46,332 nt of DNA. Origin: SAR324 cluster bacterium. GTDB lineage: Bacteria; SAR324; NAC60-12. Of this stretch, positions 1 through 46,332 are shown piece after piece; positions within the stretch are counted from its first letter, which is position 1; each line of letters opens with the position of its first letter. Location: the NCBI GenBank assembly GCA_029245725.1, contig JAQWOT010000163.1:1-46332 (forward strand), given 5' to 3'. Made by a program: the position numbers and the translations under genes. The notes beneath the pieces are model-generated. The model ran no database searches, was not told the origin of the DNA, and saw only the letters and a list, made by a program, of their open reading frames with translations.

Positions 1-11
1 TTATCCATAAA
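1..11 (+). repeat. Left terminal inverted repeat of the IS
   Basis: The 11 bases TTATCCATAAA are the exact reverse complement of bases 924-934. Further inward the match continues only at alternate positions to about base 17. Confidence 0.85.
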
Positions 12-87
12 CAAAAAATAGGCTACTTTTTCCTTCTTATCAATCCTTGTTGAGAGGATGAGCAGATAACCCGATGAGGAGGAAAAT

Positions 88-934
88 ATGTCAAGAAAGA
101 AGACCTGGGATATTTCGGATGCCTTTTCGGGAATTGGTGCAACCCCTGATTCCCACAGATCCAAGAGTCTCCAACAAGACCTACCAACGCCAATGAGGGG
201 GTGGCAGGAAACCGAAATATTCCAACCGCCTCTACTTTTCGGCAATGGTTTACGTCTTACGGACTGGCATCAACTGGAATGCCTTGCCCCGTGAAAAGTT
301 TGGCGGGCTGAGCTCCTCGGCACTTCACGATAAATTCCAGCAATGGAGTGTGGCCGGTGTGGTTACTAAAATTTGGCAGCGAGGTCTGGCCGAATACGAC
401 GAACTGCAAGGAATTTCTTGGGCTTGGCAAGTGGCAGATAGTTCTAGCATCGAAGCACCACTGGCCAGAGAGTCCGCTGGTCCAAACCTGACGGATCGGG
501 GAAAAGAAAGGCTCAAAACAACATGTTCTTGTCGACGAGAATGGCATCCCTATCTCGCTCGCTACTCGTCAGTGCAGCCAACCGGCATGACAGCGTGGCT
601 CTGGAGCCTTTACTCAAAGCAGTCCTCGTTTCACCGACGCCAGCAACGCAGCGGAACTTGTGCCTGGATGCAGGGTACGTCGGCAAAGAGGAAGTCGTCC
701 AATGCCATGGCTTCATCCCACACATCCGTGTCCACGAGGGGCGGAGAAAAAAGAGATGGAGACCAATCCCAAGTTCAAGGCGCGAAGATGGGTCGTCAAG
801 TTGACTCACTCCTGTTCAATCGTTTTCGAAAGTTGATTCCCAGGTATGAAAAAACGGATTGCTCCTACCAGGCCTTGACTAGCTTAGCGGCAGCAATAAT
901 CACTTTGAATAAGATAATGTCTATTTATGGATAA
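88..934 (+). pseudogene. IS5-type DDE transposase, multiply frameshifted
   Basis: The conceptual protein starts at 88 (MSRKKTWDISDAF), moves to frame 2 near 128 and reads RELVQPLIPTDPRVS, hits TGA at 194-196, and resumes with VLRTGINWNALP in the same frame. It then passes to frame 3 near 505 (KKGSKQHVLVDENGIPIS), frame 1 near 562 (LLVSAANRHDS), frame 3 near 745 (RRWVVKLTHS) and frame 2 near 812 (FNRFRKLIPRYEK). The first two catalytic Asp positions are recognisable in VADSSS and LCLDAGY. The third, normally Glu in a WVVER-THSWFNR-like context, reads Lys. With five shifts, one stop and a lost catalytic residue it cannot be functional. The short open frames inside it are not separate genes. Confidence 0.85.
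924..934 (-). repeat. Right terminal inverted repeat of the IS
   Basis: TTTATGGATAA, the exact reverse complement of bases 1-11, placed a few codons past the conserved end of the transposase. Confidence 0.85.
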
Positions 935-1105
935 GCTCTAAATGTGAGGCAGTCCGGAGTTTGGATTGGTTTCACTAGGATAGTCACCTAAAAATTCCTC
1001 AGACTCGAATAGAGACGAACTCATTTGACGGTTATAGTCAGATCTGGGAAAGCCAATCAAACGGATCTCTATTGCATTCACTCGAAGGAATGAAAGGAAA
1101 TTCAC

Positions 1106-1723
1106 ATGCTTACAGCCCAAGAGGCACTGATGCGGTTGCAGGAAGGCAACAAGCGTTTTGTGGAAGGACAATCAACCTATAATAACAATGACACACGCCG
1201 CCGAAATGAATTGGTGGATGGTCAAACGCCCTTTGCCATCATTTTGGGTTGCTCAGATTCAAGAGTTCCAGCCGAGATTGTCTTCGATCAAGGACTTGGG
1301 GATCTATTTGTGATTCGAATCGCTGGAAATATTGTCGCCCCTTCCCAAATAGGGAGTATTGAGTTTGCGGTAGAGACCTTTCAGACTCCCTTGGTCGTCG
1401 TGCTAGGACATACACGCTGTGGAGCTGTCGCAGCGACGTTAAATCAAATCCGTCAACCCCAAGCCAGTCGCTCTCAGCATCTGCGTTCGATTGTGGAGCG
1501 TATTCGTCCTGCAGTGGAACCCTTATCAGAAATTCGGACCGATCTCACTCACGAACACCTGCTTGAACGGGCAATCCGATCCAACGTAAGAATGTCTGTC
1601 AATCAGTTGCGACATGGATCTTCTTTCTTGGAAGAAATTCATGATAGTGGTTCTCTTTGGATTGTTGGAGCCGAGTATTCTCTTGAAAGTGGACAAGTAG
1701 ATTTTTTTGAGAGCCAACACTAA
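1106..1723 (+). CDS. Beta-class carbonic anhydrase
   Basis: A 205-residue protein, typical length for bacterial beta-carbonic anhydrases, which interconvert CO2 and bicarbonate in the cytoplasm with a zinc site. The zinc and catalytic residues are visible: C49-S-D51-S-R53, then H102 and C105 in GHTRCGA. The fold signature GDLFVIRIAGN is intact. There is no signal peptide. The start at 1106 is preceded by GAAAGGAAA at suitable spacing. It stands alone between the dead IS and the AT-rich importer island, so no operon partner indicates whether it serves carboxylation, pH balance or the bicarbonate pool. Family assignment is secure; no specific gene symbol can be chosen. Confidence 0.95.
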   Translation: MLTAQEALMRLQEGNKRFVEGQSTYNNNDTRRRNELVDGQTPFAIILGCSDSRVPAEIVFDQGLGDLFVIRIAGNIVAPSQIGSIEFAVETFQTPLVVVLGHTRCGAVAATLNQIRQPQASRSQHLRSIVERIRPAVEPLSEIRTDLTHEHLLERAIRSNVRMSVNQLRHGSSFLEEIHDSGSLWIVGAEYSLESGQVDFFESQH

Positions 1724-1737
1724 TTTATATTTGCTTC

Positions 1738-1773
1738 ATTCGAATCATAATGAAATCCTTGAATTCGAATCAT
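1738..1773. repeat. Short direct repeat downstream of carbonic anhydrase
   Basis: The 11-mer ATTCGAATCAT occurs at 1738-1748 and again at 1763-1773, a 25-base period, and each copy contains the palindrome ATTCGAAT. It lies just after the carbonic anhydrase stop in AT-rich sequence. It might be a protein-binding site pair, but chance is possible at this composition. Confidence 0.35.
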
Positions 1774-1963
1774 CTAGTCATTAAAGAAACTAATCTTTAT
1801 TGCAGATCTGAGAGTCTATGAAAATTTAAAAAAATAATTTTTTAAATAAGCCAATTACAAAAGAGATTTAATTTTAAATTCACCGTAAGAACTAATTTAG
1901 TATCTAAATGACAAAAATAACGCTCAATTCTATCATAAAAATAATTTAATTATTAAAAATTAA

Positions 1964-1979
1964 ATTATAACGTTATAAT
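1964..1979. promoter_or_regulatory. Perfect 16-bp palindrome, candidate operator
   Basis: ATTATAACGTTATAAT equals its own reverse complement and lies 122 bases upstream of the binding-protein start. A palindrome centred on CG in the control region of a sugar-type importer resembles LacI-family operators. No LacI gene is in the window, and the local LysR regulator normally recognises a T-N11-A site instead. AT-rich DNA produces palindromes easily, so this is a candidate only. Confidence 0.4.
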
Positions 1980-2101
1980 ATTAAAATATAATACAAAGAT
2001 TCTGATAGATGGTAGAAACTCGTTTTGAGTCAAACAATGCAAAGCCATTATAGTGGTATTTCGTTGTTTAACTGTTTTTTAATCAAAGAAAGGAGAAGGT
2101 C

Positions 2102-3397
2102 ATGAAGAGACTTATTTCATTACTAGCAGTCTGTCTGTTGGCTTCAACTGCAACTGCTGCAAAATTAAATATGCTGATTAATCAGTCGCCATGGTTTGAT
2201 GGATTTCGTAAAACACTTGTCATGTATGAGGAGGAAACGGGAGAAACTATTGAACTCGATGTGACACCCTATCCAGGAATGTCAGAAAAAATAAGGAATA
2301 GTATTAGATCACCAGAAGCCATATACGATATCGTCATTACTTCGACTGAATTTATGGCTACTTATGCCAATAGCGGAGAATTTATTAATTTCAATGATAT
2401 CGATCCAGATTTCAAATTAGATAGTGGAATCTGCGGTTACCAAGACACTAGCTATTGGAATTATGAAACCAGATCATTTGATGCAAAGAATGGTGAGTTT
2501 ATTGGTATTCCAGTAAATGGCAATGTACAGGTTCTATACTATAGAAGAGACTTGTATGAAGAGAAAGGACTACAACCTCCAAAGACATGGGATGATTTGA
2601 TTAAAAACGCAGCTGAATTTCACAATCCTCCAAGAATGTATGGAATGATTCAGAGATCGGAACGTGGTGCCGTAACCTATAATTTTGGTCCATACATGTT
2701 TAGCCACGGTGGCGCCGTTTACAAGGACCCTCAGAATGGAGATTTCAGTATCGTTTTCAACAGCGAAAACAATAGAAAAGCCTTGGAGAAGTATCTAGAA
2801 ATCCGAGACAAGGTTGGCCATCCAAATGCTCACTCAATTGGTCAAGGAGAGATGATTCAGTACTTACGAACGGGTAAAGCAGCTCATGCAATCGCTGTTA
2901 TCGCAGCTTGGGGAGGAATGGATGATGAGGAAAAATCTGCTGTAATTGGCAAGATGGGTGCGGCCTTGATTCCAAGTGGGCCCAATGGGAGCGCAAGCAG
3001 TCTTGGACACTGGGAGGCACACATTCCAAAGAACGTGAAGCCAGAACATCAAAAGGCAGCTCTGAAATTTCTTAAATGGCTTGTAACAAAAGAAAATCAG
3101 ATCAAATACACAGAAAATGGTGCTGTACCAGTAAGGTGTGATCTGATTTATTCTCCAATAGCGAAAGAAGATCGATTTAGATTCATTGAAGCTCTTGGAC
3201 AGAACTCTGAAGTTGCTAAGTTTATTGCACCGACAGTAACCGCAGTAGAGTCAACAGCCATTACGAATCTTTACCTGAATAAAATTGTTGCAGGTGAGAT
3301 ATCAATTGTTGATGGCTTGAATCAGGCAGCTGAAGAATTACATAAAATCACTGCCGATAACGGTATGAAGACTGGAATGCTGCCCAAGCTCAAATAG
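2102..3397 (+). CDS. ABC importer substrate-binding protein (family 1, sugar type)
   Basis: A 431-residue periplasmic binding protein. Residues 1-20 form a signal peptide (Lys-Arg, hydrophobic core, then an Ala-rich cleavage region). The mature protein has the family 1 pattern: VLYYRRDLYEEKGLQPP followed by a WDDL helix near residue 165. It would capture a carbohydrate-like or other polar solute and deliver it to the two downstream permeases. The start at 2102 has a strong ribosome binding site. The stop is followed by a stem-loop (3408-3426) and then the permease genes, an arrangement that usually keeps the binding protein in excess. The two sulfatases next door suggest a sulfated ligand; that is inference. 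Confidence 0.9.
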   Translation: MKRLISLLAVCLLASTATAAKLNMLINQSPWFDGFRKTLVMYEEETGETIELDVTPYPGMSEKIRNSIRSPEAIYDIVITSTEFMATYANSGEFINFNDIDPDFKLDSGICGYQDTSYWNYETRSFDAKNGEFIGIPVNGNVQVLYYRRDLYEEKGLQPPKTWDDLIKNAAEFHNPPRMYGMIQRSERGAVTYNFGPYMFSHGGAVYKDPQNGDFSIVFNSENNRKALEKYLEIRDKVGHPNAHSIGQGEMIQYLRTGKAAHAIAVIAAWGGMDDEEKSAVIGKMGAALIPSGPNGSASSLGHWEAHIPKNVKPEHQKAALKFLKWLVTKENQIKYTENGAVPVRCDLIYSPIAKEDRFRFIEALGQNSEVAKFIAPTVTAVESTAITNLYLNKIVAGEISIVDGLNQAAEELHKITADNGMKTGMLPKLK

Positions 3398-3407
3398 TAA
3401 ATAAACT

Positions 3408-3426
3408 AGGGCGGTTCATCCGCCCT
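3408..3426 (+). promoter_or_regulatory. Intercistronic stem-loop after the binding-protein gene
   Basis: AGGGCGG and CCGCCCT form a perfect 7-bp GC-rich stem around the loop TTCAT. No T-run follows, so it is more likely a 3'-end stabilising or attenuating hairpin between the binding-protein and permease cistrons than a full terminator. Confidence 0.7.
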
Positions 3427-3438
3427 TTGAGTAAAACT

Positions 3439-4329
3439 ATGGAAAATCGTTCAAAAGAAACTGACAGGTATTGGAATGTTTTATCCCTTGCACCACTATG
3501 CTTACTTCTGTTTTTTCTAACAATCATTCCTCTGCTAAGCCTTATCTATACATCATTCTTCAAAGTTACATGGAGTGGTGGTTATTTGTATGAAGGAGTT
3601 GGTTTTCAAAACTTCTTCGATTTAGTTGAGAATAAATTTTACATTCCTGGTGTTAAAAATACTATTCAGTTTGCTCTAATTACAGTCATAATTCAGATTT
3701 TAATTGCCTACGTAATTTCAATTGTTCTCAATAAAATTAAATATAGGATTATCTATCTATCGATTTTCATGCTGCCAATACTTTTGCCGCCAATTGTGAT
3801 TGGCTCAATTTGGCGGTTGATGTATGGTTTTGATTTTGGACTTTTCAATTACTTACTTTCATACCTCGGAATAATGCCAATTGATTGGTTGGGAGATCCT
3901 AAAATTGCTTTCATATCTATTATTATTCTTGATATTTGGCACTGGACTCCTTTTTCAGTTATTTTGTTAATTACAGCCATTGAAGGAATTCCGAAAGACA
4001 TACTTGAAGCAGGCTTAGTTGATGGAGCAAACTTTTTGAAAGAGGCTTACTATTTAATCACTCCATTGATTATGCCTACAATTATTGTAGCGAGTCTCTT
4101 TAGATTTATAATGTCATTCAAAGTTTTCGATGAAATTTATCTACTAACTCAAGGTGGACCTGGAACTGCTACGGAAGTTGTCAGCTTCTCTATTTATGAA
4201 ACATATTTTGAGTCTGACAATATTGGTCTGGGTTCGGCAATGTCTGTAACCACTCTGATCTTAATTATTCTTATCATGTATGCTGTTCAGAAAATTTATA
4301 TAAAGCTGAGATTGAACGCGCATGACTAG
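3439..4329 (+). CDS. ABC importer permease, MalF/UgpA type
   Basis: An inner-membrane permease of about 296 residues with six predicted hydrophobic segments: one near the N-terminus, a periplasmic stretch, then the core. The cytoplasmic coupling loop that contacts the ATPase is present as EAGLVDGANFLKEAYYLITP, matching the EAA motif. An in-frame TTG lies at 3427, directly against the stem-loop; ATG 3439 is preferred, although neither has a clear ribosome binding site. The 3' end overlaps the next permease by 8 bases, so the two are co-translated. It would form a heterodimer with the product of 4322-5134. Confidence 0.9.
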   Translation: MENRSKETDRYWNVLSLAPLCLLLFFLTIIPLLSLIYTSFFKVTWSGGYLYEGVGFQNFFDLVENKFYIPGVKNTIQFALITVIIQILIAYVISIVLNKIKYRIIYLSIFMLPILLPPIVIGSIWRLMYGFDFGLFNYLLSYLGIMPIDWLGDPKIAFISIIILDIWHWTPFSVILLITAIEGIPKDILEAGLVDGANFLKEAYYLITPLIMPTIIVASLFRFIMSFKVFDEIYLLTQGGPGTATEVVSFSIYETYFESDNIGLGSAMSVTTLILIILIMYAVQKIYIKLRLNAHD

Positions 4330-5134
4330 ATTCTTATCACATTCACTATTAGTGATTCTTTCATTCATTTTCTTGCTTCCATTTGGTTGGATTGCCAGCC
4401 TAGCGTTTAAACGCCAAATTGATATTCTCATGACTAATATTATTTCACCTATTAGTTATGGAAATTTCATTAAATTGTTTGCATCGAAAGAATCTACATT
4501 TAGTAATGATATCCTAAATTCTTTATTTATTGGATTGAGTTCTACACTTATTGTGCTGATTGTATGCTCACTCGCGTCATTTACACTGACGCGATTAAAA
4601 ATCGAAAAATGGGTGGGAATTATTATTTTTGGATGGTTGTTGGTGTTCCATATGATACCACCCATTACATTCATTGGCTCCTGGTTTGTTTTAGCAAATT
4701 CACTTGGTTTGTTTAATTCTTACAGTGCACTCATCATTGCTCACGCTACAATAAATTTACCATTAGGACTCTTTATCATTACTAACTATATGAAAGAGAT
4801 TCCTCATGAAATTCAGGAAGCTGCAGTAATTGATGGTGCGTCCAATTATCAAACTTATTTTAAAATTTTTCTACCCTTGCTATTACCTGGTTTGTTCACA
4901 GCGGCAATAATTATTTTTCTCTTCAGCTGGAATGACTTCATGATATCTATCAACCTTTCTGCAAAAGCAACACAGACTGTCCCTGTTTCAGTAGCCACCT
5001 ATGCTCAACAGTACGAAGTAAGATATGGAGAAATGGCGGCAGGCTCACTGGTTTCATTAGTACCTGGGCTATTACTTACAATCTTTGCAAATCGCTATAT
5101 TGTGAGAGGAATAACCGCTGGTTCTGTGAAATGA
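4322..5134 (+). CDS. ABC importer permease, MalG/UgpE type
   Basis: A 270-residue inner-membrane protein with six predicted helices and a C-terminal EAA coupling motif (EAAVIDGASNYQTYFKIFLP). It overlaps the preceding permease and completes the membrane channel of the importer. No ATP-binding subunit follows: the next gene is a sulfatase. The transporter must therefore borrow an ATPase encoded elsewhere, as is known for MsmK/UgpC-type shared ATPases, or its ATPase has been lost. Codon use is strongly A+T rich, like the rest of 2102-8953. Confidence 0.9.
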   Translation: MTRFLSHSLLVILSFIFLLPFGWIASLAFKRQIDILMTNIISPISYGNFIKLFASKESTFSNDILNSLFIGLSSTLIVLIVCSLASFTLTRLKIEKWVGIIIFGWLLVFHMIPPITFIGSWFVLANSLGLFNSYSALIIAHATINLPLGLFIITNYMKEIPHEIQEAAVIDGASNYQTYFKIFLPLLLPGLFTAAIIIFLFSWNDFMISINLSAKATQTVPVSVATYAQQYEVRYGEMAAGSLVSLVPGLLLTIFANRYIVRGITAGSVK

Positions 5135-5164
5135 ATTTTAGCTTATCATTTAAAAGGATAGTCA

Positions 5165-6664
5165 ATGAAACTTGTCTTCATCTTGTTTGATTCACTTAAT
5201 CGTCATCTCCTTTCGCCCTATGGTGGACAAATTAATACCCCAAATTTTAAACGGCTTTCAGAGAAGGCTCAGACATTCAATAAACACTATGTTGGAAGTT
5301 TGCCTTGTATGCCAGCTCGCCGGGATATGCATACTGGTCGGCTAAGTTTTTTACACAGAAGTTGGGGCCCGTTGGAGCCCTTTGATAACTCCTTTCCTGA
5401 AATTCTTTTCAAAAATAATGTCTACAGCCATCTAGTAAGCGATCATTATCACTATTGGGAAGATGGTGGCCTTACCTATCATAATCGCTATGACAGTTAT
5501 GAATTCATTAGAGGGCAGGAGGGTGATGCATGGAAGGCAATGGTAAAGCCACCTTGGGAACGCCTGAAAGAGAAATATGACTCCAATCAGCTATCAACGG
5601 AGAATAGAAATTACTTTAGAAACAATATCATCAATAGAGAGTATTTACTCACAGATGAAGATTACCCATGTGTTCAATGCTTTAATCATGGAATTGAATT
5701 TCTAGAAAACAACCATGAAGCAGACAACTGGCTATTGCAGATTGAAACATTCGACCCACATGAACCTTTCACTGCACCAATGCGTTTTCGGAATAATTAC
5801 GAAACCAATTGGAAAGGGGGAATCAGGGATTGGCCAAAATATGGAAGAGTTGAGGAACTCGAAGACGAATATAACGAGCTAAGGTCAAATTATTTTGCAC
5901 TCCTTGAATTATGTGATGAGCAACTGGGTCGTGTTTTAGATTATTTTGATCAAAATGATCTTTGGGCTGACACCGGCTTAGTGGTAACTACAGATCATGG
6001 GTTTTTACTAGGTGAGCACGATTTCTGGGCTAAAAACAGAATGAATATGTACCAGGAAATCGTCAACATTCCCTTCTTCCTCTACCATCCAAATCAAAAT
6101 CAATCACAAGAGTGTAATTCACTGACACAGACGATCGATATCTGTCCTACGATTTTAGACTTTTTTGGGGTTGATCCTCCATCGGAGTGTCAGGGTCAAT
6201 CTTTACTCAGAGTCGATGCAGAGAGCTTCAATCATCGAGAAGCTCTGATTTATGGATATTTTGGTGGTGCTGTGAATGTAACTAATGGCGAGTATACCTA
6301 CCACAGATATCCTTTTGACTTGATGCAACAGGAAATTTTTCAATACACCTTAATGCCAACTCATATTCGTCAACATTTTTCAGTTGATGAATTACAGCAC
6401 GCAATGTTGAACGAGCCATTTGACTTCTCCAAAGGAGTACCCTTACTAAAAGTTCCTGTAGTTCAACGTTCTCCAATTCATCAGTATTATGGTCCTGGCT
6501 GCATGATAGAGAATGATACTAGACTCTATAATATTATTGATGATCCAAAACAGCAAACGATGATCAAAGATTCGAAAACTGAATCAACGATGACTGAGTA
6601 TATTTCTCAATTGATGAAATGGAATCAAGCGCCACCAGAAGCCTTTACTAGATTACAGATCTGA
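5165..6664 (+). CDS. Type I sulfatase (Cys type), cytoplasmic
   Basis: A 499-residue alkaline-phosphatase-superfamily sulfatase. The formylglycine signature C48-M-P-A-R is complete, so Cys48 should be oxidised to formylglycine by a maturase not found in this window. The metal-site motif TTDHGFLLGEHD begins near residue 275, with D277 and H278. There is no signal peptide, so the enzyme should act in the cytoplasm on an imported sulfate ester. A ribosome binding site (AAAAGGA) precedes the start, 30 bases after the permease stop, so it reads as the fourth gene of the importer operon. Its 3' end overlaps the convergent LysR gene by 12 bases. The substrate cannot be named; related enzymes also include phosphonate monoester hydrolases. 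Confidence 0.88.
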   Translation: MKLVFILFDSLNRHLLSPYGGQINTPNFKRLSEKAQTFNKHYVGSLPCMPARRDMHTGRLSFLHRSWGPLEPFDNSFPEILFKNNVYSHLVSDHYHYWEDGGLTYHNRYDSYEFIRGQEGDAWKAMVKPPWERLKEKYDSNQLSTENRNYFRNNIINREYLLTDEDYPCVQCFNHGIEFLENNHEADNWLLQIETFDPHEPFTAPMRFRNNYETNWKGGIRDWPKYGRVEELEDEYNELRSNYFALLELCDEQLGRVLDYFDQNDLWADTGLVVTTDHGFLLGEHDFWAKNRMNMYQEIVNIPFFLYHPNQNQSQECNSLTQTIDICPTILDFFGVDPPSECQGQSLLRVDAESFNHREALIYGYFGGAVNVTNGEYTYHRYPFDLMQQEIFQYTLMPTHIRQHFSVDELQHAMLNEPFDFSKGVPLLKVPVVQRSPIHQYYGPGCMIENDTRLYNIIDDPKQQTMIKDSKTESTMTEYISQLMKWNQAPPEAFTRLQI

Positions 6665-7564
6665 ATCTCTGAGTTGTTCAGCAGAAGAGACGATATTTTC
6701 GTAGAGATGAGCCACACTACGATTTGTTAACGTTGATTCTTTAAATAGAACACCGGTTGTATAACTGATTAGAGGTTCAACCTTAACAGGATAAATTTCA
6801 TGGCTCTGCAAAATCTTTTTCATCATCGAAGGTAGTCTGAGGATGTATTCGCCCTGAACCGTCAATTGAATACCCAAATAGATTGATGTGGTTTCCAGAG
6901 CATATACTGGATTTTGAATTTGATTTCTTATGCAAAATTCTTTGACACCATTATTGTCGTAAGTTTCGTTGCCCCAAGAAATCCACTGATACTTTGTTAA
7001 GTCCTTCACTGGTTTTTCACTTTTGAAAATTGGATGAGACTTATGGGCGTAAACAATTTGTGAAAGCGGAAGCAATCCACGATAGCGTACTGGCTTTTGG
7101 ATTTTTTGATAATTGGGTTCAGCTCCTAATATGAGCGTGATTTCATCTTTAATTAATTCATCACGCAGCGTTGTAACAGATCCGTATTTTATATTTATAA
7201 AGACATGATTATTGTTTCTTTGATATTCCGCAAGAATTTTTGGGAGTAACACTGTACTCCAAGCATGGCCCGCTCCAATCGTAATTTGATTCCTATTTTT
7301 AATTTCTTTCAATCTTTTGATTTCAACCAGGGCCTTGCCTTCTTCTTCTAGCAATTTTAACGCATGCTCATATAAAATTTCACCTTCTGGTGTTAAGTTC
7401 ACTCCACGTATTGATCGTTCAAAAAGTTGGACACCAAGTTCATACTCTAGGTTTTGAAGTGTTTTACTGACGGATGGTTGTGAAATATTTAAACGTTGTG
7501 ACGCACTGTTTATACTTTTGCTCTCAACAACAGCAATAAACTGCCTAATTTCTCTTGATAGCAT
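6653..7564 (-). CDS. LysR-family transcriptional regulator
   Basis: About 303 residues with an N-terminal winged helix-turn-helix (MLSREIRQFIAVVESKSI, then ASQRLNISQPSVSKTLQNLE) and a C-terminal periplasmic-binding-like effector domain. The start at 7564 gives the standard family N-terminus. A longer frame to 7621 adds 19 residues that would overlap the divergent sulfatase and is not favoured. The gene lies between the two sulfatases, convergent with one and divergent from the other by 21 bases. By family habit it probably controls the sulfatase/importer genes in response to a pathway compound. That role is inferred from position. Confidence 0.9.
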   Translation of the reverse strand: MLSREIRQFIAVVESKSINSASQRLNISQPSVSKTLQNLEYELGVQLFERSIRGVNLTPEGEILYEHALKLLEEEGKALVEIKRLKEIKNRNQITIGAGHAWSTVLLPKILAEYQRNNNHVFINIKYGSVTTLRDELIKDEITLILGAEPNYQKIQKPVRYRGLLPLSQIVYAHKSHPIFKSEKPVKDLTKYQWISWGNETYDNNGVKEFCIRNQIQNPVYALETTSIYLGIQLTVQGEYILRLPSMMKKILQSHEIYPVKVEPLISYTTGVLFKESTLTNRSVAHLYENIVSSAEQLRDSDL

Positions 7565-7585
7565 TATTTCTAAGAATAAAAATTT
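7565..7585. promoter_or_regulatory. Very short divergent gap between lysR and sulfatase 2
   Basis: Only 21 bases separate the two start codons, so each promoter must lie inside the other coding region or the transcripts must be leaderless or overlapping. Neither start has a good ribosome binding site in this gap. A LysR site here would sit directly on both starts. Confidence 0.45.
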
Positions 7586-8953
7586 ATGAAAAACACTATT
7601 GTTTTTTTCACTGATCAGCAAAGAGGAGATACTCTCGGAGCTAATGGCAACCCATCAGGTTTGACTCCCAATCTAGATTATTATGGAGCCAAAGGGATCA
7701 ATTTTCGAAATGCATTTACACCCCAACCTGTATGCGGTCCAGCTCGATCTGTGATGCAAACTGGAAAATTTGCAACGAAAACAGGTTGTTTCCGCAATAA
7801 AATTCCTCTAGATCTATCCGAATGGACAATCGCTAAAACTCTAGAGGCAAATCATATCCAAACAGCATATTTTGGTAAGTGGCATCTTGGTAATCCAGAC
7901 TCATTTGGAAGTGTAATCAAACCAGAAAGAGGCGGCTATGAGTTTTGGCTTGCTGCCAACCTCCTTGAGTTCGTTTCCAATTCCTATGACACACGCCTGT
8001 ACGATTCCAATAATGAAGAAGTTCGTTTACCCGGATACCGTATTGATGCAGTTGTAGATGCCGCGATTCGTTATGTCTATGAGAATCAAAACAAACCATT
8101 TTTTATCTTCATTTCCTTGCTTGAGCCACATCATCAAAATCATCTTGATAATTATCCGGCCCCTCATGGATATGAAGAAAGATATCGAAATTCCTGGATT
8201 CCCTTGGATTTGCAAGCTCTAAGTGGTTCTACCTACATGCATCTGCCTGGATATTACGGAATGATCAAACGGATTGATGAAGCATATGGTCGTTTGATTG
8301 ATGCACTAGCCAGTTTGAATCTGTTTGAATCCACCAACGTGATCTTTACTTCAGATCATGGCAACCAATTCAAGACCCGAAATGATGAATACAAGAGGAC
8401 TCCCCATGATAGTGCTACTCACATTCCACTAGTTTGCACAGGCGGAGATTTTCTGATTTCTCGCACTGTCAGACAAATCGTAAGCTTAGTTGATATTGTT
8501 CCAACAATTCTCGACCTTCATCAATTAAATATTCCTGAAGATCTTCATGGTAAATCACTGCTGCCACTGTGCTACGAGACACATCCAAGCTGGAATAATG
8601 CAGCCTTGATTCAAATCAGCGAAACTCAGATAGGCCGTGCCGTTCGGACAGAAAAGTGGCTATACGGTGTAACTGGTAATGGAGATCCTTGGAGCGACAG
8701 CGCGGCAAGTCTTTATACAGGAACTTACCTGTATGATCTCCAGGCAGATTCGGCCCAGCTACACAATCTCATTAACTATCGCTCTCACATTCCAGTGCAG
8801 CAGGAGCTCAGATTACTGCTGAAAGAACTGATGATTCAGGCTGATGAAGCTGACTTTGAAATTGAGATCACGGATTCTGATCAAGAATACAACCAGCTGA
8901 AGTCAGAAAACACTTTCCCTTATTTTCCTGAATATCTGGTTGATTTTCGTTGA
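7586..8953 (+). CDS. Second type I sulfatase (Cys type), cytoplasmic
   Basis: A 455-residue sulfatase with the formylglycine signature C50-G-P-A-R followed by VMQTGK, the N-terminal metal-binding segment FFTDQQRGDTLG and the second metal motif TSDHGNQ (D257, H258). FGKWHLG near residue 94 is a common element of type I sulfatases. There is no signal peptide, again indicating cytoplasmic action. It is only distantly similar to the enzyme at 5165-6664 (different lengths and active-site surroundings), which suggests the two remove sulfate from different positions or from different intermediates. It is divergent from the LysR gene. The substrate is unknown. Confidence 0.9.
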   Translation: MKNTIVFFTDQQRGDTLGANGNPSGLTPNLDYYGAKGINFRNAFTPQPVCGPARSVMQTGKFATKTGCFRNKIPLDLSEWTIAKTLEANHIQTAYFGKWHLGNPDSFGSVIKPERGGYEFWLAANLLEFVSNSYDTRLYDSNNEEVRLPGYRIDAVVDAAIRYVYENQNKPFFIFISLLEPHHQNHLDNYPAPHGYEERYRNSWIPLDLQALSGSTYMHLPGYYGMIKRIDEAYGRLIDALASLNLFESTNVIFTSDHGNQFKTRNDEYKRTPHDSATHIPLVCTGGDFLISRTVRQIVSLVDIVPTILDLHQLNIPEDLHGKSLLPLCYETHPSWNNAALIQISETQIGRAVRTEKWLYGVTGNGDPWSDSAASLYTGTYLYDLQADSAQLHNLINYRSHIPVQQELRLLLKELMIQADEADFEIEITDSDQEYNQLKSENTFPYFPEYLVDFR

Positions 8954-9123
8954 ATAAACGCATTTGAATGTTGCCATTTTCTTTCTCCATAATTCTTCCA
9001 AAGCCTCTTGGAGTGTAACGAATTCCTTGATTTGATTCTTCTGAGAATTGAGCTACCCTCCTTTGATATTTTTTCAAGCAGACTTCCAGCTACTCATCCA
9101 ACCTTTTCGTGTTTCATAGACAA

Positions 9124-12100
9124 ATGGCGAATTCCTTCCGCTTCTCCATCGACCGTGGAGGCACATTTACTGATGTGTATGCCGAGGTGCCTGGAGAACC
9201 CGGCTTTCGTGTGGTCAAGCTACTCTCTGAAGATCCAGCACACTACCCTGATGCACCCCGCGAAGGCATCCGTCGGATTCTTGAAGAAGTCACCGGTCAT
9301 CCATATCCCAAGGAAGGCTTCGTGTCGTCTGATATCGACTGGATCCGAATGGGAACCACGGTTGCTACGAATGCCTTGCTTGAACGAAAAGGTGCGAAGA
9401 CGTTACTTGTGATCACTAAGGGCTTTGGCGACCTGCTGCAAATCGGCAATCAGAACCGGCCACGCATTTTTGACCTGGAGATCCGCAAACCTGAGTTGCT
9501 GTATCAGCAGGTGCTTGAGGTCGATGAGCGGGTTCGACTCCGCAGAGCGGATGATTTACATCCCGGTATTGTGGGTACCACTGGTGAAGAGTTCCTTATT
9601 CTTGAAAAACCTAACCTGGAAAAGGTTTGCAACTCCTTAGAAGAAGCTAAACAAGCGGGTATTAAAGCCGTAGCGGTTGTCTTTCTACACGCCTATGCGT
9701 TCCCACAGCATGAACAGGATGTCGGAGCGTTGGCCCGAGAACTTGGCTTTACGCAGGTTTCGCTCTCTCACGAAGTGATGCCGATGGTTAAAATGGTAGC
9801 ACGTGGTGACACAACGATGGTAGCTGCATATCTCACCCCACACATCCGCCAATACCTCAATAGCTTCCGCTCGGGTTTTTCGGATGGACTGGAACAAAGC
9901 AACCTGTTCTTCATGCAATCCGACGGAGGCCTGACTGCCGCAGACCGCTTTCAAGGCAGCAATGCGATTCTTTCTGGTCCGGCTGGAGGAGTGGTGGGTT
10001 ATGCGCTGACCACGGACCTTGGCAAGCCCGTGATTGGCTTCGACATGGGAGGCACCTCGACGGATGTTTCACGTTACGGCGGAGACTGGGAACATACCCG
10101 TGAGAGCGAAACAGCGGGTGTCCGTATCCAGGCCCCTCAACTGGACATCCGTACGGTCGCTGCAGGTGGTGGTTCCCGCCTGTTCTTTCGCCAAGGACGC
10201 TTTGAGGTTGGCCCCGAATCAGCAGGAGCCCATCCGGGTCCAGTCTGTTATCGTAAGCAGGGACACTTGGCAGTAACAGACGCCAATCTTGTACTGGGTC
10301 GGCTGCACCCTGACTATTTTCCACAAATCTTTGGTCTCCAGGAAAACGAACCGCTCGATCTGGCTGGCGCTCGAACTGTCTTACAATCCCTGACCGATCA
10401 GATCAACGATGAAACTGCGTCCACTGGGCAATCAGGTTGGACTGTCGAAGAGGTTGCCTTGGGATTCCTGCGTGTTGCGAATGAAACGATGATCCGGCCG
10501 ATACGTGAGGTTTCCGTGCAGCGTGGCTTCGACATTCAGGAGCATGTGCTGGCCTGTTTTGGAGGAGCTGGAGGACAACATGCCTGTGCGCTGGCAAGAG
10601 ATTTAGGAATCTCCCTCGTCTTCGTCCATCGTTTTGCCGGCATTCTCTCTGCCTATGGAATCGGGCTTGCGGATCTGACCACAGAACGCCAGGAACCAGC
10701 TGCAGAAGTGCTGGCCCAGGTTGGAGACCTTTCTCCCACTCTGCCCAGCAACCTAGCCGAACGTTTGACTGAACTGTCAGCTCAGGCAGCTGCAGAACTT
10801 CAGGAACAAGGAGCGTCTTCCTCCACCTTGCAGGTGCAGCACTTTTTGAACCTGAGCTATCAGGGAACCGACACTCACCTGATGATCCGGGAACCAGAGG
10901 ATGGCAACTACGCCCTGAGTTTCCGACAAACCTATCTCCGTGAATACGGCTTTGAACTGGAGCGAGAAATTTTGGTGAATGACTTGCGTGTGCGTGTCAT
11001 CTCCCCTTCTCCAAGTTTGCAGAAGTTCAAGGTTCCTCCATCCGAGGGTCCGGCTGAACCGATTGATCAGACCCGCTGCTACTTTGAGAATGGATGGCAC
11101 CAAACCCCGGTCTTTCGCTGTGAATTACTGAAAGCTGGGCATCAGATTTCCGGACCAGCGTTGCTGCTGCAGGATACCTCGACGATCGTGATCGAGCTAG
11201 ATTGTCGAGCAGAAATCAGCGAATACGGTGATGTGCTGATCCATGTCGAGGCCCCTACTCATCGGGAGGTTGGAATTACTCGGGACCCGATCCATTTGTC
11301 AATTTTCGGCAACTTGTTCATGTCGATCGCCGAGCAGATGGGCCGAACGCTGCAGCGCACCTCGATCTCGACCAACATCAAGGAGCGTCTGGACTTCTCC
11401 TGTGCGATTTTTGATTCTACCGGTGGCTTGGTAGCCAATGCTCCTCACTTACCGGTTCATTTGGGTGCCATGAGTGAAGCTGTACGGCAGCAGGTGCGGA
11501 TCCAGGGAGATAACCTGCGGCCCGGAGATGTGCTGGTGACCAACCACCCACAGGCTGGAGGCAGTCATCTTCCCGACATCACCGTGATCACTCCTTGTTG
11601 GCAGGATGGACAACCCCTCTTTTATGTAGCAAGTCGTGGACATCATGCTGACATCGGTGGAATCACTCCTGGCTCGATGCCTCCCTTCTCTCGTACGCTG
11701 GCCGAAGAAGGGGCCTGTTTGAAGAGTTTCAAGCTCGTCGAGAATGGGATTTTCAACGAAGCAGGGATTACGGAGTTGCTAGAGGCCCCAGCTCGAATTC
11801 CCCGACTCCCTGGAGAATTGCCGATTGCTGGAACGAGGCTGCTGGCGGACAACATTTCCGACCTCAAGGCCCAGGTGGCTGCTAACCAGCGCGGTATTGA
11901 CCTGATTCAGGAGATGGTCGAACACTGGTCGCTGGAAGTCGTGCAGGCCTACATGAAACACATCCAGGACAATGCGGAAGAGTCCGTCCGGCTGATGTTA
12001 CAGCAACTCTCAGTTGGGAAAAATCTGCCAGAAGTTGGGACCATTCACGCAGTTGACTATCTGGATGACGGCTCACCAATCTGTCTTGCCTTGACCATTG

Positions 12101-12873
12101 ATCGTCATGACGGCAGTGCTTGTTTCGATTTTGCAGGAACCGGCACGGAACTCTGGGGAAACCTTAACGCACCCAAGGCTGTCACTTACTCAGCAGTGCT
12201 CTATGCTTTGCGGAGCCTGATTCGTCAGGACATGCCGCTGAATCAGGGTTGTCTGAATTCCATCAAAATTCGCATCCCCAACGGTTCTCTCCTTTCTCCC
12301 TCTGAAGAGGCCGCCGTGGTCGGAGGCAATGTGCTCACCTCACAGCGCATCACCGACGTGATTCTCAAGGCCTTCGGAGCGTGCGCCGCTTCCCAGGGCT
12401 GCATGAACAACCTGACCTTTGGTAACGAACGTTTCGGTTACTACGAGACAATTGGTGGTGGTGCCGGTGCTGGCCCAAGCTGGCATGGTCAGTCCGGAGT
12501 GCACACCCATATGACCAACACTCGCATCACCGATCCTGAAATCCTGGAACGACGCTATCCGGTTTTGTTGCGAGAGTTTTCAATCCGGAAGGGATCTGGT
12601 GGAAAAGGCGAATTCAACGGAGGGGATGGTTTGGTGCGGGAACTGGAATTTTTGGAGAAGCTGCAGGTCGCAATCCTTTCTGAAAGAAGGAGCCACGCAC
12701 CCTACGGCATGGCTGGAGGCAAAGACGGGCGGTGCGGTCGTAACCTCTTTCTACGTAAGAACGGTCCAGCGCTAAATCTTGGGGGTAAGAATGAGATCCA
12801 AGCTCAATCACAGGACCGCTTCCGTATTGAAACCCCCGGAGGTGGAGGGTGGGGTCAGGTGAAAGACTCATGA
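9124..12873 (+). CDS. 5-oxoprolinase-like hydantoinase, fused HyuA-HyuB
   Basis: About 1249 residues joining the two subunits of the ATP-dependent hydantoinase/oxoprolinase family, which opens 5-oxoproline or related cyclic amides. The HyuA half begins with the phosphate-binding motif [12 protein letters not shown] and continues with [16 protein letters not shown] near residue 305 and [18 protein letters not shown] near 485. The HyuB half begins near residue 715 ([20 protein letters not shown]), contains [13 protein letters not shown] near 805, and ends with a Gly-rich tail (ETPGGGGWG). This length and order match bacterial one-chain 5-oxoprolinases. A GTG five codons upstream (9109) is an alternative start; neither has a clear ribosome binding site. 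It is more GC-rich than the island to its left. Confidence 0.92.
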
Positions 12874-12930
12874 AGCCGAATCCAAACATTTTTCAAACAA
12901 AGTTTTCAGACTAACAGCGTTCAGTAGAAT

Positions 12931-13962
12931 TTATTGGTCTGCAACTGCTGATTGCTCACAAAGATCCAGCAATTCCTGGATTTCGGCACCACGGGCAAAA
13001 TCAGGTTGGTCGTTCACACCGCTTTGAATGCTCTGGATGAAGCGCTGGTACATGTTCGGTACACTGCCACATTCCAGTACCTCCCACTTGGCTTTGTCGA
13101 TATTTGGACCCACACACCATTCCAAGGTCGTCATCGACTTGTCCAGATCGATGCGCAGGGAGCCTTCGCTACCGAAGACACGCAGCGCCACGGTGTTGTC
13201 ATGGCCTGTCGCCCAACGGGAGGAATGGACAGTCCCCAGAGCGCCATTGGCATAGCGAACACTGATCACAAAGGAGTCATTGGCATCCAGAGTATACTCT
13301 CCCATTTGTGTGCCTTTGACATTTGGGAAGGTCTGGAGTGTACAGTGAAGGCTTAACAAGGGACCGATCGGATAAGTTGCAAAGTCAAGGATGTGGACAC
13401 CAATGTCTCCCAAAGTACCCTTGCTTCCATGTTGAGTGGAGAGTCTCCAGAGCCACTTGTCCTCCTTCTTCCAATCTCCCCAGGCCTTGCTGACCAGCCA
13501 GCTTTGCAGATAGCTTGCTTCCACATGCATGATGTGACCGAGCTTTCCAGCCTGAATCAATTCATGCGCCTTGTGAATCGCTGAGGCATTGCGATAGCTG
13601 AAGTTGACCATGTTGATCACTCCAGCCTGTTGAGCTGTCTCAGCCATCTTCAAGGCATCAGCATGATTCTCAGCAAGGGGTTTTTCACAGAGAATATGCT
13701 TGCCAGAGGTCATTAGTGGAAGTGTGGTTGCACAGTGGAAACGATCTGGAGTGACGTTGGCCACCGCATCAAATTCGGTAAAGGCCAACAAACCTTCCAG
13801 GCTGCTGAAGGCCTGTGGAATGTTGTTCTTCTTCGCAAACTTCTGAGCAACAGTTAGATGAATGTCTGCACAGGCAACCAATTCAACGCCTTCGATTTTC
13901 TGAAATTCTTCGGCATGGCGCTGTGCCATTCCCCCCGTGCCAAGTATCGCTAAGCGAATCAT
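12931..13962 (-). CDS. Gfo/Idh/MocA-family NAD(P)-dependent oxidoreductase
   Basis: A 343-residue cytoplasmic dehydrogenase. The N-terminal Rossmann motif is [17 protein letters not shown] and the family catalytic-region signature is CEKPLAEN near residue 95. The C-terminal alpha/beta domain is intact, so the length is normal. Members oxidise or reduce sugars, inositols or their derivatives; the substrate is not readable from the sequence. It begins inside the last codons of the ThuA-like gene (4-base overlap), so the two are translated together, a common pairing in carbohydrate catabolism. Confidence 0.92.
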
Positions 13963-14735
13963 CGTAATCCTTCGCTGCCAGGTTCATGGAGTTTAGGCCC
14001 TCTCTCCTGAATATCTTCAATCGGAGGAGTTGCCTTGCGAGTATAATTGTCCAGCCAGAGTCCTGGGGTAGGACAAGCCCACTTGACTGCGTTTTTCAGG
14101 ACCAGTTGGATTTCGGGCTGATGATAGATGGGATAGGTTTCATGCCCTGGGCTAAAGTAGAATATTTTCCCATTTCCTCTTAGGTAGGTCAGGCCTGAAC
14201 GGAAGACTTCGCCTCCTTGGTACCAGCTGCTAAAGATCATCTCATGGGGAGTTGGCACCTGGAAAGGTTCGCCGTACATTTCTGTCTGAGAAACTTCAAA
14301 ATAGCGTCCCAATCCCTGTGCAATGGGGTGTCCGGGATTACAGACCCAAACCCGTTCCATTTCTCCAGCTTCTCGCCAGATCAAAGAGCAGGTTGTTCCC
14401 AATAGTCGCCTGAAGATCTTGGAATAATGCCCTGAGTGCAGCACCAATAGGCCCATCCCTTCGAGTACTCGAGCCTGAACACGATCAACGATCTGATCTT
14501 CCACCTTGCTGTGAGCTGCATGTCCCCACCAGGTGAGCACATCAGTCTGTTGCAGCACTTCTTCGGTCAAACCATGTTCGGGTTCCTGCAGTGTGGCAGT
14601 TCGAGCCTGAATTTCTGGGTCTTCATTGAGCGCATCAGCAATGCAGTTGTGCATGCCCATGGGGTAGACTTTCTGGACGATCTTGCTGGTTTGTTCATGA
14701 ACATTTTCACCCCAGACAGTAACGCGAATCGACAT
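13959..14735 (-). CDS. ThuA-like (trehalose-utilisation) domain protein
   Basis: A 258-residue protein with the class I glutamine-amidotransferase-like fold of the ThuA family. [14 protein letters not shown] and [18 protein letters not shown] are the recognisable blocks, and the C-terminus carries the [13 protein letters not shown] element. In rhizobia ThuA works with a dehydrogenase (ThuB) on disaccharide intermediates. Here the immediately downstream gene is a Gfo/Idh/MocA dehydrogenase, so a similar joint role is plausible. The start is supported by a GGAG ribosome binding site. No signal peptide is present. Confidence 0.88.
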
Positions 14736-14835
14736 GTTTCTCCGCTAGATTATAAATGTGACGATTGAGGAAAAAAGTTAACGCCTACCCTCACCTGAGT
14801 TGCAACGAGTGTAAAGTGAAAAAAACAGAGAAAAT

Positions 14836-16851
14836 CTACTGAAGACGCCGTAGTTGTTGAAAAAAATCTGCCCTTGATTGTTTTTTTTGCAGCGCCTTTT
14901 GAACTACATCCATTTTGCCTCCTGGAGCTACTTGAAATAGGGAAGGATCGATATCATTGAGAAAGCGCGACATGGTTTGTGAAATCTCTTCTCGATAGCG
15001 CTTGCGTCGACGAGCCATTGAGAGGGTTAGCTCTTCTCGAGCTCTCGTAATGCCTACATAACAGAGTCGTCGTTCCTCTTCTTCACCACTTTCATCAAGA
15101 CTTCGTTGGTTGGGGAAGATACCCTCTGCCATTCCCACTAGAAACAAATAGGGGAACTCAAGGCCTTTGGCGCTATGGAGAGTCATCAGGGTTACTTGGT
15201 TGCTGGCCGAATCTTCTTCCCGGTCATTCTGGGTAAACAGCATCACTCGCTCCAGGTAGTCTCGCAGACGTTTTTCAGGGTTCTGCTCTATAAACCGATC
15301 CAATCCTCGCATCAATTCCAGCACAAAGCCAACCCGCTTTTCTTTTGTCTTCGGATCGATTTTTTGTGTCTCCAGATCACGGATCAGCCCCACATCTGAC
15401 AGCAAATCACGTAAGAGTTCCCCAAGTGGTTCTTGTTGAAAACGCTGCCGATAGCGCAAAATCATCCGTGCGAACGACTCCATGCTCATTGCAGCTTCAG
15501 TTGGAATTCTAGAGTGTTGCCGTGCCTGTTTGCAGATTTCAAAGAGTGGTTTTCCCAGTAACTGGCAGTAGTAGTTGGCCTGAATCAGAGAGGTCTTACC
15601 AATTCCTCGACGAGGATAATTGATGATCCGATGGAGGCTTACCTCATCAGAATGGTTATGAATCACCTTCAGATAGGCCAAGGCATCCTTGACTTCTTTG
15701 CGTTCATAAAAACTGGTGCCCCCAATCACTTGGTAAGGAATCCCGGAATCTCGCAAAGTTTCTTCAATTAGTCTGGACTGGAAATTGGAGCGGAAAAGGA
15801 TTGCATAATCTGAGTGGGCGCGTCCGTGCCTCAGCACCTGAATCTTAATCCGACGGGCTACCAACTCTAATTCTTCGGTCTCATCTTTGCCCTCGATCCA
15901 TTCCAGGGGCACACCGGTTGGCTTTTGAGACCAGAGCTCCTTTGGCATTCTTTGTGGGTTTTGCGAAATGACCTGATTGGCAGCCTTGAGGATTGTTGGT
16001 GTAGAACGGTAATTCTGTTCCAGGCGAATGATCTTGGCTTCTGGGAAGTCCTGTTCGAAATCAAGGATGTTGCGGACATCTGCTCCACGCCATCCGTAGA
16101 TCGACTGGTCGTCATCACCCACCACACATAGATTGCGATGACGCTGGCACAGATGACACATCAGCTGGTACTGAACACGATTGGTATCCTGATACTCATC
16201 AACCATCAGATAGTGATATCGCTCTCGGATTGGTACCATGGCCTCAGAGTGTTCCTCAAAGAGCTTCAGGGTCAGTAGCAAGATGTCATCGAAGTCGATC
16301 GCATTGCAGCCTTTGAGAACGCGTTGATATTCCGCAAAGACTTGTCCAACTTGGGTGCTCCTGGTCGAGTTCCTCTGCTGAAGAAAATGATCTGGACCAA
16401 GTCCTCGATTTTTTGCTTGTCCAATCTCGTAGTGAACCCCTTTGGCATCAATCAAACCGGAATCTTCCAAATCATGATCTTCCATGATTCCTTTGATCAC
16501 AGACTGCTGATCTTGGGTGTCATAGATCACAAAGTTTGAACGATATCCCAGTTGATCAATGTGCTCTCGCAGTAGCTGAACACCCAAGGAATGGAAGGTG
16601 CTCAACTGTACTCCCTTTTGCTTTCCTCTCAGTTCTTCTTTGAGCCGCCCCTTCATTTCACGGGCAGCTTTGTTGGTGAAAGTCACTGCCAAAATTTCTG
16701 CTGGTAGAACTTGCTCGACTTGGATCAACCAGGCAATGCGTTGAATGATTACCCTGGTTTTGCCACTCCCAGCACCGGCTAGCACTAGAATGGGACCTTT
16801 GGTGTAGGTGACCGCTTGATGTTGCTGGGAGTTGAGATGAGAGAGGTCCAT
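14836..16851 (-). CDS. UvrD/Rep/PcrA-type superfamily 1 DNA helicase
   Basis: A 671-residue ATP-dependent 3'-5' helicase of normal length for the Rep/PcrA/UvrD group, acting in repair and replication restart. Motif I is GAGSGKT (26-32). Motif II is VDEYQDTN near residue 218. VVGDDDQSIYGWRGAD follows near 245, and motif V/VI elements TLHSAKGLEF and YVGITRAREEL lie near 575-625. An in-frame TTG at 16854 is possible, but ATG 16851 forms a TGATG junction with the mtaB stop, indicating coupled translation. It cannot be assigned to uvrD, rep or pcrA from sequence alone. Confidence 0.95.
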   Translation of the reverse strand: MDLSHLNSQQHQAVTYTKGPILVLAGAGSGKTRVIIQRIAWLIQVEQVLPAEILAVTFTNKAAREMKGRLKEELRGKQKGVQLSTFHSLGVQLLREHIDQLGYRSNFVIYDTQDQQSVIKGIMEDHDLEDSGLIDAKGVHYEIGQAKNRGLGPDHFLQQRNSTRSTQVGQVFAEYQRVLKGCNAIDFDDILLLTLKLFEEHSEAMVPIRERYHYLMVDEYQDTNRVQYQLMCHLCQRHRNLCVVGDDDQSIYGWRGADVRNILDFEQDFPEAKIIRLEQNYRSTPTILKAANQVISQNPQRMPKELWSQKPTGVPLEWIEGKDETEELELVARRIKIQVLRHGRAHSDYAILFRSNFQSRLIEETLRDSGIPYQVIGGTSFYERKEVKDALAYLKVIHNHSDEVSLHRIINYPRRGIGKTSLIQANYYCQLLGKPLFEICKQARQHSRIPTEAAMSMESFARMILRYRQRFQQEPLGELLRDLLSDVGLIRDLETQKIDPKTKEKRVGFVLELMRGLDRFIEQNPEKRLRDYLERVMLFTQNDREEDSASNQVTLMTLHSAKGLEFPYLFLVGMAEGIFPNQRSLDESGEEEERRLCYVGITRAREELTLSMARRRKRYREEISQTMSRFLNDIDPSLFQVAPGGKMDVVQKALQKKQSRADFFQQLRRLQ

Positions 16852-18200
16852 CAATGAGCAGGTGTTTCAACAGAGGCGAGAGGTGTTCCCATTAGGACAT
16901 CTCCCCGAATACTCTCCAGTTGAACCGGAATGAGTCGATTGCTGTGTATGCCTTTGTGCTTGGTAGAGTTCAGTTGAACGCGCAGGTAATTGTCCGTATA
17001 GCCACCTTGTCGACCGTCCGGTTTGGTCTTTTCCAGCAAGACGCCACGACTAGTTCCAACAAAACGCTGCATAAACTGATGACGCAATCTTTTGCTGAGT
17101 TCACGCAGTTGGGCAGCCCGTGCTCGCTTATCTTCTGGAGAAACCTTGGCTGACAACCTGGTTGCTGGAGTCCCAGCCCTCTCAGAGAAGGGGAAGACGT
17201 GCAAATAACTCATCGGCAGGTTCGCTAGCAAATTCAACGTCTCTGTAAACTCCGACTCACCTTCACCAGGAAATCCCACCATGACATCTGTGCCCACGCA
17301 AAGGTCTGGGATTTTCTGGATAGCATCTTCGACTTCACGGGCATAGTCGAGTGCGCTATAGCGGCGTTTCATCAACTCCAGAATCCGGTTGGAGCCGGAT
17401 TGAACAGGCAGATGGAGAAAAGGTACTAACTTATGGCTCTGATCTCCCATTCGTTCCAACAGACTAGGGTCAACAGTGGTTGGCTCAATCGAAGAAATCC
17501 TGATCCTTTGTAGGTCTTTCAGAGAATCGAGAAAATCGACAATATCCACCAAACTGTGTCTGTGGATGTCATAGGTGCCAAGGTTCACTCCAGTTAGAAC
17601 AATCTCTTGAATACCCGAAGCTACCTGTTGCTCTGCTTCTGCACAGAGGTTGTCAAACTCACGGTGTCGTGAACGTCCACGAGCAAAGGGGATGATGCAG
17701 AAGGAGCACATGAAGTCACAACCATCCTGCACCTTGAGTTGACCACGTGTTGGACCAAGAGGTCTCTCTGCTTTTCCTTCCTCGGCAAGAGGTAATGGTA
17801 GTGAGAAAGGAAGACGTCGAATCTTGTTGTGCACAATCTTTGGGGATTCTTGTGCTTCATCTAACAGAGGTAACCAGTTTGCTATTTGGTGCTTGGCTTC
17901 ATTTCCAACTACAAGGCCGACACCAGGAAGATCTGCCATGGTTTCCGGTTCCATTTGAGCCTGACAGCCGGTTACTGCAATTCGTGCTTGAGGCATGCGC
18001 CGATGGAGTGATCTGATCAATTGCCGATTTTTCGAATCACTGGCTCCTGTGACCGTGCAGGTATTGACAATGCACAGATCTGCTTCAGCATCCTCAGGCA
18101 CAATCTGGTAGCCTTGTTGGCTCAACTGATGTCCTAGGCTCTCACTTTCTGAATGATTGAGCCGACAGCCCAAGGTATGCAGGGAAACTCTGGTCGTCAT
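16851..18200 (-). CDS. mtaB: tRNA N6-threonylcarbamoyladenosine 2-methylthiotransferase MtaB
   Basis: A 449-residue radical-SAM methylthiotransferase that adds a methylthio group to t6A37 of ANN-decoding tRNAs. The N-terminal auxiliary Fe-S domain carries C12, C48 and C79. The radical-SAM cluster is C161-xxx-C165-xx-C168 in QDGCDFMCSFCIIPFARG. A C-terminal TRAM-like domain follows. The opening TRVSLHTLGCRLNHSES is diagnostic for the MtaB branch rather than MiaB or RimO. No good ribosome binding site is seen upstream. The gene leads a two-gene unit with the helicase. Confidence 0.93.
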   Translation of the reverse strand: MTTRVSLHTLGCRLNHSESESLGHQLSQQGYQIVPEDAEADLCIVNTCTVTGASDSKNRQLIRSLHRRMPQARIAVTGCQAQMEPETMADLPGVGLVVGNEAKHQIANWLPLLDEAQESPKIVHNKIRRLPFSLPLPLAEEGKAERPLGPTRGQLKVQDGCDFMCSFCIIPFARGRSRHREFDNLCAEAEQQVASGIQEIVLTGVNLGTYDIHRHSLVDIVDFLDSLKDLQRIRISSIEPTTVDPSLLERMGDQSHKLVPFLHLPVQSGSNRILELMKRRYSALDYAREVEDAIQKIPDLCVGTDVMVGFPGEGESEFTETLNLLANLPMSYLHVFPFSERAGTPATRLSAKVSPEDKRARAAQLRELSKRLRHQFMQRFVGTSRGVLLEKTKPDGRQGGYTDNYLRVQLNSTKHKGIHSNRLIPVQLESIRGDVLMGTPLASVETPAH

Positions 18201-18288
18201 GAAGGAAGATTGCTAAGATATTGGACAGTAATTGTTTGCAGACTCTTGAAATAAACGAATAAAGGTATCACAGGAAGGGCAAGTTGCG

Positions 18289-18939
18289 ATGAAAAATTCC
18301 CAGTCTTGGAAGGGTCTATTATTCATACTCGGTTGTTTTGTGTGGTTTGCTTCCACAGCAGAGGCTGTAGGTGTGCGACTACAATTCCTGATCCCCACTG
18401 GGGGTTCTGCAGAAGTGAACGGTTTCAACGAGGAAGATCCACAAACCAGTGGACTTGGACTCTCTCTCCTGTTACCTGTGACAGAATCGCTACGAATCGT
18501 TGCAGGTTATAATTATTTTGCGGCAACTATCGAGGAAACTCAGGACAACGCAACCCTCAGCAGAAAAAACGATGGGGCTTTCTACGCTCATATTCTGGAA
18601 GCTGGTGTTGAATATACAGGTATCCAGCTATTCACAGATTACCAGTTGCTGCTGGGTTTGACGGCTCGAATCCCAATGAGTGCAGATGGTTCTGTCAAAA
18701 CAACTGATACTGACAAAACAAACTCAACAGTCGATTCCACAAAGCTGAAAAGCACAGAACCGGTTGGAGGCGGTGTATTGGCAAACATAGGAGTTAGCCG
18801 TGGAAGGTGGGATGTAGGGATTTATTATCAGGGGACAAGCCTTGAATACGAGATCGGGGTTCCTCAACTGAGTGGGGAGGCAGAGAAGGCTAACGTGATA
18901 CTGACGGAGTACGGGCTAAGTGTGGGATATCGGTTTTGA
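18289..18939 (+). CDS. Small outer-membrane beta-barrel protein, unknown function
   Basis: 216 residues beginning with a signal peptide (MKNSQSWKGLLFILGCFVWF, cleaved after an Ala-containing stretch near 26). The mature part shows alternating hydrophobic and polar strands, for example LRIVAGYNYF and RWDVGIYYQG. It ends in LSVGYRF, the terminal Phe typical of barrels assembled by the Bam complex. The length suits an eight-strand barrel. No enzymatic motif or named family is recognisable. It is divergent from mtaB and its 3' end lies 18 bases from the response-regulator gene on the other strand. Confidence 0.75.
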   Translation: MKNSQSWKGLLFILGCFVWFASTAEAVGVRLQFLIPTGGSAEVNGFNEEDPQTSGLGLSLLLPVTESLRIVAGYNYFAATIEETQDNATLSRKNDGAFYAHILEAGVEYTGIQLFTDYQLLLGLTARIPMSADGSVKTTDTDKTNSTVDSTKLKSTEPVGGGVLANIGVSRGRWDVGIYYQGTSLEYEIGVPQLSGEAEKANVILTEYGLSVGYRF

Positions 18940-18957
18940 AGGGTGTTCTATACCAGT

Positions 18958-19392
18958 TCATTCCCTTTTTGATAAACTAGCAGCTCGTTGTTGATGCTCT
19001 ACGCAGAATTCGTAGAGAATCGAAATTAATTCTGTAAGATCAATGGGTTTGCTGAGAAAGTACTGAGCCCCTGCGTTGATCAGGTCGATCAGGTAGTGGG
19101 GTTCGTCATGGGCAGAGATCACAATGATCATCTGATGCCGATCCTTCCGCCGAATGGCTTTCACCATTTCCACTCCATTGATCTTTGGCATGTTGATGTC
19201 TGTGATAATAATCTCGTACTTTCCAAGCTCGAACAACTCCAGTCCTTCCTCACCATTTTGGGCCAGATCAATTGTTTCAAAGAAATTTCTCAGCAAATGT
19301 GCTGTTTCCTGTTGCAACGTCCGATCATCTTCTACGTAGAGCAGGCTGACTCCCTTCGACACAGAGATCAGTTTCTCGATACTGTTCATCAT
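18958..19392 (-). CDS. Single-domain response regulator (CheY-like)
   Basis: 144 residues comprising one receiver domain: acidic pair E21-D22-D23, phosphoacceptor D65 in IIITDINMPKING, and the conserved Lys K115 in FLSKPID. There is no output domain, so it must act by protein contact or phosphotransfer. Its start overlaps the stop of the histidine kinase gene (ATGA), so kinase and regulator are almost certainly partners. Confidence 0.93.
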   Translation of the reverse strand: MMNSIEKLISVSKGVSLLYVEDDRTLQQETAHLLRNFFETIDLAQNGEEGLELFELGKYEIIITDINMPKINGVEMVKAIRRKDRHQMIIVISAHDEPHYLIDLINAGAQYFLSKPIDLTELISILYEFCVEHQQRAASLSKRE

Positions 19393-21149
19393 TGAGATGC
19401 AACCTTTTTCGGATAGTTAAGCAGAGATCCCGGCTGTTCCGTTGACAAGTTGAGATTTGTTGTTTGCGCCTCAGTCATTATGTTTTGCTCAGCATTTTCG
19501 GGTAATCGCTCATTGAGTTCCACTCGAAAACACGCTCCACCATCTTTGTTTGCCACAGTCAACTTGCCTCCAAGATGGTCTTCAATGATCATCCGGCTCA
19601 TGTACAAACCCAAACCGGTACCATTAAGTTTGTTTTTTGTTGAAAAATAAGGAAAGAAGATTTGATCAACCACCTCCTCAGGTATACCTCCAGCGTTATC
19701 CTGCACTTCTAGTATTTGTTTATCCTGCTGAGCATAGGTGCGCAGGATAAGCCTCTTTTTATTTATTCCACTTTCCTTCAACGCTTCTTCAGCATTTTTC
19801 AACAAGTTGATCAATGCTTGCTGGACTTCATTCGTGAACAGTTCCGACTGGGGTAGTTCGCCAAACTCCTTGACCAGTTCGATGTCCTGTGTTTGCAGAG
19901 ATAATCCCATGATTTCCACGGTGCGTTGCACCAACTCGTTGAGTTGTACGAATGCACGTTGACGGTCTGGCCGAAAGAAATCCCGGAAATCATTTATCGT
20001 TCGAGAAAGAAAGGAGGTAGTATCTTGAATTTTTTTCAACTTCTCAAGTGTCCCCTCAGTGGTGGCATTACCAAGCTGCTGTTCCAATTTGATGGAGGCT
20101 GCGATCATGTTAATAGTAGCCAATGGTTGGCGCCACTGATGAGCAATCATCGCCAACATTTCTCCCATCGAAGCCATCTTGGTCGATTGGACGAGCTGTT
20201 GCTGCATCTGCTGTAGTTCTTCATAAGCCTGTTTCAACTCTTCGTGACTAGTCTGCAAGTCTGTCGCTGACTCCTGAATCAGTTGAATTTGCAACAAAAG
20301 CTGGTTTTGAAGATGTTGGAAAGCGTTGACGAGCTGGTGGGATTCCAAAGTGTTTGCGGGAATATCAGCTAATTCAAGATCTCGGAGTTGAGCTTCGAAC
20401 TGCTGCAGAGAGTCACTGTTCCTCAGAGAATCTGTTTTGAGTAATGCTAGGCGGGTGGTTAATTGCTGAATCGGAGCGGCAACACGACGTGCTACCACTA
20501 CAGAAATAATCAGCCCAAACAATATTAGAAGTGCTTCAATAATCAGGAGTGATTGTTGGTTTTCTGCAACAGCCTTGTCTAGTGGTTGCTGAGACAAACC
20601 AATGTGCATGACTCCAACGGGCTCTCCCCAAAAAACCAACTGGCGACGAGCTTCAAACACAACTTCTCCAGCTTTTCCACGGACTTCCTCGTCAATCAGG
20701 GCATCAGTCAACAGAATCTGTTCCCTGAGCTGATAGTCACCAGTTTGAGTTACCGTCCTTCGTCTCGGTGCATCACGAGTGTCAAGAATCTTTATCTGAG
20801 AGGGCTCCCACTCAATAACCCCGGGTTCATACTTCTCAATCAGATTATCGTCATAGGCAAAAAGAATTTCGTTCTCTATACTGCGAACGAAGACATAAAC
20901 CAACTCTGGTTGTGAATCGAGAAGAGTGAAGTTGATCTCTAGCTGGGCCCAGTTGGAGGTGCCCACCCACTCTGTTGTCTTGGCGGCAAGCGATTCAGAG
21001 ATCCAATAAATACGCTCAAAGTATGCGTTGCGGAGGCTCTCAACTTGGCGTTTTTGACCAATGTACCAAGTCAGGGCATTCGAGAGGAGCAAGGCACTCC
21101 CCAAGGAGATGAGGAGCACCGTGCGGAGTCGGATTGGTTGAAAAAGCAT
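19389..21149 (-). CDS. Membrane sensor histidine kinase
   Basis: 586 residues. Transmembrane helix 1 spans about 10-30, an extracytoplasmic sensor domain about 31-200 (residues 80-105 resemble a double-Cache/PAS-like sensor), and helix 2 about 201-221. A HAMP-like linker and a coiled coil (about 285-325) follow. The DHp phosphoacceptor is H337 in MIAHQWRQPLATINMIA, a variant frequent in delta- and epsilon-type proteobacterial kinases. The N box (ALINLLKNAEEAL) and G boxes (DNAGGIPEEV and GTGLGLYMSRMI) complete the ATPase domain. Upstream lies a secreted double-domain protein that may be its accessory sensor; downstream is its receiver protein. Confidence 0.93.
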   Translation of the reverse strand: MLFQPIRLRTVLLISLGSALLLSNALTWYIGQKRQVESLRNAYFERIYWISESLAAKTTEWVGTSNWAQLEINFTLLDSQPELVYVFVRSIENEILFAYDDNLIEKYEPGVIEWEPSQIKILDTRDAPRRRTVTQTGDYQLREQILLTDALIDEEVRGKAGEVVFEARRQLVFWGEPVGVMHIGLSQQPLDKAVAENQQSLLIIEALLILFGLIISVVVARRVAAPIQQLTTRLALLKTDSLRNSDSLQQFEAQLRDLELADIPANTLESHQLVNAFQHLQNQLLLQIQLIQESATDLQTSHEELKQAYEELQQMQQQLVQSTKMASMGEMLAMIAHQWRQPLATINMIAASIKLEQQLGNATTEGTLEKLKKIQDTTSFLSRTINDFRDFFRPDRQRAFVQLNELVQRTVEIMGLSLQTQDIELVKEFGELPQSELFTNEVQQALINLLKNAEEALKESGINKKRLILRTYAQQDKQILEVQDNAGGIPEEVVDQIFFPYFSTKNKLNGTGLGLYMSRMIIEDHLGGKLTVANKDGGACFRVELNERLPENAEQNIMTEAQTTNLNLSTEQPGSLLNYPKKVASQ

Positions 21150-21163
21150 GAAATGAAAGGAGG

Positions 21164-22057
21164 TCAGCGTGTCTCAATTTTTTGTAGGAAAAATAAGAAT
21201 TGAGGCAAACGGCCTGCCAAATTAGGATGTTCTGCGACAGGAAATACTACGCTGTAAGGTCCACCATAGGCAGAGATGATTTTCTGATTGTCAAAGGATC
21301 GAAGAACAACGATTGGTTTGCTCAAATCCTCTTTCTTCAGAGTAACAGAGTTGCCCACGTACGGAGTCAGTACAACCTCATTGAAATTATCGGAAGTTAG
21401 AAAATCTCGCAGAAATGCTCCCTCCGTTTGTGTATCTCGGTCCGGAGAAGGCAAGGGCTTACGATACCCTCTGGGAATTGGAGGGACGTAGTTTAAGAGT
21501 TCTCCAGGGAGAACTGCAATTGCTTTAGCATCCATCACTCTGGAGTTTCCACCTTCAACAACGGTTAACTCTGGAGTGAGGGAGGTTCCAAGAATTACCG
21601 TGTCGATGTACCAGTTGTATAGACCCTGATCACTGACCTGCTCATGCATCACCATATACGGTCCACCTCGATTCTTTTTAATGCGCTTTCCACCGCTGGA
21701 GAAAGCGATCATCACATTATCTTTTCGAATCTGCTCAATTGGTTCGTAGGTGACATAGACGTTGTTGGCAATGAAAGTGACCCCGTCAATGTTTTCATCA
21801 GCCTTGGTCAGCTCAATGATTTTCTCAAGCGTGATTCCCTTGAATTCCTTCTGACCATCGTCTGGGAAGTTAGGATCCTGGGAGGTGTAGGTTGTGGCGT
21901 TTGCTTCCATCATTTTCTGATCCAGCACAAAAGCTTGCCCTGAGTCTGCGCCAAGCTGTCCGATGATCTGAATTTGTGTTTGACGCGCCAAAAGGTTGTT
22001 GTTCATCAGGATGCAAGTAAACGCGAACAACCCTAGAATGAATCCTACTCGTTTCAT
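21164..22057 (-). CDS. Secreted protein with two sulfite-oxidase-like (SUOX fold) repeats
   Basis: 297 residues from the ATG at 22057, which has a GGAGA ribosome binding site; the frame extends upstream to 22177 but those residues are unlikely to be used. Residues 1-25 form a signal peptide. Two similar segments follow. The first (about 71-152) has FKGITLEKIIEL, VYVTYEPIEQI, GGKRIKKNRGGPYMVMHE and a closing NWYIDTVILG. The second (about 212-294) has EGAFLRDFL, SVTLKKEDLS, DNQKIISAYGGPYSVVFP and a closing LPQFLFFLQKIE. This order resembles the molybdopterin-binding sulfite-oxidase fold, but no cofactor cysteine is present, so it is probably a binding protein. It lies 14 bases upstream of the kinase gene. 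Confidence 0.6.
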   Translation of the reverse strand: MKRVGFILGLFAFTCILMNNNLLARQTQIQIIGQLGADSGQAFVLDQKMMEANATTYTSQDPNFPDDGQKEFKGITLEKIIELTKADENIDGVTFIANNVYVTYEPIEQIRKDNVMIAFSSGGKRIKKNRGGPYMVMHEQVSDQGLYNWYIDTVILGTSLTPELTVVEGGNSRVMDAKAIAVLPGELLNYVPPIPRGYRKPLPSPDRDTQTEGAFLRDFLTSDNFNEVVLTPYVGNSVTLKKEDLSKPIVVLRSFDNQKIISAYGGPYSVVFPVAEHPNLAGRLPQFLFFLQKIETR

Positions 22058-22266
22058 ATTTTCTCCAATCAGAGTTACCAAAGCTAGAACCACGTCGGGC
22101 TTGAATACACTAATTGCTGCTTTGAAAAAAACTTTAGTAACTTCTTTGATAGAAAAGAGCAAATTCGATGTTTGCAACCAAGTGGAGAAGGGGGTAGCAA
22201 GCAGAAGCTGTCCGAGGAGGAAAAAGATGTGATCAGCTTAGTTGAATGACCACGTCAGTAGCAGCA

Positions 22267-23409
22267 CTAATCGCCAGACTGAAGTACCCAATTTTGCGGC
22301 TGACCACAAAGATTGTAGTCAGCTCTGGAGAACCAACCGAGGCAACTCCAGGATAAAAATTGGGCAATGCGTGCGCTATCCCATGCACCTGGCAAACCAA
22401 CAGAATCAAGCCGAATAGCTTCCAAACGTTGATTCAATGGCAAGGATGGAGAAAGAAGCCGTTCAATCAAGTTCATCTCACTGTGCCCATCCCGAGACCA
22501 CTGCACCTGCTGCTGCAATGCGTCTCGCAGGTCCATCTCAGCGACACCGTTGGTCGTAGCATATTTATCTGCTTCGGTAGATCCTGATTTACTGAAATTG
22601 GGAAGAATGATTTGACCGAAACACATCCAAATAACGAAAGCCATGCTTGTCAGAAAAAGACCACGGACCGTTTCTACCCCAGCCCCGGCAAACAGACTGG
22701 CAGACCAAAAACCGTATAGGTTCCAGATAATCGCAACCAGTACTCCACGATGGCGACTGTGAGTGCGAACAGCTCCCACTCTACGTAAAATCTGAGCCCG
22801 GAGTTGGTCTTCAGACATTTCCAACCAGCGAGAGGGGATGATTGTTTTTTCAATCCAAGGCAGCCCAGTGATGCCTCCAGCAAATATAGGATTCTCCTCT
22901 CGGACAACATCAGTGCGACGACTGAGTAGTTCTCCGATACGGTTTCTCAAGTTTTCACGGTCTTCACTGTGCAATTTATATCCAACCAACCAGCGAGCGA
23001 GGGGTGCTTGCAGCAAAAGCATGATTAGAGACATGCAGATCAGTAGGCCCATGACACCCCAAGTCCCATAGAGCTTTCCGATCTCCATGATCAGCAAACC
23101 AGAGATCAGGAGAATGCCTGCATGTACTAAAATCCCGCGAAGTAAACGACTCCAAAACAGCGAGAAATTGCGCTGAATATTCTGAGCCAATCCAGGGATG
23201 ACATAGCCCCCTAGCAAATCCAGCGGCAACATAATCAACACATAGGCAATTACAATCAGTGCCCACCACTGCACTTCCACCAACAAGGAAGCTGGTTCTG
23301 CTGGAAATGCGCTTGATGGCCACTCATTGAATAACCCGACACAGGCCAAACCAACCCAGAAGATCAAGTTGAACAGTCCAAACCAAGCCCGTAGATTTGT
23401 GAATTTCAT
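22267..23409 (-). CDS. M48-like membrane protein with lost zinc ligands (pseudopeptidase)
   Basis: 380 residues with hydrophobic segments near 9-28, 45-66, 92-110, 115-135, 223-242 and 250-270. The layout follows M48 (HtpX/Ste24-like) membrane peptidases. A segment around 174-208 aligns with the sequence that precedes the zinc motif (NPIFAGGITG, then TIIPSRWLEMSEDQLRAQIL). The position of HExxH reads R209-R210-V-G212-A213. The later Glu-x-x-Ala-Asp motif survives only as S277-T-E-A280-D281-KYA, so the third ligand is Ser. A final SPSLPLNQRLEAIR resembles the M48 HPPLxxRI element. It therefore appears catalytically dead. It is the gene immediately downstream of proteorhodopsin, separated by a stem-loop. 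The family call is by eye. Confidence 0.55.
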   Translation of the reverse strand: MKFTNLRAWFGLFNLIFWVGLACVGLFNEWPSSAFPAEPASLLVEVQWWALIVIAYVLIMLPLDLLGGYVIPGLAQNIQRNFSLFWSRLLRGILVHAGILLISGLLIMEIGKLYGTWGVMGLLICMSLIMLLLQAPLARWLVGYKLHSEDRENLRNRIGELLSRRTDVVREENPIFAGGITGLPWIEKTIIPSRWLEMSEDQLRAQILRRVGAVRTHSRHRGVLVAIIWNLYGFWSASLFAGAGVETVRGLFLTSMAFVIWMCFGQIILPNFSKSGSTEADKYATTNGVAEMDLRDALQQQVQWSRDGHSEMNLIERLLSPSLPLNQRLEAIRLDSVGLPGAWDSARIAQFLSWSCLGWFSRADYNLCGQPQNWVLQSGD

Positions 23410-23430
23410 TATTGCTCTCTAGTTCGAACA

Positions 23431-23456
23431 TTGAGGGATCCAACAAGATCCCTCAA
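23431..23456 (-). promoter_or_regulatory. Intercistronic stem-loop after proteorhodopsin
   Basis: TTGAGGGATC and GATCCCTCAA form a perfect 10-bp stem around the 6-base loop CAACAA, between the rhodopsin stop (23514) and the next start (23409). No T-tract follows on the minus strand, so it is more likely a partial terminator or mRNA-stabilising hairpin that favours rhodopsin over the downstream genes. Confidence 0.75.
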
Positions 23457-23513
23457 GTTCACGATCAAGTGACAGACTGCAAACTGATTCTTCAGCACAG
23501 CCCCATTAACCAA

Positions 23514-24293
23514 TCAGGCTTTGGCAGCAGCTGCCTTCGCTGGAACAGGTGCGCTGTCTACAATGGTCTTCTCACGAGCAATGAAGTAAACCATGACTCC
23601 ATATCCACACTTCGCAGCAATGTCTGCAATGGTGTAGCCCACCTGAATACCAATCTCAGCGTCTGCTGTTCCTCCTGCAATGTTAAAGAGGTACGCGATT
23701 GGATAGAACATCCAGGTCACTAGTAAAACCATGCGGGTCTGTTCTACCAATTCTTTCACACGACCAGTCTCGTGCTCAATTTCAACCGCTAGTTCTTTCC
23801 AAAGCGTCCTCAAGATGTAGACGAATGGAATGAAGGACAGTACGAAGAAGATCGCCTGAGTGCTACCACTGTCAGACACCTCACCTGGATAGCCAAGTGC
23901 GATCATTAGGACGGAAGCAATAACCAAGCGTCCGAGCAAATCCATGGACTTCTCACGTGGCAATGCCAAGACAACGATCAATTCCACTAGCAGCAAAGGT
24001 ACTGTCAGCAACCAGTCCACATAACGATAGGCATCGTTGAAAGGTACTCCGGTAGCCATATACATTCCATTTTCACCAATGGTGTACGCTTCATCCCAAC
24101 TTTGGAAAATTCGGAAATAGTGGTAACCGGCAATCAATACCACCAAGCCGGAAACAACAATTGCTGGCCGATACTTGACCGCAATGTTCTCCTTGGCAAG
24201 AACGAAGAAGACGAAGGTGCCGAACATTGCGGCAATCGTCAGAGAGAACATGTTGTAGACCAGCGAAAATTGGTCCGGACTCAACTCAGGCAT
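23514..24293 (-). CDS. Proteorhodopsin, light-driven proton pump (green-type)
   Basis: 259 residues with seven transmembrane helices. The proton-pump triad is visible: D93 (acceptor), T97 and E104 (donor) in RYVDWLLTVPLLLVEL. H58 in AGYHYFR pairs with the acceptor. K228 in DIAAKCGYG is the retinal Schiff-base lysine. The spectral tuning site eight residues after D93 is L101, the green-absorbing form (Gln gives blue). The Ala/Lys-rich C-tail is cytoplasmic. A strong ribosome binding site (AAAGGAGA) precedes the start. The retinal needed for function is made by the divergent crt/blh operon beginning at 24815. Confidence 0.98.
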   Translation of the reverse strand: MPELSPDQFSLVYNMFSLTIAAMFGTFVFFVLAKENIAVKYRPAIVVSGLVVLIAGYHYFRIFQSWDEAYTIGENGMYMATGVPFNDAYRYVDWLLTVPLLLVELIVVLALPREKSMDLLGRLVIASVLMIALGYPGEVSDSGSTQAIFFVLSFIPFVYILRTLWKELAVEIEHETGRVKELVEQTRMVLLVTWMFYPIAYLFNIAGGTADAEIGIQVGYTIADIAAKCGYGVMVYFIAREKTIVDSAPVPAKAAAAKA

Positions 24294-24814
24294 ACGTTCT
24301 CCTTTTGTAGGAGTTAGGTTATGTAAGAAAGCTATAAGCCTTCTCGCCTCATGAAACAGCCGACATAACCAATGGGTTCCTTTGGTTTCTCAGCTAGTTC
24401 TTATCCTTTGACAAGAACGAAGGTTCAATCGACAAAAAGTAGACCAATTATGAAAAATTTATTTGAAAAAATAAGCTAAGAAATAAATTTTATTTTTTAT
24501 GATAAAAATAACTTTTTTTAATTTTTTAGTGATAAATTTAGATCAGAGTTGATTATCACTCTAAATTTATCATTTTTCTATATTGATAAAATTATTATAG
24601 GTATTCGATTAATTAAATAGTTAAAGTTGTTTCTGGTAATGTAAAGAGTAATTTATAATTTCGTGAGAAATCTTTTGTTTAACTCTTCTTATTTTTATCA
24701 CGAAAATTTATATTTTATATTTAAATTGTATTATCAGTATTTTAATAACTAAATTGGCTAAGCACACTCATTGCAAAAAGTTGGTCCTTCATTCAAACTG
24801 CATACGGAGGTTCC
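24294..24814. other. 521-base AT-rich divergent control region between rhodopsin and crtE
   Basis: No gene. It must contain the promoters of both arms of the phototrophy cluster. Besides the 13-bp inverted repeat at 24530-24572 there is a 6-bp stem (GTTCTT at 24397-24402 with AAGAAC at 24413-24418) in the presumed rhodopsin leader. The middle, 24440-24760, is extremely A+T rich. No -35/-10 pair could be called with confidence. Confidence 0.7.
24530..24572. promoter_or_regulatory. 13-bp inverted repeat between rhodopsin and crtE
   Basis: TGATAAATTTAGA (24530-24542) and TCTAAATTTATCA (24560-24572) are exact reverse complements separated by 17 bases. A second, overlapping pair, AGTGATAA (24528-24535) and TTATCACT (24553-24560), offers an alternative stem. 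It is roughly midway between the divergent starts, so it could be an operator for coordinated control of opsin and retinal synthesis, or a transcript-end hairpin. Confidence 0.6.
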
Positions 24815-25936
24815 ATGGAAATGAGTTCAAATGCTATTTATGATAATCCCTTTAGAGTATTGGGAGAGCGATATTTTTCTTTGCATATGAACCGTATCAA
24901 ACTGATAGAAAAAGAATTTATTTCAGAAAATAAATGTTTGAATTCTTTAAACTGGGCAGCGCAGAAAATTAAAATTGTACCAGCAGAAATGAAATCTTTT
25001 ATGCGGCAAAGTGGAATATTAAAAGATAGTGCTGACTATCATTTAATGACGGAAGGAAAACTCTTTAGAGCGCAGTTGGCCTTGGCTGCAGCGCACCTTC
25101 ATCGTTTAGATGAAAAGACTGCACTACAGTTGGCCTGTGTAACAGAATTTATTCATAACGCATCGCTCGTCCATGACGATATTCAGGATCAGGACGAAAC
25201 GAGAAGAAACTTTGCAACGGTTTGGAAGCAATATGGATCAAACAATGCGCTTCTTTTAGGGGATTTGCTGCTGAGCAAAGCCTATGAAATGCTAGGCATC
25301 CTAGGCATGCAGCACTACCGTGGTCCAAGATTGATCAGTCTACTTGGTGAGAAGATCGCACTGCTGATACAAGGACAGTCAGATGAGTTGGAGTACCAAA
25401 GTGATTTGACTCTGCCTCTACAAACCTATGAACACATCGCACTCTGCAAAACAGGAGCTCTGCTTTCCTTTCCCGTGGAGGCCGCCCTAATCTTGTCAGG
25501 TGTTCAAGAGAGGGAATGTGGCCGCGTAAGTCAAATTTTTAGCCGATTCGGAGTGGCCTACCAAATTCATGACGACATCATTGATTTATGCGCTTCAAAC
25601 AAAGGCCGTGATTTTCCGGGTTCAGATCTGCGGGAAGGTCGGGTCAGCGCAGTAATCCTACAATTTTGGCAGCAATCCTCACCGAAAGTGAGGGAGCAAT
25701 TCGAAATTTTCTTTAAGGATGAAAAATGTCGTCGTGAACCTAAGCAATTAGCCTACTGGGTCAATGCACTGGCCAACACACAGGTTCTGGAAGCAAGCTT
25801 TCAATACCTTACCGAGACGCTTGCAAACTGCCGCCAAGAAGCTGCCGAGCTACCAGATCCTCTAAGTTCATTCATGTTGTTAGTCATCTCTCAGTTGGAA
25901 AAGCGCTTTCAGCCAGAACTGGAGTTGCTGGCATGA
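24815..25936 (+). CDS. crtE: Polyprenyl diphosphate synthase, GGPP synthase type
   Basis: 373 residues. The first Asp-rich motif is D121-D122-I-Q-D125 in HNASLVHDDIQDQDETRRN and the second is D253-D254-IID257. Both chelate magnesium for chain elongation of isoprenoid diphosphates. Leading a carotenoid operon, it should supply C20 geranylgeranyl diphosphate. The protein is about 50 residues longer at the N-terminus than many CrtE proteins; that extension is A+T rich and has no recognised motif. A strong ribosome binding site (CGGAGG) supports the start. The stop overlaps the next start (ATGA). Confidence 0.93.
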   Translation: MEMSSNAIYDNPFRVLGERYFSLHMNRIKLIEKEFISENKCLNSLNWAAQKIKIVPAEMKSFMRQSGILKDSADYHLMTEGKLFRAQLALAAAHLHRLDEKTALQLACVTEFIHNASLVHDDIQDQDETRRNFATVWKQYGSNNALLLGDLLLSKAYEMLGILGMQHYRGPRLISLLGEKIALLIQGQSDELEYQSDLTLPLQTYEHIALCKTGALLSFPVEAALILSGVQERECGRVSQIFSRFGVAYQIHDDIIDLCASNKGRDFPGSDLREGRVSAVILQFWQQSSPKVREQFEIFFKDEKCRREPKQLAYWVNALANTQVLEASFQYLTETLANCRQEAAELPDPLSSFMLLVISQLEKRFQPELELLA

Positions 25937-28383
25937 CAGCATCGCCCACAGCCCTGGTAATAGGCTCCGGTTTTGGAGGTCTCGCTGCAGCCCTTCGTCT
26001 GAAAGCCAAGGGCTATGAGGTCACAATTGTTGAGCGTCAGCAAGATCTTGGTGGAAGAGCACGGGTCTTCCATAGAAATGGCTTTGTCTATGACGCTGGA
26101 CCAACCGTAGTAACAGCACCGTTTCTACTTGATGAGCTCTTTCAACTCTTCAACCGGAACCCAGAAGATTACCTAAAGATTGTTCCAGTCGAACCCTGGT
26201 ACCGCTTCCGATTCAATGATGGAGAAACCTTCGATTATGGAGGCACCATTGAGGGTACTTTGAATGAAATTGAAAGACTCTCTCCAGAAGATCGTGATGG
26301 ATATTTGAATCTTGTTCAGGAGTCACAGCAAATCTTTGAAAAGGGTTTTAGCGAACTGGCTCATATTCCGTTCCATCGATGGGGTACAATGCTCCGTCAG
26401 ATTCCTGCGCTAATAAAACTTCGCAGTTACCGTTCAGTCTATCAGATGGTTTCAGCTCACCTGAAAGACGAACGCCTCCGTCAGGCTTTCAGTATTCAGC
26501 CCCTCCTCGTGGGTGGAAATCCCTTTACTACTACCTCGATTTACTCGCTGATTCACTATCTTGAACGCAAATGGGGTGTACACTTTGCCATGGGCGGCAC
26601 AGGCGCCATCGTGGCTGGATTCGAGAAATTGCTTCGAGAAGAAGGTGTTGAAATAAAAACGAATACTACTGTCACCAAGATCATCACCCAACACCGACGG
26701 GTAACCGGAGTAGAACTTGATAACAGTGAGAAACCATTATCAGCAGATTTAGTAGTTTGTAACGCAGACCCCCCCTTCGTCTACGAACATCTGCTTGATT
26801 TTCCTCAGCGCAAACGTTGGTCGAGTTGGCGCCTTCGTCAGTTGCGCTACTCAATGGGACTCTTCGTTCTCTATTTTGGGACAACTCGTCAATACCCAGA
26901 AGTAGCTCATCACACAATCACGATGGGACCTCGCTATAAGGAACTGCTAAGCGATATTTTTCACAAAAAGCATCTTGCTACAGACATGAGCTTGTATCTG
27001 CACCGTCCGACAGCAACAGATCCAACGATGGCTCCTGCTGGTTGTGATACTTTTTATGTTCTCTCTCCTGTCCCAAATAACCTTAGTGGGATCAACTGGG
27101 ATGAAGTAGGGCCGCGTTATCGTGATGCCGTTGTCAAAGAGTTGGAACGTACTCTTCTACCTGGCTTGAGCGAGTGCATTACAGAGGAATTTTTTGTGAC
27201 TCCTGATTACTTTGAGCAGGAACTTCTGACACGCCATGGCACTGGATTTTCGATCCAACCACTGTTTACCCAATCTGCCAATTTCCGTTTTCACAATAAG
27301 TCAGAAGAAGTGGAAGGCCTCTATTTTGTGGGCGCTGGAACACACCCTGGAGCAGGGATGCCAGGAGTATTGAGTTCTGCGAAAGTTTTGGATCAACTGA
27401 TCTCTTCAGTATCCAACAAAACGACTCCGCTCAGGGCTCTGAAAAAGACATCATCATCCCGCACAAAATCTGAGACAAAAACTCATGCAGCGGTATTGGC
27501 CTATCATGGAAAAAGCTTTCACTGGGCTGGCCAACTGCTACCACAATCACAGTTTAATGACGCCTCATTACTATATGCCTTTTGTCGGCATGTAGATGAT
27601 TTGGCAGACGAAGCAAGTGACTCCGAAGAAGCTAAAACTCGACTGGATCAATTGTGTCAGGACCTTTGGAGTGACAAGCCCAAACAGCCTTTGAACCAAG
27701 CGTTTCGTGAACTGATGGCAGATCAACAGTTGGAACAGTGTTGGGTAGAAGACTTGATTGAAGGTGTACTTTCTGACTTAGGGGAAGTCTGTCTGCAAAC
27801 CAAGGAAGAACTTCTCTGCTACGCCTATCGAGTTGCCGGAACAGTTGGTTTAATGATGGCCCAGGTTTTGGGCTGCCGTGATCCCAATGCATTGGCGTTT
27901 GCGACTGACCTGGGAATTGCCATGCAACTGACCAATATTGCTCGTGATGTCCATGAAGATGCCCAACGTGGTCGCCTCTACTTACCTCAGCAATGGCTTG
28001 GAGAGAATACAGTATCCGCTGTGCAGTTGATTCAGGGGGACCAAGAAGCACGTCAAGTAGTTGAAACAGCCGTGGAACGCTTGCTTGATCTCGCAGAGTT
28101 GTATTATCGCAGTGGGTACCACGGCATGCGCTACTTGCCCATGCGTGTACGCTTGGGAATCCTCACAGCACGGGCACTTTATCGTGCAATTGGGGATGAA
28201 ATTTACCCCGAGCCTAGGATTATTTGGGACAGGCGAGCCCGTGTTTCTATGTCTCGTAAGTGTAAGTTGACCATCACTAGTTTGTTTGAATTTCTCTTTG
28301 ATACCCAAACCTGGCCAGTAGGGAAACCTCAGCAACACGAACCACAATTGCACCAGCACCTGAATTATGTGCGGATTGGCTAA
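25933..28383 (+). CDS. crtI-crtB: Fused phytoene desaturase - phytoene synthase (CrtI-CrtB)
   Basis: 816 residues encoding two enzymes in one chain. Residues 1-490 are CrtI: the FAD-binding motif VIGSGFGGLAAALRLKAKGY, the substrate-region VYDAGPTVVTAPFLLDELF and the C-terminal HPGAGMPGVLSSAKV. A polar Ser/Thr/Lys linker spans about 491-518. Residues 519-816 are CrtB: the first Asp motif D555-D556 in FCRHVDDLADE and the second in NIARDVHEDAQRGRLYLP near 669-686. The product should condense two GGPP to phytoene and desaturate it to lycopene. No frameshift or internal stop is seen at the junction, so the fusion appears real. It is translationally coupled to crtE and crtY. Confidence 0.93.
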   Translation: MTASPTALVIGSGFGGLAAALRLKAKGYEVTIVERQQDLGGRARVFHRNGFVYDAGPTVVTAPFLLDELFQLFNRNPEDYLKIVPVEPWYRFRFNDGETFDYGGTIEGTLNEIERLSPEDRDGYLNLVQESQQIFEKGFSELAHIPFHRWGTMLRQIPALIKLRSYRSVYQMVSAHLKDERLRQAFSIQPLLVGGNPFTTTSIYSLIHYLERKWGVHFAMGGTGAIVAGFEKLLREEGVEIKTNTTVTKIITQHRRVTGVELDNSEKPLSADLVVCNADPPFVYEHLLDFPQRKRWSSWRLRQLRYSMGLFVLYFGTTRQYPEVAHHTITMGPRYKELLSDIFHKKHLATDMSLYLHRPTATDPTMAPAGCDTFYVLSPVPNNLSGINWDEVGPRYRDAVVKELERTLLPGLSECITEEFFVTPDYFEQELLTRHGTGFSIQPLFTQSANFRFHNKSEEVEGLYFVGAGTHPGAGMPGVLSSAKVLDQLISSVSNKTTPLRALKKTSSSRTKSETKTHAAVLAYHGKSFHWAGQLLPQSQFNDASLLYAFCRHVDDLADEASDSEEAKTRLDQLCQDLWSDKPKQPLNQAFRELMADQQLEQCWVEDLIEGVLSDLGEVCLQTKEELLCYAYRVAGTVGLMMAQVLGCRDPNALAFATDLGIAMQLTNIARDVHEDAQRGRLYLPQQWLGENTVSAVQLIQGDQEARQVVETAVERLLDLAELYYRSGYHGMRYLPMRVRLGILTARALYRAIGDEIYPEPRIIWDRRARVSMSRKCKLTITSLFEFLFDTQTWPVGKPQQHEPQLHQHLNYVRIG

Positions 28384-28384
28384 A

Positions 28385-29617
28385 ATGCAGGTCTGGGACG
28401 CAATCGTAATTGGAGCTGGCTGTGCTGGACTGACTCTCGTCAATGAGTTGATTACTCGTGGGGGGGACCGGCTTAGGGTTTTGTTGTTGGAAGAAAGAAA
28501 CGAGTACACAAATGATCGTACTTGGTGCTTCTGGAATACGCTCAATCATCGTTTTGAAAATGTGGTTTCCTGTCGTTGGCCAAGTTGGAGTGTCCATTAT
28601 GCAGGAGAAGTTACCCACTGCCGAGGCGCTTACCAATACCAGTATTTGCGAGCAGAACACTTTTACAAGCTGGCCCTAGCTCCAGTCTCTTCTTCGTCAA
28701 AAACAATTCTGAAATTGGGGGAGCATGTCCAGACTGTTCAGGAGGAGGAAGACCTTGTTAGTATTCAAACCCATCAAGGGACACATGTGGGTCGGTATGT
28801 CATCGACACACGACCGATGGATCAGCAGAATCGAAATGCAAAGCATCCTGATGTCCATTGGCTTCAGCATTTTTTGGGCTGGAAAGTAAAAACAGAGCAC
28901 GCTTGTTTTCAAAGTAAGCAAGTCACTCTGATGGACTTTATAGGAGGGGAAGATGCAGCGGAAGTTCTCGAAGTTAGTGATAAAGAAACAGATGTTGCTC
29001 TGCCAGGCATCCCTTTCATCTACGTCCTACCTTTCTCATCAACCGAAGCACTAGTTGAGAGTACTTGGTTTGGGCCAAAGGTGTTGGCAAAGAGTGTCTA
29101 TCGAGAACAGCTGCAAAGGTATCTGCAAAGGAAAGAAGCGGGGAAATACGAAATCATCGAACAGGAATATGGTGTGCTGCCAATGTCCACGCTACCAACG
29201 ACCACGCAGCCAACAAGAAGAATTAGGTATCTTGGTCTGGCAGGTGGTGCAGCCCGCCCCAGTACTGGCTATGCGTTCTTGGCAATTCAGCGTCAGGCAC
29301 AAAGGCTTGCGGATCAATTATTAAAGGGGGACTGGGAAAACTTCCCAGATTATTACAGCACCCAATCCCGATTATTGGACGCTATTTTTCTAAGAGTTCT
29401 TCAGGAAAATCCAAAACGAGGTCCTGAATTGTTTTGGCGGCTGTTTCGATATGCAAACCCGGATGCGCTAGTTCGCTTCCTCGCCGATACCGCATCACTG
29501 AAAGATCTGTGGGAGATAGCTACTTGTTTGCCCTCTGGAATCTTTCTCAAGCAAAGTCTTGTTCCAAACTTTTTGCAGAAAAAAGAAATGGGAACTACTC
29601 AGATTCAGGGTATCTAG
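28385..29617 (+). CDS. crtY: Lycopene beta-cyclase
   Basis: About 410 residues. The N-terminal dinucleotide-binding motif is AIVIGAGCAGLTLVNEL. RTWCFWN near 40 and the PFSSTEALVESTWF block near 220 are typical of the CrtY flavoenzyme family, which closes both ends of lycopene to beta-carotene. ATG 28385 lies 2 bases after the crtI-crtB stop and is preferred. An ATG at 28367 would add 6 residues and overlap the previous gene. Neither start has a strong ribosome binding site, so coupling is likely. It supplies the substrate of the next gene. Confidence 0.93.
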   Translation: MQVWDAIVIGAGCAGLTLVNELITRGGDRLRVLLLEERNEYTNDRTWCFWNTLNHRFENVVSCRWPSWSVHYAGEVTHCRGAYQYQYLRAEHFYKLALAPVSSSSKTILKLGEHVQTVQEEEDLVSIQTHQGTHVGRYVIDTRPMDQQNRNAKHPDVHWLQHFLGWKVKTEHACFQSKQVTLMDFIGGEDAAEVLEVSDKETDVALPGIPFIYVLPFSSTEALVESTWFGPKVLAKSVYREQLQRYLQRKEAGKYEIIEQEYGVLPMSTLPTTTQPTRRIRYLGLAGGAARPSTGYAFLAIQRQAQRLADQLLKGDWENFPDYYSTQSRLLDAIFLRVLQENPKRGPELFWRLFRYANPDALVRFLADTASLKDLWEIATCLPSGIFLKQSLVPNFLQKKEMGTTQIQGI

Positions 29618-29620
29618 TCA

Positions 29621-30613
29621 ATGCTCAATATCCAACTGAGTGAGGAACAACAACGACTTTTTCTGTTACTTGGTGGACTGTTCCTATTGGCAGGAATGAA
29701 GGAGTGGTTTGCTTGGCAAGAATGGCACTGGGGTTTCCTTTTTCTATTGATTTCTCTGCTGGGCTTGCCACACGGTGCTTTAGATCATCAGGTTGGCCGT
29801 TCCTGGCTTGAGCCAATGCAAGGGCGAATTTGGCCATTCAGCTTCGGATTGTTTTATCTAGGACTGCTTGGGCTAGTCCTAGTCTGCTGGATTCAGTGGC
29901 CAGCATTGCTACTCTCTCTTTTCCTGCTGTTGTCAGTTCTCCACTTTGGGCAAGAAGATACCGCATCATTGGATCTGGGAGAAAGGCTCTACTGGACACA
30001 CGTTGCATTTCGGGGCCTTTTACCACTCTGCGCTCCAGCATTTTTTGCAACTGAAACAACAGGACAACTGCTCGCTCCCCTGCTGCTTCAACCAGAGTTG
30101 GCTGAGCATGCTCAAGGTGTCGCAATTTTTGGAGCCACACTCTTTGCGCCCCTGTGTCTCCTTGGGGTCCTGATTTATGCTCGCTGGTGGCAGATTGGTG
30201 GGCCATTGGGGAAAATCATTGAACAAATCACAGAATCTATCCTGATCATACTCTGCTTCGTTCTACTATCTCCCTTGGAAGGCTTTGTTCTCTACTTTTG
30301 CCTCCATCATTCTTTACGACATAGCCAAGAGATGGCACAGTGGCTTTTTCCGAATGACTCAAAGCCACTTCGTCAATTTTGGAAGCAGGCTCGGCCTCTA
30401 AGTTTGGCTGCAATGGTCATGGCTCTGTTTGCCTGGATTTGGCTGCCCAACCGTGCTTTGGAGTGGGGTGGCTTGCAGGTGATATTCATTGGTCTTGCGG
30501 CTCTGACCCTTCCACATGTGGTTTTGCACTGGTTAGTCTTCGACCTCCGGCGACCTCTGCCGGTCTTTTCGACTCCTGAGCGAGAATTCTCATGGAATCA
30601 CATCTCCCATTGA
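29621..30613 (+). CDS. blh: Beta-carotene 15,15'-dioxygenase (Brp/Blh family)
   Basis: 330 residues of integral membrane protein that cleaves beta-carotene into two retinal molecules. The iron-binding histidine blocks of the family are visible: LGLPHGALDHQ near 47, LHFGQED near 108, YFCLHHSLRHSQE near 228 and LPHVVLHWLVFD near 300. Hydrophobic helices alternate with these blocks. It begins 3 bases after crtY and its end overlaps ispH by 22 bases. This is the last committed step making the chromophore for the proteorhodopsin at 23514-24293. Confidence 0.95.
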   Translation: MLNIQLSEEQQRLFLLLGGLFLLAGMKEWFAWQEWHWGFLFLLISLLGLPHGALDHQVGRSWLEPMQGRIWPFSFGLFYLGLLGLVLVCWIQWPALLLSLFLLLSVLHFGQEDTASLDLGERLYWTHVAFRGLLPLCAPAFFATETTGQLLAPLLLQPELAEHAQGVAIFGATLFAPLCLLGVLIYARWWQIGGPLGKIIEQITESILIILCFVLLSPLEGFVLYFCLHHSLRHSQEMAQWLFPNDSKPLRQFWKQARPLSLAAMVMALFAWIWLPNRALEWGGLQVIFIGLAALTLPHVVLHWLVFDLRRPLPVFSTPEREFSWNHISH

Positions 30614-31647
30614 AAGTGTTGCTGGCTGCGCCTCGGAGTTTCTGTGCTGGAGTAACCCGAGCCATTCAGATTGTTGAAGCCTGTCTGGAACGCTATGGGG
30701 CCCCTGTCTATGTTCGGCATGCGATTGTTCACAATGAGCACGTTCTGAGAGAGATGGAAGCCAAAGGAGTGATCTTCGTTGAGGAATTATCAGAGGTTCC
30801 AGATGGTGTACCAGTTGTGTTTTCTGCTCACGGCGTTCCTCCATCAGTTGTCAATGCATCTGAGGAACGCGGACTCCCAACGATTGATGCCACCTGCCCC
30901 TTAGTGGCCAGAGTCCATCAAGAGGCGGTTCGCCATCACAAAGCTGGTTGTCAAGTGTTGGTAATTGGCAAGAAAAACCACCCTGAGATACTTGGTCTTT
31001 TGGGACATCTACCTGCTGAGGACTGTCAGGTGATTGATGATATTGAAACTGCCCGAAATATTCAGATTCTGATAAATCAGCCGGTTGCATACGTTACGCA
31101 AACCACACTCTCTGTAGAGGACACTGGGCAAATCGTTGAGGTATTGCGCAAGCGCTTTCCCAAGCTGATTGACCCACGTAAGGAGACAATTTGCTATGCA
31201 ACAACGAACCGGCAGCAGGCAACCCGGGCTATCGCATCACGAGCTGAGGCTTTCCTTGTGCTAGGCAGCCCTACTTCCTCAAATTCAACACGTCTGACCG
31301 AAGTGGCGAGACAGGTTGGCTGTGAAAGAGTCCGCTTGGTTCCTGAACCCGACGAACTAAATTTAGCGTGGTTAGATGATGCCAATGTTTTGGGCTTGAC
31401 GGCAGGTGCTTCGGCTCCAGAATATCTTGTACAGCAACTCCTTGACCGACTAGCGCTGAGAAGAACTCTTGTAATTGAGGAAGTTCCTGTAACCGAAGAA
31501 AAGATTCAGTTTCGCCTTCCTATTGAACGCTTCCCCAAAATTCCCCAAATGCCCATCTCAAGACCTTCCATCAAATCAAAAGATTCCCAAGCAGGTTTTC
31601 ACCGAAATAAGTCTATCGCTTTGAGCCAAGAGTTGCATCTGGCCTAA
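30592..31647 (+). CDS. ispH: 4-hydroxy-3-methylbut-2-enyl diphosphate reductase
   Basis: 351 residues of the terminal MEP-pathway enzyme, producing IPP and DMAPP. The three Fe-S cysteines are C18 (RSFCAGVTRAIQ), C102 (IDATCPLV) and C201 (ETICYATTNRQ). The proton-donor segment is KKNHPEILG near 128-136. A C-terminal tail of about 35 residues past the usual end is Ser/Lys-rich. Overlap with blh puts precursor supply under the same control as retinal synthesis. Whether this is the only ispH of the genome cannot be told. Confidence 0.95.
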   Translation: MESHLPLKVLLAAPRSFCAGVTRAIQIVEACLERYGAPVYVRHAIVHNEHVLREMEAKGVIFVEELSEVPDGVPVVFSAHGVPPSVVNASEERGLPTIDATCPLVARVHQEAVRHHKAGCQVLVIGKKNHPEILGLLGHLPAEDCQVIDDIETARNIQILINQPVAYVTQTTLSVEDTGQIVEVLRKRFPKLIDPRKETICYATTNRQQATRAIASRAEAFLVLGSPTSSNSTRLTEVARQVGCERVRLVPEPDELNLAWLDDANVLGLTAGASAPEYLVQQLLDRLALRRTLVIEEVPVTEEKIQFRLPIERFPKIPQMPISRPSIKSKDSQAGFHRNKSIALSQELHLA

Positions 31648-31814
31648 GAAGTTGATTTTTTTATGGGCTTGGCTTCTTTGATCTTTATGGTCGAAAACTC
31701 TTCTCCAATTCTGAAAGCTGAGGGATTATGCCTATCATGATTCCTTTCTGAAACAGGGAATCCATGAATTTGGGAACTCTCCGATGCCAGTTCACAGAAA
31801 ATTAGTGATCAAGA

Positions 31815-32330
31815 ATGATGGTTTCGCCAAAAAATAGCTTCCAAGTGCAAGGTCTTCGCTCTCCCGAAGACTTTTACTGGGTACTTCAAGATCCAGCTCC
31901 ACTCGCAGGGATGTGCCTCCCAGAAACAAATTGGCCCTGGCAGTCCATTTATGATTCTGGTTTCACCAACTTGATTTCATTGCATCCAATGGAGCACGAC
32001 CCAAGTCCACTAACGAGCATTCATGATCAATCGTTGGAAGATCTCATTAGCGGTGAGTCACCTAAGGACCCGGTACTTGAAATCTGCAGAATCCGATCTG
32101 CAACAAGGACCATTCTCAAGTCACTGAGTGACAGTAAAGGAGTTGTAGCCCATTGCTGGGGGGGACGAGGTCGAACTGGAACAGTTCTCGGCTGTGTTCT
32201 ACGTGAGTTGGGTTATGCGGGAAAACCCGTTGTGAAGTATCTGGATGAGATTCAACGTGTAAGGGGCCGAGAAGGTTGGCCAGAGGCTATTTGGCAATCA
32301 GAAATTGTTAGGAAATGGCCGGATGTATGA
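31815..32330 (+). CDS. Dual-specificity / tyrosine phosphatase-like protein
   Basis: 171 residues with the Cys-based phosphatase loop H113-C114-W-G-G-R-G-R120-T (HCx5R), followed by a helix VLGCVLRELG. This P-loop forms the phosphocysteine intermediate in protein-tyrosine and dual-specificity phosphatases. No separate substrate domain or signal peptide is seen. It stands alone 167 bases after ispH and is convergent with the aap operon. The target is unknown; atypical members also act on lipids or RNA ends. Confidence 0.8.
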   Translation: MMVSPKNSFQVQGLRSPEDFYWVLQDPAPLAGMCLPETNWPWQSIYDSGFTNLISLHPMEHDPSPLTSIHDQSLEDLISGESPKDPVLEICRIRSATRTILKSLSDSKGVVAHCWGGRGRTGTVLGCVLRELGYAGKPVVKYLDEIQRVRGREGWPEAIWQSEIVRKWPDV

Positions 32331-32355
32331 GGAGGACTCGAGCCTGAAGAGTGTT

Positions 32356-32374
32356 GGGTTCTTGAAAAGAGCCC
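32356..32374. terminator. Weak stem-loop between phosphatase and aapP
   Basis: GGGTTCTT and AAGAGCCC pair over 8 positions (one G-U) around a GAA loop, between two convergent genes. No T-run follows on either strand, so terminator function is uncertain. Confidence 0.35.
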
Positions 32375-32424
32375 ATGAAAAAGTTTGTGCTGATTTTGTT
32401 TAGTCACTTTAAAACCATTGTCGA

Positions 32425-33216
32425 TCAATGCTGTAGAATCTGGCTCAGGAACAGTTTGGTTCGATCACTCTGTGGGTTGTTGAAGAATTCTTCTGGTTCG
32501 TTCTGCTCAATGATCTGTCCCTCATCCATGAAGATCACACGATTGGCGACGGTTCGAGCAAAGCCCATTTCGTGGGTCACTACCAGCATCGTCATGCCTG
32601 TGTCAGCCAACTCAATCATGACATCCAAAACCTCTTTGATCATTTCAGGATCCAGGGCAGAAGTTGGTTCATCAAAGAGCATAATGCGGGGTTGCATGCA
32701 GAGTGAACGTGCGATGGCTACCCGTTGTTGCTGACCACCAGACAGTTGACCTGGATATTTGAGAGCCTGATCTGGAATCTTGACTCGCTCCAAGTACTTC
32801 ATTGCGGTGGCTTCTGCCTCTGCCTTGGGTTGTTTACGAACCCAGATCAGCGCCAATGTACAGTTCTCCAATACGGTGAGGTGTGGAAACAAATTGAAGT
32901 GTTGAAAGACCATCCCAACTTCTCTTCGTACTTGCTCAATATGCTTCAGGTCGCTGGTCAGTTCAATTCCATCTACCACAATCCGCCCTTCTTGATGCTC
33001 CTCCAGTCGATTGATACAGCGAATAAGAGTTGACTTACCGGAACCTGAGGGGCCACAGATCACGATTCGTTCACCCGAAGCCACTTCCAGATCAATCTCT
33101 TTGAGAACATGGAATTGCCCAAACCACTTGTTCATCTTTTGAATTTGGATGATGGGCTCTCCGGAGATCGTCATATTTTTGTCATTGGCAGTATTTTGCT
33201 GACTAGCTGGACTCAT
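32425..33216 (-). CDS. aapP: General L-amino-acid ABC transporter ATP-binding protein
   Basis: 263 residues. Walker A is GPSGSGKS (55-62), the ABC signature is LSGGQQQR near 158, and Walker B with the catalytic Glu is [15 protein letters not shown] near 180. The [12 protein letters not shown] segment is typical of polar amino acid importers. A ribosome binding site (AAAGG) precedes the start. It is the last gene of aapJ-aapQ-aapM-aapP and energises uptake through AapQM. It is not close to the sugar importer that lacks an ATPase and belongs to a different ABC class. Confidence 0.95.
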
Positions 33217-33228
33217 TTACTAAACCTT

Positions 33229-34536
33229 TTAGCGGTGTTCAGTTTGTAACCTACGTTCTAAGAATTGGGAATATCTCGACATACTAAAACAACACACAAA
33301 GAACAGGAGACCAATAAATATAAACAACTCCCAATAGATACCATTCCAATCAGTTGTTGCTCGGATCGCATTTGATAGACCAATCGGATCAAGAAGACCA
33401 ATAAAAACTACGAGAGTTGTATCTTTGAAAAGACCGATAAATGTATTCACGATCCCTGGAATTGAAATTTTCAGAGCTTGGGGAAGAATAATTAGCCGCA
33501 TAGATTGCCAATAGTTCAAACCCAAGCTTGAGGAACCCTCATGCTGCCCAACTGAAAGTGCTGCAAGACCACCGCGAATTACCTCAGCCATGTAAGCAGA
33601 AGCAAACAGAGTGACCATGATTACAACTCTCAGCATCAAATCGAAATTCGTACCTGGTGGTAGAAAATAATTTAATAGAAGTGAGGCTGTAAATAGCCAG
33701 ACAATCAAAGGTACTCCACGAATAATTTCAATGAAAAAAACACAAATTTTATTAATGATAAGCAGATTTGATTGGCGCCCAAGTGCTAACAAAATGCCAA
33801 TTGGTAATGATAAAATTATTCCAGTGATACCAATTATTAGAGCCAACATGAATCCACCGAATTCTTTTGATGGAATGTATGAGAGAGAAATTGGTATGAA
33901 ACTGTCTAGATGCTCAGCGACTGGGGTAAGTAAAAATAACCAGTACAAAACAGCGAAAACAAAGGTGATTGGTATGCTCAATACGGATAGCTTGGATCGG
34001 CTTATTTGCTGAAAAAGCAATATGCCTAGCAGAAAATTGAAAGCAGCAGAAACTGGTCCCCAAATGGTATTTCCCCATAATAGCCAGAAGCAAAGAAAAG
34101 GAGAAGAAAAGGTTAAAAGATACAGCTCTTTTCGTACACTTGTGAAAAGTACTGGGGATATTGCAAAACCAAAGAGTATTAGCGCTAAGATTGGACGCCA
34201 ATAGCTTTCAGGTGGATAGAAACCAAAGAGCAATTGATGCCATCTTTCATTGATCACTGCCCAGCAAGCCACATTGGTGTTCCCACCAAGGCTTTCTCGA
34301 ATTTTTCTACATTCGTTGAGTGAGTCAGCCTCCCAAACGCCTTGTGTCATCCATGGTAAAATTTGTGAGAGAAGACCGTAAATAAGAAAAAGTGAAAGGA
34401 TTGTTAGAATTGAGTTTATGGTGTTTGAAAACAAATTTTCTCTCACCCACTTTGTCGCGCCAATTTCAGACAAAGGGGGAGCTTTTGAAGGTATCAACTC
34501 TGTTCGCACAAATAGTTTGGAAGATGGACTACTCAC
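33229..34536 (-). CDS. aapM: General L-amino-acid ABC transporter permease AapM
   Basis: 435 residues, the long form typical of AapM. Several N-terminal helices and a periplasmic insert (SLGGNTNVACWAVINERWHQ, near 85-105) precede the conserved permease core. The core contains EIIRGVPLIVWLF and the coupling loop GLNYWQSMRLIILPQALK near 350. The start is GTG, placed 1 base after the aapQ stop with AAAGG upstream. The gene is visibly more A+T rich than aapP and acnA. Confidence 0.93.
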   Translation of the reverse strand: MSSPSSKLFVRTELIPSKAPPLSEIGATKWVRENLFSNTINSILTILSLFLIYGLLSQILPWMTQGVWEADSLNECRKIRESLGGNTNVACWAVINERWHQLLFGFYPPESYWRPILALILFGFAISPVLFTSVRKELYLLTFSSPFLCFWLLWGNTIWGPVSAAFNFLLGILLFQQISRSKLSVLSIPITFVFAVLYWLFLLTPVAEHLDSFIPISLSYIPSKEFGGFMLALIIGITGIILSLPIGILLALGRQSNLLIINKICVFFIEIIRGVPLIVWLFTASLLLNYFLPPGTNFDLMLRVVIMVTLFASAYMAEVIRGGLAALSVGQHEGSSSLGLNYWQSMRLIILPQALKISIPGIVNTFIGLFKDTTLVVFIGLLDPIGLSNAIRATTDWNGIYWELFIFIGLLFFVCCFSMSRYSQFLERRLQTEHR

Positions 34537-34537
34537 C

Positions 34538-35752
34538 TCAACGACCTTTGAGTTTGACTGAGTTATTATAAATATTCATCACAGCTGAGATTACTAAAGA
34601 AGCAAGGAGATAGAACAGTCCCAGCATTAACATGCCTTCAAGTTCACGCCCTGTCTGATTAATTGTTATCCCCCCAAGTGTAGAACGTACATCCATATAC
34701 CCGACAGCAATTGCCAATGAAGAATTTTTCGTAAGATTTAAATACTGTGAGATAAGAGGAGGAATAATGACACGGAGAGCTTGGGGTAAGATAACCAGAT
34801 TCATTGTAGGGTTGGGTCGCAAACCCAAAGCATAGGCAGCTTCTGTTTGTCCTTTTGATACGGAGAGAATGCCACTTCTAACAATCTCTGCAATGAAAGC
34901 TCCTGTGTAGAGCGATAAGGCTAACCAAAGAGCAATTAGTGAGTTTCTTAGTTGTAATCCACCACGAAAATTAAACCCACCAAGAGTTGGATAATCTAGT
35001 GAAACAGGCTGCCCCAATACGAAAAAAGTTATGATGGATGGAATGATTACTATCCCGGTTGAAATCCAAAATGTTGGAAGGGTTATTCCTGTTTGTTGTT
35101 GTCTTGAAGTTGTAATTTTTTTAAAGCCCCAAACACCAAGAAGTGAAAGTAAAAAAACAAATATTAAGATCCCAGAACCTTCACCCCACACTGGGAAAGG
35201 GATGTAAACTCCTCGGTTTGAAATAGCAACACTATCAAACAAAATCATTGAAGCACTTCCCCCAGCTCGAAAATCTCTTGGACCAGGAGTGGATTCAGTC
35301 ATCACCGCGAAAATGATGAGGATCCATAAGAGCAGTGGAACGTTTCGGAATCCTTCCACGTAGATTGTCATTAGACGTGCAACAATCCAATTTTTGGAGA
35401 GCCGGAGGACTCCTGCAACGATCCCAATTATTGTGGCAAGTGCACAGCCTAGAAAAGCCACAAGCAGTGTATTTAGTATACCTACTAGTGCTGCTCTACC
35501 GTGCGTAGAGGTGGAAGAGTATTCAATGAGGCGCTGATTAATGTCATAGCCTGCGATGTTGGTAAGAAATCCAAAATCAAAGTCTTTGCCGAGGGCGGTT
35601 AAGTTCTGAATTGTATTATTGACGAGCCATGAAAAGAACAGAACCAACAAGCACATGGCTATCGCTTGAACTGTCAGCGATCTGTATTTTGTATCGTAGA
35701 TCAACTGGCGCATTTGGAACAATGGCTTCGGTGGTTCGGTCACTTTCATCAT
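34538..35752 (-). CDS. aapQ: General L-amino-acid ABC transporter permease AapQ
   Basis: 404 residues with about eight hydrophobic helices. YVEGFRNVPLLLWILIIFAV and the coupling segment GLRPNPTMNLVILPQALRVI near 320 place it in the polar amino acid permease family, and the large periplasmic insert is characteristic of AapQ/BztB. An alternative ATG lies one codon downstream. It pairs with AapM to form the channel. A stem-loop separates it from the upstream binding-protein gene. Confidence 0.93.
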   Translation of the reverse strand: MMKVTEPPKPLFQMRQLIYDTKYRSLTVQAIAMCLLVLFFSWLVNNTIQNLTALGKDFDFGFLTNIAGYDINQRLIEYSSTSTHGRAALVGILNTLLVAFLGCALATIIGIVAGVLRLSKNWIVARLMTIYVEGFRNVPLLLWILIIFAVMTESTPGPRDFRAGGSASMILFDSVAISNRGVYIPFPVWGEGSGILIFVFLLSLLGVWGFKKITTSRQQQTGITLPTFWISTGIVIIPSIITFFVLGQPVSLDYPTLGGFNFRGGLQLRNSLIALWLALSLYTGAFIAEIVRSGILSVSKGQTEAAYALGLRPNPTMNLVILPQALRVIIPPLISQYLNLTKNSSLAIAVGYMDVRSTLGGITINQTGRELEGMLMLGLFYLLASLVISAVMNIYNNSVKLKGR

Positions 35753-35840
35753 GACGACTTTACCTATGCTCCAGAACTAATTTCAGTGGAATTTTGGATC
35801 CACTGTTTTGCCTTGGATGTGGATGGATGAGAGCGGGACG

Positions 35841-35865
35841 CAGGGTACAACAAAATTGTACCCTG
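35841..35865 (-). promoter_or_regulatory. Intercistronic stem-loop between aapJ and aapQ
   Basis: CAGGGTACAA and TTGTACCCTG form a perfect 10-bp stem around the loop CAAAA, 14 bases past the aapJ stop. No T-run follows on the minus strand. Such hairpins commonly allow the binding protein to be made in excess over the permeases. Confidence 0.8.
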
Positions 35866-35878
35866 TGATAACTAGATT

Positions 35879-36904
35879 TTAGCGGAAGGGAGGTGAGTAC
35901 AGTAAACCTCCATCGGTCCACTGTGCATTAAGTCCACGGGCCAGACCAATTGGGGTACTAGAACCAATGTTTCTTTCGAAAGACTCCTCATAGTTACCAA
36001 TGTTTGAGATGATGTTTCTAGCCCAATCAGATGACAATCCCAACATCTCTCCGAGATTACCTTCGCTACCTAGTAAGCGGTTAATTTCCGGATTGTTGGT
36101 CCCTTTGGCCATGTCTGCAACGTTCTGTGATGTTACGCCGTATTCTTCGGCAGCCACCATCGCATTTAGGGACCAACGCACTACATCACCCCATTCATGG
36201 TCACCATGTCGAACCAGAGGCCCAAGTGGTTCCTTAGAAATGATCTCAGGTAGAACAACGTGGTCGCTTGGATTTTCAAATGATGCTCGAGTGGCAGCAA
36301 GTCCGGAAGCATCAGTTGTGTAGACATCGCAAGCATTTGCCAGATACTGTTGTTGTGCTTCAGAGTTTGTCTCAACAGGTACAGGCTCATAGTTCATTCC
36401 GTTCACACGGAAAAAGTCTGCAAGGTTCAGTTCTGTAGTGGTACCAGTTTGGATACAAACAGTGGCCCCATCTAACTCGGTAGCTGAAGTGACTCCAAGG
36501 GATTTTGGTACCATGAAACCCTGACCATCATAATAGTTGACCCCTGTAAATTCGAACTTCAGGTCAACGTCTCGTGAGAATGTCCAAGTGGTATTTCTCG
36601 CTAGCATGTCAACTTCACTCGAAGCCAAAGCAGTAAATCTGGTTCCTGTTGTCAAGGGAACGAAAACTACTGCTTGGGGATCACCCAATACAGCGGTGGC
36701 TACTGCTCGGCACATATCCACATCAAAGCCTTCCCAGTTCCCGTTGGCATCAGGGGCTGCAAATCCTACAAGACCTGTACTAACCCCACAGTTTAGACTT
36801 CCACGGTCCTTCACTGTACCCAAGGTGCCTTTCTCGTGACCACCAGCCATGGCAATTCCACCCAAGAGGGCAACAGACAGACAGGACAAGAATAATTTTT
36901 TCAT
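35879..36904 (-). CDS. aapJ: General L-amino-acid ABC transporter substrate-binding protein
   Basis: About 341 residues. The start at 36904 is chosen because GAGGAG lies 6 bases upstream and it gives a proper signal peptide (MKKLFLSCLSVALLGGIAMA); the frame runs up to 36970 without further support. The mature protein follows the AapJ pattern: LNCGVSTGLVGFAAPDANG, GFDVDMCRAVATAVLGD, VDMLARNTTWTFSRD and the C-terminal GLARGLNAQWTDGGLLY. It binds many L-amino acids in the periplasm and feeds AapQM-P. Confidence 0.95.
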   Translation of the reverse strand: MKKLFLSCLSVALLGGIAMAGGHEKGTLGTVKDRGSLNCGVSTGLVGFAAPDANGNWEGFDVDMCRAVATAVLGDPQAVVFVPLTTGTRFTALASSEVDMLARNTTWTFSRDVDLKFEFTGVNYYDGQGFMVPKSLGVTSATELDGATVCIQTGTTTELNLADFFRVNGMNYEPVPVETNSEAQQQYLANACDVYTTDASGLAATRASFENPSDHVVLPEIISKEPLGPLVRHGDHEWGDVVRWSLNAMVAAEEYGVTSQNVADMAKGTNNPEINRLLGSEGNLGEMLGLSSDWARNIISNIGNYEESFERNIGSSTPIGLARGLNAQWTDGGLLYSPPFR

Positions 36905-37344
36905 CTTCATCTCCTCAATCGTTTTGATTCGAAGGCCATCAGCAACCTTAATTGCATGGCAAAGACTCATTTACACGAGGCATTATTCAGACTACATTTG
37001 GGCTGGATGTCAAGATTTAATCCTTATAAATCAAGGATTCCCAGACTCTACGACACATTACTGCAACTATCTTAGAGAAATTGGACTGACAAAATCTAGT
37101 AGAATACAGATATTTCATTGGCTAACAAAACCCTAATCAAAATCGATTGCTGAATCAAAAATATTAGACCCAATGCTGTGCTTCCGTTACAACTGCAATG
37201 AAAAGCTTGTATTCTACCAGCACTCTTTTACATTGATCGACATTCAAAACTAGGAATAATGAGAACAAGAAAAATCAACCTCTCCTCACGCTCATTGCCG
37301 CACATGCGGTTCTTACCTCTGCAAACCCTATCCATAGAGAAAGC
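36905..37344. other. 440-base divergent region between aapJ and acnA
   Basis: No convincing gene. It should contain the promoters of the aap operon (minus) and acnA (plus). A 7-bp stem, AATCCTT (37019-37025) with AAGGATT (37033-37039), sits on the aapJ side. A small CCGCA/TGCGG inverted repeat lies close to acnA near 37297-37315. The acnA start has only a weak GAGAAAG ribosome binding site. Nothing resembling a known riboswitch was recognised. Confidence 0.5.
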
Positions 37345-40023
37345 ATGTCTGACAACAAATTTGGATGCCGCCGAGATTTTGATACGGGCAGTGGCAAAGC
37401 ATCCTACTACAGTCTAGAAGCCTTGGAACAAAAGATTGTTGGAAACATCAGTCGCTTGCCTTTTTCCATTCGGATTTTGTTGGAACAGGCACTGCGCAAC
37501 TATGATGATTTTCAGGTTCTTGAAGAGCACGTTCACACCCTGGCAAATTGGGATGGCTCTGTCTCAGATAAGGAAATCCCTCACAAGCCGACCAGAGTCA
37601 TACTACAGGACTTCACAGGCGTACCAGCCGTGGTAGATTTGGCATCACTGCGTTCAGCGATGGCAGAGATGGGTGGCGACCCAGAGGTGATCAATCCCCA
37701 GGTTCCAGTTGATCTTGTGATCGATCACTCGGTTCAGGTCGACCACTTCGGTGGTGCAGATTCTCTTGATCGGAATATGCAGATTGAATTCGAGCGCAAT
37801 CAAGAACGCTATGAGTTCCTCAAGTGGGGACAGAATGCCTTCCGGCAGTTCCGTGCATTTCCGCCGGGTGTTGGCATTGTTCATCAAGTGAATCTGGAAT
37901 ATGTAGCAAACGTTGTTCAGTTGGTGGATGGTGTCGCTTTCCCAGATACGCTTGTCGGTACAGATTCCCACACAACAATGATCAATGGTCTTGGAGTAAT
38001 GGGCTGGGGGGTTGGTGGAATTGAAGCAGAATCGGTGATGCTGGGCCAACCAATCTACATGCTGATGCCTCAAGTAGTGGGTTTCAAGTTGACCGGACAA
38101 CTACCTGCTGGAGCAACCGCGACAGATCTTGTCTTGCGCGTCGTTGAAATGCTTCGCAAGAAAGGGGTCGTCGAAAAATTTGTTGAGTTCTACGGCCCAG
38201 GCTTGGGCAACCTGAAACTTGCGGATCGTGCCACCATTGCCAATATGGGTCCTGAGTATGGCGCAACCATGGGCTTCTTCCCAGTGGATGACGAAGCGTT
38301 GAACTATTTGCGTCAGACCGGACGACCTGCAGAAGTGGTTCAGCGAGTAGAAGCTTACTGCAAAGCACAGGGACTCTTCCGGACCAACAGCACTCCAGAC
38401 CCGATGTTCAGTGACGCACTGGAATTAGATCTGTCAACTGTGGAACCAGCCTTGGCAGGCCCCAAGCGTCCGCAAGATCGTGTGAACCTCTCGACGATGC
38501 AATCAGCCTGGCAAGAAACTCTGCGCAAATCGATCAAGCAGGGAGGCTTTGAACTAGGAGAGACTGCGCTGTCGAAGCAATCAGCCATTCAAGGACTGGA
38601 CGGTCAAACCTTGACCCATGGCGATGTGGCAATTGCAGCGATCACTTCCTGTACGAATACCAGTAATCCATCAGTAATGATTGCAGCGGGCTTGCTCGCT
38701 AAAAAAGCCAACGCACTTGGGTTGAGAAGCAAGCCTTGGGTGAAGACTTCGCTTGGTCCAGGTTCCCGAGTCGTAACAGCCTACCTAGAAAAAGCAGACC
38801 TGCAGCAACACCTTGATGCACTGGGCTTCAACACGGTTGGCTATGGCTGCACGACCTGTATTGGTAACAGTGGTCCTTTGCCAGACAACATCGTCAAGGC
38901 AATCAATGACGGTGACTTAGTGGTCACTTCAGTACTGTCTGGGAACCGAAACTTTGAGGGAAGAATCAGTCCGAACGTCAAAGCTAATTACCTTGCCAGT
39001 CCCCCACTGGTGGTTGCGTATGCGCTGGCTGGGACGGTCAACATTGATCTTCAGAACGACTCGTTGGGTAAGGACAAAGACGGCAACGATGTCTTCCTTA
39101 AGGATCTCTGGCCAAGCAATGAAGAAGTCGCCGCCATGGAGAGTACGATCAGCAGTGATATGTACTCAAATGAATACGGCAAAATGGATACAGTGACACC
39201 AATGTGGAATGAAATTGAGGCCAAGACCGGACAAGTTTATGCCTGGAGTGAGGCGTCAACCTATATTCAAAATCCAACCTTCTTCCAGGGTATGGGGACA
39301 AGCGTCAACCCGATCAATGACATTGAGGGTGCTCGTGTGTTGCTCAAACTGGGTGATTCCGTGACAACTGATCACATATCACCTGCAGGATCTTTCAAGC
39401 CTGATACGCCAGCAGGTAATTTTTTGGTGGATCGAGGGGTTGCCGTTAAAGACTTCAACTCCTATGGTTCCCGCAGAGGTAATGACCGGGTCATGGTGCG
39501 GGGAACCTTTGCTAATGTGCGCATTCGCAATCAGATCGCACTAGGAACCGAGGGTGGCTTTACGAAGTACTTCCCAACTGGCGAAGTGACCACGATCTAT
39601 GACGCAGCAATGCAGTACAAGGCCACCAATACACCGCTGGTCGTGCTGGCTGGGGCGGAGTACGGAACTGGTTCTTCCCGTGACTGGGCGGCGAAAGGAA
39701 CCTTCCTGCTAGGGGTCAAAGCAGTCGTTGCAGCCAGTTTTGAACGAATTCATCGCTCCAATTTGGTAGGGATGGGTGTGCTTCCATTGCAGTTTAAAAA
39801 TGGGCAAACTCATGAGTCCTTGGGCTTGACCGGTGAGGAAACTTACTCGGTGTTGGGGCTTAGTGATGAAATGCAGCCGATGCAGGACGTGATTCTCAAA
39901 GTCAATGATCAAGAGATCCCTGTGCTCTGTCGTCTCGATAACAAAGTGGAGATCGAATACTACCGCAACGGTGGAATTCTACATACGGTTCTGCGTAACT
40001 TCATGCGAGAGAGTGGGAAGTAA
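37345..40023 (+). CDS. acnA: Aconitate hydratase A
   Basis: 892 residues, normal length for AcnA/IRP-type aconitase, which isomerises citrate to isocitrate in the TCA cycle. The three 4Fe-4S cysteines are C436 ([11 protein letters not shown]) and C502/C505 ([13 protein letters not shown]). Substrate-binding blocks include [13 protein letters not shown] near 206, and the swivel-domain motifs [20 protein letters not shown] and [16 protein letters not shown] are intact. It is monocistronic, ending in a strong terminator at 40054. Confidence 0.98.
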
Positions 40024-40053
40024 GCGGATTTTCTTCAGAAGTAGAGTCTTTGG

Positions 40054-40089
40054 AAAGCCCACGTTTCCCTAGGTAGCGTGGGCTTTTTT
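40054..40089 (+). terminator. Rho-independent terminator of acnA
   Basis: AAAGCCCACG and CGTGGGCTTT form a perfect 10-bp GC-rich stem around a 13-base loop, followed by a T-run, 31 bases after the acnA stop. This is the clearest intrinsic terminator in the window. Confidence 0.92.
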
Positions 40090-40143
40090 ATTTTGAGGGT
40101 ATGGTGGATTTTGGAGTCGGTGCAACACAGATGAATTTGCAAC

Positions 40144-40344
40144 TCAAAAATAACTCTCGTAGGATCCCTCATGGACTCGACGCTCGGACTCCATCGGTGA
40201 GCCAAATCGTTCAGAACGATGCTGGAAGGGATCTTCTGGAGCAAAAAAGGATTCTCCGCCTGAGAAAAAAATCGCCCCACCAAACAACACGACTAAGATG
40301 ATCAGGATGGCCTTCCGTTCCTTTGGATCAAAGTTCTGAAACAT
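40144..40344 (-). CDS. Small single-pass membrane protein, unknown function
   Basis: 66 residues: MFQNFDPKERKAILIILVVL starts it, with one hydrophobic helix at about 13-30 and a charged, Glu/Arg/Ser-rich tail outside it. The ATG at 40344 overlaps the stop of the RapZ-C gene as TGATG and has CAGGAG 6 bases upstream. That makes translational coupling likely and favours this start over one two codons earlier. No family is recognised. It may be a membrane anchor or partner for the preceding protein. Confidence 0.6.
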   Translation of the reverse strand: MFQNFDPKERKAILIILVVLFGGAIFFSGGESFFAPEDPFQHRSERFGSPMESERRVHEGSYESYF

Positions 40345-40763
40345 CAGCACTCCTGTGGTTGAGAGGAAGTCGGCCAGAAGGACTGCTCGGTATGGGTGAG
40401 TTGAATGGATAGTTCTGGATATCCAGCAAAGTGCTTGCGTAATTTCTCAGCAACATAGGCCGATCGGTGCTGACCTCCTGTGCATCCACAACTTACCATT
40501 AGTCGCTCAAAGTCCCGAGCGATGTATCTCTTCACACTCAGTTCCAAGGTTCCTTTTACATGATTGAGGAACATTGCGGTTTCATCCTTTGCTTCCAACC
40601 ATTCTTGAACCGAAGTGTCTAGTCCTGTCAATGCTTGGTATTCCTCAAATTTTCCTGGATTCGGAAGGCAGCGACAATCGAAAACAAAGCCTCCTCCATG
40701 ACCGCTTCCATCAATGGGAATTCCAGATCGTCGAAATCCAAACGAGTAAAGATCAAGGAGCAT
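40344..40763 (-). CDS. Stand-alone RapZ C-terminal-domain protein
   Basis: 139 residues matching only the C-terminal half of RapZ/YvcJ. SFGFRRSGIPIDGSGHGGGF and FDCRCLPNPGKFEEYQALTG, then the diagnostic CGCTGGQHRSAYVAEKLRKH near 92-111. In full RapZ the N-terminal P-loop domain precedes this, and the C-terminal domain binds small RNA and GlcN6P to control glmS expression in enterobacteria. Here the P-loop domain is absent and no fragment of it is seen upstream. Such single-domain forms exist in other bacteria. The role here is unknown; RNA or nucleotide-sugar sensing is a possibility by family. Confidence 0.8.
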   Translation of the reverse strand: MLLDLYSFGFRRSGIPIDGSGHGGGFVFDCRCLPNPGKFEEYQALTGLDTSVQEWLEAKDETAMFLNHVKGTLELSVKRYIARDFERLMVSCGCTGGQHRSAYVAEKLRKHFAGYPELSIQLTHTEQSFWPTSSQPQEC

Positions 40764-40948
40764 TGGCCTGTAGTTAATTGGGGAAGTTCATGCCCAGGTC
40801 ATCTGTCTAAAGAATCTTGCTGTGAATATCCTCAGTATTCAGTACGATCGTTCGGAAGTCAAACCAGACCACCTGACTTGTTAACATTGAGCCTGTGAAG
40901 TAACTATCTCAGAAAACTTTTTTCTCTTTTTCGCCTCTCCAACTTCTA

Positions 40949-41866
40949 ATGCCTTTGAGCCTGCAGTTTCAGCTTTCCCCTGAAATAAAGGGAATCAGTC
41001 TTTGTCTACTGGCCTACTTCTGCTTTACCTGCGGTGATGCTGTGATCAAAGTGCTGGGTCCTCATTATCCTGGTTTACAGATCTTCTTCTTGAACATGGT
41101 AGCCTCTACTCTTGTAGGCTTTGTAGTGGTACTGCTGACGAGCAATGTGAAAAATCTCCGCATTCACCAGCCCTGGTTACACCTGACAAGAGGTTTACTG
41201 CTCCTAGTGATGCAGTTTTCCGCAACCTACACATTCAAACATGTGCCCCTGGGGAGTGCCTATTTATTGGTCTTTTCGGCACCCTTGATCACAGTAATCC
41301 TAGCTCATTTCTGGTTGAAGGAGATTATCCGACCTCAACTCTGGGCTTGTGTGGGGACTGGATTTGTTGGGGTTATGATTTGTCTCCAGCCAGGCAGTGC
41401 AGAGTGGCATCCAGGGCTGCTGACAGCCTTACTGATTGGCATTGGGCATTCAATGCTGAACCTGCTAGTACGACAATACGGTCAGCAGGAAAGCCCCCAC
41501 GCCTTAATGTTGACGAGTATTCTAACAGTCGCTGTAGCCAGTTGCTGGATTCCCTTCACAGACATCTGGCAACCTTTACAGTGGGATTTGTCAGGTTGGC
41601 ATTTGTTGTTTGGCCTGTTGGGAGCTATTGCCGGCATTGCAATCACTGGGGCGTATCAATTGACGCATGCTTCACTGCTCGGTGCTTTCCAATATAGCCA
41701 ATTGCTTTGGGGTGTTTTGCTGGGATATTTCTTTTGGCAGGAGGTTCCTTCTGCTGCAGTTTTGGTTGGCACTGTCTTGATCGTTGGTAGCGGTTTGGTC
41801 ATTCTACGTCTTCGAAGGCCTCAGCCTGCGGCCAGTTCACCTTTGGCTTCAACGCTTCTTTCTTAG
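40949..41866 (+). CDS. EamA/DMT-family transporter
   Basis: 305 residues with ten predicted transmembrane helices arranged as two EamA repeats (about 15-140 and 155-290), for example [17 protein letters not shown] opening the first and [20 protein letters not shown] in the second. Members move amino acids, nucleotide sugars or other metabolites across the inner membrane; the substrate cannot be read from sequence. The stop lies 8 bases before a transaldolase-like gene, so the two probably share a transcript, but no functional link is evident. Confidence 0.9.
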
Positions 41867-41874
41867 GAAAATCC

Positions 41875-42528
41875 ATGAAATTCTTTGTTGATACTGCTGA
41901 TGTGTCAGAAATCCGAAAGCTCAATGAACTTGGCATCGTGGATGGTGTCACGACTAACCCCACATTGATCGCCAAGTCAGGACGCCCCATTCGAGAAGTT
42001 CTTGCTGAAATCTGTGACTTGGTTGATGGGCCTGTCTCTGGGGAAACAGTCTCAACGGATGCGGAGGGGATGGTTCGTGAGGGACACTGGCTCCGAGAGA
42101 TTGCTGATAATCTGACCGTGAAAGTACCCCTTACGGCGGATGGCATCAAAGCCACCAAGATCCTAAGCGATGAGGGAATTCCAGTCAATGTAACCCTCTG
42201 TTTCAGCTCAGGACAGGCCTTGCTCGCAGCGAAGGCAGGAGCCACCTTCATCAGTCCGTTTGTCGGACGGTTGGACGATATCGGACTGGAGGGGATGAAT
42301 TTGATTCAGGACATTCGCCTGATTTATGACAATTACGGTTTTGATACGGAGATTCTGACGGCTTCGGCGCGCCACATTCCTCACTTGCTGGAGGCAGCTC
42401 GCTTGGGTTCCGATGTGATCACCGCGCCACCGCAGGTTTTCTGGCAACTTTTTGAACATCCAATGACAGACAAGGGCTTGGCAGCATTTTTGGCAGATTG
42501 GGAGAAGACTGGGCAGAATTTGGGGTGA
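41875..42528 (+). CDS. Small transaldolase (TalC / fructose-6-phosphate aldolase type)
   Basis: 217 residues, the short decameric form of the family. The Schiff-base lysine is K83 in [28 protein letters not shown] and [12 protein letters not shown] form the N-terminal barrel, and [20 protein letters not shown] lies near 160. It acts in the cytoplasm in the pentose phosphate pathway (transaldolase) or as fructose-6-phosphate aldolase; the two activities cannot be separated by eye. AGGAAA precedes the start. A stem-loop at 42556-42573 follows. Confidence 0.93.
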
Positions 42529-42555
42529 TTCCAAACAGGGAACGAGAAGCCAATC

Positions 42556-42575
42556 AAGCTGATTGATCAGCTTTT
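42556..42575. terminator. Probable bidirectional terminator after transaldolase
   Basis: AAGCTGA and TCAGCTT form a perfect 7-bp stem around TTGA, followed by a short TT run on the plus strand. It lies 27 bases after the transaldolase stop and just beyond the end of the minus-strand pseudogene. Confidence 0.55.
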
Positions 42576-42580
42576 GAAAA

Positions 42581-42971
42581 TTAGAAGGTGAAACCAATGC
42601 CTGCGCTAGCTAAAGGACTACTGATATTTGATTCATTGTCCAATAACAAAACCAAGTATAAGCTGAGTTGTTAGTTCACTACCAAGACTTTAACATGAAT
42701 CAATAATGGAAGTGTCGTTGAAGTTGACGGTGATCACGCCAATATTAGCAGTTAGAGTCGTTGACGAATAGCCAACCCCGATTTGAGATGAGTGAATATA
42801 TGGGGGATTGTATCCGGAAGCAGAAGGTGGTTCATAGCCATCCAGATTCTCACCTAATATCCTTGCTTAAATTTGTCCCATAAATCGTACTCGACTGGGA
42901 TGAGCGGTTAGGAGGTTGGGAGTAGGCAGAATCAGGGCAGCCGAACTAACCGCTAAGAATTTCTTGAACAT
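42581..42971 (-). pseudogene. Decayed outer-membrane beta-barrel protein gene
   Basis: On the minus strand an AAGGAG ribosome binding site precedes ATG 42971-42969, which opens a clear signal peptide (MFKKFLAVSSAALILPTP, then NLLTA). The frame meets TAA at codon 35 but then continues with barrel-like strands: GYNPPYIHSSQIGVGYSS and TLTANIGVITVNFND. After a further TAA comes LTTQLILGFVIGQ in the same frame. A frameshift then leads to DNESNISSPLASAGIGFTF and a stop at 42583-42581, ending in the terminal Phe typical of outer-membrane barrels. About 130 codons remain, with two in-frame stops and one frameshift. This fills most of the otherwise empty interval 42529-43117. Confidence 0.75.
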
Positions 42972-43117
42972 AACGCTTGCTCCTTCTTAAAATAGTAGTC
43001 AGAACTGTGCGGACAAAAAATATTGGCCTCACAGTAGAAGCTTGGATAGTGAACTGAGGTGAGTTCCATAGGAAGGCTGACCATTTTTATGAATAAAAAA
43101 TTTAGCTTCTACTTCCA
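42972..43117. other. Control region between barrel pseudogene and small membrane gene
   Basis: 146 bases holding the ribosome binding site of the pseudogene on the minus side and A-rich sequence before the start at 43118. No strong promoter or hairpin is evident. Confidence 0.4.
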
Positions 43118-43402
43118 ATGATTTGGACGAATATAGCTTGGCTAGCTTTAGGATGGTCGCTGATCCTCTTGGGAATCATGATTGTGCCCCTACCGTTACC
43201 GCTGGGGTTGGTTTCTTTCACCTCTGGCCTGGCAATTATCCTACCCAGAAACAAGACAGCCCGACGCATTTTAAGCTGGGGGCGTCACAAATGCCCCTGG
43301 GCTTTCGGTCCGGTGCTAAAAGTCTTGGAGAAGTTAGAAAAATCGCGCTGGCTTGGGGGTCGCCGAAAATCTTCGTCTCCATCCACAGAGATACCAGAAT
43401 AA
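43118..43402 (+). CDS. Small two-helix membrane protein (PGPGW-like)
   Basis: 94 residues. Two hydrophobic helices lie at about 6-24 and 28-45, with GWSLILLGIMIVPLPLPLG between them and a basic stretch NKTARRILSWGRHK after. The arrangement, with a Pro-rich turn and Arg pair, resembles the small PGPGW-type transmembrane family. The C-terminal third is basic and Ser-rich. An overlapping frame at 43123-43437 is a shadow. No partner gene is evident; the function is unknown. Confidence 0.6.
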   Translation: MIWTNIAWLALGWSLILLGIMIVPLPLPLGLVSFTSGLAIILPRNKTARRILSWGRHKCPWAFGPVLKVLEKLEKSRWLGGRRKSSSPSTEIPE

Positions 43403-43455
43403 TACATAATTGCACTTTGGCTTACTCTGACCTCTAAAGCCTCTGTCTATTTTAT

Positions 43456-43986
43456 TCAGTGGATAGTCATACTGCAGCTCAGGTTGATTTGAACTGTCTG
43501 CACGTCACTCGTATTTCCCGCCTCGATTGTCAGAAAATTTAGTGAAACAACGTGTCGAATCGGATAAAGGGAATCACAAATATTTTCTGGCGCTTCTAAC
43601 TGCAGTGAGATCTGATTCCCTCCTAAGAGGATGCTTGGGCTCAGGCCAGTGAGTTCATAATAGCCGACCTTTTCGTCCCCAAAACGTAGTAATAAATCGA
43701 AATTCTGTATGGGATTGTTCTGCAGAATAAGGGCAATTTGCACAGCATTCCCAGGTTCTAAATTCAGATTGCTCTGTGAAGATGTTACTATCGAAGCGCT
43801 TGGAACTGCTGAACCTACCCAAGTGGCTTTTTGGGAATTCAGTAAAATGGAAATCTGCTTGTTTAGAACGTCGGCTGTGTTTTTGGTTGAGTCATTCTTT
43901 GCGGGAGTTTGGTCTGAAGCACAGCCCAAAATAAGAAAAATTGAGCTAAAAATGAGGAATCCGAGAAAATTGCGGAGCGACTTCAT
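43456..43986 (-). CDS. Putative lipoprotein, unknown function
   Basis: About 176 residues beginning at ATG 43986 (MKSLRNFLGFLIFSSIFLIL), giving a lipoprotein signal peptide that ends in the lipobox LILGC; an ATG four codons earlier is also possible. After a short linker the mature part has alternating beta-strand character (VQIALILQNN, FDLLLRFGDE, LLGGNQISLQLE), suggesting an immunoglobulin-like domain. No family is recognised. It is the last gene of the envelope operon starting at 45391, 24 bases after the metalloprotease gene. Confidence 0.7.
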   Translation of the reverse strand: MKSLRNFLGFLIFSSIFLILGCASDQTPAKNDSTKNTADVLNKQISILLNSQKATWVGSAVPSASIVTSSQSNLNLEPGNAVQIALILQNNPIQNFDLLLRFGDEKVGYYELTGLSPSILLGGNQISLQLEAPENICDSLYPIRHVVSLNFLTIEAGNTSDVQTVQINLSCSMTIH

Positions 43987-44022
43987 CAAGAGTTCCATGG
44001 TCCTAGAGATGTCAAAGTCAAC

Positions 44023-44712
44023 TCATCCTATGGAAGTGCGGATTTGACAGCCATTTGTTGTAAGTGAACTGACATAATGTGGTATGCTGACCCCTGTCGA
44101 CGAATGAACCAATGGGCCTGCTACATCGTGAAGGTCAAAGTCTGGACTGAGTTCATAAAGAAAATCGACTAGGGTTCGTTTGTCACGGGTGCTCAGGCTG
44201 GTGGACAAATAGGGGTACATCAAGTCGTTGCTGTCAAAACTATGGCTCCAAATACCCAGCATGTGTCCAAATTCGTGTGTGGCAACCGCAGTTGTTGTTG
44301 CTTGGTCCTGACCCTTGAGCATATAGATTTCTTTGTCCGTGGTGGCTTGCCCTAACACGTGAGGACTACCGGCTTTTGCCAGCATCTGTGTGGAGTTGAG
44401 CCAATAAACCTTCACATCAGGTGAACTTGCGCTGAAAGAGACGCTGATACCAATTTCATTGAGCGTGCTAGCCCAAGCGGTTACGCCTGTTTCAAACCAA
44501 CTGAGTTCATTAACACTTCCACCAAGTGAATAGGTGGCGTTTGTTGCATCTTTGTCAATCACAATCGAACTGTTTTTTCCCCAGTGGAAGATATATCGGC
44601 TCGTGACTGGGTAGTAGTCCTTGGCAGCGGTGTAAGACTCTGAATCACTACAGCCAAAGAGCAATAGTCCCGAACCTCCAATCAAAAGATTTCGGCGAGT
44701 CAAGGGGCACAT
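44023..44712 (-). CDS. Matrixin-like zinc metalloprotease, putative lipoprotein
   Basis: 229 residues. The N-terminus MCPLTRRNLLIGGSG has a twin-arginine pattern and is followed by the lipobox LLFGC21, so the protein is probably exported (perhaps by Tat) and lipid-anchored. The zinc motif is H146-E147-F-G-H150-M-L-G153-I-W-S-H157, then DLMYP, the Met-turn of metzincins. The third histidine is one residue further than in the standard HExxHxxGxxH, a spacing also known in some bacterial matrixins. The catalytic domain is about residues 35-200. No separate propeptide or binding domain is obvious. It lies between a barrel gene and a lipoprotein gene. Confidence 0.85.
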   Translation of the reverse strand: MCPLTRRNLLIGGSGLLLFGCSDSESYTAAKDYYPVTSRYIFHWGKNSSIVIDKDATNATYSLGGSVNELSWFETGVTAWASTLNEIGISVSFSASSPDVKVYWLNSTQMLAKAGSPHVLGQATTDKEIYMLKGQDQATTTAVATHEFGHMLGIWSHSFDSNDLMYPYLSTSLSTRDKRTLVDFLYELSPDFDLHDVAGPLVHSSTGVSIPHYVSSLTTNGCQIRTSIG

Positions 44713-44719
44713 TTAATTC

Positions 44720-45391
44720 CTAGAAGCGATAGGTTAGAGTCGTCAACAAAGCTAGCCCCCCCAGGTCAAAATTCTGTGTTTCCTGGATACTCTTTGCATT
44801 GTGGCCCGGTCTGATATCACTCGAATCAATCTCATTTTGAGCGATGATGTAGCGAGCTCCCACAGACCATTGCAATCTGCTATTGAATATATGATAAAGT
44901 CCTTGCAAGATCCCTGTGGTTCCTAAGGTTTCAGAAGTTCTGGTGCCAAGCTGATCTTTGATATTGTCGGTGGTTATGTATGAACTACCATATCCGTAGA
45001 AAGTTCTGCTCAAGTTATTAACCCCACCGCCAACCGACCATTCCCAATTTCCACGATATGAGGAGAGCAGCAGCAAAAGGGTTTGCAAATCCAAAGTATT
45101 CTCCTGCTCCTCTCCATTCAATGTTTGATAACGTATTCTCCCGCTCGTCGATGAGTATTCCAGGCCAATTCCTACTCCAGAAGTCCTTAAAAAAGTTACT
45201 CCAACTAAGTAACCATCTAAGCGGATGCCTTCTGCTCCATATCTATCCTTGAGATACTTATTGTATCCTTCGTTGGATCGAAGTTCTTGTGTAGAATATC
45301 CGTAACGCCAGAGCGAATCGCCCCACGCTTGATCTGCAGCTACAAACAGAAGTGCAGATGCAAGCAGCAGATAGACAAAATTATATTTCAT
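44720..45391 (-). CDS. Outer-membrane beta-barrel protein, unknown function
   Basis: About 223 residues from ATG 45391, which opens a signal peptide (MKYNFVYLLLASALLFVAAD, cleaved near QAWG); the frame extends to 45415 without need. Amphipathic strands such as VGIGLEYSSTSGRIRY and WSVGARYIIAQN fill the mature part. It ends in LTTLTYRF with a terminal Phe. It heads a three-gene minus-strand operon with the matrixin (7-base gap) and the lipoprotein. Function unknown. Confidence 0.78.
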   Translation of the reverse strand: MKYNFVYLLLASALLFVAADQAWGDSLWRYGYSTQELRSNEGYNKYLKDRYGAEGIRLDGYLVGVTFLRTSGVGIGLEYSSTSGRIRYQTLNGEEQENTLDLQTLLLLLSSYRGNWEWSVGGGVNNLSRTFYGYGSSYITTDNIKDQLGTRTSETLGTTGILQGLYHIFNSRLQWSVGARYIIAQNEIDSSDIRPGHNAKSIQETQNFDLGGLALLTTLTYRF

Positions 45392-45549
45392 GGTCTCAGA
45401 GTACGGTGGCATCAAGTTCTTTGAGCCGTGCCAGATGTCTAAAAGATGATCAGCAAAGGTACTGCAATAAATGTAGACATCAACGCAAAAAAACTGAACC
45501 TAAAGGGGCATACTTCTCGCATTTTTGTGGAATAAAATTAATTACTAGA

Positions 45550-46002
45550 ATGCTAAAACAAAATCAGATGAAACTCAAACTGACCTACTTTTTAACAATT
45601 CTAACCATCTGCGGATTGCTGCTCTGTGGCGGATTCTGGATTGGTGATTCATGGTGGGAAAAGTTGGTGAACGCTGCTGGATCCGGAGTTCAGCCTGTTC
45701 AGGCCGCAGCTGATTTGGGTGAAGAAACAAAGATCACCTACCGTATCCAAGTGCGTGATGCGGAACAACTGCCTTTGGAGCGAGCGTTTGTTTCCTTGCA
45801 GAGCTACCCAGAATACCAGTGGTTCACCAATCAACTCGGGGAAGTTACACTACGTGTTGAGCCAAACTCACACCACGTGAAGGTTGTGGCTAATGGATTC
45901 ATTACCCAGACCTTTGCCCTTCCTGCGGTTGACGGTCGTGATGAAGTGATCGTCAGTTATCAGTTGAAGCCCAACCCTTTACTTGCGCAATCAAGTCGCT
46001 AG
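45550..46002 (+). CDS. Membrane-anchored protein with carboxypeptidase-regulatory-like domain
   Basis: About 150 residues from ATG 45550; ATG 45568 is an equally weak alternative, and the open frame upstream to 45352 lies within the divergent gene. One hydrophobic helix at about 12-32 acts as an anchor or uncleaved signal. The remainder (about 60-145) has the beta-sandwich pattern YRIQVRDAEQLPLERAFVSL, then TNQLGEVTLRVEP and HHVKVVANGF, as in carboxypeptidase regulatory-like or Ig-like domains. It probably faces the periplasm. The stop overlaps the convergent cupin gene. Confidence 0.65.
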   Translation: MLKQNQMKLKLTYFLTILTICGLLLCGGFWIGDSWWEKLVNAAGSGVQPVQAAADLGEETKITYRIQVRDAEQLPLERAFVSLQSYPEYQWFTNQLGEVTLRVEPNSHHVKVVANGFITQTFALPAVDGRDEVIVSYQLKPNPLLAQSSR

Positions 46003-46328
46003 CCATTTTTGGGGATAGCCTGTAGGCAGATCAAATCTCCAGTTCCTCTGCTTTCCAACCAACAATCGTCAGTAATAGCTGGAATCATCCAGCCTTCCTC
46101 TTGTCGAACTGTCCCACAACTCTCACCACCGACCAACAACTGGCCGTATCCATCTACACCCATCAATAGTTGGTATTTTCCTTTCCCTTCAAGTTTGATA
46201 CGTTGCCCAACTGGGACACAAAGTCGGAAGGCGTCAAAGTCTGGAAAGTCGACCACTCGTTCACAACGAAGTCCATCTTGTTGCCAGATCAACTCGGGTT
46301 GTGGAGGTTGATATATTTCGGGTTTCAT
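45999..46328 (-). CDS. Cupin domain, ManA (mannose-6-phosphate isomerase) C-terminal type; possibly partial
   Basis: 109 residues readable before the window edge. The pattern DFDAFRLCVPVGQRI, YQLLMGVDGYGQLLVGG and EEGWMIPA matches the C-terminal cupin of class I mannose-6-phosphate isomerase. A methionine lies 4 bases from the window end, but the frame is still open upstream, so the N-terminal catalytic domain with the zinc site may lie outside. It could instead be a free-standing cupin. Confidence 0.6.
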   Translation of the reverse strand: MKPEIYQPPQPELIWQQDGLRCERVVDFPDFDAFRLCVPVGQRIKLEGKGKYQLLMGVDGYGQLLVGGESCGTVRQEEGWMIPAITDDCWLESRGTGDLICLQAIPKNG

Positions 46329-46332
46329 CCCT

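Follow-up and report, generated by a model that had tools for sequence, protein, structure and literature searches.

The window analyzed here is the whole 46,332-nt stretch of contig JAQWOT010000163.1 from a SAR324 cluster bacterium. It encodes a rhodopsin, a second gene on the same strand (hereafter, the pseudopeptidase gene) and divergent retinal-synthesis genes, with the following features.

22267..23409, minus strand: pseudopeptidase, a predicted inactive Ste24/M48A-fold membrane protein of 380 aa (ORF, profile comparison, predicted structure).
23514..24293, minus strand: rhodopsin (PF01036) of the D97-T101-L105-E108 type (Pfam match and sequence).
23410..23513, minus strand: rhodopsin/pseudopeptidase intergenic region with two predicted stem-loops (folding prediction).
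24815..30613, plus strand: divergent retinal-synthesis genes crtE, crtI-crtB fusion, crtY and blh (sequence and known gene content).
22771..22785, minus strand: codons 209-213, reading RRVGA in place of HExxH (R209 and R210 present in all of 30 homologues).
22579..22581, minus strand: codon 277, Ser where the third zinc ligand would be Glu (30/30 homologues have V/S/T here).
~22340..24300, strand not applicable: allele-exchange tract covering the rhodopsin and ~340 pseudopeptidase codons (nucleotide identity in 150-nt bins).

The pseudopeptidase ORF begins 104 nt past the rhodopsin stop codon, in agreement with the first-pass annotation, which had placed it directly downstream of a proteorhodopsin. 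The rhodopsin fits the description of the 'XR-like' SAR324 rhodopsin in the main text of Boeuf et al. 2021 (PMC8364033), which is of the DTE-L type and lies beside retinal genes in a synteny called highly conserved; the window shares with that locus both the rhodopsin type and the retinal genes alongside. Neither M48 nor a peptidase is mentioned in the main text of that paper. In the intergenic region, two stem-loops are predicted for both of the allele groups described below (window, G002 and G004; z -4.3 to -6.8) despite unrelated sequence, the stronger one at about 23426-23461. No terminator-like T-run lies behind the second stem-loop, and a possible role of the predicted structures is therefore in the processing or stability of the mRNA. 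Downstream of the pseudopeptidase gene, at 21164-22072 (minus strand), the window encodes a secreted-looking protein with a weak match to a molybdopterin oxidoreductase domain (PF00174, E 1.7e-4), followed by a histidine kinase and then a response regulator, which are conserved in the genus genomes whose contigs extend there.

Pfam (hmmscan) and NCBIfam scans of the window protein gave zero matches, and a PDB sequence search with the pseudopeptidase found nothing. PF16491 (Peptidase_M48_N), run over the phylum, matched two orthologues, one in G002 (E 1.7e-4, 22.4 bits) and one in G003 (E 7.5e-4, 19.8 bits), both short of the cut-off of 27 bits, and neither PF01435 nor PF16491 was matched above its curated cut-off by the pseudopeptidase family. 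When compared by hhalign with 13 active, HExxH-bearing Ste24-like proteins, the alignment of the genus sequences obtained Prob 96.8 (E 3e-10) and a 30-member family alignment Prob 96.5 (E 9e-10); rhodopsins, used as the negative control, scored Prob 0.2. The hhalign alignment spans residues 1-337, with RRVGA falling opposite HExxH and A280-D281 opposite the A-D that the active proteins conserve. An AlphaFold2 model, whose input alignment held family sequences only with the active proteases absent from it, reached a pLDDT of 87.6 and a pTM of 0.89; a model from the six genus sequences alone (pLDDT 35.8) was set aside. A Foldseek search of the PDB with the former returned 12 matches at E <= 0.001, all of them ZMPSTE24/Ste24p (prob 1.0, TM 0.58-0.63).

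The M48 layout proposed in the first-pass annotation, which had suggested structure prediction and an M48 profile comparison as checks, is thus borne out by three independent lines, namely the sub-cut-off PF16491 matches, hhalign and Foldseek, and at the level of prediction the fold is settled as Ste24-type. With Ste24/ZMPSTE24 and the bacterial Ste24-like M48A peptidases (PF16491 plus PF01435), the pseudopeptidase shares the overall predicted fold, the helix layout, D281 and R328. It differs from Ste24/ZMPSTE24 in having RRxxx for HExxH and V/S/T for the third-ligand Glu, and in missing the first Ste24 transmembrane helix. HtpX and BepA have the M48 catalytic-domain topology in common with the pseudopeptidase. 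BepA was weak in Foldseek (E 2 and worse) and is not a multi-pass Ste24-type membrane protein, and both HtpX and BepA have an intact zinc site.

All six genomes of the window's genus carry the gene (71-96% identity), and a profile search yielded one distant full-length relative, in G674, whose gene content suggests the Planctomycetota-Verrucomicrobiota group. Homologues were then counted in 27 of 245 genomes of G674's order, and the 30-member alignment comprises 6 sequences from SAR324 and 24 from this order of another phylum. In a tree with a root chosen for drawing only, a fully supported branch sets all 30 members apart from three active Ste24-like proteins. The protein belongs to a conserved and apparently undescribed family, which we name the RR family since Arg-Arg replaces the His-Glu of HExxH. 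Pfam and NCBIfam contain no model matching it. The family was absent outside the SAR324 genus and G674's order in broad samples of 357 and 383 genomes, a fraction of prokaryotic diversity, and IMG/VR and plasmid scans gave no relatives; the searches covered at most 1,980 genome scans, repeats included, which is a small part of known diversity. Among the weak non-member matches of the family profile in the 357-genome search, seven of those inspected were HExxH-bearing proteins of 369-425 aa. A profile of the genus sequences alone had weak genome matches as well, of which L030 was a true HExxH Ste24-like protein, and most (L029, L031 and L036) were rejected as unrelated proteins. Pseudoproteases are a known kind of protein; neither the literature searched nor Pfam or NCBIfam yielded a pseudopeptidase family of M48A fold, be it within bacterial light modules or as part of a rhodopsin cassette.

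The catalytic site is lost throughout the family. The motif residues reported from the window (RRVGA at 209-213, Ser277, A280-D281 and PLNQRLEAIR at 324-333) are correct and are kept in the six genus genomes with small substitutions, and the ligand positions were surveyed across all 30 members. Arg-Arg (R209, R210) occupies the His-Glu positions of HExxH in all 30, the second His position is Q/A/M/I, and the third ligand position, four residues before the conserved Asp, is V/S/T in 30/30 and never Glu. By comparison, D281 is retained in 29/30 members and R328 in 30/30, and D64, F176, G178, G179, P192, W195, W229, P270, P321, R347, R362, G369, P371 and W374 are also invariant. An intact HExxH placed elsewhere in homologues, which would have argued against a dead protease, was found in none of the 30 members when their entire length was searched (0/30). 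With every zinc ligand gone, M48 catalysis of the classical kind is excluded, and from these residues no catalysis is expected of the pseudopeptidase. It is very improbable that the protein is still an active peptidase, working through a rebuilt metal site or by other chemistry. The H217-S-R-H220 stretch, conserved in the SAR324 members right behind the dead motif, could be read in favor of this, but neither H217 nor H220 is conserved among the 24 members from outside SAR324, for which reason an alternative metal site there was dropped, and the family offers no alternative invariant His/Glu/Asp set besides D64 and the near-invariant D281.

The absence of every metal ligand would also suit a Ste24 protease gene in decay. 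We give this explanation almost no credence, as the ORF is intact in six genomes, dN/dS is 0.04-0.09 within allele groups, and the identical substitution is fixed across phyla. The fold is kept, the catalytic residues are gone, and the sequence is under purifying selection; with the whole membrane fold preserved and Arg-Arg invariably found where the catalytic residues once were, a positive function is implied. The gene product is almost certainly a member of a catalytically dead Ste24-fold family, and the idea of a dead membrane protease of M48 layout adjoining the rhodopsin is strongly supported.

To assess the coupling with rhodopsin we compared the locus across genomes. In the window's genus, the pseudopeptidase gene lies directly behind the rhodopsin gene in 6/6 genomes. 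None of 46 other genomes of the phylum has it, although two of them (G021 and G030) carry a different rhodopsin (27% identity). In the sampled genomes of other phyla, rhodopsin neighborhoods contained crt or unrelated genes and no pseudopeptidase gene. The proposed survey of proteorhodopsin neighborhoods was positive in the genus and found no homologue beside rhodopsins in the sampled genomes of other phyla; genomic coupling holds in the genus and fails for the wider family.

Within the genus, the two genes follow a pattern of their own. Against G001/G004, the flanking proteins are 88-99% identical (89-99% and mostly 95-99% against G004), versus 81% for the rhodopsin and 71-73% for the pseudopeptidase (71% against G004). 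The pattern is reversed against G002/G005, with 98-99% for the rhodopsin and 94-96% for the pseudopeptidase (against G005, 98% and 94%, with flanking proteins at 92-97%). Nucleotide identity to G001/G003/G004 is 56-81% in the 150-nt bins of the tract and 50% in the intergenic bin; the drop near 22350 is sharp, and identity is regained around 24300-24450, a graded upstream boundary. Because of this drop, and because synonymous sites are saturated within codons 1-340 and unsaturated in the tail, we conclude that rhodopsin and pseudopeptidase were exchanged jointly as one ~2-kb allele between SAR324 genomes whose flanks share 89-99% identity. The strong C-terminal conservation within SAR324 (residues 344-380) lies outside the exchange tract and was discounted as a functional signal in its own right. 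Since neighboring genes travel together by default, the joint exchange supports a partnership and is no proof of interaction. A functional tie to the rhodopsin gains support from the 6/6 synteny and the joint allele exchange.

Outside SAR324, the RR family genes have other neighbors. A photolyase-related gene (DPRP, PF04244), a DNA photolyase/photolyase FAD domain gene or UvdE occurs within about 10 kb in 18/27 genomes of G674's order, with the DPRP, photolyase and UvdE families confirmed by separate family assignment. DPRP is within about 10 kb in 11 of the 19 genomes having any PF04244 gene, versus a chance expectation estimated at ~0.5% per genome (about one copy per 4-5 Mb genome). Some of these genomes are close relatives (G953/G995, G822/G935 and G893/G971/G980), which lowers the number of independent cases, and the enrichment is still large. 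Roughly one relative in three lacks a recognized light gene in its vicinity; several of these are on contigs of only 4-12 kb. TspO, SDR, flavin amine oxidoreductase and DUF2071 genes are recurrent neighbors, and a MerR-type regulator is in the region in three genomes. In L096-L098, UvdE, TspO and the pseudopeptidase are consecutive; the UvdE match is partial (shortened) in L096, L097 and L099. In two distant relatives (L103, 1493-4437; L117, 2378-5188) the pseudopeptidase gene has the same three genes close by, one for a type III polyketide synthase, one methyltransferase-like and one for an FAD oxidoreductase. In G822 and G935 (L102 and L120) the homologue is broken by a frameshift and stop with a remnant of a photolyase-domain gene alongside, as if the two were a module being lost together.

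Most relatives thus sit beside photolyases, a UV endonuclease or TspO rather than a rhodopsin, making light exposure the common denominator, and the RR family is very likely light-linked. As relatives adjoin photolyases with no adjacent rhodopsin, a rhodopsin client cannot hold for every member, and the pseudopeptidase family is light-associated rather than rhodopsin-specific. The role first suggested for the protein, a chaperone or assembly/turnover factor for rhodopsin, is probably too narrow.

These same neighborhoods would suit a general photo-stress membrane factor, for example one damping other membrane proteases or stabilizing the membrane, that makes no contact with rhodopsin and shares its locus since both are useful in light. 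This seems doubtful given that in SAR324 the gene always adjoins the rhodopsin gene and is replaced jointly with it, and that it is missing from the two relatives with a different rhodopsin. The main alternative is an intramembrane binder or carrier, not a chaperone, of a small hydrophobic anion or isoprenoid (retinoid, carotenoid, prenyl-diphosphate or lipid), whose charged head the two invariant arginines would bind. It is suggested by the Arg-Arg invariant in 30/30 exactly at the catalytic position, by the carotenoid and retinal genes near the SAR324 copy, and by the TspO and flavin amine oxidoreductase genes by several relatives; moreover, Ste24 encloses a large chamber within the membrane and acts on farnesylated substrates. 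On balance we think this role rather unlikely.

The placement of other members beside light-repair genes indicates that the job is probably a non-cutting one linked to light, and for a non-cutting membrane partner with a chaperone-like role we see roughly even chances. The RR family is kept by selection in light-related gene modules and provides, in SAR324, the second gene of a rhodopsin cassette that is probably expressed as an operon. Under the partner model, which is the most economical reading, the Ste24 intramembrane chamber would be retained with its zinc chemistry gone, and may bind or hold a membrane partner without cutting it. In SAR324 the partner would be the rhodopsin (in folding, retinal loading, protection or turnover), and in the relatives it may be other light-exposed membrane components. 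An analogy is provided by the inactive rhomboids (iRhoms) and other pseudoproteases, which likewise keep a membrane protease fold and a sequence under selection with catalysis lost; iRhoms have a different protease fold and are non-cutting partners of membrane clients, whereas the client of the pseudopeptidase is putative.

In its fullest form, the proposal is that a new non-catalytic Ste24-fold family is a conserved part of bacterial light-response modules and, in SAR324, an obligate co-adapted partner of a proton-pumping rhodopsin, with the protease chamber and its two invariant arginines loading, holding or protecting the pump or its chromophore. We offer this only tentatively. The SAR324 cassette consists of two genes and is small enough for expression with and without the partner, making the question directly testable. 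The RR signature provides a handle for annotating a membrane protein family left blank by Pfam and NCBIfam. If the proposal is true, abundant ocean rhodopsins would have a dedicated and so far unnoticed membrane partner, and the Ste24 fold would have a non-proteolytic use tied to light.
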